A DNA stretch of 64,000 bases from Clitopilus passeckerianus (taxonomy: Eukaryota > Basidiomycota > Agaricomycetes > Agaricales > Entolomataceae). Below, piece after piece: positions 1 through 64,000 of the stretch. How positions within the stretch are numbered: the stretch's first letter is position 1; every line of letters starts with the position of its first letter. The stretch is from assembly GCA_944990035.1 (NCBI GenBank), contig CALYLX010000043.1:62001-126000 (forward strand). The letters run 5' to 3'. The translations under genes were made by a program, and so were the position numbers. The notes beneath the pieces are model-generated. The model was not told the DNA's origin. It saw nothing but the letters and a program-made list of their open reading frames with translations, and did no database searches.

Positions 1-152
1 GTGGAAGTACAGCCTCAGAGTTATGTCAGCATCAAGCCAAGACATTGAACTATGATATATATTATTTTCAAGATTTTACATAATTTATTCCATCAGCTAT
101 TAACACATCTTTGAAAAAGTAGCAAACATTGGAAGGGTTTTGTTGCCCACTG
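1..152. repeat. Tc1/mariner terminal inverted repeat (right end)
   Basis: The segment ends in GTTGCCCACTG followed by TA, the reverse complement of the CAGTGGGCAAC that opens the Tc1 element at 8126. It is an exact 152-base reverse complement of 19181-19332. The element body lies upstream of the window. Confidence 0.85.
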
Positions 153-408
153 TATAGTACAGAATAGAAGAGGAACTATATATAGTAATAATGGTGTGTA
201 ATGGAGTCATATGTGATTGTTGTAAAGGCGGGTTCCAAGGGTAAGGAGCATTTTTGGAGGCCTCGGTTGCGCTAGGCCATCTACTCCGAACAATGGCACC
301 GGCATTGTCACCATATCGGGCACCGCCCTTTTGATGACCCAAGGGCTTTCCTTTGTCGTCAGCATCGGTGTCAGCATAGTCTGGCAGAGGCCGATGTGAG
401 ACAGACAT
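100..408 (-). CDS. Possible short hypothetical exon
   Basis: This 102-codon minus-strand reading frame starts at the ATG at 408. Its first ~60 residues are polar and gene-like (start MSVSHRPLPDYADTD). Its last ~20 codons are translated from the Tc1 terminal repeat, so the natural end was probably replaced when the transposon landed. I recognise no family. It could be the first exon of a gene cut by the insertion, or chance. No other gene is visible between 153 and 736. Confidence 0.2.
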   Translation of the reverse strand: MSVSHRPLPDYADTDADDKGKPLGHQKGGARYGDNAGAIVRSRWPSATEASKNAPYPWNPPLQQSHMTPLHTIITIYSSSSILYYTVGNKTLPMFATFSKMC

Positions 409-736
409 GGCAAGGAAAGGCCCATTGCCAGTTTATTACTTTCTTCTCACCACCACAGAAAGCAATTTAACTGGTAAGTCATTGTCATGCCATTTCTTGA
501 GCCTCGCTCATTACAGTAGTTTCGGAAATGTTTGTCCAAGTGTCGTTTGGATCAATCCGTAAATAGAAATTAGCAAATAATGCCAAAAAATGCGATTAAT
601 TCTTGTCCGTTTAACGTTTTTTTCAACGTATTTCACGCATTGGCGTGTTCACAACCCTTCGTGCCAGGCTTTCTGAGGTCAGAGGGATGGTAAGTGAACG
701 AAAAGATGTCATAATCAGGTCTCATAGCTAAGCAAC

Positions 737-2255
737 ATGGTATAGAAGGAAACCTCCCTCAAAATCTGTCTCCCTGCGACAAAACCAAAGGGAGGCAGCG
801 GACGCGCGAAGAAGCGGCCCAGACCTGTTCCAGCTACGACATGGACCACTCGTAGCAAGGTAGCAGCTCAGCAAGAGGCGCCTGACGCGTTAAATGACCC
901 TGAACCTGATCAGCTGTCAAACAACTCGGACGCGTCGCCCAACTCACCTCAGGCTGCCACTGAGCCTGCTCCCGCTCCTTCGCTGCCATCTACCCTGCCT
1001 CCAGCAGACTCCCTTTCACAAGAAATCGATGTTGAGGATGCCTGGAAGCTATCTCCCATCCATTTCTACAGTAATAACCCAGATCATGACATGCAGCATG
1101 AAGCCAGTGATTCTGAGGATGGTTCACCCGTGAAACAGGCAGAACCTGGACTCAGCACGAAGCACAAGCGTGGAAGGCCCAAGAAGCCTCCTGTACCTTC
1201 TCCTTCACCCCCTTCTGCTCCTATTTTCAGCCTCCCCATCTACGTTGAGGTAGAAATGCCACCCAAGCAGACTAAAGGACCTGGTAGAAAGGCTGTCCCC
1301 AAACTCGAGAAGCAGAAGCCAATTGTCCGTGGGCCTACCACCATCTCTGACGTAGTCTCATGGGACACCTTTCTCAAGGAGGTTGCAACTCTCTCCATCA
1401 TGCCAAAGGACAATATTCAGGTCAACAAGATGACTTGGCGCTTCAGTACTGGCAACCGGGGAGACTATCCTCTGACAAATTATGAAGGCCTGCAGACTAT
1501 GCTCAACCAGGCGAAGGCTTCTAGCAACAAATCTCCCATTGTCTTTATCTGCTTTCCTGCCCCGTTAGTCAAGGAGGCTCCACAGGATTTACCGGTAACG
1601 CCATTCAATTTTGTGAATGAACTTCTTCATGTTGAATTTGGTCCTCAGGCTTCTCGGAAACTACTAGCCCTGGGCCCAGCCTGCTTCTCAACCTGCTTAT
1701 GGTGAGGCAGTTGATGTTGAAGATGAAGAGGAGCAGAGACTATCCGCTCGTACACCTGTAAGTACTTTGCGCTAATTCTTGTGTGCCCCTCGTCTGACAC
1801 AACTTGAAATCAGTCTCTTGATGACAAGCTTGCTCCAACTGTTGACTGTCTGTGCGAGCTGTACCCTGTTGGGAAGTGCTCACGACACCTCATGCTTCGA
1901 TGCTATGTCTATACCCCCAAGGACTGGCATTTTGAACTGGATGTCAACCGGCTGAATGTTTGGGCGTCAGCCATTGTACGTGCATCTTATTTGACAAGAT
2001 AACCAGTGGCTCATGTACTACTTTATATAGAATAAGGCTAAAACAAGCTCCAGTCTTCCTCCCTTGGAGTCTGCATTCTTCCGCCCCAATCAGGTCATCG
2101 GGTACCGTCGTGGTCACGCACCCGACCCACCAGTGAACTAGCCAAGCACACTAGCCACACCCACACCTGTTGCCCCAAGTCCCTTCAATCCATATGGCAT
2201 GGGAACGTTTCCACTGCCTCATCAAGTTCCTCACACTCCTTTCCACCCCATGTAG
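737..2255 (+). pseudogene. Degraded AT-hook-like hypothetical gene with two introns
   Basis: A continuous coding signal runs from the ATG at 737 to a stop at 2253-2255. The N-terminal half is proline/serine-rich with acidic stretches and an AT-hook-like core (KRGRPKKP), which suggests DNA binding. A more globular part follows (from about SWDTFLKEVATLSIMPKDN). Introns with GT-AG ends fit at 1758-1813 (56 nt) and 1976-2030 (55 nt), both phase 0. The gene is broken by TAG at 743-745 two codons after the ATG, a frameshift near 1640-1690, and TAG at 2139-2141 after which coding-like sequence continues in frame. The style resembles repeated hypothetical genes of agaricomycetes, but I cannot name the family. 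Confidence 0.6.
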
Positions 2256-3976
2256 AATGAAATAAGAAAGTATCAGAGGTAAAAAGAAGCTTACCTTTAC
2301 CTGAAGATGGTCAGTGAGAATCAACCTAGTCTGTCTGCGAAAACTTGGTGTCTGAAAACTATTGAACTTCAGAAAGTGGACAAAACTCATATAGAAACAT
2401 CCCAGCTGTTATTTTTCAGCTATAGAAGGGGACCAGATGAGGAGGAGGAGGCAGCAGGGACATAGTGGTTGAACAATGATGGAGAGGTGTGAGCTGGCGT
2501 GCAACAGAGGAACACAGCAATAGCCGGAAATATTCTCACCGCCGCGCTGAACATTGAAATTGTGAAGTTCCACCTCCCTTGTACAGATACTTCAATACCA
2601 TATATTTACTACATTAAATACACCAGAAATATGTTTGTAGTATTGCTAAACCCAAATATGAAGTCTGATTTCTTAAGCAAGCTCCTAATCTCTTTAAATT
2701 GGTGCTCAAAATCTTATCTTTCAAGCACCAATCTGGAAGTCTGCGAGCACCTCAGATGACTGTATAAGGACTGGTGGAAGCCTCTGTGTAGTTTAGAAGA
2801 CCCAGTGCAGGTGGGAAACCCTTTAGGTATGTTTTTGCTCTGCTTTTTTTTTTTCTAAATTCAACCTCTTATGACACAATCTTCACTCTATGCAGGTTTT
2901 TCTAGCAACAGTCCATCTTCTAGAACCTTCTAGGCCTGCCCCCTCCTTTCCTGGGAGTGTTGAACTCAAGTAAGTGACTATGAACATTGTCTATTCATAC
3001 ACTAATGAAAGCCTTTCCAGGATTTTTCATTCTGGTTTCTCCACCTTTGCTACTTCTTTCCACTCCTTTACCTCCCTGTAAGGCTATGGCTTACAGTGGT
3101 TTGTTTTTGATGTCACACGCGTGCACGAACTAGAATACTATCTGGATTCGTTGTGCTAATGCGTATCTGCGACAAGAAAAGACCGCATTATGTAATATGT
3201 AAGTACGATGCGAATGGCACGTCTCGGCTGTAGGGGTACTATCCCTTACACTCCCCTTGCATTCCCTGGCTGCTAAGAAGTTGCCTACATTGCTCTGTGC
3301 AATGTGCCGCTTCTTGCACAGCCACATGTATTGTAGGAGAGCCTGTGTACTTCATCAGCAAACTCTGAGTTGAGCTCCCATTGCTCTGGAAATGTCTGGA
3401 GCTTTCCAAAGAGCGGGACCTCTGGAGCTACGGGGGGTCTTTGGAGAGGTCTGGAGGACTAGGAAAATATCTGGAACATTTGGGATTGAAGAGTTACCTG
3501 CTAAACACCTCTGGACCCTTCTGGATCAATAGCCTATAGATTCAAAGTACTCTAGAAGCCTCAGTAATAAACACAGACATGTTGGGAGCACTTCAAAGGG
3601 TTGCTGGAGCCAGGTGGAGAATGATAAAAACTTACAACGGGGCTACTGTAATAGGGAGGAACTGGACTCTAGGGTAGGTCTGGTAGTCATACAGGAGCTT
3701 CAGAGAATGCATTGTAGGAATTAAAATCAGTGATATTATATTATCCAATTCTATCTCTAATGATATTAGTGTGGTAACATAAGACAGAAGTATTAAAACA
3801 TAATGAAGGAGAACTATGTATACCATGACCAAAAAAATCCCGCTAAAATACTGTGGACTAGTCAACCACAATATGTGGGACATACTTCGGGATACTGAGC
3901 GGCATTAATCCCCTATATTGTTTATAAGACCTTGAATGTTGGGTTGAAAGAAAGATACATACCAGGCACTCCTGGC
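2256..3976. other. No gene seen; remnants of a dispersed repeat
   Basis: Only short unconvincing reading frames occur here. Two blocks, about 2798-2828 (GACCCAGTGCAGGTGG...) and about 3301-3327 (GTGCCGCTTCTTGCACAGCC), recur with few differences in the same order inside the 1440-bp DNA element at 61983-62012 and 62255-62280. This suggests an old diverged copy of that element. A poly-T run lies at about 2845-2855. Confidence 0.4.
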
Positions 3977-5320
3977 CTACTGCTCGTAGCATGCAATCAT
4001 CTTGTAGCGATGATCAGTTTCTGTTGTGAGATGTTCCAAGGCAGTGCGGTAGCCATAGTAAAGACATGAATACTTCATGAGCTGGAGCTCATATTTTTTC
4101 GGTCGCCGACGATCATTCTCATTGATGAAATCCGCATGACCAGCAGCAATGAGCTCTCCAGCAACCTCTGCAAGTCTGCTGTCAAGATTGTTCTCGATCT
4201 ATAAATGATGTCAGTAGGTATTAGTTAAATAGATTGGAAAAATACCAAAACAATTGCAAAAGCAATCGCAGGCAGCGGAATCTGTCGCTGGAAGTCTTCA
4301 GGAAGCAGGAAAGCAAGTGGTGCCTTCCTGTAAGTATAGTACAAGACCTTGCAGACGTCACCGATTGCCGGATGCATGAAGTTAGATGTTTTCCCCAGCC
4401 CAAATCATCAGTAGCAGCCCATGGGAATGAAATGATCTTACATCAGCTGAAGGCGGCCCAAATGCGAATGTATTCTGGTGGAGGAGAGCACACAGCTGCT
4501 TCTCGATGGCCTGCTTCTCTTGCATCTGATTCTGTATTTTATCCGCGGGAACTTGTGCTTTGAGGTAGTCGGCGTAATGTAATAACACGGATGCGAGGGC
4601 GGCATCACAGATATGCCCGAAGAGACTTGCCTGATGCTTATATATCTATGGAAAGGATCGTAAATGTCTTCTAGATTGAGGTGGGCAAAGACTTACGCAT
4701 TTCTGCAAGTCAAGAGTATTGCTGTGATCTATTTTCGACAGCAGTGAGACATTACTACTGGTTATCAGGAGTGGAAAGCCATTTACCTGCAGAAAACTGT
4801 CGGCCACTGCCGTTAACTTGAATTCTTCCGATCTGCTCGTTGACTTCACGTTCAATCCACTCAATGCATTTCTCCTCCGACATGCATGCGTCAACAGTTA
4901 TGAGCATCTTGCGGAATTCACGTTTTACGGTGGCAATTAAGTGTCACCAGTCCGAGAAATAGTAGGTGGCGTTAGTCGGATTGCGGGCAGCCCTTGCCTT
5001 AGACGGGATAGAATCTTCGTCGTCGTCTTCGTCCTCATTGTCCGCAGCATCGCAGTTGGGAATTCCGCGTGGCGTGAAACAACGATATTTTGAGAGGCTC
5101 CTTGCTGGTTAGACTGGACGGGCGGCTTGACGGGCCGATTGCGCGAGTGATAGGTTTTGGGGACACTTGACGGCTGCCCAAGAGAACAGTGCTGTAATAG
5201 GATATAAGTCATGTTAGGTTTGTTACTGAAAAAGAAGAGAATTCTCGCCTCATCGGCCGCATTGATGTTGTTATTGTAAGCACTGTCGTCATCGGTCTCA
5301 TCTGCACCGGGTTCCTCGTT

Positions 5321-5519
5321 CATCAGGAAAATATATGCCGACTTGACATCAACTTGTGGGAACTTAATGGAACATCAAGTAAAGCATCAAGTAGACATAA
5401 CTTGCAGCCTAACTTATGGAACTTATAGCTTACTTATACATACTTATGAAAGTTATCAAGTACTGTGGCAATTCATGTTTTGGCCAAGTATGGCCAAGTT
5501 GGCATATATTTTCCTGATG
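5321..5519. mobile_element. 199-bp MITE, copy 1
   Basis: Inverted ends CATCAGGAAAATATATGCC and GGCATATATTTTCCTGATG flank a non-coding centre rich in ACTTG/CAAGT. A second copy of identical length lies at 13641-13839 with only a few differences. It interrupts the minus-strand gene at 3977-6604. No clean target-site duplication is visible. Confidence 0.85.
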
Positions 5520-5886
5520 GCCTTGGCCTACTCCTCCTGGTCGCCTTCATCCTCCTCCTCCTCCTGGTCACCCTCCTGGTCACCGCGATTGCTACCTGCC
5601 CGGCCCCCGTCTTGGTTGAATGTATGGTGGCCGTAATCTAGATCATCTAGCAGCAGTCGTGAGTACTGTAGCTATCCGAAGGGGAGGAACAAAACCTACA
5701 GTCATTGCCCCTGTCAATGAAAATATACGTCAAGTTGCACTTTTTATTGGAAACAAGTATACGTACGGGGGTAGATTAATCCCAGAAACTGGTGCTGTCA
5801 TATCTGTCCTGTTCTGTGTGGAGAGATCATGGTTGTAAGTTTATAAAAGGGTCCCAGGGATCAAAACCTACCAGGTTCAGACGTCT

Positions 5887-5947
5887 CTGTAACAGAAGGG
5901 CTCCTTCTAAACGAAGGAGCCCTGGCCAGCTTGAAACTGTAACAGAA
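5887..5947. repeat. Perfect hairpin between 11-bp direct repeats
   Basis: CTGTAACAGAA occurs at 5887-5897 and 5937-5947. Between the copies is a perfect 10-bp stem, GGGCTCCTTC (5898-5907) and GAAGGAGCCC (5913-5922), with loop TAAAC. This looks like a tiny insertion flanked by a duplication, or a snap-back repair product. Confidence 0.6.
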
Positions 5948-7038
5948 ATCCGCTTGGACTCGTCTCGGCACTGGAGCATCTTGAAGCTCTAGGTTTGACG
6001 CTCGGGTAGAGGCCGCAGTGGCATGACTCTTTGTCTATGTGTTCAAGTTCAAAAATCATAGTATGAGCATTTCAAGAAAAGCAGGCAGCAAACCTTCAGA
6101 AGTGCCTTGGTAGGCTAAGACGGTGCCATTTCGTTCTCGGAAGTGTCCTCAGGTGGATTGAAGCCTTGTTTTTGGGTGGTAGTTCTACCTCCGTGAATCT
6201 TCTCCCCAACAACTTGGAGTTGCTGAATGCGGCCGCCCTGAGCCTTCGTTGAGCGGGCGGAAACTCGTCGAGAATTATCTTGAGAAAGTGCCGTTGATTG
6301 CGGGCATGGTGTCTGTGTCTGTTTTCCACCTAGAATGATAGAGTTTGTTGTTGTCATATCAAACAGAAGGAAGGGACCCACTTGAAGTCTGAGGCTGTGA
6401 ATTGCTATTAGTGACTCGTCTCGCCTTGCTGATTGTGTAGTCCTGAGGTTCTTCGCATTCACATTTCTTTTGAGGTGCAGCCATCAAGAAAGGCAAAAGG
6501 CAAGAGAGAGAACAGATGAGTACAGACAGCGAGGTGGCTAAACACGAGGCTCTCACACTATAATAGTAATCTTGGTCAGCTGCGGGAGCGTGATTCGGAG
6601 CCAACTCAAGTCATGATGGGTTCTGTTCAAGAAAAGGATTGGAAGAAATTATCACGGTCAATTGCAACTAAATTCACATAATAATAATACATCAAATACA
6701 CCAGTTTGTAAGGGAGGCATGATAAATAGATACAGTAAGCAACAAAAGTGTTCCAATGTTTGCTACTTTTCTAAAAATGCTTTAATAGCTCAGGAAATAA
6801 AATTGATGAAATCATCGAAATATTACCTAATATAGTTTAAGATCATGGCTTGAGGCTGACATAAACATGAGGCTGTGCAATGAAGTTTGATGGATGATAT
6901 AAGCAAAACAAAACAGCGACTTATCAGAACAGTTATGTAACTGCTTGATGGAAAACTATGAATTACCTAATAAGTCATGTGACACTATACTTTGTTGATT
7001 GTAATCAACAAGGTCATGTGACTAGAGTGTGATATTAG

Positions 7039-7046
7039 TATATAAG
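7039..7046 (+). promoter_or_regulatory. Candidate TATA box of Tc1 element 1
   Basis: TATATAAG lies 36 bp upstream of the transposase ATG. The same octamer sits at the equivalent place in element 2 (8432-8439). Confidence 0.45.
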
Positions 7047-7082
7047 TAGCTGTCCAGTCCATCCCAGACCCCCAACTCCGCT

Positions 7083-8098
7083 ATGAAGTCCCTCACCAAG
7101 GCTCAAACTATCCGTGTTGTTGAACTGCTTCAATCTGGTGCCTCTGTCCGCCAGATCAACAGAAACACTGGTGTTGGCCTTGCTTCTATCTCCAGAATCC
7201 ATAATCAACATCTTCCAGACCTTGATAAGTCTTCTGGTGGCTGGCCAGCCAAGCTCACCTCTGCCAACATCGACTACACCAAATGTGCAATGCGCATGGG
7301 CAAGCTTTCTACAGCTACTGAGGCTACACAGGCCTTATGTAACATCACCAACCAACCTCTCTCAGCTCAGACTGTGCGCCATGGCTTGCGTAATGCTGGT
7401 TGGAAAGCTGTGAAGAAGAGGAAAAGGCCTGCACTCAAAAAACAGCATAAGCGCCTTCGGAAGGAATTTGCAGAACGACATCTGCACTAGACTGTGGAGA
7501 ACTGGAAGCATGTTATATGGTCTGATGAGACTAAAATCAACCACTTGGGGTCAGATGGACACAATGGGTCTGGAAAGAGGAGGGAGAGGGCCTTAATGCA
7601 CGCATAGTGCAGGAAACCACTAAATACGGTGGTGGAAGTATCATGGTGTGGGGTTGTATGGGATGGAAGGGGGTTGGATATGCTACCAGAATTGAAGGTA
7701 ATATGGATGCTCAGCTTTACACACAGATTTTAGATGAAGATCTCTGGCAAACTCTGGAGTGGTATGAACTTGAACCCGAGGACATTATATTCCAGCAAGA
7801 CAACGACTCTAAGCACACCAGCAAACTAGCCAAGAAATGGTTTGAAGACCATGATATCAATGTTCTCATATGGCCAGCATATTCTCCTGATATGAACCCT
7901 ATTGAACACCTTTGGGTTCATGTCAAGAATGAGCTCAAAAAGTTTGATCACCCGCCTGGTGGAGTTTTGGACCTTTGGGAGAGGGTGGCCAAGTTGTGGA
8001 ATGAGATACCCAAGGAAGTGTGTCAGAATTTAATTGAATCTATGCCTAGGAGAATTCAGGCAGTAGCTAAAGCCAAGGGAGCCTGGACTAAGTACTGA
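7083..8098 (+). pseudogene. Tc1-family transposase, element 1 (DD34E)
   Basis: This is a cut-and-paste transposase. Residues about 1-60 form a helix-turn-helix (KSLTKAQTIRVVELLQSG). The catalytic core shows D in WSDETKIN, D in FQQDNDSKHTS and E in NPIEHLW, with 34 residues between the second D and the E, the DD34E spacing of the Tc1 family. Length is about 338 codons, normal for the family. Two lesions: TAG at about 7488 where element 2 has tryptophan, and a one-base loss near 7560 that breaks the frame until 7607. It ends 27 bp before the point where element 2 inserted. Confidence 0.9.
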
Positions 8099-8431
8099 AC
8101 TAGATGTATTCTTACTATGTAATTACAGTGGGCAACAAAATCTTTCCAATGTTTGCTACTTTTTCAGAGATCACTTTATAACTCAAAAAGGAAAATAGGT
8201 AAAATCTTCGAAATAATATATAGTAAAGTCTGACATCTTGGCTTGAATCTGACCCAAGCCTGAGGCTGTGCAACCACTTTTAGAAGTTGTTTCACACACT
8301 GCAAAGTGGTCACTCATTGGAAAGGTTTTGTTGCTGCTGCTTACACAACCAATGTTTAGCTGATAAGTCACATGATACTCAACTTTGTTGATTGTGATCA
8401 ACAAGATCATGTGACCAGTGTACCAACTGAC

Positions 8432-8439
8432 TATATAAG
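8432..8439 (+). promoter_or_regulatory. Candidate TATA box of Tc1 element 2
   Basis: TATATAAG lies 36 bp upstream of the former start codon (now ATA at 8476), matching element 1 in sequence and position. Confidence 0.45.
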
Positions 8440-8475
8440 CAGCTGTCCTGACCATTAGATCCCCGCCACTGCACC

Positions 8476-9491
8476 ATACAACCTCTCACTAAAGTGCAAA
8501 CAACCCGTGTTCTTGAACTGCTTGACTCTGGCATTTCTGGTGCAACTATCCATACAGAAACTAGAATAGTTCTTGCTTCTATTAGCAGAATATGTAAACA
8601 ACACTGCCCACACCTTGCCAAGTCCTCTAGTGGTCGTCCCTCCAAGCTTACGCCTGCCAACATCGAATACACCAAATTAAACATGCGCATGGGCAAGATT
8701 TCCACAGCTGTCAATGCGGCCAGGGTTCTTCAAAATATTACCAACAACTCTGTTACACCTCAGGCAGTACGCAGGCACCTCAAAATACGGGTTGGAAGGC
8801 TGTGGTGAAGAGGAAACACCCTGCACTTACCAAGGCGCATAAAAAGGCTCAACTGGAATTTGCAGAGAGGCATGCAGAGTGGACTATAGAGGACTGGAAA
8901 AGGGTCTGGTGGTCTGATGAGACTAAAATCAACCATTTTGGGTCAGATGGGAGGGAAATGGTGTGGAAAGACAAGAATGAGGGGCTTAGCAAGCGGACAG
9001 TTAAAGAAACCAGAAAGTACAGTGGTGGAAGTATTATGATGTGGGGCTGTATGGGGTAGAAAGGGGTTGGATATGCTACCAGAATTGAAGGTAACATGGA
9101 TGCTGACCTTTACACAAGCATTCTAGATGATGAACTCCAGAAAACCTTCAAGTACTACAAGCTCAAACACCACGACATCCTTTTTCAGCAGGATAACGAC
9201 TCCAAGCACACTAGCAGAACAGCTCGGGAGTGGTTTGAGGACCATGATATTGATGTTCTTATATGGCCAGCACACTCTCCTGACCTTAATCCTATTGAAC
9301 ATCTTTGGGTTCATGTCAAGAATGAGCTGAAAAAGTACCCGGACCCACCTGCTGGAATTTTTCAACTTTGGGAGCGGGTACAGGTTGTTTGGGATGCTAT
9401 ACCAGAGGAGGTATGCCAGAATTTAATAGAGTCTATGCCTAGGAGACTTGAGGCAATAATGAAGACCAAAGGAGAGTGGACCAAGTATTAA
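8476..9491 (+). pseudogene. Tc1-family transposase, element 2 (DD34E)
   Basis: The protein is homologous to the element 1 transposase along its whole length. Catalytic positions are D in WSDETKINHFG, D in FQQDNDSKHTS and E in NPIEHLW (34-residue gap). It is inactive in three ways. The start codon is ATA at 8476 where element 1 has ATG. A one-base deletion near 8790 shifts the frame at LKNTGWKAV. TAG at 9057-9059 replaces the tryptophan of GCMGWKGVGY. The product once bound the terminal repeats and moved the element at TA sites. Confidence 0.9.
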
Positions 9492-10139
9492 TATTTATGT
9501 ATTTCTGTTTTTGTAAATGCTGGCAACAAAACCTTTCCAATGAGTGACCACTTTGCAGTGTGTGAAACAACTTCTAAAAGTGGTTGCACAGCCTCAGGTT
9601 TATGTCAGATTCAAGCCAAGATGTCAGACTCTACTATATATTATTTCGAAGATTTTACCTATTCCCCTCCTTGAGTTATTAAGTGATCTCTGAAAAAGTA
9701 GCAAACATTGGAAAGGTTTTGTTGCCCACTGTACCCTGCTACAAAACTGTTCCAATGAGTAACCATTTTGTTTTGCTTATATCATCCATCAAAATTCATT
9801 GCATAGCCTCATGCTTATGTCAGCCTCAAGCCATGATCTTAAACTATATTGGGTAATATTTCGATGATTTTATCAATTTTATTTCCTGAGCTATTAAAGC
9901 ATTTTTAGAAAAGTAGCAAACATTGGAACACTTTTGTTGCTTACTGTAGCTGACGAAGCTACAGCGACATGAACAACATGCATGGGTGAAGGAAAAGTGT
10001 GAGAGGGAAACTGTTCGTCCATTGTGAATCGGGAGGAAAGCTACAGCACGACAAAGAAGAACGGGAAGGACAGAAGATTCTCATTCACCATAAAATAGAG
10101 AAAGCTACAGCAACCAAGACTTGATGAGGTGAAGGAAAG

Positions 10140-10610
10140 CTATGAGGACCAAGTCTTGCTGTCCGCCAAGGGGATGAAAATATTTTCACCGTCAGCTAGC
10201 CTAATGAGCTCGTCTCCTGTAAAGATACGGATCAGCCGAAAAAAGCTAAATGTAAATATTTCTTCTTACCATTGGGAGTGGTTACGATTGGCATTTGCCT
10301 TCGCTCAGAAAGCGCTAAGCCCTTCACTTTGATGCCCATTTTGTTTAAAATCCCAATTAATTCGCCCACAGCCATGTCAGCTTGACAAATGGAAGAATCC
10401 ACTTTCTGGAGCTCAACATATAGGCGATCTCTGACTTTGCGATGTTTGCTACGAAATTGAGTCTGCTCAGCGAGAGCTTCGTTGAGGCGCTTCATAACTT
10501 CGTCGGCTGACACCTCAGGCAACTATAGGTAATCATACCTTAGCTTGATTGAAAACGGTTAATGTGAAGAAAAGACATACTTTGTTGCAGATATTGTCGA
10601 CACTTACCAT
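10140..10610 (-). CDS. Small coiled-coil hypothetical protein, three exons
   Basis: The start is ATG at 10610, the only codon of exon 1. Intron 1 is 10523-10607 (GTAAGT...TATAG, 85 nt), exon 2 10270-10522, intron 2 10217-10269 (GTAAGA...TACAG, 53 nt), exon 3 10140-10216 ending TAG. The spliced protein is about 110 residues, starts LPEVSADEVMKRLNEA and is strongly helical and charged over residues ~5-70, with coiled-coil character. It has no signal peptide or membrane segment. All exon phases agree and there is no internal stop, so it may be functional. I do not recognise the family. It lies between the Tc1 nest and the Plavaka pseudogene, divergent from the latter, so it could be a host gene or a Plavaka passenger. 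Confidence 0.6.
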
Positions 10611-12131
10611 TGTGATAAAGCGATTTGGGCGATGACAGTTGCTGTTAAAGAGTGGAAACGTGGGCTTCTGTTTGTTTGCTCAGTCGTTACATACTGTAAC
10701 GTTGGTTTATCCACAGCTGTCACACCTGTGTTACCCTACCTCACATGGTTCGGCTTGATCCCGCTATTATTGATAACTGCTGCCCACGATGCTTCCAAAG
10801 ATTCAACAACTCCAAAGGGGTCTTCCAACATATGAGCCAGCCATACTTGGCATGTATGCGACGCCATTCGAAGCGTCTTGTGAATTGACGCAAGCAGAGC
10901 ACTAACGGGACGCAACTCGCAGACGACCTCAGGCTCATGGATGAAGCAGAGCCACCTACTCAATACAATGAACTTGGTAGTAACCATGCTTCTCCGCCCA
11001 AATACATGGATCCACCGCCTCGGGAGGCACCTATTCATCGCCAGCAGCGCCTTCTATACCATCCTGGTGCTGCAGAAATGTATGGCCTTGGTCAAACCTT
11101 CATAGAAAAGTTCGACTCGGATCCTCACAGCGCCGAGAGAACATCGAATATTTTCTGGCCGTTTGCCTCTTGAGAAGAGTGGCAACTTGCATCTTTCCTC
11201 GAATCTTCCGACCTTAGCCTCGCTAAAACGGACGAATTCTTGAAGCTCGACATGGTACGCCTCAAAGGTTTACATATTCTTCATTACTAATGCGAACTGT
11301 AGATCAAGAAGCTCAGCCTCACCTATGAGACAGTGAAAATGCTTCGCAACTACATCGAATCACTACCTGGAGGACCGGAGTGGATGTTCCGACCTATAAC
11401 AACCCCACATGCCATGAAGAACAAGCTTTGTTTATTCTACAGAGATCCCTTGGGTTGTCTTCAGGCTATCCTCGAAAACCCACTTATGAAGGATGCCCTC
11501 GAATTTAAGCCATATATATTATTTCGCTACATCGAAGGAGAGGCAGTGTGATGCTATAACGAGTGGTTGTCGGGGAACGCAGCATGGACGATGCAGGTAG
11601 CTATACAGCTCTTGAGTAAATTGATTACAACTGACCAAGATCCATAGGATTCGCTTCCGCCGGGGGCAACCCTGCTTGGTGTCGTCCTTTCATCTGACAA
11701 GACAAATATTTCAACTATAACAGGCAATCGGGTCGCCTACCCACTTCTCATAAGCCTCGCGAACCTCAAGATGACATTCTGGGCAAAGGCGTCAAATAAG
11801 GCATTTCTTCTTCTTGCCTTGCTGCCGATACCCCTCTTCATCCACCCAAACAAGCGCCTGCGTAGTGTTCTTGAGAGCCGCCTCACGCATGAATGCCTCG
11901 ACGTCATCCTGGATCCTCTCAAGAAGGCAGCCACAATGGGATGCATGATGATGGATCCTCTAGGTTACTCCCGCTACTGTTTCACACCACTTGCTTCCCA
12001 TATTGTCAATACCCCCGAAGCGGCTTTGGTAGCATGTGTCGCTGGGAAGACTTTGCCGGTGACCACAGCCTACTATGTCAACTTTGGGACGAGTTCAGAC
12101 ATCCCTCACGAGCCTTGGTGGTAAGATAAAG

Positions 12132-13169
12132 ACTAATGCTCTAGGTTGTAGCTAGGTCTAAGAAAGGATTTTCTGCTAACACTAGCCAGGCCTGGCTAGA
12201 GTATAAAATGAACTCCTTTTGGCTATGCTGTAGAATAATACAGTATGTTATGTAAGGATTATTTTTGTATGAATGGGTTCAAATGATCTAATCTCCATCT
12301 AATCTGTATTATATAATGTAATTGTAATCTAATCTTGATTAATTTTAATCTTTTTAATCTCTATTATGTAATCACATTGATAAGAGTTAAAGGTTTAAAG
12401 GTTTGTCAGTAATTGAATGAGTAAGCAAATATTAGGGGTACTGTATGTTCCAGTTATAAAAGAAGAAAAGTACAGATCATTTAACCGAAGTAAGATAAGA
12501 TATAGCTACGTGGGATGGGGAGGCATGTAACTACAGATAAGATCTAGGTTGTGAGAATATCTAACCGAGTTGTGAGAGCAAGCCTGTCAGCATCCATGAC
12601 ACATCACGAACAGCCACCTTCCAGTCCTCTGCCGATCCCGGGCCAGTCCGTTGACTATTGGGGCTGGGGACGGCACAGCCCCACCAGTAGAGGCTTGTGA
12701 GAATGCTCAGCACATCATTTTGGCCAGGGAACGACAGTGATTTCCAGTCGTCGCCATAGGTGTCAATCACTGGTTGATGGTTGGAAAAGAACTGTCGCCA
12801 TGGTGGTTGGAGGGTGGCCCACCAACTCCACCACGACCCTGAGAATGCACGTGGGTCATCGACAGTCAGCGCTTTGCTACGGTATATTACTAGCGGCATT
12901 CGGTCATATGCCTTCCGCCAGGTGGACTACCTCAACCAGATTGCGGTGGGCTTTCGGACCGTGTGGGGATTCTAGAGCGTGGGAACCTTGCTATTTTTGG
13001 ACTGATGGTTTGATGGCTTACATTATACATACATATTATTTACCTACCTAATTACCTACGCTTATATCAAGTTGTGGAACACAATCTAGTGGCAAATAAT
13101 GCTAGCCAGGCCTGGCTAGTATTAGCAGAAAACTCTTCCTTAGGCCTGGCTACAACCTAGGCGATTAGT
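12132..13169. mobile_element. 1-kb TIR element inserted in the Plavaka gene
   Basis: The left end 12132-12199 and the inverted right end 13102-13169 share about 68 bp: ACTAAT..., CTAGGTTGTAGC, TTTTCTGCTAA, then the perfect 18-bp palindrome CTAGCCAGGCCTGGCTAG. Plavaka homology stops on one side and resumes on the other. No target duplication is recognised. ACTAAT ends loosely recall CACTA elements. Confidence 0.75.
12561..12899 (-). pseudogene. Fragment of an agaricomycete tryptophan-rich hypothetical protein
   Basis: This 112-codon minus-strand frame reads MPLVIYRSKALTVDD, then SGSWWSWWATLQPPWRQF, and DDWKSLSFPGQNDVLSIL. Tryptophan-rich blocks of this form recur in repeated hypothetical proteins of agaricomycetes (from memory). 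The coding signal extends a few codons upstream (WRKAYDR) to a TAG at about 12930. It lies wholly inside the TIR element at 12132-13169, so it may be a captured gene piece or the element's own cargo. Function unknown. Confidence 0.4.
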
Positions 13170-13640
13170 TAAATGCTACTGCCAGTGGTGCCCTCACGCA
13201 CTGCCAAAATGACGCTTAAAGCACTCCGTACAATTGAACTGGCGGTTGATCCCTGGGATCTTCCAGCGTACTTCAAGGCGGCATAGAAACAACACCTTAA
13301 TGGTGTCCATAGACCATTTTGGAGAGATTGGCCCTTAGCCGAGCCGTCACAGTTCCTCACACCCGAATCTTTTCATCATTGGCACAAGCAATTCTGGGAT
13401 CACAATGTCAAATGGTCAATCAACATCGTTGAGGCCCGCGAGCTTGATTTTTGATTTTTGATCCTGCATCCCCATATTGGTTTTCGGCATTTCCGTGGGG
13501 GCATATCTCACTTCAAGCAAGTGACAGGTCGTGAACACCGCGATCTCGAACATTATTTGATATCTACTATTGCTGGCACTGTCAACGTCACTGACGATGT
13601 CATGCTGGCATTGCGTAGCTTGATGGACTTCTGGTACCTT

Positions 13641-13839
13641 CATCAGGCAAATATATGCCGACTTGACATCAACTTGTGGGAACTTGATGGAACATCAAGT
13701 AAAGCATCAAGTAGACATAACTTGCAGCCTAACTTATGGAACTTATAGCTTACTTATACATACTTATGAAAGTTATCAAGTACTGTGGCAATTCATGTTT
13801 TGGCCAAGTATGGCCAAGTTGGCATATATTTTCCTGATG
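13641..13839. mobile_element. 199-bp MITE, copy 2
   Basis: Same length and inverted ends as 5321-5519, with small differences such as CATCAGGC at the left. It interrupts the Plavaka transposase within LMDFWYLHQ. A CTT on each side (13638-13640 and 13841-13843) is a possible short duplication but is not matched at copy 1. Confidence 0.85.
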
Positions 13840-15250
13840 ACTTGCGCAGGCACCGGAAGTCAGCCAATCACTATGTGTTCTCATTGAAGGTGCACTCGGC
13901 AGCTTTCACATGCACAAGCAATCCATTCTGGATGCAGGTGCTCGTCGAGGAAAGGGGAACTCCTTAATCACCAATTGGCAGATCCCGAAACTTGAATTCA
14001 TGCGGAGTGTTACCCATAACATTCAGCTTAACGGAACTGCCATCCAGTGGATGGCTGACGCTATGGAAAACACCCATATCAGTGAAATCAAGAAGCCGGC
14101 CCGCTCTACCAACAACCAATCCTATGAATCTCAGATTTGCCGCTACCTCGACCGCAGGGAGAAATGCCGCCGGTTTCACCTTGCAACAGCGATGCACGAA
14201 GCTGGTGTGGAATTCCACGGGCAGAATTCACCAGGCACAACAACTACCAATTTGACCCAAAACGGCTAGGAGCCAATGACAGCACACCTTCTGGACAACA
14301 TCATTTCCACTCGGTCTCTCTCTGGGCCCAAACGCCAACTTGTGGATTACTTCATTATTTTGGAGCGCCTTGAGAACGGCCAAACCAGATCCAGCAACAA
14401 TCCTCAGCCCTTCCGAACCTTCAAGGCTACTCAAGCCCCTTGTGCCTTTCACCTCACCCGCGATCCAAGTTTCAAGTGCATGAGCATCGATGACACAGCA
14501 GGAAAGTTCAACATTCCAGATTTACCACGTGCTATCATCCATTATATTGCCCGTAGTCGCGCTGGCAGCAGTTTCTTTACAATTGGTGGTTGGCGATCAA
14601 ATAATGCATCCCCGTTGCACATTTACGGCTTGAGGTTTGGACGAAGTTTTGGATTCAGAATAAATCATTTCATCTCCTCCATGACATGCTACCTGCCCTA
14701 ACAGTCAGCGTAGAGCCTGCAAGTAATGACTGGCCGAGTGGACGCTGTGACGCTGTGATAATCAATGCTGATCCTGCACATAAGTGGCCGCATAGTGGTC
14801 TTGCAGGTAAATCTTGTTAATTCTGCCAGGCGTATAAGCTCACGAAGGGAAACAGGGCACCAGGTGGCACACCTGCGTATTGTCTTTCAAATTGTGCCAT
14901 ATCAAGATCAATTCCCCAACCAATTCCTCACTTATTTGCAGCAATTTGACGTAGTCCCTCAAGCTGCTCCACCAAATCATGGATCAAGAGTAGCACGTGG
15001 CAAGTACCCAGAACCGACAACTGCACTTTTTTTAATGCGTCGTGCTCGTCGAACGGACCAGATGGAATTGGGAGATGTCGTCTTGTTGAACCAAATCCGC
15101 GATTTAGCTGATCTTACACCCCATTTTGGTAAGAAAGCCGACAGGAGGATGAAGTGTACAAACAACATTGTATATGGCAGAGAATTTTGGCTGAACAAGT
15201 ATTTCACGAAGGAATTGTACTACGCATTGACCTTGAGCACAAATTTGTAG

Positions 15251-15714
15251 CTTATATCTGTATCTGTTGTAATATGAAAAAATTGATTATCAGCGACACA
15301 TGTTCATGGCACAACTCGTGAGAAAACAAGCCTTCTCATTGGCCTTCTTCATGACCACGTTGACTCGACAGTGGCCATAAGCAGGTGAGCGATGGCGGAC
15401 GATTATCAAGAATAGAAGGCTCATGCGTCAAACTGTCACAGTGAAGGTGGGCATCCACAAGAGGCACCATTAGGCCTTCTTGATTATTCAACGATTTGGA
15501 TGCGTCACTGAGAGGTAACAACAAGCTCACTGGCATTATAAGTCTTACTAAACCACAACCCAACAGGAAACTCCACCATGGCTTTTAAAGCACCATGGTC
15601 CTTCCATCTCAAGCTCTTGGTACTGTTCCAGAGTCCAGGGAGGCAATGAGTACCAATAGCCGGGAGGCCGCCGTATATCTGTTCACAAAATGGCCACCCC
15701 GCCTGTGGGCATTC
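15251..15714. other. No gene seen
   Basis: This follows the transposase stop. Its later part (from about 15570) resembles the tandem units downstream and may be a decayed first unit. Reading frames here are short and unconvincing. Confidence 0.4.
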
Positions 15715-16400
15715 GGCAGCATCCACCCTTGCAAGGCCTTTGTAACAGGTTTCTGAGGCATTGCGCAAAATGCAGTGATGCTCAACGGTCCTCAAAACCA
15801 GCCTATGCTCACTCGTGAAGCCACCACCCTCGCCACGGGCATTATGACCCCATGTCATTGTAGAAGCACCCAGCCTTCCAAGGCCTTCATAACACGTTCC
15901 TGAGGTGCTGCGCAAGGTGTAGCAATCCTCACCGCCCATCAAGACTGGCCGTTACTCACTCACGAAGCCACCACCCTCACCAAGGGTATTGCACCACCAT
16001 GTCGTCTCAGCAGCACCCAGGGCCCCTAACGCCTTTGTAGCATGTTTCTAGAACATTGTGTAAGACGTAGCAACACTTAACAACCATTAAAACCAGCCCA
16101 CATTTGCTCGCGAAGCCGTCACCCCACCTGAAGGCATTGCATCTGCCACCAGCATTCGGCAGCATCCGGCCTCGCAAGGCCTTTGCAACACATTCCTGAG
16201 CCATTGCGCAAGATACAGCAATGCTCAATGTCTGTCAAAATTCACCATATACCCGCTCACGATGCTGCCATCCCACCAATGACTGTTGCGCCACCATGCC
16301 AATGTGGAAGTGCCCCCTCGAGGCCTCTGTAACCTGATTACGCAACATTGTGCGACATGCAGAAACATATGCCAAGCACAGGAAGGCCCATCCCCTCACT
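15715..16400. repeat. Tandem array of ~148-bp diverged units
   Basis: Units begin near 15715, 15863, 16009, 16158 and 16307 (spacing 146-149). Each carries, in order, a (G)CAGCACCC/ATCC-like start, AAGGCCTTTGTAACA, TTCCTGAG, TTGCGCAA, CAGCAATGCTCA and a CTCACGAAGCCACCACCC-like block. The units are clearly related but well diverged. The fifth is partial. Confidence 0.75.
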
Positions 16401-16497
16401 CACAACCTCACCGAGACGGCTGCTGTGTTAGGCACTGGCCAACAAGTGCCTTTTGCACAAGCGCCCACGGCACACCTCAGCAGGTCACACAACTCCC

Positions 16498-17070
16498 TGT
16501 CATGACCCACCCTTTAGGGGGTTCCTACATTGATCCCCATCGCTCTAGAACCCCCCGCATTTTGCCTAGAACCATGTATCCATGTTCCATGGACTCCCTG
16601 GTTACCTCCTAGCGATGCACAGTCATGCACAGTTCTTGGTTGTCCCCCAACTGTCCCCCCATGACTCTACCTGACTCACTTACCTCCCTGACTCTTACTG
16701 ACTCATATGGCCTCTAGTAGAGTATTCTACAGTATATATACCATCTCTAGACATCGTATTTCCTTACCCTTGATATACTAGTAAACCCACCTGTCTTGTT
16801 TTTGTCTCTTTTCTCTCCTCTCGCTTTCTGCACAGCCACAGCATCAGAGGTCTTCTACCTTCGCTTTGGCATACTGTACACTATCTAGAACATCTAATAG
16901 ACCCCTGAATCTGGTGTCAGACCATTTCCCTCTGTATTCCACTGCTTCCCAGGCCCCCTAGAAGGTCCTACAATCCCTAAACCCCCCAAAACTCTGGTCA
17001 CTTCCTGCATACCTGCCTAGTGGGATCTCTCAGAAGGTCTTGTCTATTCAGGAATAGTCGGGTCCTTACA
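16498..17070. mobile_element. Solo LTR (573 bp) with CTCCC duplication
   Basis: It begins TGTCATGACCCACCC and ends GGGTCCTTACA. Five-base direct repeats CTCCC flank it exactly (16493-16497 and 17071-17075). There is no internal retrotransposon sequence. Its ends resemble those of the chromovirus A LTR (TGTCACGACC...GGGTCCTAACA), but the bodies differ. It contains a TATATATA stretch near 16734. Confidence 0.88.
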
Positions 17071-17134
17071 CTCCCAACCCCGCGTTTGCAGGCCCTCTAC
17101 ATCTTTGTCTCGATCTCCCACCATCTACACCCCC

Positions 17135-17753
17135 ATGATGTCCGATGTCATTGAGTTAGAGCTCCCCGACGGCTGTCCCGTATGCTGTAGCACTTGATTG
17201 CAACTGTACTGTTTGTATTGACGAAAGGCCAGGTCATACACAAAGATCAGTGCCACGTTATATGGTGGACGTCGGTGCAACTTGCTCGTATCTCCACTAT
17301 GCACTCAGGGGACCAACAAAAGGCCTGGCGGGTTCTGCGAACCACAGAGAAGAGATATGCATGGCTTCTTCTGGAAGCCGGGGTAGAGATGTGGGTATCA
17401 TGGTAAGCCTGTCTTCAATTTCCTGTACCTGACTTTCTAACCAGTCTTTTTGTTTACAAAGTGGTTCCCATTATCGTTGCAAAAGTAATCCTTACACCAC
17501 CATCCCGGTCCATCCGCGGGTATGGAACAGATGACTTTCTGGTGTTCACAGCCCATGTATATTGGAAGAGGGCGAGTGACGAGCTGTGGCTCTATTCAGG
17601 AATTCGCTTTCCTGAAGAGAGCAACGGAGGTCTGGTGGAGGTTCATATCACTCGTACGAAGCAAGTGGCCCCGACACTCTTGATACCGTGCAGTGCACGT
17701 AACAATATTGACCGCATGGCTCCAAACCTCGTTTATTATTCAGAGCCTAACTA
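17135..17753 (+). pseudogene. Weak two-exon hypothetical gene
   Basis: Two coding-like stretches abut an intron-like segment. The first includes PRYMVDVGATCSYLHYALRG (about 17262-17400). The second is 97 codons at 17461-17753 (VILTPPSRSIRGYGTDDF ... VEVHITRTKQVAPTLLIP). Between them lies GTAAGC...CTAAC...AAAG (about 17404-17460), plausible as an intron, but exon phases do not join cleanly. An ATG pair at 17135/17138 could be the start. No family recognised; probably a decayed gene. Confidence 0.25.
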
Positions 17754-18869
17754 GTTCTTTTGTTACTCTTCCGTTACATATGTAGTTCTTCTATGAAATG
17801 TTATGGTGTATTTCCTTGTGTAGTTTTATTTATCTGCTGCTTGAAAAATGTTACAGAATCTGCCATCCACACCGTATATATATATACGTGCAAGATGCAG
17901 CCCCGTTCCCTACAGTAAGCTACTGTCCCTTCAGTTTGCTGTGATTCAATACTCTTTTTTCCTTGTCCTCCTTTGGCTTCCAGTTGTCTATATCTACCGC
18001 TATTCTCTAGTTCGTGGTCTCTAGGCATTACCATGCCTTACCTCCGCGCCCATCACTCCAGTGATGGGAGATCAGCTCCAGTAGCTACCCAGCCAAATCA
18101 GGGTTTGCTGATGTATAAATGCTACATACACGGTATACAATAGGTGGTACTAGTAGAAATAAAAAACATCACAATTGAGACATGCATACAGGTAAAACCA
18201 CTCAAATGCGCATAAGAATGCACTTTTCAAATGTGCTTAACTAAGGACACATAAATTCCAATGCCTTTCAGCGGTGGAAAATTCATCAGGCCTACCTACT
18301 TTAGTGTTTTTTGGCTCTAGAATTGGAATCTCCACTCAGAATTCTTATCGGATGAATGGATCCCAAGATATTAGCCAGGTTTTTCTTATCTAAATGCGTG
18401 GGAATACTTTCCTTGCTCAACATTTACAACTTTAAATTCAAAACTACAGAGTATACTGTTATTTTTGTAGTAGGATGACAGGTATTAGCATTTGTATTAA
18501 CAACAAGCTTAATACTAAGCAGCAAGAAGCTAAACATAGTAAGAAGACCTAGGGCTTTGTGAGAAATACGGATGGCAATATTTTCTAATATAAGATTGAT
18601 TCCAACAAACCCCATACACCCCTGAAACAAGTACTGAATGTATGTATGCATAGACCTAATACAGTCTAGATAACTGTGATTTTTTTACCTTGAATTGGCT
18701 AGTTTTAAAGGGTACGGCATTACGGCCCCGGAGCAAAGCTGCACCATACTTAAACTGGCTAGTAGCTACTAAGATATACTAATAGCCTATTAATACTATG
18801 ATTTTAGAGGAGCTAAGTTATGCACTCAAGCCACCAATAGTTTGCCATAAGGGTAATTTAGATCTGGAT
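17754..18869. other. AT-rich gene-poor stretch
   Basis: No supported gene. Visible structure: a (TA)n run near 17877-17886 and a perfect hairpin CCCATCAC/GTGATGGG at 18049-18068 with loop TCCA. Confidence 0.5.
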
Positions 18870-18889
18870 TCAAAAAGAAAAAAAAACTC

Positions 18890-19080
18890 TGGCCCCATGT
18901 TTTAGGGGCCGGTCAAATCTGGGGCTGCCACCAGTCGGATTGCCTATGGGGCCGGTCAAATCTTCGGGGCTAGTTATGGGGCCGGTCACATCCGGGGCCG
19001 CTATTGATGGGGCCAGTCTAAGCGGGGCCAGCTTGGGTCCGGGAACTGCAGGCCCGCCAAGTAAGTCCGGAGCCGGCACA
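18890..19080. repeat. GC-rich minisatellite (GGGGCCGGTCAAATC-like)
   Basis: About five degenerate copies of a 25-35 bp unit containing GGGGCCGGTCAAATC or GGGGCC(A/G)GTC occur, bounded by an A-rich tract (18874-18888) and a TATTTTTTCTC tract (19081-19094). The surrounding DNA is AT-rich, so the base composition change is abrupt. The 69-codon minus-strand frame here is a translation of the repeat. Confidence 0.7.
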
Positions 19081-19180
19081 AATATTTTTTCTCAAAACCA
19101 ATAAATATTTTATATTCAAAATATAATACTTTCCACTACTTTGCTACTACAAAAGATAAACTTTTTAGCCTATGTATGTA

Positions 19181-19358
19181 CAGTGGGCAACAAAACCCTT
19201 CCAATGTTTGCTACTTTTTCAAAGATGTGTTAATAGCTGATGGAATAAATTATGTAAAATCTTGAAAATAATATATATCATAGTTCAATGTCTTGGCTTG
19301 ATGCTGACATAACTCTGAGGCTGTACTTCCACTTTTAGCAGGTGTTTCACACAGTACA
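19181..19358. repeat. Tc1/mariner terminal inverted repeat (left end), truncated
   Basis: It starts CAGTGGGCAACAAAA right after TA (19179-19180). 19181-19332 is the exact reverse complement of 1-152. Homology to element 2's terminal repeat fades near 19358, where LINE sequence begins, so the element was cut by LINE material. Confidence 0.85.
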
Positions 19359-19497
19359 AGGTAGGACGTGGCACTAGCGCCTATGCATGGAACTCCATGC
19401 CAGACACTTCGGTGTGTTCTCTACAAATAAATTGGTGTGCACCCGGCACCCAGACAAGATCGTCCGGGCGCGGTGGTGCAGAGGTGCCTGTTACAGT
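19359..19497 (-). mobile_element. LINE fragment: ORF2 C-terminal end
   Basis: Minus-strand sequence matches the last ~45 codons of the LINE ORF2 seen at 50310-50445 (LVWVPGAHQFVRREQ-like) plus a little 3' UTR. It is head-to-head with the next fragment. Confidence 0.75.
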
Positions 19498-20425
19498 GGT
19501 GAATGTCCTCCCTCAAGGCCATCACACACAAGAAGATCTCCATTGGAGGACACTTGTGTCTCATCTCCCCTGCGAGCGTCCATGCTGGCGTTCCGCAGTG
19601 TCAACACTGCTGGGCTTGGGGTCACCCCACTGCCACCTGCAGGCAGCAGTTCAACTCTTGCGCACATTGCAGCTATAGCCATGATTCGCGCAACCATTGC
19701 AAGCTTGCCCACTGCTGCTGGGGCAAGCCTGACGCTAATCCTCCCGTGCCTGCCACTCCTGATCGCGCACCATGCCCACATGCACCTAGGTGCATCAACT
19801 GTGGCAAGGAGCACGAGGCTGATTCGCCCAAGTGCCCTTTTGCAAGACATTGGTTTGATGCTGGCTGGATCCAGCGCCAATATGCTGTCAACGATGCGGT
19901 AGGCTTTTCTGTTAAAGCACCGCAGAGTTATACTGACGTACTACCACCCAGGAGGAGACCAATTCAGATTGGTCGGGGTGAACGCACTGCCCACACATAA
20001 CTTTACTTTATGTGATACAACCATGTAAATACTCTCCGCTTCTTTTCACAGAATGTGAATAGAAACTATGATCTGGTTGCTGCGCTACTAGAGGAACGTA
20101 AGAATGACTTTGACATGATTCTACTTCAAGAGCCTCTATGGCGGCTCATTCGACGCACTGTATCCACTACCAATCCTGAGGGAGAGGCAGTGATTGGTGC
20201 ACCTACTTATCCAGACTGGCTAGTCATGTTTAGACGCCTAGCATCTGATACTGACCACCCACATGCTATGACATTTGTGCATAGGCGTCTTGCAGGCATG
20301 CGGCCTGCATTTCGCACTGACCTTGCCAACCACAATGATGTGTTGGTCACAACACTGTATGGGAGCACAGGCACCCATATACACTTTGCCAATGTCTACT
20401 CCAGTCCAGGGGATGGTACTGCCAT
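19498..20425 (+). pseudogene. LINE fragment: ORF1-B C-terminus and ORF2 endonuclease
   Basis: 19503-20000 encodes the C-terminal part of ORF1 type B: zinc knuckles (GVPQCQHCWAWGHPTATC, then CAHCSYSHDSRNHCKLAHCC) and CINCGKEH, ending at a TAA after the ARHWFDAGWIQ block. ORF2 follows after a ~55-base spacer. Its APE-type endonuclease starts NVNRNYDLVAALLEER with catalytic glutamate in LLQEP. The fragment stops at VYSSPGDGTAI (20425). It shows the natural ORF1-B to ORF2 order of the autonomous LINE. Both ends are truncated. Confidence 0.8.
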
Positions 20426-20730
20426 CAGTGCTTCACCTTCAGCAATGCCCAGAGGCGCTCTAATGCACGGAGGGGCAGTAGTAGAACGAGCAGGGACCTG
20501 TTGCCAGGGTGCTCCTTCACAGAGATTGAGTTTATCCTCCTCAGAGGACATCTCGACGTCCCGAGTGGGATCCGATGTGATCGGTCCAGATCGGGGGTTA
20601 GAGGCATAGCAGCGAGCTCCAGAGGAACTCCCAGACATAGTTTGGTGTCGATCCGACAAGAATTGAGCGAAATATTGAGCAAATAGTGCGAGATCACCAC
20701 TTTGATGGTGGTAGTAAGAGATCAAGAAGC
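20426..20730 (-). pseudogene. LINE fragment: ORF1-A N-terminus with 5' terminus
   Basis: On the minus strand this is the 5' UTR and first ~65 codons of ORF1 type A (MSGSSSGARCYASNPRSG...). It ends at 20730 exactly at the element's 5' terminus, CTTCTTGATCTCTTAC, the same terminus seen at 31403. It abuts a plus-strand ORF2 fragment, forming an inversion. Confidence 0.78.
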
Positions 20731-21000
20731 CGGGAACATGATAAGACAGAGGTCTTCCACTGCTCTCGCAAGCACAACAATGTCAACCCTGCCATCGACT
20801 TGGGCTTTGCTCCTCACACTGGCAACTCGCCACTTCAACCTACGAGTGTTTGGCGCTACTTGGGCTTCTACTTTGACTGGTCGCTGTCTTTCAGCCACTA
20901 TGTCAAGTACTACTCTACCAAGGCTCTGACCACTGTCAAGGCAATGATCATGCTTGGTAACTCATCAAGAGGTATCACCCCTATGCAGAAGCGGCTGCTC
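20731..21000 (+). pseudogene. LINE fragment: ORF2 reverse transcriptase end
   Basis: It encodes HDKTEVFHCSRKHNNVNPAI through the thumb-like region (SVWRYLGFYFDWSLSFSHYV) to ITPMQKRLLF, where the poly-T end of the next element interrupts it. Same family as 36886-37113. Confidence 0.78.
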
Positions 21001-22210
21001 TTTTATTTTTATTTTTTTATATCCAATTATTTATATCCCGGCACCCGAACGCAGTCCGGCTAGTTACTTTACATTTTATCTAGAGATGAAATGAAAAGGA
21101 AAACTAAAAATATGTCCGTCCACTAAGTACGGCAGTGATTATGTAAGTCACCACACTAATTTGTTCCCCACAAGTGGTAGTCTGTGTCAATTCCCAGAAG
21201 GAACCAGAATCACCCATACCCAAAGGCGACGGGTGCAGAAAGCAGCTGGCTTTGCCTAGAAGCCTTGAGTGAATTTCTATTGGAATTCCAGTGCCAAAGA
21301 GCAGAGGAAGTTATCGGCCAACCTCAACCCTTTACAGAATCGCGTAAGGGTGGGTGAGCTGCCGGATTTGCAGCATGACGCCAGTTGGCAGTGCCGGTCA
21401 GCAGAATGCGGACCGCCACAGTGTGAACATATATTGCCCTTAACAGAGCAATTGGAGAGGACATGCCCAAAGTGCCAGCATCAAGGGCATTGGGGGACAC
21501 CGGGGTTTACAACAGCAGCCCAGATTTGGCAAGGACGGCCAGAGAGCAGAGCATTGCGCCCTACTAGCCGGTGCAACTGGACACCCATCAGGGTGTCCCA
21601 AATGTCGAAGAAGACAGTGCAGGAGTCTGCTGTCTTTGAGTTGTGAACAACCCGTGGAGGCGATGCAAGCCTCACACCTTTGAGGAAGGGGGTGGTTGAG
21701 AACTTGGTTTCAACCATGGCGGGAGTGAGCACATCCTCCTGGCCATCCAGAGTGGTGACCAGGTAGGGGGCGTTGATGAACTTGAGATATGACTTGGAAG
21801 TCGGGATCTCACATGAGAAAGCAGGTGTGCCAGCAGGGAATGCTTTAACAACCCACTCTGCAACGATGTCCAGGTCCTCAGGTTTGGGGACTTGGTTGGT
21901 GGCAAGCGCAAAGCCACCCATGCCATGGGTAGCTGACTCGATGCGTAGCTTGGACTTGTGAGAGACCAAGCCGCAATTGACAGTCTCAACAATTGCCTCA
22001 AACAAGGCAACTGTCTTGACAGAGGGGGGAGGGACCACAATCACTTGACGACGTGATGGTCTCCTAGTGGTAGACTTGATCTTCTTCTTGGAAGAAGGAG
22101 CAAGGGGGTTGAGGCCAGTGGCCTGCTTGTGGATGCGAGCAATCTGCTCAGCGGAGAGCTCAGGGTATACTCTAGTAAGGTTTACTAGGGTAGAAATGTC
22201 ACCTCCAGCA
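21001..22210 (-). pseudogene. ORF1-only LINE, type C, with 3' tail
   Basis: Minus strand. A long ORF1 C-terminal part begins GGDISTLVNLTRVYPELSAEQ, followed by SKLRIESATHGMGGFALATN, VVKAFPAGTPAFSCEIP and SPPRVVHNSKTADSCTVFF. Zinc knuckles follow (CPxCWHFGHVLSNC with TGA at x; CSHCGGPHSADRHC). After the ORF comes ~250 bp of 3' UTR and an A-rich tail (poly-T/A at 21001-21020), with no ORF2. The 3' end holds the CCGGACTGC...CCGGGATATAAAT block shared with the other LINEs. It is 5' truncated at 22210. Confidence 0.78.
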
Positions 22211-24190
22211 GCATCTCATCTCACACTATTCGCTCAATATCTCACTCAATTCTGGTTGGATCGACACCAAACTATGTCTGGGAGTTCCTCTGGAGCTCGC
22301 TGCTATGCCTCTAACCCCCGATCTGGACCGATCACATCGGATCCCACTCGGGACGTCGAGATGTCCTCTGAGGAGGATAAACTCAATCTCTGTGAAGGAG
22401 CACCCTGGCAACAGGTCCCTGCTCGTTCTACTACTGCCCCTCCATGCATTAGAGCGCCTCTGGGCATTGCTGAAGGTGAAGCCATTCTTGCTTCTCGCGC
22501 TGCAGCCAAGGCAAAGCACAAAAAGAACAGTGACTCCTCCCCTCCCACCGAGCGCGCTGGCTCTCCAGAAAAGAGACAGCGGGCTGGTACTATCACCCCG
22601 GCTTCTGTTGAACAGCAAGCCCCTCCTCCTACTGAGGAACCAGTACCTGGTTCCTCAGTGCCAGTTTCATCGCCTCCCACCCCCTCTGCCCCCTCTGTGG
22701 GTGACACCTTGAAGCATGTGGAGGAGACCATTCAACTTGTCTCTGCACAAGTTGAATCTATTCGTGAGCAGGGCCTCTCTCTAGAGGTTCCCGCTTCTGC
22801 CAACGTTGGTGCTGCGCTTATTTGGCTTGTCCGGGTGGCTGGTGCTAGCGGTCGTCTTCGCGCGGCGGTTAATGCCAATCCCAACATTCAGGTGGGTTTC
22901 GGCAATTTGGGGGCACGCTCCTCAAATTTGGCCCTCAACCCTCCTCAACCCCCAATCCTACCCCGGGTGGCGCTCCTGCTCCGTCCGCCTCCACTCCCGC
23001 ATCTTCCTGGCCTAACCCGGGTCAAAAGACAGCTCCTCCTCCCGTTCCTCCCCGGAACCCGGCTCGTCCCTATGGGCGCCCTGTCAACATGGCAGGTGCT
23101 GCTCCATCTGGTGGTCGTGTGAAGGTTTTGCCCAAGGGCACCTTTGCATGTGTTGTCGCAACCGCAACAGCAGCTAACGCCGCTGTTGCGCCTGCTCCCT
23201 CCACCCCCACCATTAAGCGCTCTGGCGCTAAAGTGGGTGGTGACATCACTGCTCTGGCTGCTCTGGCTAGGGCCTATCCCAATCTGGATGCCGAGCAACT
23301 TGCTCACATCCACTTGAAGGTCTCTGGCCGTCCTTCTCCTGCACCCAAACCTACCCAGGTTAAGGTACACTCCACTACACGTGGTCCTTCTCGCAAGAGG
23401 ATCCTCGCCATCCCCACCGCGACTGTCAATGCTTCGGTCTCTCTTGAGACTATAGTGGCGACAGTCAATCGCGGCCTCACCAAGAGGTCAAAACTCCGCA
23501 TTGAGACTGCCTCCCTTGGCATGGGAGGCTACTTCATGCACAGCACTCAGGTCCCCAATGCTGCCAACCTTGAGATCATCTCTGAGTGGCTGGTCAAGGC
23601 CTTCCCAGCTGGCACCCCCGCTTTCACCTGTGAGGTACCGCAGTCGCGGTCCTACCTCAAAATCGTCAACGCCCCCTACCTCTCTGTCAACGCCAACGGG
23701 GAGGAGGTCACCCTATCCCGCCCTGCCATTGAGTCTATACTCACGGCAGGTGATACCCTTCACGGTGCGCAGTTGGCTGCTCCTCCGCGAGTTGTTCGCA
23801 ACTCAAAGGTGGCCGACTCATGCACTGTCTTCTTTGAGGTCTGGGACACATGTCCTTGTCTAGTATGGTCGTTCCTGCCTACTTCGTGGTGCAGAGAAAA
23901 GGCCTGGAGTCCCTCAGTGTCAGCGCTGCGGGCACTTTGGTCATACTGCAGACAAATGCCCTGTCAAGGGCGATGTTTGCTCTCATTGCAGGGGGCCTCA
24001 CAATGTGGCCCTCCATCGTCATCTAGCGTCTTGCTGCAAGGGCAATGCCACAGATGGGACCCCCTGCCCTCACTCTGCCAAGTGTATCAACTGTGGCAAG
24101 CATCACTCTTCTGATGACCGCAAATGCGTGTTCTGGAAGAATCACTTCAATATCAACTGGATCCTCAGTCGGTACCACCGTGATCGGGTC
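22211..24190 (+). pseudogene. LINE ORF1 type A, copy 1
   Basis: ATG at 22274 opens MSGSSSGARCYASNPRSG. The protein has a low-complexity N-terminus, a GGDITALAALARAYPNLDAEQ segment, a conserved central domain (SKLRIETASLGMGGYFMHST ... CTVFFEVWDT) and CCHC knuckles (CQRCGHFGHTADKC-like; CSHC). ORF1 proteins of this kind bind the element RNA. The frame slips near 22911 (gap to the intact copy at 31494) and again near 23850 after VWDT. The gene stops at 24190, at its natural last codons (HRDRV), where the poly-T of the next LINE begins. The first ~45 bases of the 5' UTR are missing. Confidence 0.8.
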
Positions 24191-27100
24191 TTTTTTCTTT
24201 TTTTTTTTGTATCAACACCCTATGCCCCCAGAGGGGGCGTCTGACAATTTATATTCCGGTGCTCGTACGCAGTCCGGTCGCAGGTATCTAAGTACATGCA
24301 GTATATGCTAACGTAAGTAAACCGTGTTCGTTGAGTGAACTACACTGAATACAAGGTGCAACAAAGAAAATACCAGGTCGTCCCCCGAGGATAAATCTAT
24401 CAATGAGTATGGTGGCATACAACACCCCACAGAAGCAGCAAAAACCCTGGAGACTAGGCTTGCCGCTATATGCAGAATGCAGTACTGACGTCTAGCCAAG
24501 GAAAACCATGCCAGACGCTATGGCTTTTTTGCGGCGAACAAATTGGTGCGTGCCCAGCACCCAGACAAGATTGTTAGGGTGTGGGGGTGCAGTGGAGCCA
24601 GTGGGCAGCTGTCAAAGGCGATGGGCTCCAGCAGTGGGGGCATCAACGCGGTGTTGGGGTCGGGCCTTGTCGGGTGGACTGCGTCACCGAGGTTTCCTGA
24701 CTTTAGGAAATGGCGGGGGTGGCTCTTGCGACGGAAATGCAAAAGCAGTGGGGTTCCTTTTCAGGAAGACGAGGAAGGTGGACAGCTCATCCCTGAGGGA
24801 ACGACGCTGTCGGCGATGATAGTGTGCACACTGGTGCAGGATGTGATCCCGAGTCTCCAATATGCGCCAATTGCATGCGCATGCAGTTTCCCCTCCCAGG
24901 GCAAACCGATCGCGAAACTCACCAATAGGTGCATGGCCTAGGATAGCACGTGTGAGGTGTGCTGTGTGCGTATTGGATGATCCAACACGACTGAGCCAGG
25001 GTCCTCCTTTGATGTGGGTGGGCCGAAGGAAAGTGCCTTTGCGCTTGAGGCGCAGAAAGTTGTTGCCAGAGTAGGTGGGCTAACGGAGCAGACTAGTCCA
25101 CTCATGCAGCATCCTATCCACAGCGCGGGTCCGGGCATACTGCAGAGATGTCCGGGGGTGCTGACCACTCCCAATGCGCAAGCCAGTGGCTGCCAAGTGG
25201 GCACGGTGGTGGATATCCCACTGCAGACGCGATGGGACATGAACAAAGTGAACGCACCGTGCAGCGTCGTTCACAAACCAAGCACGAAGTTTAGAGCAGA
25301 TGGACAGTGAGTGTCCTTGCCCCAAATGAAGAGACGGATCGAGCGCCAACCGGATGGCCTTGGTCGAGTCTGACAGCACAACTATTTTGAGGCAGTTGTT
25401 GTGTAAGACAGCTTTGCTGATTGCCAGATCAATAGCTGCAAGTTCGGCATCGTCAGAGAGAACTCTTCCGGATGCCATTGTTGATTCCTCTGGCCCAAAG
25501 GTGCCATGGAGGAGGGAGCAGGCAGCAACCGCTTGGTGCTTTCTGCTTTTGGGAACTGATGCATCTGCTGCAACTAACACCGTAGTATCAGTCAGGTCTG
25601 CTTCAGCGCGAATCACATCAAGGTGAATGCAACGTGCATCAAGGCTGTCCTTGGATGCCGCGATGAGAACATCAAGCACTACCCTCCCAGAGTGGGAATC
25701 CAGTAGACGCTTGCCAGGAGAGGCCTCATCATGAACAGAGTTCAGAGGCTCGGAAACGCGTGCTGCATGCACGTCAGAGTCCATATAGATTGTTGCGCAC
25801 TCTGCGCGACAGATTGGGAATAGAGGAGGGAAGACGCAATGTTCCCTCATACTTACGGTGCTTGTCCCCAATGAGAGACAGCATAGGGTGATTGCCTAAC
25901 AGTGTGCCGATGCGCACTTGACCACGCTCGACCAGTTTCCTGGTGTGCAGATGGATAGGTGAGAGACCTGCAACAGATTCAGTCCCTCCACCTGGCGATG
26001 TGCGAAAGGCGCCAGTTATCCACCAAGCAGCCTTGTGTTGCATTTTGCGCAAGTGGCCCATGGCCGTCTTGCACCTTGCGCCATTGTAGAACCAGAGCCC
26101 GACACCGTACGTTGCAAGCGGAAGTACGCATGCATGGTAGAGCAGCCATTTCTGGAGAGGGGTGATGCCCCTTGACGAGTTACCAAGCATGACCATTGCC
26201 TTGACAGTGGTCAACGCCTTGGTTGAGTAGAACTTGACATGGTGGCTAAAAGACAGCGACCGGTCAAAGAAGAAACCCAAGTAGCGCCAGACTTGCTTGG
26301 GTTGGAGTGGAAAGTTGCCAGTGTGAGGAGCAAAGCCCAAATCAATGGCAGGGTTGACATCATTGTGCTTGCAAGAGAAATGGAAGACCTCTGTCTTGTC
26401 ATGTTCCAAGACCAGGCCCAGCGCAGTAACGAGTTCTGTAATAACAGCATATGCTCGCTGAAGTAGAGTGATGTTCTCTGCAAAGGATGCCGACTGAACA
26501 ATGAGCGAGCCATCATCCACATACAGTACGACATGAGTGTAGTGAGCGCAGGAGGAATCCTTTGCTCGAAGAGTCTCATCACTGCAACCAAATAGAGTGC
26601 AGAGAGGAGAGGGGAGAGGGCAGAGCCCTGGCCAACGCCTACGTCAGCTGAATACTTGCCGGACTTGTTTCCGTTCCAGCTGTAGGAAGTATGCCTCCCA
26701 ACCAGGTAGGATGCAAAGAAATTGCAGACTTCAGGCGCAAAGCCCAGTTTGTGAAGTACCAGGAGTAGAATATCATGATTGAGAGAGGGGAAGAACTGAG
26801 CAAGGTCAAAAGCGACCACACTTGTCTTCAACCCTCTAGCCCAACCGGCCTTGACAATGTGAGTGAGATAAACACCCGCATCCTCAGTAGAGTGTTGGCG
26901 CACACCTCCAAACTGGTTGGGGTGGAACACGCCAAATTTCCGCGCTTCAAACTGCATGCGGTTTGCTAGGATCTTTTCAAAGAGTTTCCCCAGTGTGTTA
27001 AGCAACACAAAGGGATGAAACATCTTGGGAGTGGAGTAGTGCAGTTTACCAAGCTTGGGAACAATGGCAGAGCGAGACTCCTTGAAGTGAGAAGGCCAGT

Positions 27101-28338
27101 AGCCAACCCGGAGGCAGGCATTGGCAATCTCAACGAATTTGGTTGCAATGACCGTGTCAACAACCAAGGACTTAAGCTGATACCAAGTAAGGTGATCACG
27201 ACCGGGAGCAGAACTGTTTGAACACTTTGCTAGTTCTTCTCTGAGCTCTGTTACACCAAAGTCCCACTACTCACGCGGTGGGGACTGAGGCACCCCATCA
27301 AGCACAGAGGGATCAACTGGGCGGTCAGACGCCGAGTTGTATGTTGAATCAAGAGCAGCCCAAAGCGACTCGAGAGAATTGCAAGGATCACCATTGTGGC
27401 GAATCGCTTCATGTGTAGGGAGTTCACACTGCTTGGCCCAGCGCATGAGGTCCCAGGGACGCTTGTTGGTAGAAGCAATAGTTTGGATTCTACCATCAAA
27501 GAACTTGCGCTTTGCCACCTTGGTGGTCCTGCGGAACACCTTATAATCAGCGACTGCCCTAGAAGCGCGATACACTCTGACAGCCTCGGAGCATTCGGGA
27601 TTCCACCAGGATTTCGACCTAGTAGAGATGCGAACAGCTTTGGAGTTGTTATCCCAAGCCTGTTTGATAACAGTTGCAAGAGTGCCGGAACAGCGCTCAA
27701 TTGCTTCTGCTGAGTCTAAGGACGATGTGTCCAGCAGTTTGATAGAAGAGGTGAGTTCTTTAAGGAACTCCTCCTCCTGCTCACTGTCCTTGGACAGAGT
27801 GATACACTCTGCCTCCAGCTTTACAGGCTAGATGGGAAGCGTGACAGTGAGAGGAGCGTGATCAGAGAGACCTTTCCACTCAGTGACCACACTATGTGAT
27901 GTCCCAGCAGCACGAGCCAGAGGGAGAAAGAACAAGTCGATGACAGATGGTCTGAGACTGACAGCGTGAGGAAAGTGGGTAGGAGTGCGCTCTGGCAGAA
28001 CGCTAACCTCCAGCCCAAGGTCAAGCGCAACATCGCACAGTTGAGTTGCAACATGATTTGTAGAATCACAGTCTGGATCCCAGACTGATGACTTGCAGTT
28101 GAAGTCCCCTGCCATGCAAAGCATGCGTGGGAGACGAGGAGCATTGTCACAGAGCCAGCAGATGGCAGAACCATCCCCCTGACTAGAGTAGACATTGGTG
28201 AAGTGTATTTGAGTGCCAGCACTCCCATAGAATGTTGTAACCAACACATCATTGTGGTTGGCAAGATCAGTGCGAAATGCAGGTCGCATACCTGCAAGAC
28301 GCTTGTGCACATACATCATAACACGTGGGCGGTCAGTC
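24191..28338 (-). pseudogene. LINE copy with nearly full ORF2 (-)
   Basis: Poly-T at 24191-24208 is the 3' poly(A). The 3' UTR ends with the shared tail hairpins. ORF2 runs from 28338 to a stop at 24492: endonuclease (AGDFNCKSSVWD, LPERTPTHFPH, SDHAPL), RT (APGRDHLTWYQLKSL, FVLLNTLGKLFEKI, FDLAQFFPSLNHD, GQGSALSPLLSALYL), RNase H (VLVAADASVPKS, DDAELAAID, VVLSDSTKA) and a C-terminal Cys/His region. It is dead. A 5-base insertion near 26525 disrupts the catalytic YVDD motif, stops occur at 27830 and at about 27270, and the endonuclease N-terminus is cut at 28338 by the next element's poly-T. Confidence 0.88.
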
Positions 28339-30118
28339 TTTTTTTTTTTTGATCAAAGCCCCACACCCCCAGAGGGGGCGTCTGACAATTTATATTCCGG
28401 CGCCCAATTGCAGTCCGGTCACAAGTACCTAAATACATGCATTGTATACTAACGTAAGTAAAGAACTGTGTTCGTCGAGTGAACTACACTGAATACAAGG
28501 TGCACCAAAGAGCAAGCTAGGGTGGCCCCCGAGGATAAATCTCTCAATGAGTATGGTAGCGCGCAACACCCCGCAGAAGCAGCAAGAACCCTGGAGGCCA
28601 AGCTCGCCGCTGTATGAAGGATGGAGCACTGATGCCTATGCATGGAAAACCATGCCAGACACTTCAGCCTGTTCTCTGCGAACAAATTGGTGTGCACCCG
28701 GCACCCAGACAAGGTCGTCTGGGCGCGGTGGTGCAGTGGAGCCTGTTACAGGCATTTGTCGGCGGTGGCCCCCCACAGCAGGGAGGGCATCGCGGAGGCG
28801 TGTGGGGGCCTTATCAAGTGGCCCACATCGCCGCGTCTTCCTGGCTTTGGGAAACGGCGGTGGAGGCTGTTGCGAAGGAAACACAAAAGTGGCAGGGTTG
28901 TTCTCGAGGAAGAACAAGAAGGACGACAGCTCCCGGCGCAAGGGCTGGTTGGGCCGTCGTTGGAAGTGCGCGCACTGGTGAAGGATGTGACCCCTCGTTT
29001 CCAGTATGCGCCAGTTGCATGCACACACTGTCTCCCCACCCAGGTTGAAGCGTGCGCGGAATTCCCCTATGGGTGCATGACCCAGAACTGCGCATGTAAG
29101 GCGCGCGGTATGCGCATTGGAGGAACCAACACGACATAGCCAAGGTCCACCTTTGATGTGTGTGGGCCTTAGGGAGGCACCTTTGTGTGTGAGGCGCAAG
29201 AAGTTGTTGCCAGAGTAAGAAGGCTGCTGCAGTAGACAAGTCCACTCATGCAGCATTCTATCTACAGTGCGTTTCCGGGCATACCCAAGGGATGTCCGGG
29301 GTTGGTAGCCAGCACCCACCCGCAAGCCAATGGCCGCCAAGTGAGTACGGTGGTGGATGTCCCAGTTGAGTTTTGAAGGGACATGAACAAAGTGGACGTG
29401 CCTGTCAGCATCGCCTGAGAACCAAGCACGTAGTTTGGAGCAAATGGACAGCGAGTGTCCTTGCCCAGGGTGGAGAGACGGGTCCAAAGCCAACCGGATG
29501 GCTTTGGACGAGTCTGAGAGCACAACTATCTTGACACAGTTGTCGCGCAAAACAGCCTTGCTTATGGACAAGTCAATAGCTGCGAGTTCAGCATCATCAG
29601 AAAGGACCCTGCGTGATGCCATTGTGTATTCTTCTGGGCCAAAGGCGCCATGAAGGAGGGAGCAGGCAGCAACCGCTTGGTGCTTCCTGCTTTTGGGAAC
29701 AGACGCATCAGCTGCCACCAACACTGTAGTGTCAGACAGATCTGTGTCAGCGCGAATCACATCCAAGTGGATGCGACGAGAATCAAGGGCATCCTTAGAC
29801 ACTGCAATGATGGTGTCAAATGTAACCCTGCCAGAGTGCGTATCCAACAGGCGCAGACCTGGGACCACTTCTCCATGGACAGGGTTGAGAGGCTCAGAGA
29901 CACGCACAGCATGTGCATCAGAATCCACAACCGTAGAGAGCAAGTTGCCGCGCACGCGTCGCGACAAGTTGGAGAGAGACAAAGGGAGACGCATTGTCCC
30001 TTCATACAGCTGGTGCTTGTCACTAATAAGCGACAGCGTAGGGTGGTTGCCAATCAGGGTGCCAATACGCGCCTGGCCATGTTCAACCAGTTTCCTGATG
30101 TGCAAATGAATGGGCAAT
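28339..30118 (-). pseudogene. LINE copy, 5'-truncated, ORF2 C-terminal half (-)
   Basis: The poly-T at 28339-28350 abuts the 3' UTR. ORF2 codes without interruption from 30118 to a stop at 28636. It includes the complete RNase H domain (D of AADASVPKS, E of DDAELAAID, D of VLSDSSKA, then KLNWDIHH) and the C-terminal CxC...H...H.C zinc region (CACNWRILETRGHILHQC). The endonuclease and RT are missing. It joins head-to-head with 30119-31402. Confidence 0.85.
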
Positions 30119-31402
30119 CCCTTTTGATCTGTTACTACCAGCATCACAGCCACAACAGCAACGCAAATTCGCCCTCAAGCAGCTTGCATACCGCTCAACT
30201 CTCCAGTATAACCGCCTGTTTGCGCTATGAGTAGTGCAGGAGGCAGCAAAAAGACCACCCGCCCGCCAGAATTGCGTCCGGCGCCCTCCACTCCCCAAAA
30301 ATCGCCAGGTTCAACCCTTGGCACATTTGAGGGTGAGATTACCCCTCGTGCTGCTGCCCCCAGCAGTAAGCGTCCTACTCCTACTGATGAGGAGGATGAT
30401 GACTCTGATGAGGACGACGACACTCCCCCATCCGCTCCTGCCTCTCCAGAGCATAAGAGGAGGAAGGACGCATCTGACGCTGCTGTTCCGCAGCCCAAAT
30501 CCAGGACTGCCTCTAGGGCAGCCTCACCAACATTGGAGTTCACTCCTTTGTTTGCTGGCCATGACGAGTTTGTATCCTCTCCTCTGACGCTTCAGGTGAC
30601 TCAGGAGGCTATCGGGGATGATATGGGCGCTATACAAGACTCTCTTGGTGCAATTGAAGCGTGGCTGGACAGTGTTCCAGACACAGCAGTTGGTGAGCTT
30701 GAAGCTCGCCGTGTTTCTGACGCTCTCATTAGTGTCACTGCGCATGCCGCCAGGCTGCAGCTCCTTGGATACCTTAGTGTGGGGGAAAACGATGTCCCCA
30801 TGCTGCGCCAGGTCAGAGACGCACTCAACAGTGTTATTCCTGTCCCTCCTCCCCAGCAGCGCTCCCAGAGCGTTGCTGCACCTGCAACTGCTGCTCCTGC
30901 AGCAGCTGCGCGTTCTCCTCCTGCAACAGGTGGGCATGGTGTAGCACCGGCCTCCCCTGCTGCAGGCAGCTCCCCCTCCTCGTCCAATCCCTCCCAGAGC
31001 GCAGGGACCGGAGTTACTCCAGTCCGTTCCACGGAACGAACTGCCACACATCACAAATCTCCGGAGCCCATGGTGGGTCAGGAGTCCACGTCCCAACCTG
31101 CGCAGAAACCTCGGACTTCGGTCCCTGGACCTGCCCCAGTAGAGTGGATACACTCCAGAAACTGGATGCAGTACCAGCGCCGCTTTGCCCGCCCCCCTGT
31201 GCAAGCACCTGCTGTGCGCAAAACGCCTAATCCGCATGCTGTGCGTGCGCCAAACCCTGCCCCTGCTAGACAGCAGCAGCAGCCACCTTCTACACCGCGT
31301 CAGCGCGCCCCACAGGCGTCCTACGCTGCTGTCGCATTGCAGGCCTCTAAGAAGACTGCAAACACCACCCCTCGCTCTTTTGCAGAGGTATCAGCTGGCA
31401 CG
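30119..31402 (+). pseudogene. LINE ORF1 type B, N-terminal two-thirds, inverted
   Basis: It begins at the element 5' terminus (TTTTGATCTGTTACTACC), with a ~108-base 5' UTR and ATG at 30227. The ORF is open for about 390 codons: low complexity and basic/acidic (MSSAGGSKKTTRPPE..., EEDDDSDEDDD, EHKRRKDAS), a helical segment about residues 120-205, then proline/alanine/glutamine-rich to RSFAEVSAGT. It is cut at 31402 by the ORF1-only element, before the zinc knuckles. With 28339-30118 it has the geometry of one insertion with an inverted 5' part. Confidence 0.82.
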
Positions 31403-31493
31403 CTTCTTGATCTCTTACCACCACCATCAAAGTGGTGATCTCGCACTATTCGCTCAATATCTCGCTCAATTCTTGTCGGATCGACACCAAACT

Positions 31494-33398
31494 ATGTCTG
31501 GGAGTTCCTCTGGAGCTCGCCGCTATGCCTCCAACCCCCGATCTGGACCGATCACATCGGATCCCACTCTGGATGTCGAGATGTCCTCTGAGAAGGATGA
31601 ACTTAATCTCTCTGAAGGAGCACCCTGGCAACAGGTCCCTGCTCGTTCTACTACTGCCCCTCCGCGCATTCGAGCGCCCCTGGGCATTGCTGAAGGTGAA
31701 GCCATTCTTGCTTCTCGCGCAGCAGCCAAGGCAAAGCGCAAGAAGAACAGTGACTCCTCCCCTCCCACCGAGCGCGCTGGCTCTCCAGAAAAGAGACAGC
31801 GGGCTGGTACTATCACCCCGGCGTCTGTTGAACAGCAAGCCCCTCCTCCTACTGAGGAACCAGTACCTGGCCCCTCCGTTTCATCACCTCCCACTCCCTC
31901 CGCCCCCTCTGTGGGTGACGCCTTGAAGCATGTGGAGGAAACCATTCAACTTGTCTCTGCAGAAGTTGAATCTATTCGTGAGCAGGGCCTGTCTCTAGAG
32001 GTTCCTGCTTCTGCCAACGTTGGTGCTGCGCTTATTCGGCTTGTCTGGGTGGCTGGTGCTAGCGGTCTTCTTCGTGCGGCGGTTAACGCCAATCCCAATA
32101 TTCAGGCGGGTTTTGGCAATTTGGGGGGCTCGCTCCTCAAATTTGGCCCTCAACCCTCCTCAACCCCCAATCCTACCCCGGGTGGCGCTCCTGCTCTGCC
32201 TGCTCCCACTCCCGCATCTTCCCGGCCTAACCCGGGTCGGAAGACTGCGCCTCCTCCCGTTCCTCCCCGGAACCCGGCTCGTCCCTATGGGCGCCCTGTC
32301 AACGTGGCAGGTGCTGCTCCATCTGGTGGTCGTGTGAAGGTCTTGCCCAAGGGCACCTTTGCACGCATTGTCGCAACCGCAACAGCAGCTAACGCCGCTG
32401 TTGCGCCTGCTCCCTCCACCCCCACCATTAAGCGCTCTGGCGCTAAAGTGGGTGGTGACATCACTGCTCTGGCCGTCCTTCTCCTGCACCCAAACCTACC
32501 CAGGTTAAGGTACACTCCACTACACGTGGTCCTTCTCGCAAGAGGATCATCGCCATCCCCACCGCGACTGCCAATGCTTCGGTCTCTCTTGAGACTATAG
32601 TGGCGACAGTCAATCGCGGCCTCACCAAGAGGTCAAAACTCCGCATTGAGACTGCCTCCCTTGGTATGGGAGGCTACTTCATGCACACCACTCAGGTCCC
32701 CAATGCTGCCAACCTTGAGATCGTCTCCGAGTGGCTGGTCAAGGCCTTCCCAGCTGGCACCCCCGCTTTCACCTGTGAGGTGCCGCAGTCGCGGTCTTAC
32801 CTCAAAATCATCAACGCCCCCTACCTCTCTGTCAACGCTGACGGGAGGAGGTCACCCTATCCCGCCCTGCCATTGAGTCTATACTCACGGCGGGTGATAC
32901 CCTTCACGGTGCACAGTTGGCCGCTCCTCCGCGAGTTGTTCGCAACTCAAAGACGGCCGACTCATGCACTGTCTTCTTCGAGGTCTGGGACACCCGTCGG
33001 GGTGCTCGCCTCCGTGACCTAGATAGGACACGTGTCCTTGTCTATGGTCGTTCCTGCCTACTTCGCGGTGCGGAGAAAAGGCCTGGAGTCCCTCAGTGTC
33101 AGCGCTGCTGGCACTTTGGTCATACTTCAGACAAATGCCCTGTCAAGGGCGATGTCTGCTCTTATTGCGGGGGCCTCATAATGTGGCTCTCCATCGTCGC
33201 CTAGCGTCTTGCTGCAAGGGCAATGGCAACGCTACCCCTCCAGTGGCTCCTACCCCAGATGGGACCCCCTGCCCTCACTCTGCCAAGTGTATCAACTGTG
33301 GCAAGCATCACTCTTCCGAGGACTGCAAATGCGTGTTCTGGAAGAATCGCTTCAATATCAACTGGATCCTCAGTCGATACCACCGTGATCGGGTCTAA
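31494..33398 (+). pseudogene. ORF1 type A protein, copy 2
   Basis: This is a putative RNA-binding structural protein. The N-terminal ~320 residues are low complexity with a helical section (VGDALKHVEETIQLVSAEVE). The central domain contains SKLRIETASLGMGGYFMHTT and AFPAGTPAFTCEVPQSRSYL. CCHC-type knuckles follow (CQRCWHFGHTSDKC, CSYCGG, CINCGKHH), then C-terminal FNINWILSRYHRDRV. Compared with copy 1 it keeps the frame at ~32130 but has lost 70 bases at ~32476 between two CTCTGGC repeats. It also has a one-base loss near 32845 (NADGRRS against NANGEEVT). It is therefore not intact. Confidence 0.82.
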
Positions 33399-33576
33399 CT
33401 AGCCTCGGCCACGATGCCAACGCCCAACTGGGCGTCCAGCGCTTGTCTTTACATGCCGCCATACTCTATGCAGGTGCCTTTCCACTATGCACCCCTTACC
33501 CCCACCGGGCTCCGCTGAACACTAGTCGCTGCTTGCAGCCATGTGCTCATTTCAGATTTGCACTCTCGATTTGCTG

Positions 33577-33723
33577 CCGTACTTAGTGTACGGACCTTAT
33601 TGTCAATGTCTTTACCTTTGTATTAGATACACCTGCCGGACTGCTATCGCGCACCGGGATATAAATTTTCTGACACCCCTTGCGGGGGTGTTGGATTTGC
33701 TCTCAAAAAAAAAAAAAAAAAAA
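33577..33723 (+). other. Structured 3' tail of ORF1-only LINE
   Basis: Three potential RNA hairpins: CCGTAC-TTAGT-GTACGG (33577-33593), CCGGACTGC...GCACCGG (33636-33657), and CACCCC...GGGGTG (33674-33690) just before TTGGATTTGCTCTC and poly(A). The last two also occur at the 3' ends of ORF2-bearing copies (minus strand, 24209-24275 and 28351-28420). Confidence 0.6.
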
Positions 33724-35236
33724 CAACCCGGTCCCTGGACTGGACTCAGGTGCTACACCTTCCACATCGCAACCAGGGCGGGTAAACCGCGGGAACTAGA
33801 TGCAATGTCAGCGCCAGTTCGCTAGGCCTGCCCCACAGGCTCCTGCAACACGCAGGGCACCCAATCCGCATGCTGTGCATGCACCTAACCCTGCTAATGC
33901 GTCTCAGCAGCAGCAGCAGCCCTCACAACAGCGTCAGCGCGCTCCCAAAGCGTCCTACGCCTCTGTTGCATCGCAGCCGCCTAGGAGGCCTGCAAACGCC
34001 GCCCCTCGCTCTTTTGCAGAGGTAACTGTTGGCATGACTGCGCAGCAATGTGCAGAACTGGCTGAACTCGCGCGTCATCTCCCTGGACTGTCCTGGGATA
34101 AAGTAGCGCAACTCAAGGACAACTCCAACGCCAATAAGCGCAAGGCAGCGTCCTCCCCACCTCCTACTGCTCCCTCTCCTTCTAAGAAGAAGCAGAAGCT
34201 CAAATCCACAATGCGTGGCCCCTCACGCAAGCAGTGCTTCGTTTACACCACCAGGGGCAATGGAGACAATGCTGTCTCTGTTCCTCTTCCTATCTCGCCT
34301 GAACAGGCTGTTTCCACCCTCAACCTTCACTTTGGCGCTGGTGGGTCTAAGAACCGCGCTATCCATGCTGAACTCGGCAGGGGTAACGCTATCATTGTCT
34401 ACCTCGACGAGACACCCACCCACAGCGACCTAGGCATCATCCAGGTCGCTGTTGAGGGTGTTTGGTACCCTGTCACTGAAGGTGCCAACCCATCTCCCAC
34501 TGTCCACGCTGCTGTGGAGGTTCCTACGTCGCGTTCTTATGCACGCATCACAGGAGTGCCCTACTTCACCTTTGGTGCGGTGGGCAGCACTCCTATCACT
34601 GCTGATACGGTCCTAGCACTGCTGCGTCAAGATCCTGCTACTAGTGCGCTCCAGCTTGCTGGAATGCCTCGTGTGCACCGCAACTCACGCACGCATGATA
34701 TGTGCGTTGTGTTCTTCGACTTTTGGGACACCAGGTCTGGCACCTCCCTCAAGGCCATTACACACAAAAACATCTCCATTGGGGGACGCTTGTGTCTCAT
34801 CTCCCCTGTGAGTGTCCATGCTGGCGTTCCGCAGTGTCAACGCTGCTGGGCTTGGGGTCACCCCACTGCCACCTGCAGGCGGCAGTTCAACTCCTGCGCG
34901 CATTGCGGCTATGGCCATGATTTGCGCAACCATCGCAAGCTTGCCCACTGCTGCTGGGGCAAGCCTGACGCTAATCCCCCGGTGCCTGCCACTCCTGATG
35001 GCGCACCATGCCCACATGCACCTAGGTGCATTAACTGTGGCAAGGAGCACGAGGCTGATTTGCCCAAGTGCCCTTTTGCAAGACATTGGTTTGATGCTGG
35101 CTGGATCCAGCGCCGATATGCTGTCAACGATCCGGTAGGCTTTTCTGTTAAAGCGCCGCAGAGTTATACTGACGTACTACCACCCAGGAGGAGACCGATT
35201 CAGATTGGTCGGGGTGAACGCACTGCCCGCACTTAG
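33724..35236 (+). pseudogene. LINE ORF1 type B, C-terminal two-thirds
   Basis: This frame stays open from about 33800 to 35236: Q/P/A-rich start, SFAEVTVGMTAQQCAELAEL, KSTMRGPSRKQCFVYTTRG, a central domain (SKNRAIHAELGRGNAIIVY ... AAVEVPTSRSYARITGVPY ... PRVHRNSRTHDMCVVFFDF), and zinc knuckles CQRCWAWGHPTATC, CAHCGYGHDLRNHRKLAHCC and CINCGKEH. It is 5' truncated at the poly(A) of the preceding element, with TAG near 33808. It belongs to the same LINE copy as the ORF2 that follows; the normal ORF1-ORF2 spacer and ORF2 start are deleted at ~35239. Confidence 0.85.
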
Positions 35237-35239
35237 TTT

Positions 35240-37113
35240 TATCCTGACTGGCTAGTCATGTTTAGACGTCCAGCATCAGATGCTGACCGCCCACGTGCTA
35301 TGACATTTGCGCATAGGCATCTTGCAGGCATGCAGCCTGCATTTCGCACTGACCTCGCCAACCACAATGATGTATTGGTCACTACACTGTATGGGAGCAC
35401 AGGTGCTCAAATACACTTCGCCAATGTCTACTCTAGCCCAGGGGATGGTACTGCCATTCGCTGGTTGTGTGACAATGCTCCACGTCTCCCAAGCATGCTT
35501 TGCATGGCAGGGGACTTCAACTGCAAGTCGTCAGTCTGGGATCCGGACTATGACTCTACAAATCATGTTGCAACTGAGCTATGTGATGTTGCGCTCGACC
35601 TGGGTTTGGAGGTTAGTGTTCTACCAGAACGCACTCCTACTCACTTCCCACATGCTGGCAGCCTTAGGCCGTCAGTCATTGATCTATTCTTCCTCCCTGT
35701 GGGTCGCACTGCAGGGACTTCACATAGCGTGGTCACAGAGTGGAAAGGACCCTCTGACCACGCTCCGTATCCAGCCTGTGCAGCTGGCTGCTGAGCGCAC
35801 CACTCTGCCCAAGGGCAGTGAGCAAGAGGAAGAGTTCCTGAAGGAACTGTCCTCTTCTTTGCGAGCATTAGACACAACCACTCTCACAACAGCAATTCGC
35901 TACAATGGTGAACCCTGCAATTCTCTTGAGTTGCTTTGGGCCGCTCTTGACTCAACATCCAACTCGGCATCTGACCGCCCTGTTGATCCCTCTGCTCGAC
36001 GACATGCCTCAGTCTCCTCCGCGCGAGTGGTGGGACTTTGGTGTCAACGAACTCAGAGAAGAACTAGCGAAGTGTTCAAACACTTCTGCTCCAGGTCCTG
36101 ATCACCTTACATGGTATCAGCTCAAGTCCTTGGTTGCTGACGCTGTCATTGCAACCAAATTCGTGGAGATCGCTAATGCCTGCCTTCGGGTGGGTCACTG
36201 GCCCTCTCACTTCAAGGAGTTGCGCTCTGCCATTGTTCCCAAGCCTGGCAAACTGCACTACTCAACTCCCAAGATGTTCCGCCCTATTGTGTTGCTCAAC
36301 ACGCTGGGGAAACTCTTTGAGAAGATGCTTGCAAACCGAATGCAGTTTGAAGCGCAGAAATTCGGCGTGTTCCACCCCAATCAGTTTGGAGGTGTGCGCC
36401 AACACTCTACTGAGGATGCGGGTGTTTATCTCACTCACATCGTCAAAGCCGGTTGGGCTAGAGGGTTGAAGACAAGCGTGGTCGCTTTTGACCTTGCTCA
36501 GTTCTTCCCCTCTCTCAACCATGACATGCTGCTACGCATACTGCGCAGACTGGGCTTTGCGCCGGAAGTCTGCAACTTCTTTGCGTCTTACCTTGTTGGG
36601 AGACACACATCCTACAGCTGGAACGGCGAAGAGTCCAGCAAGTATTCTGCAGATGTTGGCGTTGGTCAAGGATCTGCTTTATCCCCTCTCCTCTCTGCGC
36701 TCTATTTGGTGCCGGGGATGAGGCTGTTTGAACGCAGGATTGCTCCTGGCGTTACAACACTCATGTCGTATGTGGATGATGGCTCGCTCATCGTTCAGTC
36801 GCCATCCTTTGGGGAGAACATCACCCTACTCCAACAAGCATACGCTGTCATCACAGAGCTTGTTACTGCACTCGGCCTCGTCCTGGAACATGATAAGACA
36901 GAGGTCTTCCACTTCTCTCGCAAGCACAATGATGTCAATCCTGCCATTGACTTGGGCTTTGCTCCACACACTGGCAACTCGCCACTTCAACCCAAGAGCG
37001 TTTGGCGCTACTTGGGCTTCTACTTTGACCGGTCGCTATCTTTCAGCCACCATGTCAAGTATTACTCCACCAAGGCTCTGACCACTGTCAAGGCAATGAT
37101 CATGCTTGGTAAC
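35240..37113 (+). pseudogene. LINE ORF2, 5' part (endonuclease and RT), interrupted
   Basis: The endonuclease lacks its first ~60 residues but keeps CMAGDFNCKSSVWD, LPERTPTHFPHAG, VIDLFFLPVGR and SDHAP. A deletion near 35766 and another near 35895 remove the linker to RT. The RT is open in one frame from 35905: APGPDHLTWYQLKSL, RPIVLLNTLGKLFEKM, VAFDLAQFFPSLNHD, GQGSALSPLLSALYL and intact catalytic YVDDGSL, then SVWRYLGFYFDRSLSF. It breaks at MIMLGN (37113), where chromovirus A inserted, and continues at 48743. Confidence 0.87.
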
Positions 37114-37664
37114 TGTCACGACCTCACCACGCCCTACGCCCAGCAAAGCCAACTCGACAGCCACGAGACTCGATTACATAAGCTCCAAACCCCCCGAAGA
37201 CCGGCAACACCACCGAACGGCTCAATAACCAGAGTTATCTCGCCCGCAGCAAGCTCGCAGCACCTCGCAGTAACACGAGTCATTCACACCTAGTCATTTC
37301 CACTCATCTTTACCTTAGATATACATATATAAACCCCCTAAAAACATCTTAGACAAGTATCCTTGATATTCTTACTTTTGACCCATACTTCTTGCTTTCC
37401 TCTCTTATCGCTCTCGTATCTCTCATCTCTAACTCATTGTATATCGCGTGTACCACGTATAACGAGCAATACAAACCCTTAGACGCTCAAATACAAGTCC
37501 TACGCCAGTTGACTCCCTCCGGTCGTCAACCCCCGAACCATCAGTGCGCCATCACGCGCCTTTGATCCCATCAAACCCCCGCCTCCCGCCGTACTTTTCA
37601 AGTTCGCCTAGTGGTTACTCGACATCCTAGCATCCGTATAGACTGGTCTAAACGGGTCCTAACA
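37114..37664 (+). repeat. Chromovirus A 5' LTR
   Basis: 551 bp, TG...CA ends, with a TATA-like TATACATATATAAA at about 37320-37332. The same sequence is at 48192-48742. It contains two CCCCCGA heptamers. Confidence 0.95.
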
Positions 37665-37693
37665 TAATATCAAGGATCTCACCACCCCCGAAC

Positions 37694-40390
37694 ATGACGA
37701 GTACCCAGACGTACACGCGACCGCCACCGGTGGCAAACGCACAAATTACTGACCGACACGGACGAATGGTACCACCCCCTACAACAAATTACTACGGAAT
37801 ATCCGCAGGACCCTCAGCACCCAGCGCATTCCCAATCACACCCATGGGAAATAGACAAACCCAACACCAAGCACAAGAGTCATTCTCGCAGTCCATGTTA
37901 CCCTTGGATAATCAGTCTCAAAGAAGCAGCCGAGCATCTGCAGGGTCCCGAAATGAAACTGCACGGCCCCAAGTGCCGAACCCTCAGGGCCCACCCCCCG
38001 CCCCAGCACCCCCGACACTAATGGGACCACCACTCAGCGGAGCGCGTACAGGCACTTACCAATATGACCAATCTGTGCGTCATCTCCAAGACGACGCTGT
38101 CGGATATTTTGCCGCCTATGCCAGAAATATGCTCCTCGACATCGGAGCGCCCGACGACGACCCTGGCTTCCGCAGGACAGACCGCATGTGGATAATTGAA
38201 TTAAGAAACACGCTGGTCAGATACCGGAACCAAACCCTACCTGCAGGTGTTGGAGAGTTAATCCGAGCTCGAAACCTAGAACCTCAGCTTCAAGAGTTCT
38301 ACGAAAGAACCTGGGGACTCGATTATGGAAACCCAAACATATCATCTGTCTCCAACGCCATGGCCAGAAACCACAACCGGCAACCTGTCGTTGCGTCAAC
38401 CCCCAGAAGGCTGAACAACCCTGACTTCCTAGGAGGAATTTCTCGATTACTCCCACGATACGATCGAGAAACGGCGATCAGGGACAGTGTAATGACAAAC
38501 CAGAACGGAACCGAGAGGCACGAATTCTGGGGAGTCCCAGTCAGTTCCTACGCCCCCCGAGAATCCGGTTTCCAATTCCCGTCACAACACGCAGCACCTC
38601 GGAACCAGAACTCTGAACGACCCCCTACTCGCTCCCCAAGCCTTGAATACATAACCGACCCAGGGATCCAGCAAGTGGCCCAACCTGTCGCCACGGCAGG
38701 ACCCTTACGCACCCTCTCAACACCAAGGGTTCCATCAAGAATCCGATCAGAACCACCAGGTCCAACACTGCCACAACCCAATCAGCATTTCGCGAACCCT
38801 CGGCAAAGAGACCTAAACCCCCGCGAAAGGACCTTTTTCCAGGAATATGAGCCACCTCAGCCCGGAAGAGCGAGTCAACAGCACCATGCCAACCAAACGA
38901 ACGGTTTTCCCTACCCGCAAACCCGACTTGACCACCCAGAGAACGAACGGGATCAATACCCGTTTGCCAATCGGATCGGCGGGCCAACGTCCCCAAGGAA
39001 TGACGGCTGGTTCCCCTTAGGAGAAAACGGTGATCCGCCCGGAGGAAACCCTCCTTATGGATACCCGGACGGCGGTGGACCACCAGGGAACTTCGGAGGG
39101 CCTCCAGGAGGAGGACCTAACGGAAATGGACCACCAGAAGGATGGACTCGTCACGGAGGACCGCCAGGAGGCTGGCCGCCCTATGGTGGACCTCCAGGTG
39201 GAGGACCCTCAGGAGGTGACACCCCCGACGAATAGGGAAGGGCCAACGAGCCTTCTAGAGGGCCACCCAACCGAAGGGCCCCAGCGGGGAACGTAGGCAG
39301 TGATTTCGAAGTTGAAAACAGACAAATACAACAAACAAATGAGGATCGAACTCTCCTCAATTTGGAATCGAAATTGGATGTGAGAAAACCTGAGGCTTTC
39401 ACAGGAAAAGACCCCCGAAAGTGGAGGGCATTCATCACAGAATGTCTTATCAACTTCCACGCAAAGCCTACCACCTTCCAACTAGAGAAGCATCGAGTTT
39501 CCTTCGCTATATCATACCTCAAGGACACCGCCCAGAATCACCTCATCCACCTACTCACGCGAAGTCGGGACCATCCAGCCCTATGCGAGTGGGACGCTTT
39601 CGAGGAAGAATTTGGAAGAATGTTTGGACCGGCTAATAGGAAACTAGAAGCCGAATCCGCAATGTGACAAATGTTCATGGGGCACGAGGATCGATTCTCC
39701 CAATGGATTGTGAAATTCGAAGCTGAAGCATTTGAGACGGACTGGGGAGAGGGAGCATTGCGCTCTGAACTGAAAAGATCCTTGCCCAAACGAATCCGCG
39801 ACGTCCTCATCTTGATACCACACACCGAGACCTACTAGAATCTCCGCCAATTGGCCGCCCGGATTGATCAGAAACACTGGGAAGAAGTGGCGGAGCAAAG
39901 CGCTCGTAACTACTGGAGAAGCGGCTATGAAAGAGGACCAACCCAACACGGTCGATCGGGAGGGAACTACCAGAACTACAAAAACTCGACCCCTACAGGG
40001 GACCCCCGAACGAAGTTTACCAACTCGGATAATCCCCAAAACCGCCGCCTCAACGCTATCGAGGAAGAAGAAGACGTAACCCCCGAAAACGACACTTCCC
40101 TCCAAGCCGTAGCCCCTAGAAGAGAACCCCCCTGGACCAAAGTCCCCCCTGAAGAAAAGGAAAGACGACGAAGGGAAGGACTCTGTATGCTCTGCGGACA
40201 AAAGGGTCACTACGTACAAGATTGTCCCAAAGCACGCAAACGTAATGTCATGGGACGTGCCGTCTTCACCCTTGGAGGAGAGGATTTCGACTTCCAAGGA
40301 GAATTTGACGAGAACGAAGAACCTGACCTTGAAGACGATGAAGGCCAGGGAAACGAACTCCCGATTCAGGAGAGAGAAGGGGAATCCTGA
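37694..40390 (+). pseudogene. Chromovirus A gag, three in-frame stops
   Basis: One reading frame of ~898 codons opens with MTSTQTYTRPPPVANAQ. Residues ~1-330 are P/Q/N/R-rich and ~440-515 are a glycine/proline repeat (GGPPG-type). A retrotransposon gag core follows (LDVRKPEAFTGKDPRKWRAF ... DAFEEEFGRMFG ... DRFSQWIVKFEAEAF), then a CCHC nucleocapsid knuckle CMLCGQKGHYVQDC near the C-terminus and an acidic tail. Stops TAG 39233, TGA 39665 and TAG 39836 interrupt it without changing frame. Each is one transition from a sense codon (CAG or CGA). Pol overlaps the end in the -1 frame. Confidence 0.88.
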
Positions 40391-43300
40391 ATCTGAACGA
40401 ACGCCCCCCGAACACTCACCTCCGGGCGATAATCTCAAAACCCTCGGAGGAACCAACAGCTACACTATCCTCTCGACACTCCCAAGCCTTCTACCTAAAG
40501 ACCACAATTACGGGACGAAACAAGGGTACCTCAGCACTAGTGGACAGTGGGGCAACAGACAACTTCATCAATGAAGGAACTGCTCGAAAATTACAATTAG
40601 TACTTGAACCCCTCGAAAAACCCATCACCCTACTCCTTTTCGATGGGGAACCCACCGGCGCAGGCGCCATCAAATTCTCCACCCGCATAGAATTCATCTT
40701 AGAAAATGGATTAAAATACGAATCCACCTTCCTGTGCACAACCCTACATCCCAATGCCGAAATCGTACTGGGTGTACCATGGCTACGACAGTCAAACCCT
40801 CAGATAAACTGGGAAGACTTAACCATGTCATTTGAACGCACTGCACGACTAGCTTCCACGATCACATTCTCAATCCCATATCATGCAGCCCGGGGGTTCA
40901 CTCCTGAACAGGGGGAGATTGAAACTACCAAAACCACCAAAACCCGAACCCCTGAACCCCCGAAACCCATAATGTCGGAAGGAACACATTCATTTCTTCT
41001 TAACACGACCCTGGCAGAACACCAAGAAGAGTTCACCACCCTCATCGATAGCGGAGCACCCTATAACTTTGCAGATCATGACTGGGCGATAGCGCTAGGG
41101 CTTAAACCTACCGAACTCAAGGAACATATTCACCTTTCCTTATTCGACGGGAAAAGCCCTACACAGATGGTCACCCATACAATCACCCTGGATCTCGTCT
41201 TTGGAGGGACAAACCACCAGAAAATCGAATTCCTAATCACCAAATTACACCCCTCAACGCCAACTATTCTGGGAATAACCTGGCTAAGGAAGGTTAACCC
41301 GAATATCGACTGGAGAAAGATGGAATTAACCTGGGGCAAACGAAGCCCCAGAGCGACAGTTGAAGACGCCCCCGACTCAGACGAACCAACCCCTAAACCC
41401 CGTATCCAACTAATAGGAGCCGCACCCTACCCACTACTACTCAAAGAGGGGCTACACGCCTATCAACTGCACATCCAACCCACCTCCGAAACCAAGCTAC
41501 AAGCTACTGACAACCCTGCCCAACCCCCAAGACCTCCGAAAACTGAAAAAGAAACACTCGACGAATTCATACCAAAGGAATACCACGAATTCGCAGACGT
41601 ATTCTCTGAGGGTGAAGCCAAGGAGTTGCCTCCACACCGACCTTACGACCACAAAATCGATCTAGAAGACGGCTCCAGTCCTCCGTTCGGGAAAGTCTAC
41701 AACATGTCCGAAGTAGAACTCAAAACACTGAAGGAATATATTGACGAAATGCTTGGGAAAGGATTCATCCGGCCCTCCTCATCATCAGCAGGCGCACCCG
41801 TCCTGTTTGCAAAGAAAAAGGACGGATCCCTACGCCTCTGCGTCGATTATCGGGGCCTCAACCGAATCACCAAGAAAAACCGATACCCAATTCCACTAAT
41901 TGGCGACCTCGTGGACCGGCTCAGCAAGGCGAAAGTTTACTCCAAAATCGACCTACGTGCGGGGTACAACAACATCCGCATCTCTCCAGGACACGAGTGG
42001 AAGACAGCCTTTCGAACAAGATACGGGTTATTCGAATATCTAGTCATGCCGTTTGGTATGACCAACTCCCCCGCAACCTTCCAATACTTCATAAACGACA
42101 TTTTCCACGATATGCACGACATTTTCGTTATCTACCTGGATGACATTCTAATATTCTCTGATAATCTGGAGGACCACCGAATACATGTATGAAAAGTACT
42201 AGAACGACTTCGGCAACATAACCTCCATGCGAAGCCCGAGAAATGTAGTTTCCACACCACCGAAGTCGAATACCTAGGGATCATCGTAACCCCCGAAGGG
42301 GTCAGCATGGACCCCTCTAAGGTCAAGGCCATTCTGGAATGGCCCGAACCCACCACCATCAAGCAACTACAATCATTCCTCGGATTTGCAAACTTCTACC
42401 GAAGATTTATCGACAACTACTCAGGGATTACCAAACGTCTAAACAAGCTTGTAGCCAAGGACGCGAAATGGGACTGGGACGACAAGTGTCAAGATTCATT
42501 TGACCTCCTCAAGAAGGCCTTCACCACCGCACCGGTCCTCCGACACTACGACCCAAAACTGCCCATAGTCCTCGAATGCGATGCCTCTGACTTCGCCATC
42601 GCGGGCATACTGTCCCAAGTCGAACCCGATAGCAAAGATCTGCGACCTGTTGCATTCTACGCCAGGACCATGTCTGACACCGAACTCAACTACGCTATCT
42701 ACGACAAGGAACTACTGGCCATAGTTGAAGGCTTTCGTCAATGGAGAGCATACCTCGAAGGCGCCCCCCACACCATCCAAGTATATTCGGACCACAACAA
42801 CCTACAGTTCTTCACCACGACCAAGCAGCTAAATCGCCGACAGGCTCGGTAGTCAGAAACTCTTGCAAACTTCGACTTCATAATCCACTACCGTCCGGGA
42901 CGGTTAGGAGCCAAACCCGACGCTCTAACCAGACGATCGGACGTCTACCCTAAGAAGACATTCGACACCAATCGGAATTCCCTCAACAACCGAATCCTCA
43001 TACCCCCGACAAGGCTCAGCGCAGCCTTGCTAATGGACGAGGAATCCCTGTTGGAGCGAATTAAGACAGCTAAAAAGGACGACTACTTCAAGGAGAAGGA
43101 GGAAGAATCCCAAACTGACCCCCGATTTTCCACCGAAAATGAAGGAGTACTACTACGAGAAGGACTCATCTACGTGCCAAACGAGGGAGATCTACGGCTA
43201 GATGTTCTAAGGCAACACTACGACCACAAACTAAGGGGACACCCTGGCATTCGGAAAACAACGCAGGTCATTAACAGGACATACTTCTGGCCAGGACTGA

Positions 43301-44532
43301 AGAAGGACGTCACAAACTACGTCCGGACCTGCCACACCTGTCAAAGAGCCAAAACCCCCCGACATAGTTTTTATGGGTTCCTGAAGACACTCCCCATCGC
43401 TGAGAGACCATGGTCATCCATATCTCTAGACCATATCACTGAGCTCCCCGAGTCCGAAGGACACAACACTATTCTGGTAATAGTCTGTCGACTCACCAAA
43501 CAGGGCATCTTTGTACCCTGTCACTCCACCGACACAGCTAAAGACTTTGCTCAACTATTCATTCTACACGTCTTCTCCAAGCATGGACTTCCTATAGACA
43601 TAATCTCGGACCGCGGATCACTATTTGTGTCCAAGTTCTGGAAGTCACTGTGCCAGGCCTTGGACATCCGCTCGAACTTGAGCACCGCGTACCACCCGGA
43701 AACCGATGGGCAGACGGAGAGAGTCAATCAAATTCTTGAGCAATATCTTCGAATGTTCGTAAACTACCAACAGAACGACTGGAAGCCCCAACTACCCCTC
43801 GCCGAATTCACCTACAACAACACCCCCCATGCGACTACTGGAGTATCCCCCTTCTTCGCCAACAAGGGCTACCACCCCCGACTCACCATCAACCTCGATA
43901 ACATCTCGGTCCACGAAGCCCACCAAGTCGCAGAAGACCTCAAATCCCTACATGAGTATCTCAAGGGAGAAATCTGCATCGCCAACGAAGCCTATTCAAA
44001 GTTTGCCGACGCAAAAAGGCTGCCAACCCCCGAATGGAAGGAGGGAAACCTTGTCTGGCTCAACTCAAAAAATATCCGAACCAAGCGACCCACCAAGAAA
44101 CTGGACTCAAAGAAGATCGGCCCCTTCCAAATCATCGAACGGATAGGATCCCATGCGTACCGATTGAAACTACCCCCGTCCATGAAATTACTTCACAATG
44201 TATTCCACGTTAACTTGCTGGAGAAACAAGCCGAAGAGAAATTCCCCAACCGGCGACAGCCACCGCCTCCTCCAATTGAGGTTGAAGGAGAACTCGAATA
44301 CGAAGTGGAAACAATATTGGATTCAAAAATCGAAGGGAAAACCGTCTATTATTTGGTGCGATGGAAAGGCTATGGACCCGAACATGATACTCTAGAGACA
44401 TTCAACGAACTACGGAACTCGATAGGTCTACTCCTGGCCTTCCATGATGCATTCCCGGATGCACCAAAGGATAACAGAGTAACAGGGCTAAAATTCACGA
44501 AGAGACAACGGACAAAAAACCCCCGAAATTAA
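40391..44532 (+). pseudogene. Chromovirus A pol with duplicated protease and chromodomain
   Basis: The frame is open across the gag stop in the -1 phase, implying Gag-Pol by -1 frameshift. Order: aspartic protease domain 1 (ALVDSGATDNF ... IVLGVPWLRQSNPQINW), protease-like domain 2 (TLIDSGAPYNF ... ILGITWLRKVNPNIDW), RT (SKIDLRAGYNNIRI, VIYLDDILIF), RNase H (LECDASDFAIAG, VYSDHNNLQF), integrase (zinc site HPGIRK...CHTCQRAK; SLDHITELP; ISDRGSLF; YHPETDGQTERVNQ) and C-terminal chromodomain (EYEVETILDSK ... YLVRWKGYG). Stops: TGA at 42190 in RT and TAG at 42850 in RNase H, each consistent with one transition. Confidence 0.92.
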
Positions 44533-44535
44533 GAT

Positions 44536-45360
44536 CTACTGCTGGACTCCCTCCATGGCATTCATGAGACGAAATCCATCATCACGGTCCCCCCGAACAT
44601 CAAGCCTCTCGAAGATAATACGAGCATGGTTTCCCAAGCGTAAAGCAATATCAGAGGAGAGGGACAACAATGAACGGCGAAGAAGGACCTGACAACCGAA
44701 AACAATGTCATAGACCTTCTCAAGGCGACGACCCTCCTCTGTCTGATCCTCGGGAGGGGGACGGGCTCCAGTTCCGACAACAAGGAGGGAACGAAGGATC
44801 TCCTCAGAGAAACTGACGTCGCTACGAAACCGCTGGTAACTGCGAGCCAGGACTGGAAGAAGGAAGCAAAAGAAAATCGTCAGGAAACCCCTGAAACAAG
44901 GAATTGAAGACCACGCACGCAAACTCTCGTTTTCTAGAGCAAGTAGACGCCCCTCAAGCTCGAGACGCTCGTCCTGACCCTCCGAAATAACGCCGTCCTT
45001 CTCCTGAATAACCTCGTGTTGAGTCTCCCCATGAGAACGAAGTTCGCGAATAGTGTCCTCGGCCTCATTCAGCTGATGGCGAAGGAAAACGGTCTGCTCC
45101 TGCACCTCTTGAAGCTGGCGATAATATTTGTTGGAACGGGCGACGACAGCCCCATAGTCGAAACGAGGAGAAGCCGGAGAAGCGTACTCTTCACGGTCCT
45201 CATGACCTCCGACGAGCATATCCTCGTCAACGAAGAAGGCAGCAAGACCCCCATTCTGGGACGCCCCGGCGCGAGAGCCAAAGGTCGAGGCCTTCGGAGT
45301 AGGGCTAGCCTCTGGAGAGGAAATAATTTCGATGCTGGAGGACGAAATTGGCACGGACAT
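44536..45360 (-). CDS. Antisense gene B inside chromovirus A
   Basis: ATG at 45360, stop at 44536-44538, four bases from the pol stop and on the opposite strand. The N-terminus is serine-rich (MSVPISSSSIEIISSPEAS). A strongly predicted coiled coil lies at about residues 80-150 (RQLQEVQEQTVFLRHQLNEA ... ERLELEGRLLALENESL). A leucine/arginine-rich C-terminal half follows. A spliceosomal intron fits at 44853-44918 (GTGCGT ... CTGAC ... CCAG, 66 nt). Removing it keeps frame and replaces a hydrophobic stretch. No known domain recognised. The intron can persist in a retroelement because the sense genomic RNA does not contain it in spliceable orientation. Confidence 0.68.
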   Translation of the reverse strand: MSVPISSSSIEIISSPEASPTPKASTFGSRAGASQNGGLAAFFVDEDMLVGGHEDREEYASPASPRFDYGAVVARSNKYYRQLQEVQEQTVFLRHQLNEAEDTIRELRSHGETQHEVIQEKDGVISEGQDERLELEGRLLALENESLRAWSSIPCFRGFLTIFFCFLLPVLARSYQRFRSDVSFSEEILRSLLVVGTGARPPPEDQTEEGRRLEKVYDIVFGCQVLLRRSLLSLSSDIALRLGNHARIIFERLDVRGDRDDGFRLMNAMEGVQQ

Positions 45361-45659
45361 GGATAAAAAGAAATTGGTGTTGTTGGGAGGATGGGACGCA
45401 ATGCAGTCATATTTATATGACGAGGAAAAACCTCAATGCAGGAGGGAACTTGGAAAATTTCGAGAAAAACCACAGCACGAGGCCACCCAACACACCAGGC
45501 CAATGCGAGGACCCCCCGGAAAGCACACACCCAACTCGAGGTCAACCTAACGACCAGGCGACAGGACAACGACAATCTCGATTAAGGCAAAAAGGAAGTC
45601 ATAAAATCAAATACAAGTACAGGCGACGTATCAAAAATCAGGGCCCGAAGACTCAACCC

Positions 45660-48145
45660 TTACTGACGGACAAACTTCTGCAAAGCCGAGTCCAACTGAT
45701 CGCGAACCTCGCCAAGACGCTTAAGTTCACCGCTCCGAGAAGCCTGGGACGCCGCCAGGGACGGGGAGAAAGAACCCAAAACATCCCGCGCCTCCGAAAC
45801 CTCGCAGTATAGGGTCCTAGAGACAGTACGAAGATCTAGAACGAACGCGGCATGAGTATTTCCAGAAGGAGAAAACCCCCGAAAACACAAACCCACCGGC
45901 GAACTTAGCGGCTACCGCCTCGTAATCGGCTTCCAAAGTACCACATGCCTCCCGATAATGATCTCTCTCCGCCTGGAGCGTCACCTCGTTATCCTGCAGC
46001 ATCACAAGGCGAGAAGCGACTTCGTCAGGAACATGCTGCTGAGCCCTTGTCAGCTCGTCGCGAAGCCCATCCCGCTCCTGTAGCAACTGATTCATATCAC
46101 GCCGAAGATTCTCCACGAGCTCCGCTGAGGCCATTTCCGAACGCCTAGAGTCAGATAGAGACGACCGAAGACGACGGCCTACGCAAAAAGTAAACTGGGA
46201 ATCGTACGAGAAACTCGAAGGCAACTACGCACAAGTCAACTGAGAGGCCACCAGATCTTGCTGAACGCGATCGCGGGCAGCCTGGGCCTTCATCATCTCC
46301 ACATGCTCATCCTTTCCATAGAGAATGGTCTCCGACGCAAGGTCAAGAGCCCGCTGGGACTTCTCCCAATGCTCCTTCAAATTGTCATACGCACCGTCTA
46401 GATCATCATAATCGCTGATTCGATCACGAAGCTCGGCCTTCAAACGCGAAATCTCGAGGTCCCGAAGGTCCTTCTCCACCGAAGGACCAGCGCTATCGTC
46501 ACCCCAGACATCTAGAGTCCCAAGAAACTCGACGCCAGAGTCACCACGTCCGCCAGAGCCGTCATCCCCACGGGAGGACCTCTCCTCATCAACTGCATCA
46601 CCCTCCTCAACATCCATTTCCCCGAAAGATCCCCCATCCTCATCCTCAACCTCCATTGATTCGCCAACGACAGGACTTGCACCCGAGTCATCCTGCATGA
46701 CCACCTCTATAGGCGAAAACCCCCGACCTTCAGAAGCAAGCGAGGGCGATTGCTCCAAAGCACCTGGGACCTTTTTCGGTGGAAGGCGAATAGTCAACTA
46801 AAAAGAACCAGGCGTCAGCCAAACGAAAGAAGAAAGAAACCACCAACGCACCTTGGAAGGACTCGCCATAACCCCCGACGTTCCGCCTGAAAAGGGAACC
46901 CGGCTCCCCACATAACCTACGACCGCATGATCCTTCACCTCCAGGGTACCGTTGAACGCGTAACACCCCCGAATCACAGCAGGACGGATAACAGGGGTCC
47001 CTTCATCGATATGACGGTAATACGTTGCCCAAAACGACGCCTCCTCCCGCGAACAAGGCTTCAACTCGTCCAAAACCGTCAAAAGGCAGAAGGCGGAGTA
47101 AGGAGTATAGTCCAGACGGAGGGCCAGATATGCCGCGGCGTAACGAAGAGCGATGGGGCAAGAACGCTTGCCATTGTGACAAAAACGACATGCTATGGCC
47201 GCCGAGCTAGATTTGACGCAAGAGGTCCGAACGCGCGCATTCTGACACCACTTACAAGAACGCTGCTGGAAGGATAAGCTGGGAAGTAAAAACAGAAGAA
47301 CCTCGCTCACGAAGGAAGGAAGTGCAAAGAACTTATCCCTAAAAGCCTTCTTCACCGCCAAGTAAGTGTTATGGGATGTCCGATTCTTCAAGCCAGTGGC
47401 TTTCAGAATCGGTACCCACGATATGGGACCAGGAATAGGACCAGGATCGCCAAGATACACCCGAAGCCGCACGTTTGCACATTCCATCTCGACCACGGAA
47501 GTAGGAGGCGGGCCCACCGCGGTCGCAAACCAGTCGTCGATAGCCGGATCCTCCAAAACCTCGGAATCTCCATCACTATTCTCGTTCGAAGAACCCCCTG
47601 AACCACTCTCCGACCCCCCCAGGACCCTCACGTTTAGACTCCCCACCCCCCGAACCGTCATCCCCAACCATAGGATCTCCCTCCAACGCGACCTCAACCC
47701 CCGCAACTCCGGCAGAACTTGACTCCTGCACCACCGAATTCGACAACTCCACCGATCGCAACACTGGATCCTCGAGGAACTCCAGATAATTGCGATCCTC
47801 CCGACTCCAACGCTCAACTAAAGACTCGAAATCACGAGGATTACGAGGGACAAGCATCCGAGGAGAAGCCACTCCACCATCCGCCCGAGACTTGGATCGC
47901 GTAAGCTGATTCCTCACGAGCCAACGAGTGCATCGTTCCAAAGCCTCCGTCCAGACGACATCGCGGAAACTCTTCATATCGGCACTATTCATGTCAATCC
48001 GCTGCATCACAGGCCCCCAACCTAGCAAAACCAGACGGAAGACGTCCTCTTTGCTTATTCGATCATGCAGACCATCGTCAAGAGGCCGCCAAACAAGAGG
48101 ATTCTTCTCCACCCACTTTCGATAGGTTTCCAGAATTAAGATCAT
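45660..48145 (-). CDS. Antisense gene A inside chromovirus A, four exons
   Basis: ATG at 48145 lies 47 bp inside the 3' LTR. Exons 48145-46852, 46797-46233, 46178-45893 and 45816-45660. Introns 46798-46851 (GTGCGT...CTGAC...TTTAG), 46179-46232 (GTGCGT...CGTAG) and 45817-45892 (GTTTGT...TCTAG) join in consistent phases. The protein starts MILILETYRKWVEKN. It has a middle Cys cluster (CKWCQNARVRTSC then CRFCHNGKRSC), an acidic stretch and a C-terminal coiled coil (DMNQLLQERDGLRDELTRAQ ... FVRQ). One lesion: a frame slip at the C7 run 47614-47620. The Cys pairs suggest zinc binding. Function unknown. Confidence 0.68.
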
Positions 48146-48181
48146 CGAAGAACACTTCTAGAGGGTTAGAAGAGCGTAAAT

Positions 48182-48189
48182 GAGGGGGT
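48182..48189 (+). other. Candidate polypurine tract of chromovirus A
   Basis: GAGGGGGT lies directly upstream of the 3' LTR start at 48192, the usual site for plus-strand priming. Confidence 0.55.
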
Positions 48190-48191
48190 AA

Positions 48192-48742
48192 TGTCACGAC
48201 CTCACCACGCCCTACGCCCAGCAAAGCCAACTCGACAGCCACGAGACTCGATTACATAAGCTCCAAACCCCCCGAAGACCGGCAACACCACCGAACGGCT
48301 CAATAACCAGAGTTATCTCGCCCGCAGCAAGCTCGCAGCACCTCGCAGTAACACGAGTCATTCACACCTAGTCATTTCCACTCATCTTTACCTTAGATAT
48401 ACATATATAAACCCCCTAAAAACATCTTAGACAAGTATCCTTGATATTCTTACTTTTGACCCATACTTCTTGCTTTCCTCTCTTATCGCTCTCGTATCTC
48501 TCATCTCTAACTCATTGTATATCGCGTGTACCACGTATAACGAGCAATACAAACCCTTAGACGCTCAAATACAAGTCCTACGCCAGTTGACTCCCTCCGG
48601 TCGTCAACCCCCGAACCATCAGTGCGCCATCACGCGCCTTTGATCCCATCAAACCCCCGCCTCCCGCCGTACTTTTCAAGTTCGCCTAGTGGTTACTCGA
48701 CATCCTAGCATCCGTATAGACTGGTCTAAACGGGTCCTAACA
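48192..48742 (+). repeat. Chromovirus A 3' LTR
   Basis: Same 551 bp as 37114-37664. Followed by the target duplication GTAAC and the resuming LINE ORF2. The antisense gene A begins just inside it, so any antisense promoter would lie in this LTR or the 46 bp next to it. Confidence 0.95.
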
Positions 48743-50445
48743 GTAACTCATCAAGGGGTATTACCCCTATGCAGAAGCGGCTGCTCTACCGTGCATGCGT
48801 CCTTCCGGTCGCTACGTATGGTGTGGGCCTCTGGTTCTACAAAGGTGCAAGGTGTAAGACTGCTATGTCACACTTGCGCACTATGCAACACAAGGCTGCT
48901 AGGTGGATAACTGGTGCCTTTCGCACATCGCCAGGTGGGGGGACCAAGTCTATTGCTGGTCTCCCCCCCATTCATCTGCACATCAGGAAACTGGTTGAAC
49001 GTGGCCAGGCGTGTATTGGCACCCTGATTGGCAACCACCCTACGCTGTCGCTCATTAGTGACAAGCACCAGCTGTACAAAGGAACAATGCGTCTTCCTTC
49101 GTCTCTCTCCAACTTGTCGCGACGCGTGCGCGGCAACTTGCTCTCTACAGTTGTGAACTCTGATGCACATGCTGTGCGTGTCTCTGAGCCTCCCAACCCT
49201 GTCCATGGAGAAGTGGTCCCAGGCCTTCATCTGTTGGATACACACTCTGGTAGGGTTACACTTGACACCACCATTGCAGCATCTAAGGATGCCCTTGATT
49301 CTCGTCGCATCCACTTGGATGCGATTTGTGCTGACGCAGATCTGTCTGACACCACAGTGTTGGTGGCAGCTGACGCGTCTGTTCCCAAAAGCAGGAAGCG
49401 CCAAGCGGTTGCTGCTTGCTCCCTCCTTCATGGCGCCTTTGGCCCAGAAGAATACACTATGGCATCAGGCAGAGTCCTCTCTGATGATGCCGAACTCGCA
49501 GCCATTGACTTGTCTATAAGCAAGGCTGTTCTCCGCAACAACTGTGTCAAAATAGTTGTGCTCTCAGACTCGTCCAAAGCCATCCGGTTGGCTTTGGACC
49601 CGTCTCTCCACTCTGGGCAAGGACACTCGCTGTCCATTTGCTCCAAACTACGTGCTTGGTTCTCAGGCGATGCTGACAGGCACGTCCACTTTGTTCATGT
49701 CCCTTCAAAACTCAACTGGGAGATCCACCACCGTGCTCACTTGGCGGCCACTGGCTTGCGGGTGGGTGCTGGCTACCAACCCCGGACGTCCCTTGGGTAT
49801 GCCCGGAAACGCGCTGTGGATAGAATGCTGCATGAGTAGACTTGTCTACTGCGGCAGCCTTCTTTCTCTGGCAACAACTTCTTGCGCCTCACACACAAAG
49901 GTGCCTCCCTAAGGCCCACACACATCAAAGGTGGACCTTGGTTACGTCGCGTTGGCTCCTCCAATGCGCATACCGCGCGCCTTACACGTGCAGTTCTGGG
50001 TCATGCACCCATAGGGGAATTCCGCGCACGCTTCAACCTGGGTGGAGAGACAGCGTGTGCATGCAACTGGCGCATACTGGAAACGAGGGGTCACATCCTT
50101 CACCAGTGCGCGCACTTCCAACGACGGCCCAACCAGCGCTTGCGCTGGGAGCTGTCGTCTTTCTTGTTCTTCCTCGAGAACAACCCTGCCACTTTTGCGT
50201 TTCCTTCGCAACAGCCTCCACCGCCGTTTCCCAAAGCCAGGAAGACGCGGCGACGTCGGCCACCTGATAAGGCCCCCACACGCCTCCGCGATGCCCTCCC
50301 TGCTGTGGGGGGCCACCGCCGACAAATGCCTGTAACAGGCTCCACTGCACCGCCGCGCCCAGACGACCTTGTCTGGGTGCCGGGTGCACACCAATTTGTT
50401 CGCAGAGAACAGGCCGAAGTGTCTGGCATGGTTTTCCATGCATAG
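48743..50445 (+). pseudogene. LINE ORF2, 3' part (RNase H, zinc region)
   Basis: Continuation of the ORF2 at 35240-37113 after chromovirus A. It encodes the RT end (GITPMQKRLLYRACVLPVAT), linker, RNase H (LVAADASVPKSRK, DDAELAAID, VVLSDSSKA, KLNWEIHHRAH) and the C-terminal zinc region (CACNWRILETRGHILHQCAHF), ending MVFHA and TAG at 50443. One stop, TAG at 49837-49839, replaces tryptophan of the HEW block. The 3' UTR continues to 50634, then is cut about 100 bp before the usual tail. Confidence 0.87.
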
Positions 50446-50635
50446 GCGTCAGTGCTCCATCCTTCATATAGTGGCGAGCCTGGCCTCCAGGGTTCTCGCT
50501 GCTTCTGCGGGGTGTTGCGCACTACCATACTCGTTGAGAGATTCATCCTCGGGGGCCACCCTAGCTTGCTCTTTGGTGGACCTCGTATTCAGTGTAGTTC
50601 ACTCGACGAACACGGTTCTTTACTTACGTTAGTAT

Positions 50636-53357
50636 ATGTATATGCTTCAAGGGTCTTCTTGGCGTTCTGGAGGTTTCTCACAGGTTCCCATGAGTTCTCC
50701 GATGTCGGATATCCTTTCCACTTGATCTTGTAAAGGATCTTCCCACGATGTCGTTTGTGTGCGACAATTTCTTCCACTTCCCATTCTTCTTCTCGATTGA
50801 TGAGGTCAGGTGGCGGTTCTAGGAAATTGGGCCCATGTGTCTCGGTTTCCTTGTATGGTGTGAGGAGGGTGGCATGGAACACAGGGTGAATTTTCCATGC
50901 TCGGGGTAGTTCTAATCTGTAGGTCAGCGGACCTAGAACTTCTTTGATCGTGAAGGGGCCTTCTCGTCGTGGCGTGAACTTCTTTGAGTAGTATGCCAGT
51001 TTTAGGTTAGTTGTTTCCAACCAAACCTTCTGTCCTTGTTCAAATGGTTTGAAGTTACTTCGGACACGTTCGGCCATCTTTCGTCTCGCAAGTTCATGGG
51101 CGGCCGCAGCTTCGTCTCGTGCTTGTTGGAGTTCTTTCATTCGGGTTTCCGCAGCAGGGACATTGGTCTTCTGATATGGAAGGGGAATAGCGCGTGGTTC
51201 TGCTCCGTTCATTAGGTAGAATGGAGTTTGTGCGGTGACGGCATGAACACGTTTGTTATGGGCGAATTCCATTAGGGGAATTAGTTCTAGCCATTTCTCG
51301 GGGTTGTTGGCGCAGAATAGTCGGAGATAAGCGCCAATGTCTTGGTTGACGCGTTCGGTTTCTCCATCTGCTTGTGGGTGATATGCGGTTGTCAGGGAAA
51401 GCTTGATTCCTAGGAGTCGTCCTAGTTCTTGGAATACTTTGGATGCGAATTGTGGACCTCTATCGGATATCAGTTTGTCAGGAAGTCCGAATCTTCTGTA
51501 GACAGCATCCAGGTAGTTGTTGGCAGTGCCTAGGGCGTCAATGGTCTTCTTGCAAGGGATCAAAATTACCCCCTTACTAAGGCCATGGTCTACCACGACC
51601 ATGAGTGAGTCGTAACCGTTAACCTCAGGAAGATCAGTGATGAAATCTGTAGAGGCAAGTTCGAAGGGTCGTGTGGCGGTAAATTTGACTGGGTTCAGGG
51701 GAGGTGCCGTGGGGTGTGTATTGACCTTCATCTGTTGGCAAGGGGCACATCCATCGACGTAGGATTTGACAGTTCCAAACATTCTGGGCCACCAGTAGTG
51801 TTCGGAAATTAACTCCATCGTCTTGAATGCTCCTGGGTGCCCGGCCATAGGTGCGTCATGATACTTCTGTATGAGGCTTCGTCGTAGGGTAGCGTCATTA
51901 GGGACGTAGCATCGCCCTCGGAAGAAGAGGAGAGAGTCCTCTACTTTCCAGTCAGCTAAAGCCGATTTGATGGGGGTAGAGTGGTTCTTCAGGTGTCGTA
52001 TTGCTTCTGTGAAGAATTCGTCTTTCATCATGTGTTCAGCAAATTCCGCCTTAAGTTCGGTGTCAATTGTTCGGATGAAGAGTTTATCAGGTAGCATGGT
52101 GATGTCCTCGTTGTCGGTGTCATGGTCTAGAATGTGATCTGCTTGTCGGGATAGTTCGTCAGATTGGACCATCTGAGTTCCTGGTACATGGACTAGGTTT
52201 AGGTCATATTGGGAGAGGAGTAAACTCCATCGTGCTTGTCGTGGGCTAAGTTTCTGTGGCGTTCGGTAGTAGGTTAGGTTCTTGTGGTCGGAGAATACCG
52301 TGACAGGGTGGGCTGATCCTTGTAGATAGTGTCGCCAAGTTTCCAGTGCTCTGACTATAGCGAGTAATTCCCTGTCGTAGATTTCATAGTTCCGTTCGGT
52401 TGGGGTGAAGGAGTGAGAGATGTATCCACAAGGGTGCCAGTCGTTATTTTCGTCTCGTTGGCGTAGCACTGCTCCTGTGGCCCACTTGGATGCATCACAT
52501 TCAATGGTGAATGGTTTTGTTGGATCGGGCATCGTGAGTACGGGTGTCTCCGCGAACCTTTTCTTCAGGGCTTCAAATGCTTCTTCTTGTTCCTTTCCCC
52601 ATGTAAAGGGCCGATCTTTCTTGGTGAGATCGTTCAGGGGTCGGGCTAGTTCCGCATATTTCCCTATGAACCTTTGGTAGAAGTTGCCAAATCCCAAAAA
52701 GGACCGAACTTCTTTTATGGTGGTCGGGGTTGGCCATTTCTTTATCCCGTCGAGTTTAGTCGGGTCCATGTGGATCTTGTCTGGCGATATGATCATTCCA
52801 AGGAATTCGACTTCTGTTACGTTGAATTTGCATTTCTCAGCTTTGAGGAACAGGTTGTGTTCCATCAGCCTTTGGAGTACCCGTTTGGTGCGCTTCTCAT
52901 GTTCTCTTGGGTCTTTAGAGAAGAGTAACATGTCATCCATGTAGATGATTAACCATCCTTCATCGATCATGTCTCTGAAGATGTGGTTCATCATTGCTTG
53001 AAACGTGGCTGGGGAGTTGCATAGTCCAAAGAACATGACGGTGGGTTCAAATAAGCCTCGATTTGTTTTGAAGGCTGCTTTCCACTCGTCTCCTTCTTTG
53101 ATCCGGACATTATGATATCCCCATCGGATGTCCAGCTTTGTGAAAATCTTTGCTCCTCTGAGTTTGTCGAGTAGGTCGCTGACTAGTGGTAAGGGGTAGG
53201 CATTCTTGACAGTTCCACTGTTGAGATATCGGTAATCTTGGCAGGGTCGTAGTGCGTTTGCTTCTTTCTTTGCTACAAAGAAGAAGGGTGATGCTTGAGG
53301 TGATTTCGAGGGTCGGATGTATCCTTTTCGTAAGTTTTCTTCGAGAAATTTGTCCAT
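50636..53357 (-). CDS. Chromovirus B pol: RT, RNase H, integrase, chromodomain
   Basis: About 905 codons are open without a stop. RT: RPCQDYRYLNSGTVKNAYPL, FTKLDIRWGYHNVRI, IIYMDDMLLF. RNase H: FTIECDASKWATGAVLRQ, DRELLAIV, VFSDHKNLTY. Integrase: zinc site (HPGAFKTMELISEHYWW ... CAPCQQMK), STDFITDLP, DRGPQFASKVFQ, AYHPQADGETERVNQ. Chromodomain: WEVEEIVAHKRHRGK, YKIKWKGYPTSENSWEP. The chromodomain C-terminus is lost at 50636. The start is set by the first Met after a degraded stretch (53358-53790) with stops in all frames. The RT and integrase cores look intact, but the element lacks its 3' LTR. Confidence 0.9.
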
Positions 53358-53793
53358 TTCGGCTTGCTCCTTTGGATTGAGAGGGTAGACCTTGCAGTCT
53401 TTCGGAACAAAGTCTGGTTTGAGATCAATGGCGTGATCCCAAGGCCGAGATGGGGGAATCGTTCTGATGCTTCTTTCTCAAAGACTTTCTTGAATTCGTG
53501 GTATTCGGGGGAATGAGGTCTTCGAGTTCTTGACCTCTTCGGTTTTCTGATGTTCTAGGGTCTGGGAGATGGACGTCTTGGCGCGAATTCAGACGTTCTG
53601 GGTCGGGACGATCGCAGTGATCCTCTCTCGGGTGATTCGGGAGATATTTGCAGCTCGGATTCTTCTGATTTCTGGTTCTCGATGTTCATTCGTCAATGGG
53701 GAATTGGCTCATTTGAATATCCCCATCACTGGTTCTCCTTTCACATAGGCAATAACCAGGTCTTGTTCGTCATTGGGTTCTTCTAAGGGTGTT

Positions 53794-54446
53794 TCAATGG
53801 GTTCGGGTTCGTCGGGTACGTTGGAAATGTCTAGGCGTGATTCCTCTGTTGCGGCTAATCGTCTGATCTGGACTCGGGCAAGGGCCGTGCGTAGCGGGAT
53901 GTCTTGACGCGCTTGGGATTAATGAATAGTGTCCCCTTTGCCAGTTGATTTCTGGATTCGTTCGCTTCAGCCATGGGAGTCCGAGGATCAGGTGTTCATT
54001 CCTAATCCAGTGACCAGGCACCGTTCTGACGCCTTGTGTTTCCCTATCCCTATATCGACCCAGGTGTAATGGGTGATTTGCCCTGTTTTGTTGATAGTGC
54101 CGTCAACGTTCTTGGCAGTGAGAGGTTGTCGAAGGGGATGTGTTTTGATTCGATGGCGGGCGACGAATTCTTTGTCGATGAATAGTCCTTGAGCACCTGA
54201 GTCGACTAGTGCTTTGGTTTCAACGGTTCTTTCTTCATTCGGAGCAGAGACCTTAATGGGTAGACGCATAGATTTATCAAAAGGTTCTGCATACGACATA
54301 GAAGAAATCAGTATTGTGGCGGGTTCAGACGTTGACACTGGCCGCCGTTCTAAAATCCTCATCGAGCTCATTCCAGAAGCTCTCCAATTCTTCCGCTTCC
54401 AACGCTCTAATGGTTCTGACAAGATCTTTGATGTTTTTCTTGCCAT
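53794..54446 (-). pseudogene. Chromovirus B protease region, frameshifted
   Basis: Aspartic protease: ETKALVDSGAQGLFIDKEFV ... LILGLPWLKRTNPEINW. Compared with the copy at 63184-63816 it lost one G at ~54000 (GGAATGAACACC against GGGAATGAACACC), which breaks the frame. It overlaps the gag end in another frame (+1), as expected for Gag-Pol frameshifting. Confidence 0.85.
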
Positions 54447-55491
54447 AGGAGTTGGTGCTGGACTGCTTTCCTCCTCTGCGTTCAGGGCATTCTCGAGAGC
54501 GATGTCCTTTCTTGAAACAGCGGAAGCATTTCCCTTCCTTCATTAACTCCTTTCTCTTTTCAAAAGATAAGGCGTCAATGTCCATGGCGTTAGGGTCTGC
54601 CGTAGTGTGGGTATTGCGGGGATTTGCATGGGAAATAGGGGGGAGTCCTCTGTTGCGGCGGATGACATTCTGTCCTCTACGCCATTGCGCATCAAATCGG
54701 GCAGCGTGTTCGTACCATCCGTTAATGGTGACGGGAAGAATGGGGAGGTTATAGATCTTTTCGATGATCTTGGAGTTGAGTCCTTTCTGGAAGAATTCAA
54801 TCTTCGCTTTTTCATCGGTGATCCCGGAGGCGGAGATAAGGACTTTAAATTGAGATATGTAATCGTCAATTGGTCCTTTCTGCGTGAGAGCATCGAGGGA
54901 CGCAAATGCCTGTCCTTCTCCGTCTACTGGGTAGAAGGCGTTGATGAACTCTTTCTCGAATTGCTTGAAATCGGGGAGGATGATGTCGTTATCTTCGTTT
55001 GTGTAGTTCTGACAGAAAGATCGTTTCTATGCCAAAGCGGTTCCTTTCTTCAAAAAGGAAAGTGCAAAAGCGATTTGCTTGTTGTTGTTGTCGTAGATGT
55101 GGTCGTTCAGGCTTAGGTACATCTTGACTTCCAACAACCAAACTTCGGCATTTCTTCGGTCACCATCATATTCAAATGCTTGTCCCATTCGGAGTTCGGC
55201 GAGTTTCTTTGGTTCAGGGTTGGTCGGAGCCATTTCTGGTGGTTCTTGTTTCGGGGTTTGTGCGGGTGTCGGAGTCTGGGTCTGTCTGGGGGGTTCTGGT
55301 TCTGTTTCCGATTCTTCTTCGGGTTCTTGCTCTGTTTCCGATTCTTCTTCGGGTTCTTGCTCTGGTTTTGATTCTGGTTCGGGGTCTGGCTGTGGTTCTG
55401 GTTCTGGGTTCTTTACTTCTTCGGTGAAGTAGGCGCTGCTAAGATAGTCGCCAAATCGATATTGTCGCGGGTCTTCGTCTTTCGGTACCAA
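54325..55491 (-). pseudogene. Chromovirus B gag
   Basis: ATG at 55491 (MVPKDEDPRQYRFGDYLSSA). An acidic glutamate/proline repeat (EPEEESETEQ) occupies residues ~30-75. The gag core follows (EYDGDRRNAEVWLLEVKMYL ... FKQFEKEFINAFYPVDGEG ... PIDDYISQFKVLI), then CCHC knuckle CFRCFKKGHRSREC and C-terminal ELESFWNELDEDFRTAAS. One internal TAG at 55027-55029 follows KKGTALA, after which the same frame continues. Gag packages the element RNA. Confidence 0.88.
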
Positions 55492-55710
55492 ATGTCTCCA
55501 ACGGTTTGTCTTAATGTCGAATTCTGAGTAAGTACCGTCGTCAAGTTGTACTACTCTCTCTGTCCCAGTGGGAGTTGAGGCGTTCGGCGGTCTTGAGGGA
55601 GACGTGGTTCCGGTCAGTTCTGCAAGGGTAGTTGACCTCTTGCAGTCAGGTGGTTTGGTGGTTATGGCCTACGCTTGCGATGAGCGGGCTATCAGATCAG
55701 CTTGACCTTT

Positions 55711-56172
55711 TGTTAAGCTAGTATCGCTACGTGCTCAACCAAGTATCAAGAGTTCAGCTGCTTAGTCCTCTACCAGCCTTTGTAGAGACGAGTGAGAGTA
55801 ATCGAGCGAGTCGAAGTTAAAGCAAATAGCGATGTATAGGCGTTTAGGTCAAGCTGGGGAAGCAAGACCGAAAGCGTGAAAGTATTTATACATGAAGAGT
55901 AGGGCTAAGGGTTGGGCATTGCGCAGCAATGCTAAGTAAGCAAAAGTAAGTATGACTCGGAGTGAGTCAGAGTGAGAGTCACGACGAGTCATGGTAGGTA
56001 AATATAGTACAAGTATCCCACGATCGTGAGAATACTGAGTAATCGTAGCTAAGGGATGAGTAATGCGCAGCAGTACTGAGTAATCGTATGAACGTAAGCG
56101 GGGCGGGGGATAGTAATGGTAGATGAGTAAAAGAAAAAAGAGTCCGGGTGCCTATCCAAGGTAACTGTAACA
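55711..56172 (-). repeat. Chromovirus B 5' LTR
   Basis: 462 bp, on the minus strand TGTTACAGTTACCTTGG ... TAGCTTAACA. It matches the solo LTR at 60442-60903 with scattered differences. TATAAATACTTTCACGC lies near 55885. Confidence 0.92.
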
Positions 56173-58751
56173 GTTGGGCCGTCGTTGGAAGTGCGCACAC
56201 CGGTGAAGGACATGGTCCCTCGTTTCCAGGGTGCGCCAATCGCACACACACGCTGTCTCCCCATCAAGGTTGAAGCGCGCGCGGAATTCACCAATGGGTG
56301 CATGAGCCAAGACTGCACGTGTGAGGCGTGCGGTGTGCGGATTGGAAGACCCAACGCGATGTAGCCAAGGCCCACCCTTGAGATGTGTGGGCCTTAGGGA
56401 GGCGCCCTTGCTTGCAAGGTGCAGGAAGTGGTTGCCAGAGTAAGAGGGCTGCTGGAGCAGACAAGTCCACTCATGCAGCATCCTATCTACAGCGCGTTTC
56501 CGGGCATACCCGAGGGATGTCCGAGGTTTATTACCAGCACCCACCCGCAAGCCAGTGGCCGCCAAGTGAGCACGGTGGTGAATGTCCCAGTTGAGTTTTG
56601 AAGGGACATGAACAAAGTGGACGCGCCTGTTAGCGTCGCCCGAGAGCCAAGCACGTAGTTTGGAGCAGATGGACAGCGAGTGTCCTTGCCCAGAGTGGAG
56701 AGACGGGTCCAAAGCCAACCGAATGGCTTTAGTCGAGTCTGAGAGCACAACTATTTTGACACAATTGTTGCGCAGAACAGCCTTGCTTATAGACAAGTCA
56801 ATGGCTGCGAGTTTGGCATCATCAGAAAGGACTCTGCCTGACACCATAGTGTATTCTTCTGGGCCAAAGGCGCCATGAAGGAGGGAGCAAGCAGCGACCG
56901 CTTGGTGCTTCCTGCTTTTGGGAACAGACGCGTCAGCTGCCACCAACACTGTAGTGTCAGACAGATCTGCATCAGCGCGAATCACATCCAAGTGGATGCG
57001 ACGAGAATCAAGGGCATCCTTAGATGCTGCAATGACGGTGTCAAGTGTAACCCTACCAGAGTGCGTATCCAACAGGCGAAAGGCGCCAGTTATCCACCTA
57101 GCAGCCTTGTGTTGCATAGTACGCAAGTGTGACATAGCAGTCTTACACCTTGCACCTTTGTAGAACCAGAGGCCCACACCATACGTAGCGACCGGAAGGA
57201 CGCATGCACGGTAGAGCAGCCGCTTCTGCATAGGGGTAATACCCCTTGATGAGTTACCAAGCATGATCATTGCCTTGACAGTGGTCAGAGCCTTGGTGGA
57301 GTAATACTTGACATGGTGGCTGAAAGATAGCGACCGGTCAAAGTAGAAGCCCAAGTAGCGCCAAACACTCTTGGGTTGAAGTGGCGAGTTGCCAGTGTGT
57401 GGAGCAAAGCCCAAGTCAATGGCAGGATTGACATCATTGTGCTTGCGAGAGAAGTGGAAGACCTCTGTCTTATCATGTTCCAAGACAAGGCCAAGTGCAG
57501 TAACAAGCTCTGTGATGACAGTGTATGCTTGTTGGAGTAGGGTGATGTTCTCCCCAAAGGATGGCGAGTGAACGATGAGTGAACCATCATCCACATACGA
57601 CATGAGTGTTGTAACGCCAGGAGCAATCCTGCGTTCAAACAGCCTCATCCCCGGCACCAAATAGAGCGCAGAGAGGAGAGGGGATAAAGCAGATCCTTGA
57701 CCAACGCCAACATCTGCAGAATACTTGCTGGACTCTTCGCCGTTCCAGCTGTAGGATGTGTGTCTCCCAACAAGGTAAGACGCAAAGAAGTTGCAGACTT
57801 CCGGTGCGAAGCCCAGTCTGCGCAGTATGCGTAGCAGCATGTCATGGTTGAGAGATGGGAAGAACTGAGCAAGGTCAAAAGCGACCACGCTTGTCTTCAA
57901 CCCTCTAGCCCAACCGGCTTTGACGATGTGAGTGAGATAAACACCCGCATCCTCAGTAGAGTGTTGGCGCACGCCTCCAGGCTGATTGGGGTGGAGCACG
58001 CTGGGTTTCTGCGCCTCAAACTGCATCCGGTTTGCAAGCATCTTTTCAAAGAGTTTCCCCAGCGTGTTGAGTAACACAATAGGGTGGAACATCTTGGGAG
58101 TTGAGTAGTGCAGTTTGCCAGGCTTGGGAACAATGGCAGAGCACAACTCCTTGAAGTGAGAGGGCCAGTGACCAACCCGAAGGCAGGCATTAGCAATCTC
58201 GACGAATTTGGTAGCGATGACAGTGTCAGCAACCAAGGACTTGAGCTGATACCATGTGAGGTGATCAGGCCCTGGAGCAGAAGTGTTTGAACACTTTGCT
58301 AGGTCTTCTCTGAGTTCATTAACGCCAAAGTCCCACCACTCGCGCGGAGGAGACTGAGGCACATCGTCGAGCACAGGGGGATCAACCGGGCGGTCAGACG
58401 CCGAGTTGTATGTTGAGTCAAGAGCAGCCCAAAGCGACTCAAGAGAATTGCAGGGTTCTCCATTGTGGCAAATTGCTTCATGTGTAGGGAGCTCACGCTG
58501 TTTGGCCCAGCGCATAAGATCCCATGGGCGCTTGTTGGTAGTAGCAATTGTCTGGATCCTACTATCAAAGAACTTGCGCTTGGCCACCTTAGTGGTCCTG
58601 CGGAACGCCTTGTAATCAGTGGCCGCCCTGGAAGCGCGATACACTCTGACAGCCTCAGAGCACTCAGGATTCCACCAGGACTTTGACTTGGTGGAGATGC
58701 GAGCAGTCTTTGAGTTGTTATCCCAGGACTGCTTAATAGCAGTTGCAACGG
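56173..58751 (-). pseudogene. LINE ORF2 RT-RNase H part (-), long open frame
   Basis: The frame is open for over 800 codons: RVYRASRAATDYKAFRRTTK, RT (SAPGPDHLTWYQLKSLVAD, FDLAQFFPSLNHD, GQGSALSPLLSALYL, catalytic YVDDGSL), RNase H (LVAADASVPKS, DDAKLAAID with K where other copies have E, VVLSDSTKA, KLNWDIHH) and part of the zinc region (CVCDWRTLETRDHVLHRC). An in-frame deletion of ~100 codons joins WITGAFR to LLDTHSGRV. The E-to-K change falls on the expected catalytic glutamate of RNase H. The C-terminal ~90 residues are replaced by LTR sequence. Confidence 0.85.
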
Positions 58752-59145
58752 CGCCAGTTGGACTTGGGCTGCGCTACAGCAGCACCAGACGTGTTCTTCC
58801 TGCGCTTGTGCTCAGGGGAGGAAGGGGCGGAAGGAGCAGGGCTCTCATCTGCATCGAAATCATCATCCTCATCCATTGCTGGAGTAGGACGCTTATTTCT
58901 AGCGCCAGAGGGGCCCTGGGGTGTTTCTTCACTATCAAATGCGCCATAGTTGGAACCATGGCCTTTCTGAGGTGTGGATGGCGTTGGAGTCGGGTCCGGC
59001 GGCCGGGGAGTCTTCTTGCTGCCTCCTGCACTACTCATAGTGCAGACAGGCGGATATACTGGAGAATAGAGCGGTGTGCAAGCTGCTGGAGGGCGAATTT
59101 GTGTCGCTGTTGTGGCTGTGATGTTGGTGGTAACAGATCAAAAAG
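58752..59145 (-). pseudogene. ORF1 N-terminus (MSSAGGSKK type) with 5' terminus
   Basis: Minus strand: the 5' terminus CTTTTTGATCTGTTACC at 59145, 107-base 5' UTR, ATG at 59038, then MSSAGGSKKTPRPPDP ... EHKRRKNTSGAAVAQPKS. It is truncated at 58752 where ORF2 of the host LINE resumes. It is the inverted half of the insertion that continues at 59146. Confidence 0.78.
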
Positions 59146-59650
59146 GGATGAACGCTACTCCACCAGTGGCTCCCACCCCCGATGGAACCCCCTGCCCTCA
59201 CGCCGCCAAGTGCACCAACTGTGGCAAGAATCACGCTTCCGATGACCGCAAATGTGTGTTCTGGAAGCACTGCTTCAACATCAACTGGATCCTCATCCGT
59301 TACCACCGTGATCGGGTCTAATTAGACTGGGCCACGACACTCCCGCCTTCTAGGCTGTCAGTGCTTGCTTTGACGAGCCACTGTACACTGTACCACTTCT
59401 CCTGGGTTGTGGGTTTTAGACCCTATTATGGGCCCCCTTGGGCACGATTTGCTGCTAGTCTGCCGTCGTGACCATTTTAGTGTGGTGCTACTAGATTCCG
59501 CTACCATACTTTGTGTATGGACTATCTCTGTCCCTGTCTGTTACTTCTGTATTAGATACACCCGCCGGACTGTGTACGTGCACCGGGATATAAATTGTTC
59601 TACGCCCCCGGTGGGGGTGTGGACGTTGATCTCAAAAAAAAAAAAAAAAA
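59146..59650 (+). pseudogene. ORF1-A C-terminus, 3' UTR and poly(A)
   Basis: It encodes the end of ORF1-A (PCPHAAKCTNCGKNHASDD ... HCFNINWILIRYHRDRV) with a stop at 59319-59321. A ~310-base 3' UTR and poly(A) at 59633-59650 follow directly, again with no ORF2. The 3' UTR carries the same hairpins as 33577-33690; the first is CCATAC-TTTGT-GTATGG (59504-59520), paired changes relative to the other copy. Confidence 0.82.
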
Positions 59651-60441
59651 GTGGTTGTATCCAATGCTCGCAAGGAAGAGGACAGCTCCTTCAGGAACTC
59701 TTCCTCTTGGTCACTGCCTTTTGGCAGAGTAATGTGTTCAGCAGCCAGCATGACGGTCAGGGGGGCGTGGTCAGAGGGTCCTTTCCACTCTGTGACCACG
59801 CTGTGTGAAGTCTCTGCAGTGCGGCCCACAGGGAGAAAGAAAAGATCAATGACAGACGGCCTAAGGCTGCCAGCATGTGGGAAGTGAGTAGGAGTACGTT
59901 CCGGAAGAACGCTAACCTCCAAACCCAGGTCAAGTGCAACGTCACATAGCTCAGTCGCAACATGATTTGTAGAGTTATAGTCCGGATCCCAGACTGACGA
60001 CTTGCAGTTAAAGTCCCCTGCCATGCAAAGCATGCTTGGGAGATGAGGGGCATTGTCACACAGCCAGCGAATGGCAGTACCATCCCCTGGACTGGAGTAG
60101 ACATTGGCGAAGTGTATCTGGGTGCCTGCGCTCCCATACAGTGTTGTGACCACCACATCATTATGGTTGGCGAGGTCAGTGCGAAATGCAGGCCGCATGC
60201 CTGCAAGACGCCTATGCGCAAATGTCATAGCCCGTGGGCGGTCAGCATCTGATGCTGGACGTCTAAACATGACTAGCCAGTCAGAATGGGTAGGTGCACC
60301 AATCACTGCCTCACCCTCAGGATTGGTAGTGGATACAGTGCGTCGAATGAACCGCCATGGTGGCTCTTGAAGCAGAATCACATCAAAGTCATTCTTACGT
60401 TCCTCTAGTAGCGCAGCGACCAGATCATAATTTCTATTCAC
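59651..60441 (-). pseudogene. LINE ORF2 endonuclease domain (-)
   Basis: Start NVNRNYDLVAALLEERK at 60441, catalytic E in VILLQEPPWR, AGDFNCKSSVWD, LPERTPTHFPHAGS, VIDLFFLPVG and the final SDHAPLTV: a complete APE-type endonuclease of ~245 residues with no stop. It runs into the poly(A) of the ORF1-only insertion at 59650. In the LINE life cycle it nicks target DNA to prime reverse transcription. Confidence 0.87.
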
Positions 60442-60903
60442 TGTTACAGTTACCTTGGATACGCACCCGGACTCTTTTTCCTTTTACTCATCTACCATTA
60501 CTATCCCCGCCCCGCTTACATTTATACAATTACTCAGTACTGCTGCGCATTACTCATCCCTTTAGCTATGATTACTCAGTATTCTCACAATCGTGGGATA
60601 CTTGTACTATATTTACTTACCATGACTCGTCGTGACTCTTACTCTGACTCACTCCGAGTCATACTTACTTTTGCTTACTTAGCATTGCTGCGCAATGCCC
60701 AACCCTTAGCCCTACTCTTCATGTATAAATACTTTCACGCTTTCGGTCTTGCTTCCCCAGCTTGACCTAAAAGCCTATACATCGCTATTTGCTTTAACTT
60801 CGACTCGCTCGATTACTCTCGCTCGTCTCTACAAAGGCTGGTAGAGGACTAAGCAGCTGAACTCTTGATACTTGGTTGAGCACGTAGCGATACTAGCTTA
60901 ACA
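60442..60903. mobile_element. Solo LTR of chromovirus B with TTCAC duplication
   Basis: 462 bp from TGTTACAGTTACC to TAGCTTAACA. TTCAC at 60437-60441 and 60904-60908. LINE sequence is continuous across the site (compare 19890-20080). It arose by LTR-LTR recombination. Confidence 0.92.
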
Positions 60904-61074
60904 TTCACATTCTGTGAAAAGAAGCGGAGAGCATTTACATGATTGTATCGCATAAGGTAAAGTTATGTGTGGGCAGTGCGTTCACCCTGACCAATCTGAA
61001 TCGGTCTCCTCCTGGGTGGTAGTACGTCAGTATAACTCTGCGGTGCTTTAACAGAAAAGCCTACCGCATCGTTG
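60904..61074 (-). pseudogene. LINE ORF1-B C-terminal end (-)
   Basis: Minus strand NDAVGFSVKAPQSYTDVLPP, RRRPIQIGRGE and stop, then the ORF1-ORF2 spacer. It belongs with the endonuclease at 59651-60441. It stops at 61074 where chromovirus B gag begins. Confidence 0.8.
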
Positions 61075-63172
61075 ACAAACGAAGATAACGACATCATCCT
61101 CCCCGATTTCAAGCAATTCGAGAAAGAGTTCATCAACGCCTTCTACCCAGTAGACGGAGAAGGACAGGCATTTGCGTCCATCAGCAAAACGGCAAAGCAC
61201 TTGAGGCAACTTGAAAAAGAGGTGACTTGAAACCAGCTTGAAATTTTTTTCAAGTACATCAAATTGGTCTCAAGTACTATTCCAAGATACAGTGCTTGGC
61301 ATGCTACTTGAACTTAACTTGAGCACAACTTGTATGCAATTTGAAATATGTCTTGACCAACAAAATATAAAATATATTCTAAAGCTACAAATATCCTATT
61401 CTATTACCATCAAGTTTGTTCTGGGTTTTTCAAAACAAAGTTACCCTTTCAAGTAGGTTTCAAGTAGCTGATCAAGTACAACCAAGCTATACTAAACTAT
61501 TGAGCTCGAGGGCTTTAGGCAGTATATAAAGTGTACTTTTCACTTTTCAAACACCAAAAACTATGATTTAAGCCTGTTTAGGGTATATAAAAATAATAGC
61601 TGAATTTTGTTGAAAAGTGGCTAAGTCTTTTCGATCTGACAGGCATTGGTGGGCTGCACTACAAAAATATATATTAACTTTTTATTTTATCCACTCTGGT
61701 ACTGTTTTCCTACCTCAGAAATCTAAATCTGAAGTCTGATTTTTAATAAACCCACTGGATCTTTAATAAATGGCTTTCGATCTCTTATCTATCAAGCGTG
61801 GGAAAGTTCCATCACACAGTTGACATGTGTCACATTCTGCCAGCACATCACCTTTTCTCTCCTTCTCCACTACCAAGTCCAACATGTATCCTTCCTCTCT
61901 CATCGAAAATAGCAATATGAAGCTTCTGGACAGTTGAGGAAGGGCTAGAAGGGGGAGAGGGGAGGCTTGGTAGCCTCAGGGAGACCCAGTGTAGGTGGAA
62001 AACCCTTTAGGTGCGCTTTTTTAACATTTTGGGTTGTCTTTACCACTAACTATGGGCTCTAGACTAGTTTTCATAGGTCTAGCAGGTGCATTTTCCCAGA
62101 CCACAGCTGCCAGCTCATCACCCACTTCAACTCATTCCACCCAACTCATTCACTTCCATTACCAACATTATCACCATCTACACCTGGCTAGGGAGAAGGG
62201 AGGGCATTGGAGAGGGGGTGGTTTGGATGGTTTGGATGGGTGCTACTGGCATGTGCCGCTTTTTGCACAGCCACAGCACCTGCTATGGAGGGGTCAAGGG
62301 CATTTCATTTTTCTTTTACTCTGTAGCTCTGTTTTTGACTAGTTTTTCATCTAATATTATGCTATTTCAAAAATTGTATGAATTTGAGCCTAATTGAGAG
62401 CTTGTTTGAGATTACTTGACTACCTCTTGAGAGCTCTTCTTGACAGAATCTTGATCTTACTTGAGAGCCCTCTTGAGAAAAGTTCCTCAAGTAAAGTTTC
62501 AAGATTGGAACCTAGCTTGAGCTACTTGAGGCAATTACTACTTGAAAACAACTTGAGATGATTTCAAGGTTCCTCAAGTTATGTCCAAGTGTTATCAAGG
62601 CACCTGCTGTTTTGCTGATGTCCCTCGATGCTCTCACGCAGAAAGGACCAATTGACGATTACATATCTCAATTTAAAGTCCTTATCTCCGCCTCCGGGAT
62701 CACCGATGAAAAAGCGAAGATTGAATTCTTCCAGAAAGGACTCAACTCCAAGATCATCGAAAAGATCTATAACCTCCCCATTCTTCCCGTCACCATTAAC
62801 GGATGGTACGAACACGCTGCCCGATTTGATGCGCAATGGCGTAGAGGACAGAATGTCATCCGCCGCAACAGAGGACTCCCCCCTATTTCCCATGCAAATC
62901 CCCGCAATACCCACACTACGGCAGACCCTAACGCCATGGACATTGACGCCTTATCTTTTGAAAAGAGAAAGGAGTTAATGAAGGAAGGGAAATGCTTCCG
63001 CTGTTTCAAGAAAGGACATCGCTCTCGAGAATGCCCTGAACGCAGAGGAGGAAAGCAGTCCAGCACCAACTCCTATGGCAAGAAAAACATCAAAGATCTT
63101 GTCAGAACCATTAGAGCGTTGGAAGCGGAAGAATTGGAGAGCTTCTGGAATGAGCTCGATGAGGATTTTTAG
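61075..63172 (+). pseudogene. Chromovirus B gag, copy 2, split
   Basis: Two parts, 61075-61179 and 62624-63172, match the gag of copy 1: EFINAFYPVDGEGQAFAS | LDALTQKGPIDDYISQFK, then knuckle CFRCFKKGHRSREC. An extra T in the run at ~63166 puts TAG after NELDEDF, where copy 1 reads on into RTAAS. 5' truncated. Confidence 0.87.
61180..62619. mobile_element. 1440-bp non-autonomous DNA element with ACTTG-rich ends
   Basis: It begins ATCAGCAAAACGGCA and ends with the inverse TGCTGTTTTGCTGAT. GTCC repeats at 61176-61179 and 62620-62623 match a single GTCC in the uninterrupted gag of copy 1, so the boundaries are exact. About 12 ACTTG/CAAGT motifs lie in the first 330 bp and about 8 in the last 230 bp. 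It has no convincing coding sequence. Confidence 0.85.
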
Positions 63173-63183
63173 AACGGCGGCCA

Positions 63184-63816
63184 GTGTCAACGTCTGAACC
63201 CGCCACAATACTGATTTCTTCTATGTCGTATGCAGAACCTTTTGATAAATCTATGCGTCTACCCATTAAGGTCTCTGCTCCGAATGAAGAAAGAACCGTT
63301 GAAACCAAAGCACTAGTCGACTCAGGTGCTCAAGGACTATTCATCGACAAAGAATTCGTCGCCCGCCATCGAATCAAAACACATCCCCTTCGACAACCTC
63401 TCACTGCCAAGAACGTTGACGGCACTATCAACAAAACAGGGCAAATCACCCATTACACCTGGGTCGATATAGGGATAGGGAAACACAAGGCGTCAGAACG
63501 GTGCCTGGTCACTGGATTAGGGAATGAACACCTGATCCTCGGACTCCCATGGCTGAAGCGAACGAATCCAGAAATCAACTGGCAAAAGGGGACACTATTC
63601 ATTAATCCCAAGCGCGTCAAGACATCCCCGCTACGCACGGCCCTTGCCCGAGTCCAGATCAGACGATTAGCCGCAACAGAGGAATCACGCCTAGACATTT
63701 CCAACGTACCCGACGAACCCGAACCCATTGAAACACCCTTAGAAGAACCCAATGACGAACAAGACCTGGTTATTGCCTATGTGAAAGGAGAACCAGTGAT
63801 GGGGATATTCAAATGA
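63184..63816 (+). CDS. Chromovirus B protease region, copy 2
   Basis: 210 codons open: ETKALVDSGAQGLFIDKEF, then KTGQITHYTWVDIGIGKHKA, LILGLPWLKRTNPEINWQKG, and an acidic tail ending GEPVMGIFK and TGA. This is the retropepsin domain (catalytic D-S-G) that would lie at the start of pol. Here the frame is intact across the site where copy 1 lost a base. The sequence after 63816 continues as the linker toward RT but with stops, as in copy 1. Confidence 0.85.
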   Translation: MSTSEPATILISSMSYAEPFDKSMRLPIKVSAPNEERTVETKALVDSGAQGLFIDKEFVARHRIKTHPLRQPLTAKNVDGTINKTGQITHYTWVDIGIGKHKASERCLVTGLGNEHLILGLPWLKRTNPEINWQKGTLFINPKRVKTSPLRTALARVQIRRLAATEESRLDISNVPDEPEPIETPLEEPNDEQDLVIAYVKGEPVMGIFK

Positions 63817-64000
63817 GCCAATTCCCCATTGACGAATGAACATCGAGAACCAGAAATCAGAAGAATCCGAGCTGCAAATATCTCCCGAATCACCCGAGAG
63901 AGAGGATCACTGCGATTCGTCCCGACCCAGAACGTCTGAATTCGCGCCAAGACGTCCATCTCCCAGACCCTAGAACATCAGAAAACCGAAGAGGTCAAGA

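Follow-up and report, generated by a model that had tools for sequence, protein, structure and literature searches.

Within the window, i.e., the whole 64,000-nt stretch of Clitopilus passeckerianus DNA that was analysed, positions 37114-48742 form one complete LTR retrotransposon, which is probably a self-priming chromodomain element carrying two accessory genes antisense to gag-pol that most likely act as regulators in trans. As far as the DNA itself can establish them, the gene structures and the intact insertion are secure, and a second copy likewise retains the gene order, the reading frames and two of the introns. The element is a clean insertion with a target duplication on both sides, and its gag-pol part and ends are as follows:

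37109..37113, unstranded: left target site duplication, GTAAC
37114..37664, plus strand: 5′ LTR, TGT...ACA, 551 bp
37666..37677, plus strand: putative self-priming primer site, 12 nt, complement of LTR positions 37359-37370
37694..40390, plus strand: gag frame, containing a zinc knuckle and three in-frame stops (39233, 39665 and 39836)
40342..44532, plus strand: pol frame encoding protease, RT, integrase and chromodomain, with two in-frame stops (42190 and 42850)
48178..48191, plus strand: polypurine tract, as read from the sequence
48192..48742, plus strand: 3′ LTR, 551 bp, identical to the 5′ LTR; presumed to hold the antisense promoter of gene A
48743..48747, unstranded: right target site duplication, GTAAC

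The host site of the element is a LINE. When the flanks (36814-37113 and 48748-49047) are joined without the element, LINE copies run continuously across the join at 95-97% identity in every one of the 40 places that were scored out of 179 candidates, and 38 of these 40 cover the full 600 bases of the joined flanks. The LINE around the element is found at 95-97% identity in at least 40 places of the genome. LTRs, primer site, polypurine tract and target duplication, the structural hallmarks of a Ty3/gypsy element, are all present, and pol has protease, RT and integrase in this order with a chromodomain at the integrase end, as in a Ty3/gypsy chromovirus. Its Pfam matches are Asp_protease, RVT_1, Integrase_H2C2, rve (below cut-off), SH3_Tf2-1 and Chromo, confirming the chromodomain gypsy element of the preliminary description. 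The nearest other pol family in the genome, on contig C126, is 48% identical to the element's pol. Tf1-type elements are self-priming, their primer site pairing with the 5′ end of their own RNA, and Tf1 is not known to have antisense genes; the element has a chromodomain like Tf1, and its putative primer site would pair with its own RNA if this starts where presumed. The complement of the primer site in the LTR begins 33 nt past the start of TATATAAA (37326), which is the expected distance, and none of 5000 base-shuffled LTRs reproduces this 12-nt complement.

The 3.66 kb between the pol stop and the 3′ LTR holds two minus-strand genes, A and B, so that a coding region opposite to gag-pol lies between pol and the 3′ LTR, which is the location that defines an aORF-3R. 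Only 3 nt separate the gene B stop from that of pol, and 46 bp lie between the gene A ATG and the 3′ LTR. The long minus-strand frames described earlier exist, and the limits given for them, 44536 and 48145, coincide exactly with the gene B stop and the gene A ATG. The features of this module are the following:

47656..48145, minus strand: gene A exon 1, ATG at 48145
47598..47655, minus strand: gene A join 1, uncertain, 58 nt, with a non-consensus donor inside G runs
46852..47597, minus strand: gene A exon 2, with cluster CX2CX8CX9CX2CX6C
46798..46851, minus strand: gene A intron 2, 54 nt, lacking a counterpart in the second copy
46233..46797, minus strand: gene A exon 3, acidic
46179..46232, minus strand: gene A intron 3, 54 nt; 55 nt at the same place and phase in the second copy
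45897..46178, minus strand: gene A exon 4, coiled coil
45836..45896, minus strand: gene A intron 4, 61 nt; 56 nt at the same place and phase in the second copy
45660..45835, minus strand: gene A exon 5 with stop, homologous in the second copy
45411..45417, minus strand: putative TATA-like box 5′ of gene B, read from the sequence
44919..45360, minus strand: gene B exon 1, with a coiled coil at residues 77-120 and 133-161; start codon at 45360
44853..44918, minus strand: gene B intron, 66 nt, donor lost in the second copy
44536..44852, minus strand: gene B exon 2 with stop

Gene A has 752 codons in five modelled exons (ATG at 48145, stop at 45660), with a six-Cys cluster and coiled coils, and gene B has 252 codons in two exons (45360 to 44536), with coiled coils and its own TATA-like box; both products are acidic (pI 4.9). 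The coiled coils first described were borne out when a crude score was compared with that of shuffled sequence, and the Cys cluster is likewise present. Four introns follow the consensus, with donors GTGCGT or GTGGGT and YAG acceptors; three of them (54, 54 and 61 nt) are in gene A and one (66 nt) is in gene B. The GT-AG introns proposed in the preliminary description therefore stand, with their size range corrected from 54-76 nt to 54-66 nt, and the CTGAC-like branch sites seen there are found at ordinary spacing in two of the four consensus introns and not in the other two. At join 1 of gene A, many alternative joins also preserve the frame. The gene B intron is a stop-free multiple of three, so that the frame is open unspliced too. 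The claim of two minus-strand genes whose introns are kept through retrotransposition accordingly holds, with introns in gene A at least. The intron lengths resemble those of the host, in which gaps of ~50-53 nt separate exon matches in five chaperonin examples. The chaperonin-domain matches are paired near-equally across the G000 contigs (C40/C130, C110/C16 and C140/C60), as if two haplotypes or duplicated contigs had been assembled.

The open frames were compared with chance by shuffles that preserve dinucleotides and hence the strand bias. On the antisense strand of 44533-48191, the longest open stretches are 339, 298, 193 and 190 codons, against at most 161 on the sense strand; in 1000 dinucleotide shuffles, the longest stretch averages 149 codons, 339 is reached once, and the sum of the top four never exceeds 718 codons (1020 in the element). 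When only consensus introns (GTRNGT...YAG, 48-80 nt) are allowed, the longest spliced open chain of the whole region is 1988 nt with three introns, compared with 485 nt on the sense strand and a shuffle maximum of 845 nt (0/300). The same 1988 nt stands against a shuffle maximum of 902 nt (0/300) for the gene A region alone, and the gene B stretch alone gives 896 nt against 866 nt (0/300), a narrower margin. The sense-strand frames of the same DNA are at chance level.

The only other copy in the genome with internal sequence is a decayed one on contig C30, with DNA identities to the window copy of 83% in the gag part, 73% from gag to RT, 78% over the integrase end and gene B, and 62% at the gene A end. 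C-to-T and G-to-A changes predominate in three of the four C30 alignments, and about 30-50% of the CpG sites are altered by changes of this type between the two copies. Gene B and the C-terminus of gene A are kept in C30, in the same order and direction as in the window. Gene B is present there with a 10-nt gap and stops; residues 559-752 of gene A are present with two stops, and a weak match extends from residue 440. Introns 3 and 4 of gene A retain GT and AG at unchanged place and phase (55 and 56 nt), and splicing them yields one reading through to the homologous stop. Two of the three examinable introns are thereby kept, the exception being the gene B intron, of which the donor is lost. 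The indels observed in the coding sequence of gene A have lengths divisible by three, and the intron lengths vary freely. The N-terminal half of gene A (exons 1-2 with the Cys cluster) was not found in C30, where a LINE occupies its place.

Selection was assessed by placing the substitutions between the two copies at random within context classes and counting the amino-acid changes. The observed/expected ratio is 0.65-0.86 for the gag and pol pieces, 0.83 for gene B (z −3.4) and 0.91 for gene A (z −2.4), and of the six frames the true one gives the lowest value for gene A as well as for gene B. One mirror frame of gene B, which contains 13 stops, comes close (z −2.9); this would be expected if it uses the same wobble positions as the true frame, but the frame test is not fully separate. 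By exon, the deficit is clear in exon 1 of gene B (P 0.0007), slight in exon 4 of gene A (P 0.03) and not significant in exon 2 of gene B (P 0.13), exon 5 of gene A (P 0.35) and the end of exon 3 of gene A (P 0.13). Uncorrected pN/pS is 0.33 for gene B (95% 0.25-0.44), 0.60 for gene A (0.47-0.77) and 0.21-0.39 for the gag and pol pieces. With transversions alone, gene B is constrained (ratio 0.23, P 0.006) and the tested part of gene A is not (ratio 1.13, P 0.75). Judged by these comparisons, gene B shows purifying selection, and the testable part of gene A does so only weakly. The weak signal of gene A in substitutions and transversions indicates that its tested part evolves fast, and what speaks for gene A in the alignment is its introns, shared stop and in-frame indels rather than its substitutions. 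Conservation among copies, which had been suggested as a check on the antisense genes, is found for gene B and for the frame and two introns of gene A, in the single second copy that exists, and only weakly for gene A substitutions.

Synonymous divergence varies along the element from 0.31 to 0.71. Between window positions 38627-46127 and L008/L009, synonymous and transversion divergence is high in RT, integrase and gene A but low in gene B and in the first part of gag, as though the segments had separate histories, and this unevenness may point to recombination between element lineages.

The strand composition also links the antisense genes to the element. The sense strand carries more A than T: the skew is +0.23 to +0.31 for gag, pol and each antisense gene and +0.47 for the intergenic sequence, and the bias peaks in the antisense introns, where A is 0.40 and T 0.10, and at third positions, where T is 0.08-0.09. 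C outnumbers G in gag, in pol and in gene A; gene B is the exception, with a skew of −0.03 overall and +0.04 at third positions. A similar A bias is seen in other gypsy families of this genome; host third positions are C-rich in a small sample of five chaperonin-domain stretches (1337 codons). The A-over-T bias shared with the element suggests a long residence of the genes, and replication, inside the retroelement.

Antisense genes of this kind are already known, also in a fungal chromovirus. Zhao et al. in 2011 reportedly described an antisense gene, brtn, in the Boty-like retrotransposons of Botrytis cinerea. A Boty-like element is presented as a fungal gypsy element with a chromodomain in the accessible part of PMC4227169, brtn appears also in that of PMC8365987 and PMC5987419, and PMC7264820 lists Boty among elements with antisense ORFs between pol and the 3′ LTR. 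By these descriptions, Boty is likewise a fungal chromodomain gypsy element with an antisense gene, of which one is named, in contrast to two here. The earlier remark that antisense ORFs are reported in plant Ty3/gypsy elements is correct, but has to be widened to fungi. In plants, Grande (gene23), RIRE2 and PvRetro13 carry an antisense ORF at the same place, and gene23 of Grande is transcribed from its own promoter and encodes a nuclear protein (PMC7264820); several introns are not stated for them in the text available. In the Retand lineage, the region between pol and the 3′ LTR spans 2.9-6.6 kb and antisense ORFs are the rule, with TRP28 proteins that are predicted to bind DNA and in some cases give coiled-coil-type (Smc) matches (PMC11963269). 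The layout of Retand is the same, but Retand is a non-chromovirus with a TRP28 domain, and Pfam scans gave no match to this domain (PF04195) in A or B. The word "intron" is absent from the main text of PMC11963269, and no description of several introns in such antisense genes was found in open-access text. As far as open-access text goes, the two genes, the several introns and the conservation of introns between copies appear to be new.

In the proposed mechanism, host RNA polymerase II would transcribe both genes, starting in the 3′ LTR for gene A and at the gene's own TATA box for gene B, and the host would splice the antisense messages. The preliminary description had proposed a separate antisense transcription unit probably started in the 3′ LTR; given the TATA-like box of gene B, one common unit is not required. 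HTLV-1, a deltaretrovirus, offers a model for the action of gene A from the 3′ LTR in HBZ, a spliced antisense gene that acts as a regulator in trans; HTLV-1 is an animal retrovirus, and homology is not claimed. An antisense promoter in the 3′ LTR is described for HTLV in the accessible text of PMC7264820. Since the introns read CT...AC on the sense strand, the sense genomic RNA would stay unspliced over the module and the introns would survive reverse transcription. The two acidic coiled-coil proteins would most likely act jointly in trans on element transcription, nuclear import or silencing, with the Cys cluster of gene A as a probable zinc-bound contact; by analogy to Grande and Retand, a regulatory role is the most likely one for A and B.

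The Zn(II)2Cys6 binuclear cluster has the pattern CX2CX6CX5-12CX2CX6-8C, from which the gene A cluster differs in one spacing, and Pfam scans gave no Zn_clus match up to E 10. The single-sequence model of gene A exon 2 (mean pLDDT 37) is too poor to judge the fold, and that of gene B (mean pLDDT 50) shows long helices. Weak Pfam matches (best E 0.004, all below cut-off) and PDB matches (E 0.3) were dismissed, so that neither the Pfam scans nor the single-sequence models back a function by domain or fold.

It is conceivable, if unlikely, that the antisense introns serve as a strand lock, whereby gene A could be made only from host-spliced nuclear antisense transcripts of integrated copies and never from the genomic RNA in particles, and the two proteins would form a self-contained trans-regulator that reads out the integrated copies and limits or licenses further jumps, i.e., a spliced antisense copy-number control. 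Rather unlikely is a role of the RNA itself, in which the proteins would be relics or secondary and the antisense RNA, pairing with the 3′ genomic RNA, would feed silencing or copy-number control. Such control is discussed for these elements in the available text of PMC7264820, and both the fast evolution of the tested part of gene A and the few copies (one complete, one decayed and four LTR-only places) would suit it; however, gene B is constrained at the protein level in its own frame, and both antisense frames are open in the window copy, whereas gag and pol are not.

This last point concerns the five in-frame stops in gag and pol of the window copy, which exist despite identical LTRs. No stop is found at the C30 places matching the three gag stops, and the pol stops fall in a part absent from C30. 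Either the stops arose with or after the last jump, or the copy was mobilised by proteins made elsewhere. With its stop-bearing gag and pol, the window copy may depend on proteins from elsewhere. The stop-free state of the antisense genes is weak evidence, the probability that five random stops all miss them being ~0.16 by arithmetic on the frame lengths.

We consider it improbable that A and B are host genes recently captured in reverse by one element and carried as passengers without a role. LTR elements are known to capture genes, according to the accessible part of PMC7264820, and the introns have the host length noted above, yet the diverged C30 copy already has gene B and part of gene A, no host paralogue of A or B was found in the genome itself, and the composition matches the element's strand and not host third positions (in the sample of 1337 codons). 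An unrelated transposon nested with its own genes between pol and the 3′ LTR is very unlikely; nested elements abound in both the window and C30, but terminal repeats were sought around the module and not found (the sole inverted pairs are two of 16 nt that look like chance), the gaps to the pol stop and the LTR leave no room for transposon ends, and gene B is at the same place in both copies. Chance open frames, which a T-poor sense strand would favour by making stops rarer on both strands, are largely refuted and hardly credible, since no bias-keeping shuffle reached the spliced chains (with the small margin for gene B alone), the sense-strand frames stay at chance level, and the frames and introns recur in C30.

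The reading as an element with two antisense trans regulators bears on a wider question, as the function of antisense extra genes in LTR retrotransposons is called unknown in the text available from PMC7264820 and PMC11963269. Two genes with conserved introns make this function testable: a spliced minus-strand read is impossible from DNA or genomic RNA, and true antisense messages are therefore distinguishable. The element also indicates that intron-bearing genes can persist in a retrotransposon when they face the opposite way.

In its own genome, the module is present in both copies with internal sequence; at four more LTR places, three full-length and one truncated, no internal sequence was found in 1.5 kb flanks. 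No relative of A or B was found behind five related pols, over ~1.5 kb each on C156, C37, C66 and C110 and over 7 kb on C126, and exons 1-2 of gene A with the Cys cluster had no counterpart anywhere searched. Neither spliced gene A nor its exon-2 frame nor gene B gave a match at E ≤1 in protein searches, which says little as these were run without a control query. Viral contigs matched neither the gene A exon-2 frame nor pol, so that this collection provides no test. Antisense frames behind the C126 pol were considered and rejected, as the longest turned out to be a third ORF, in sense direction, that belongs to an adjacent, abundant gypsy family. In that family, a sense third ORF of ~309-317 codons with two Cys/His knuckle-like motifs lies directly behind pol; 150 matches were scored of 356 candidates (e.g., L046:996-1949, minus strand), its places include C150:82429-82938, C157:467144-467653 and C118:205261-205767, and a related pol lies in the window at 50589-53477 (minus strand).
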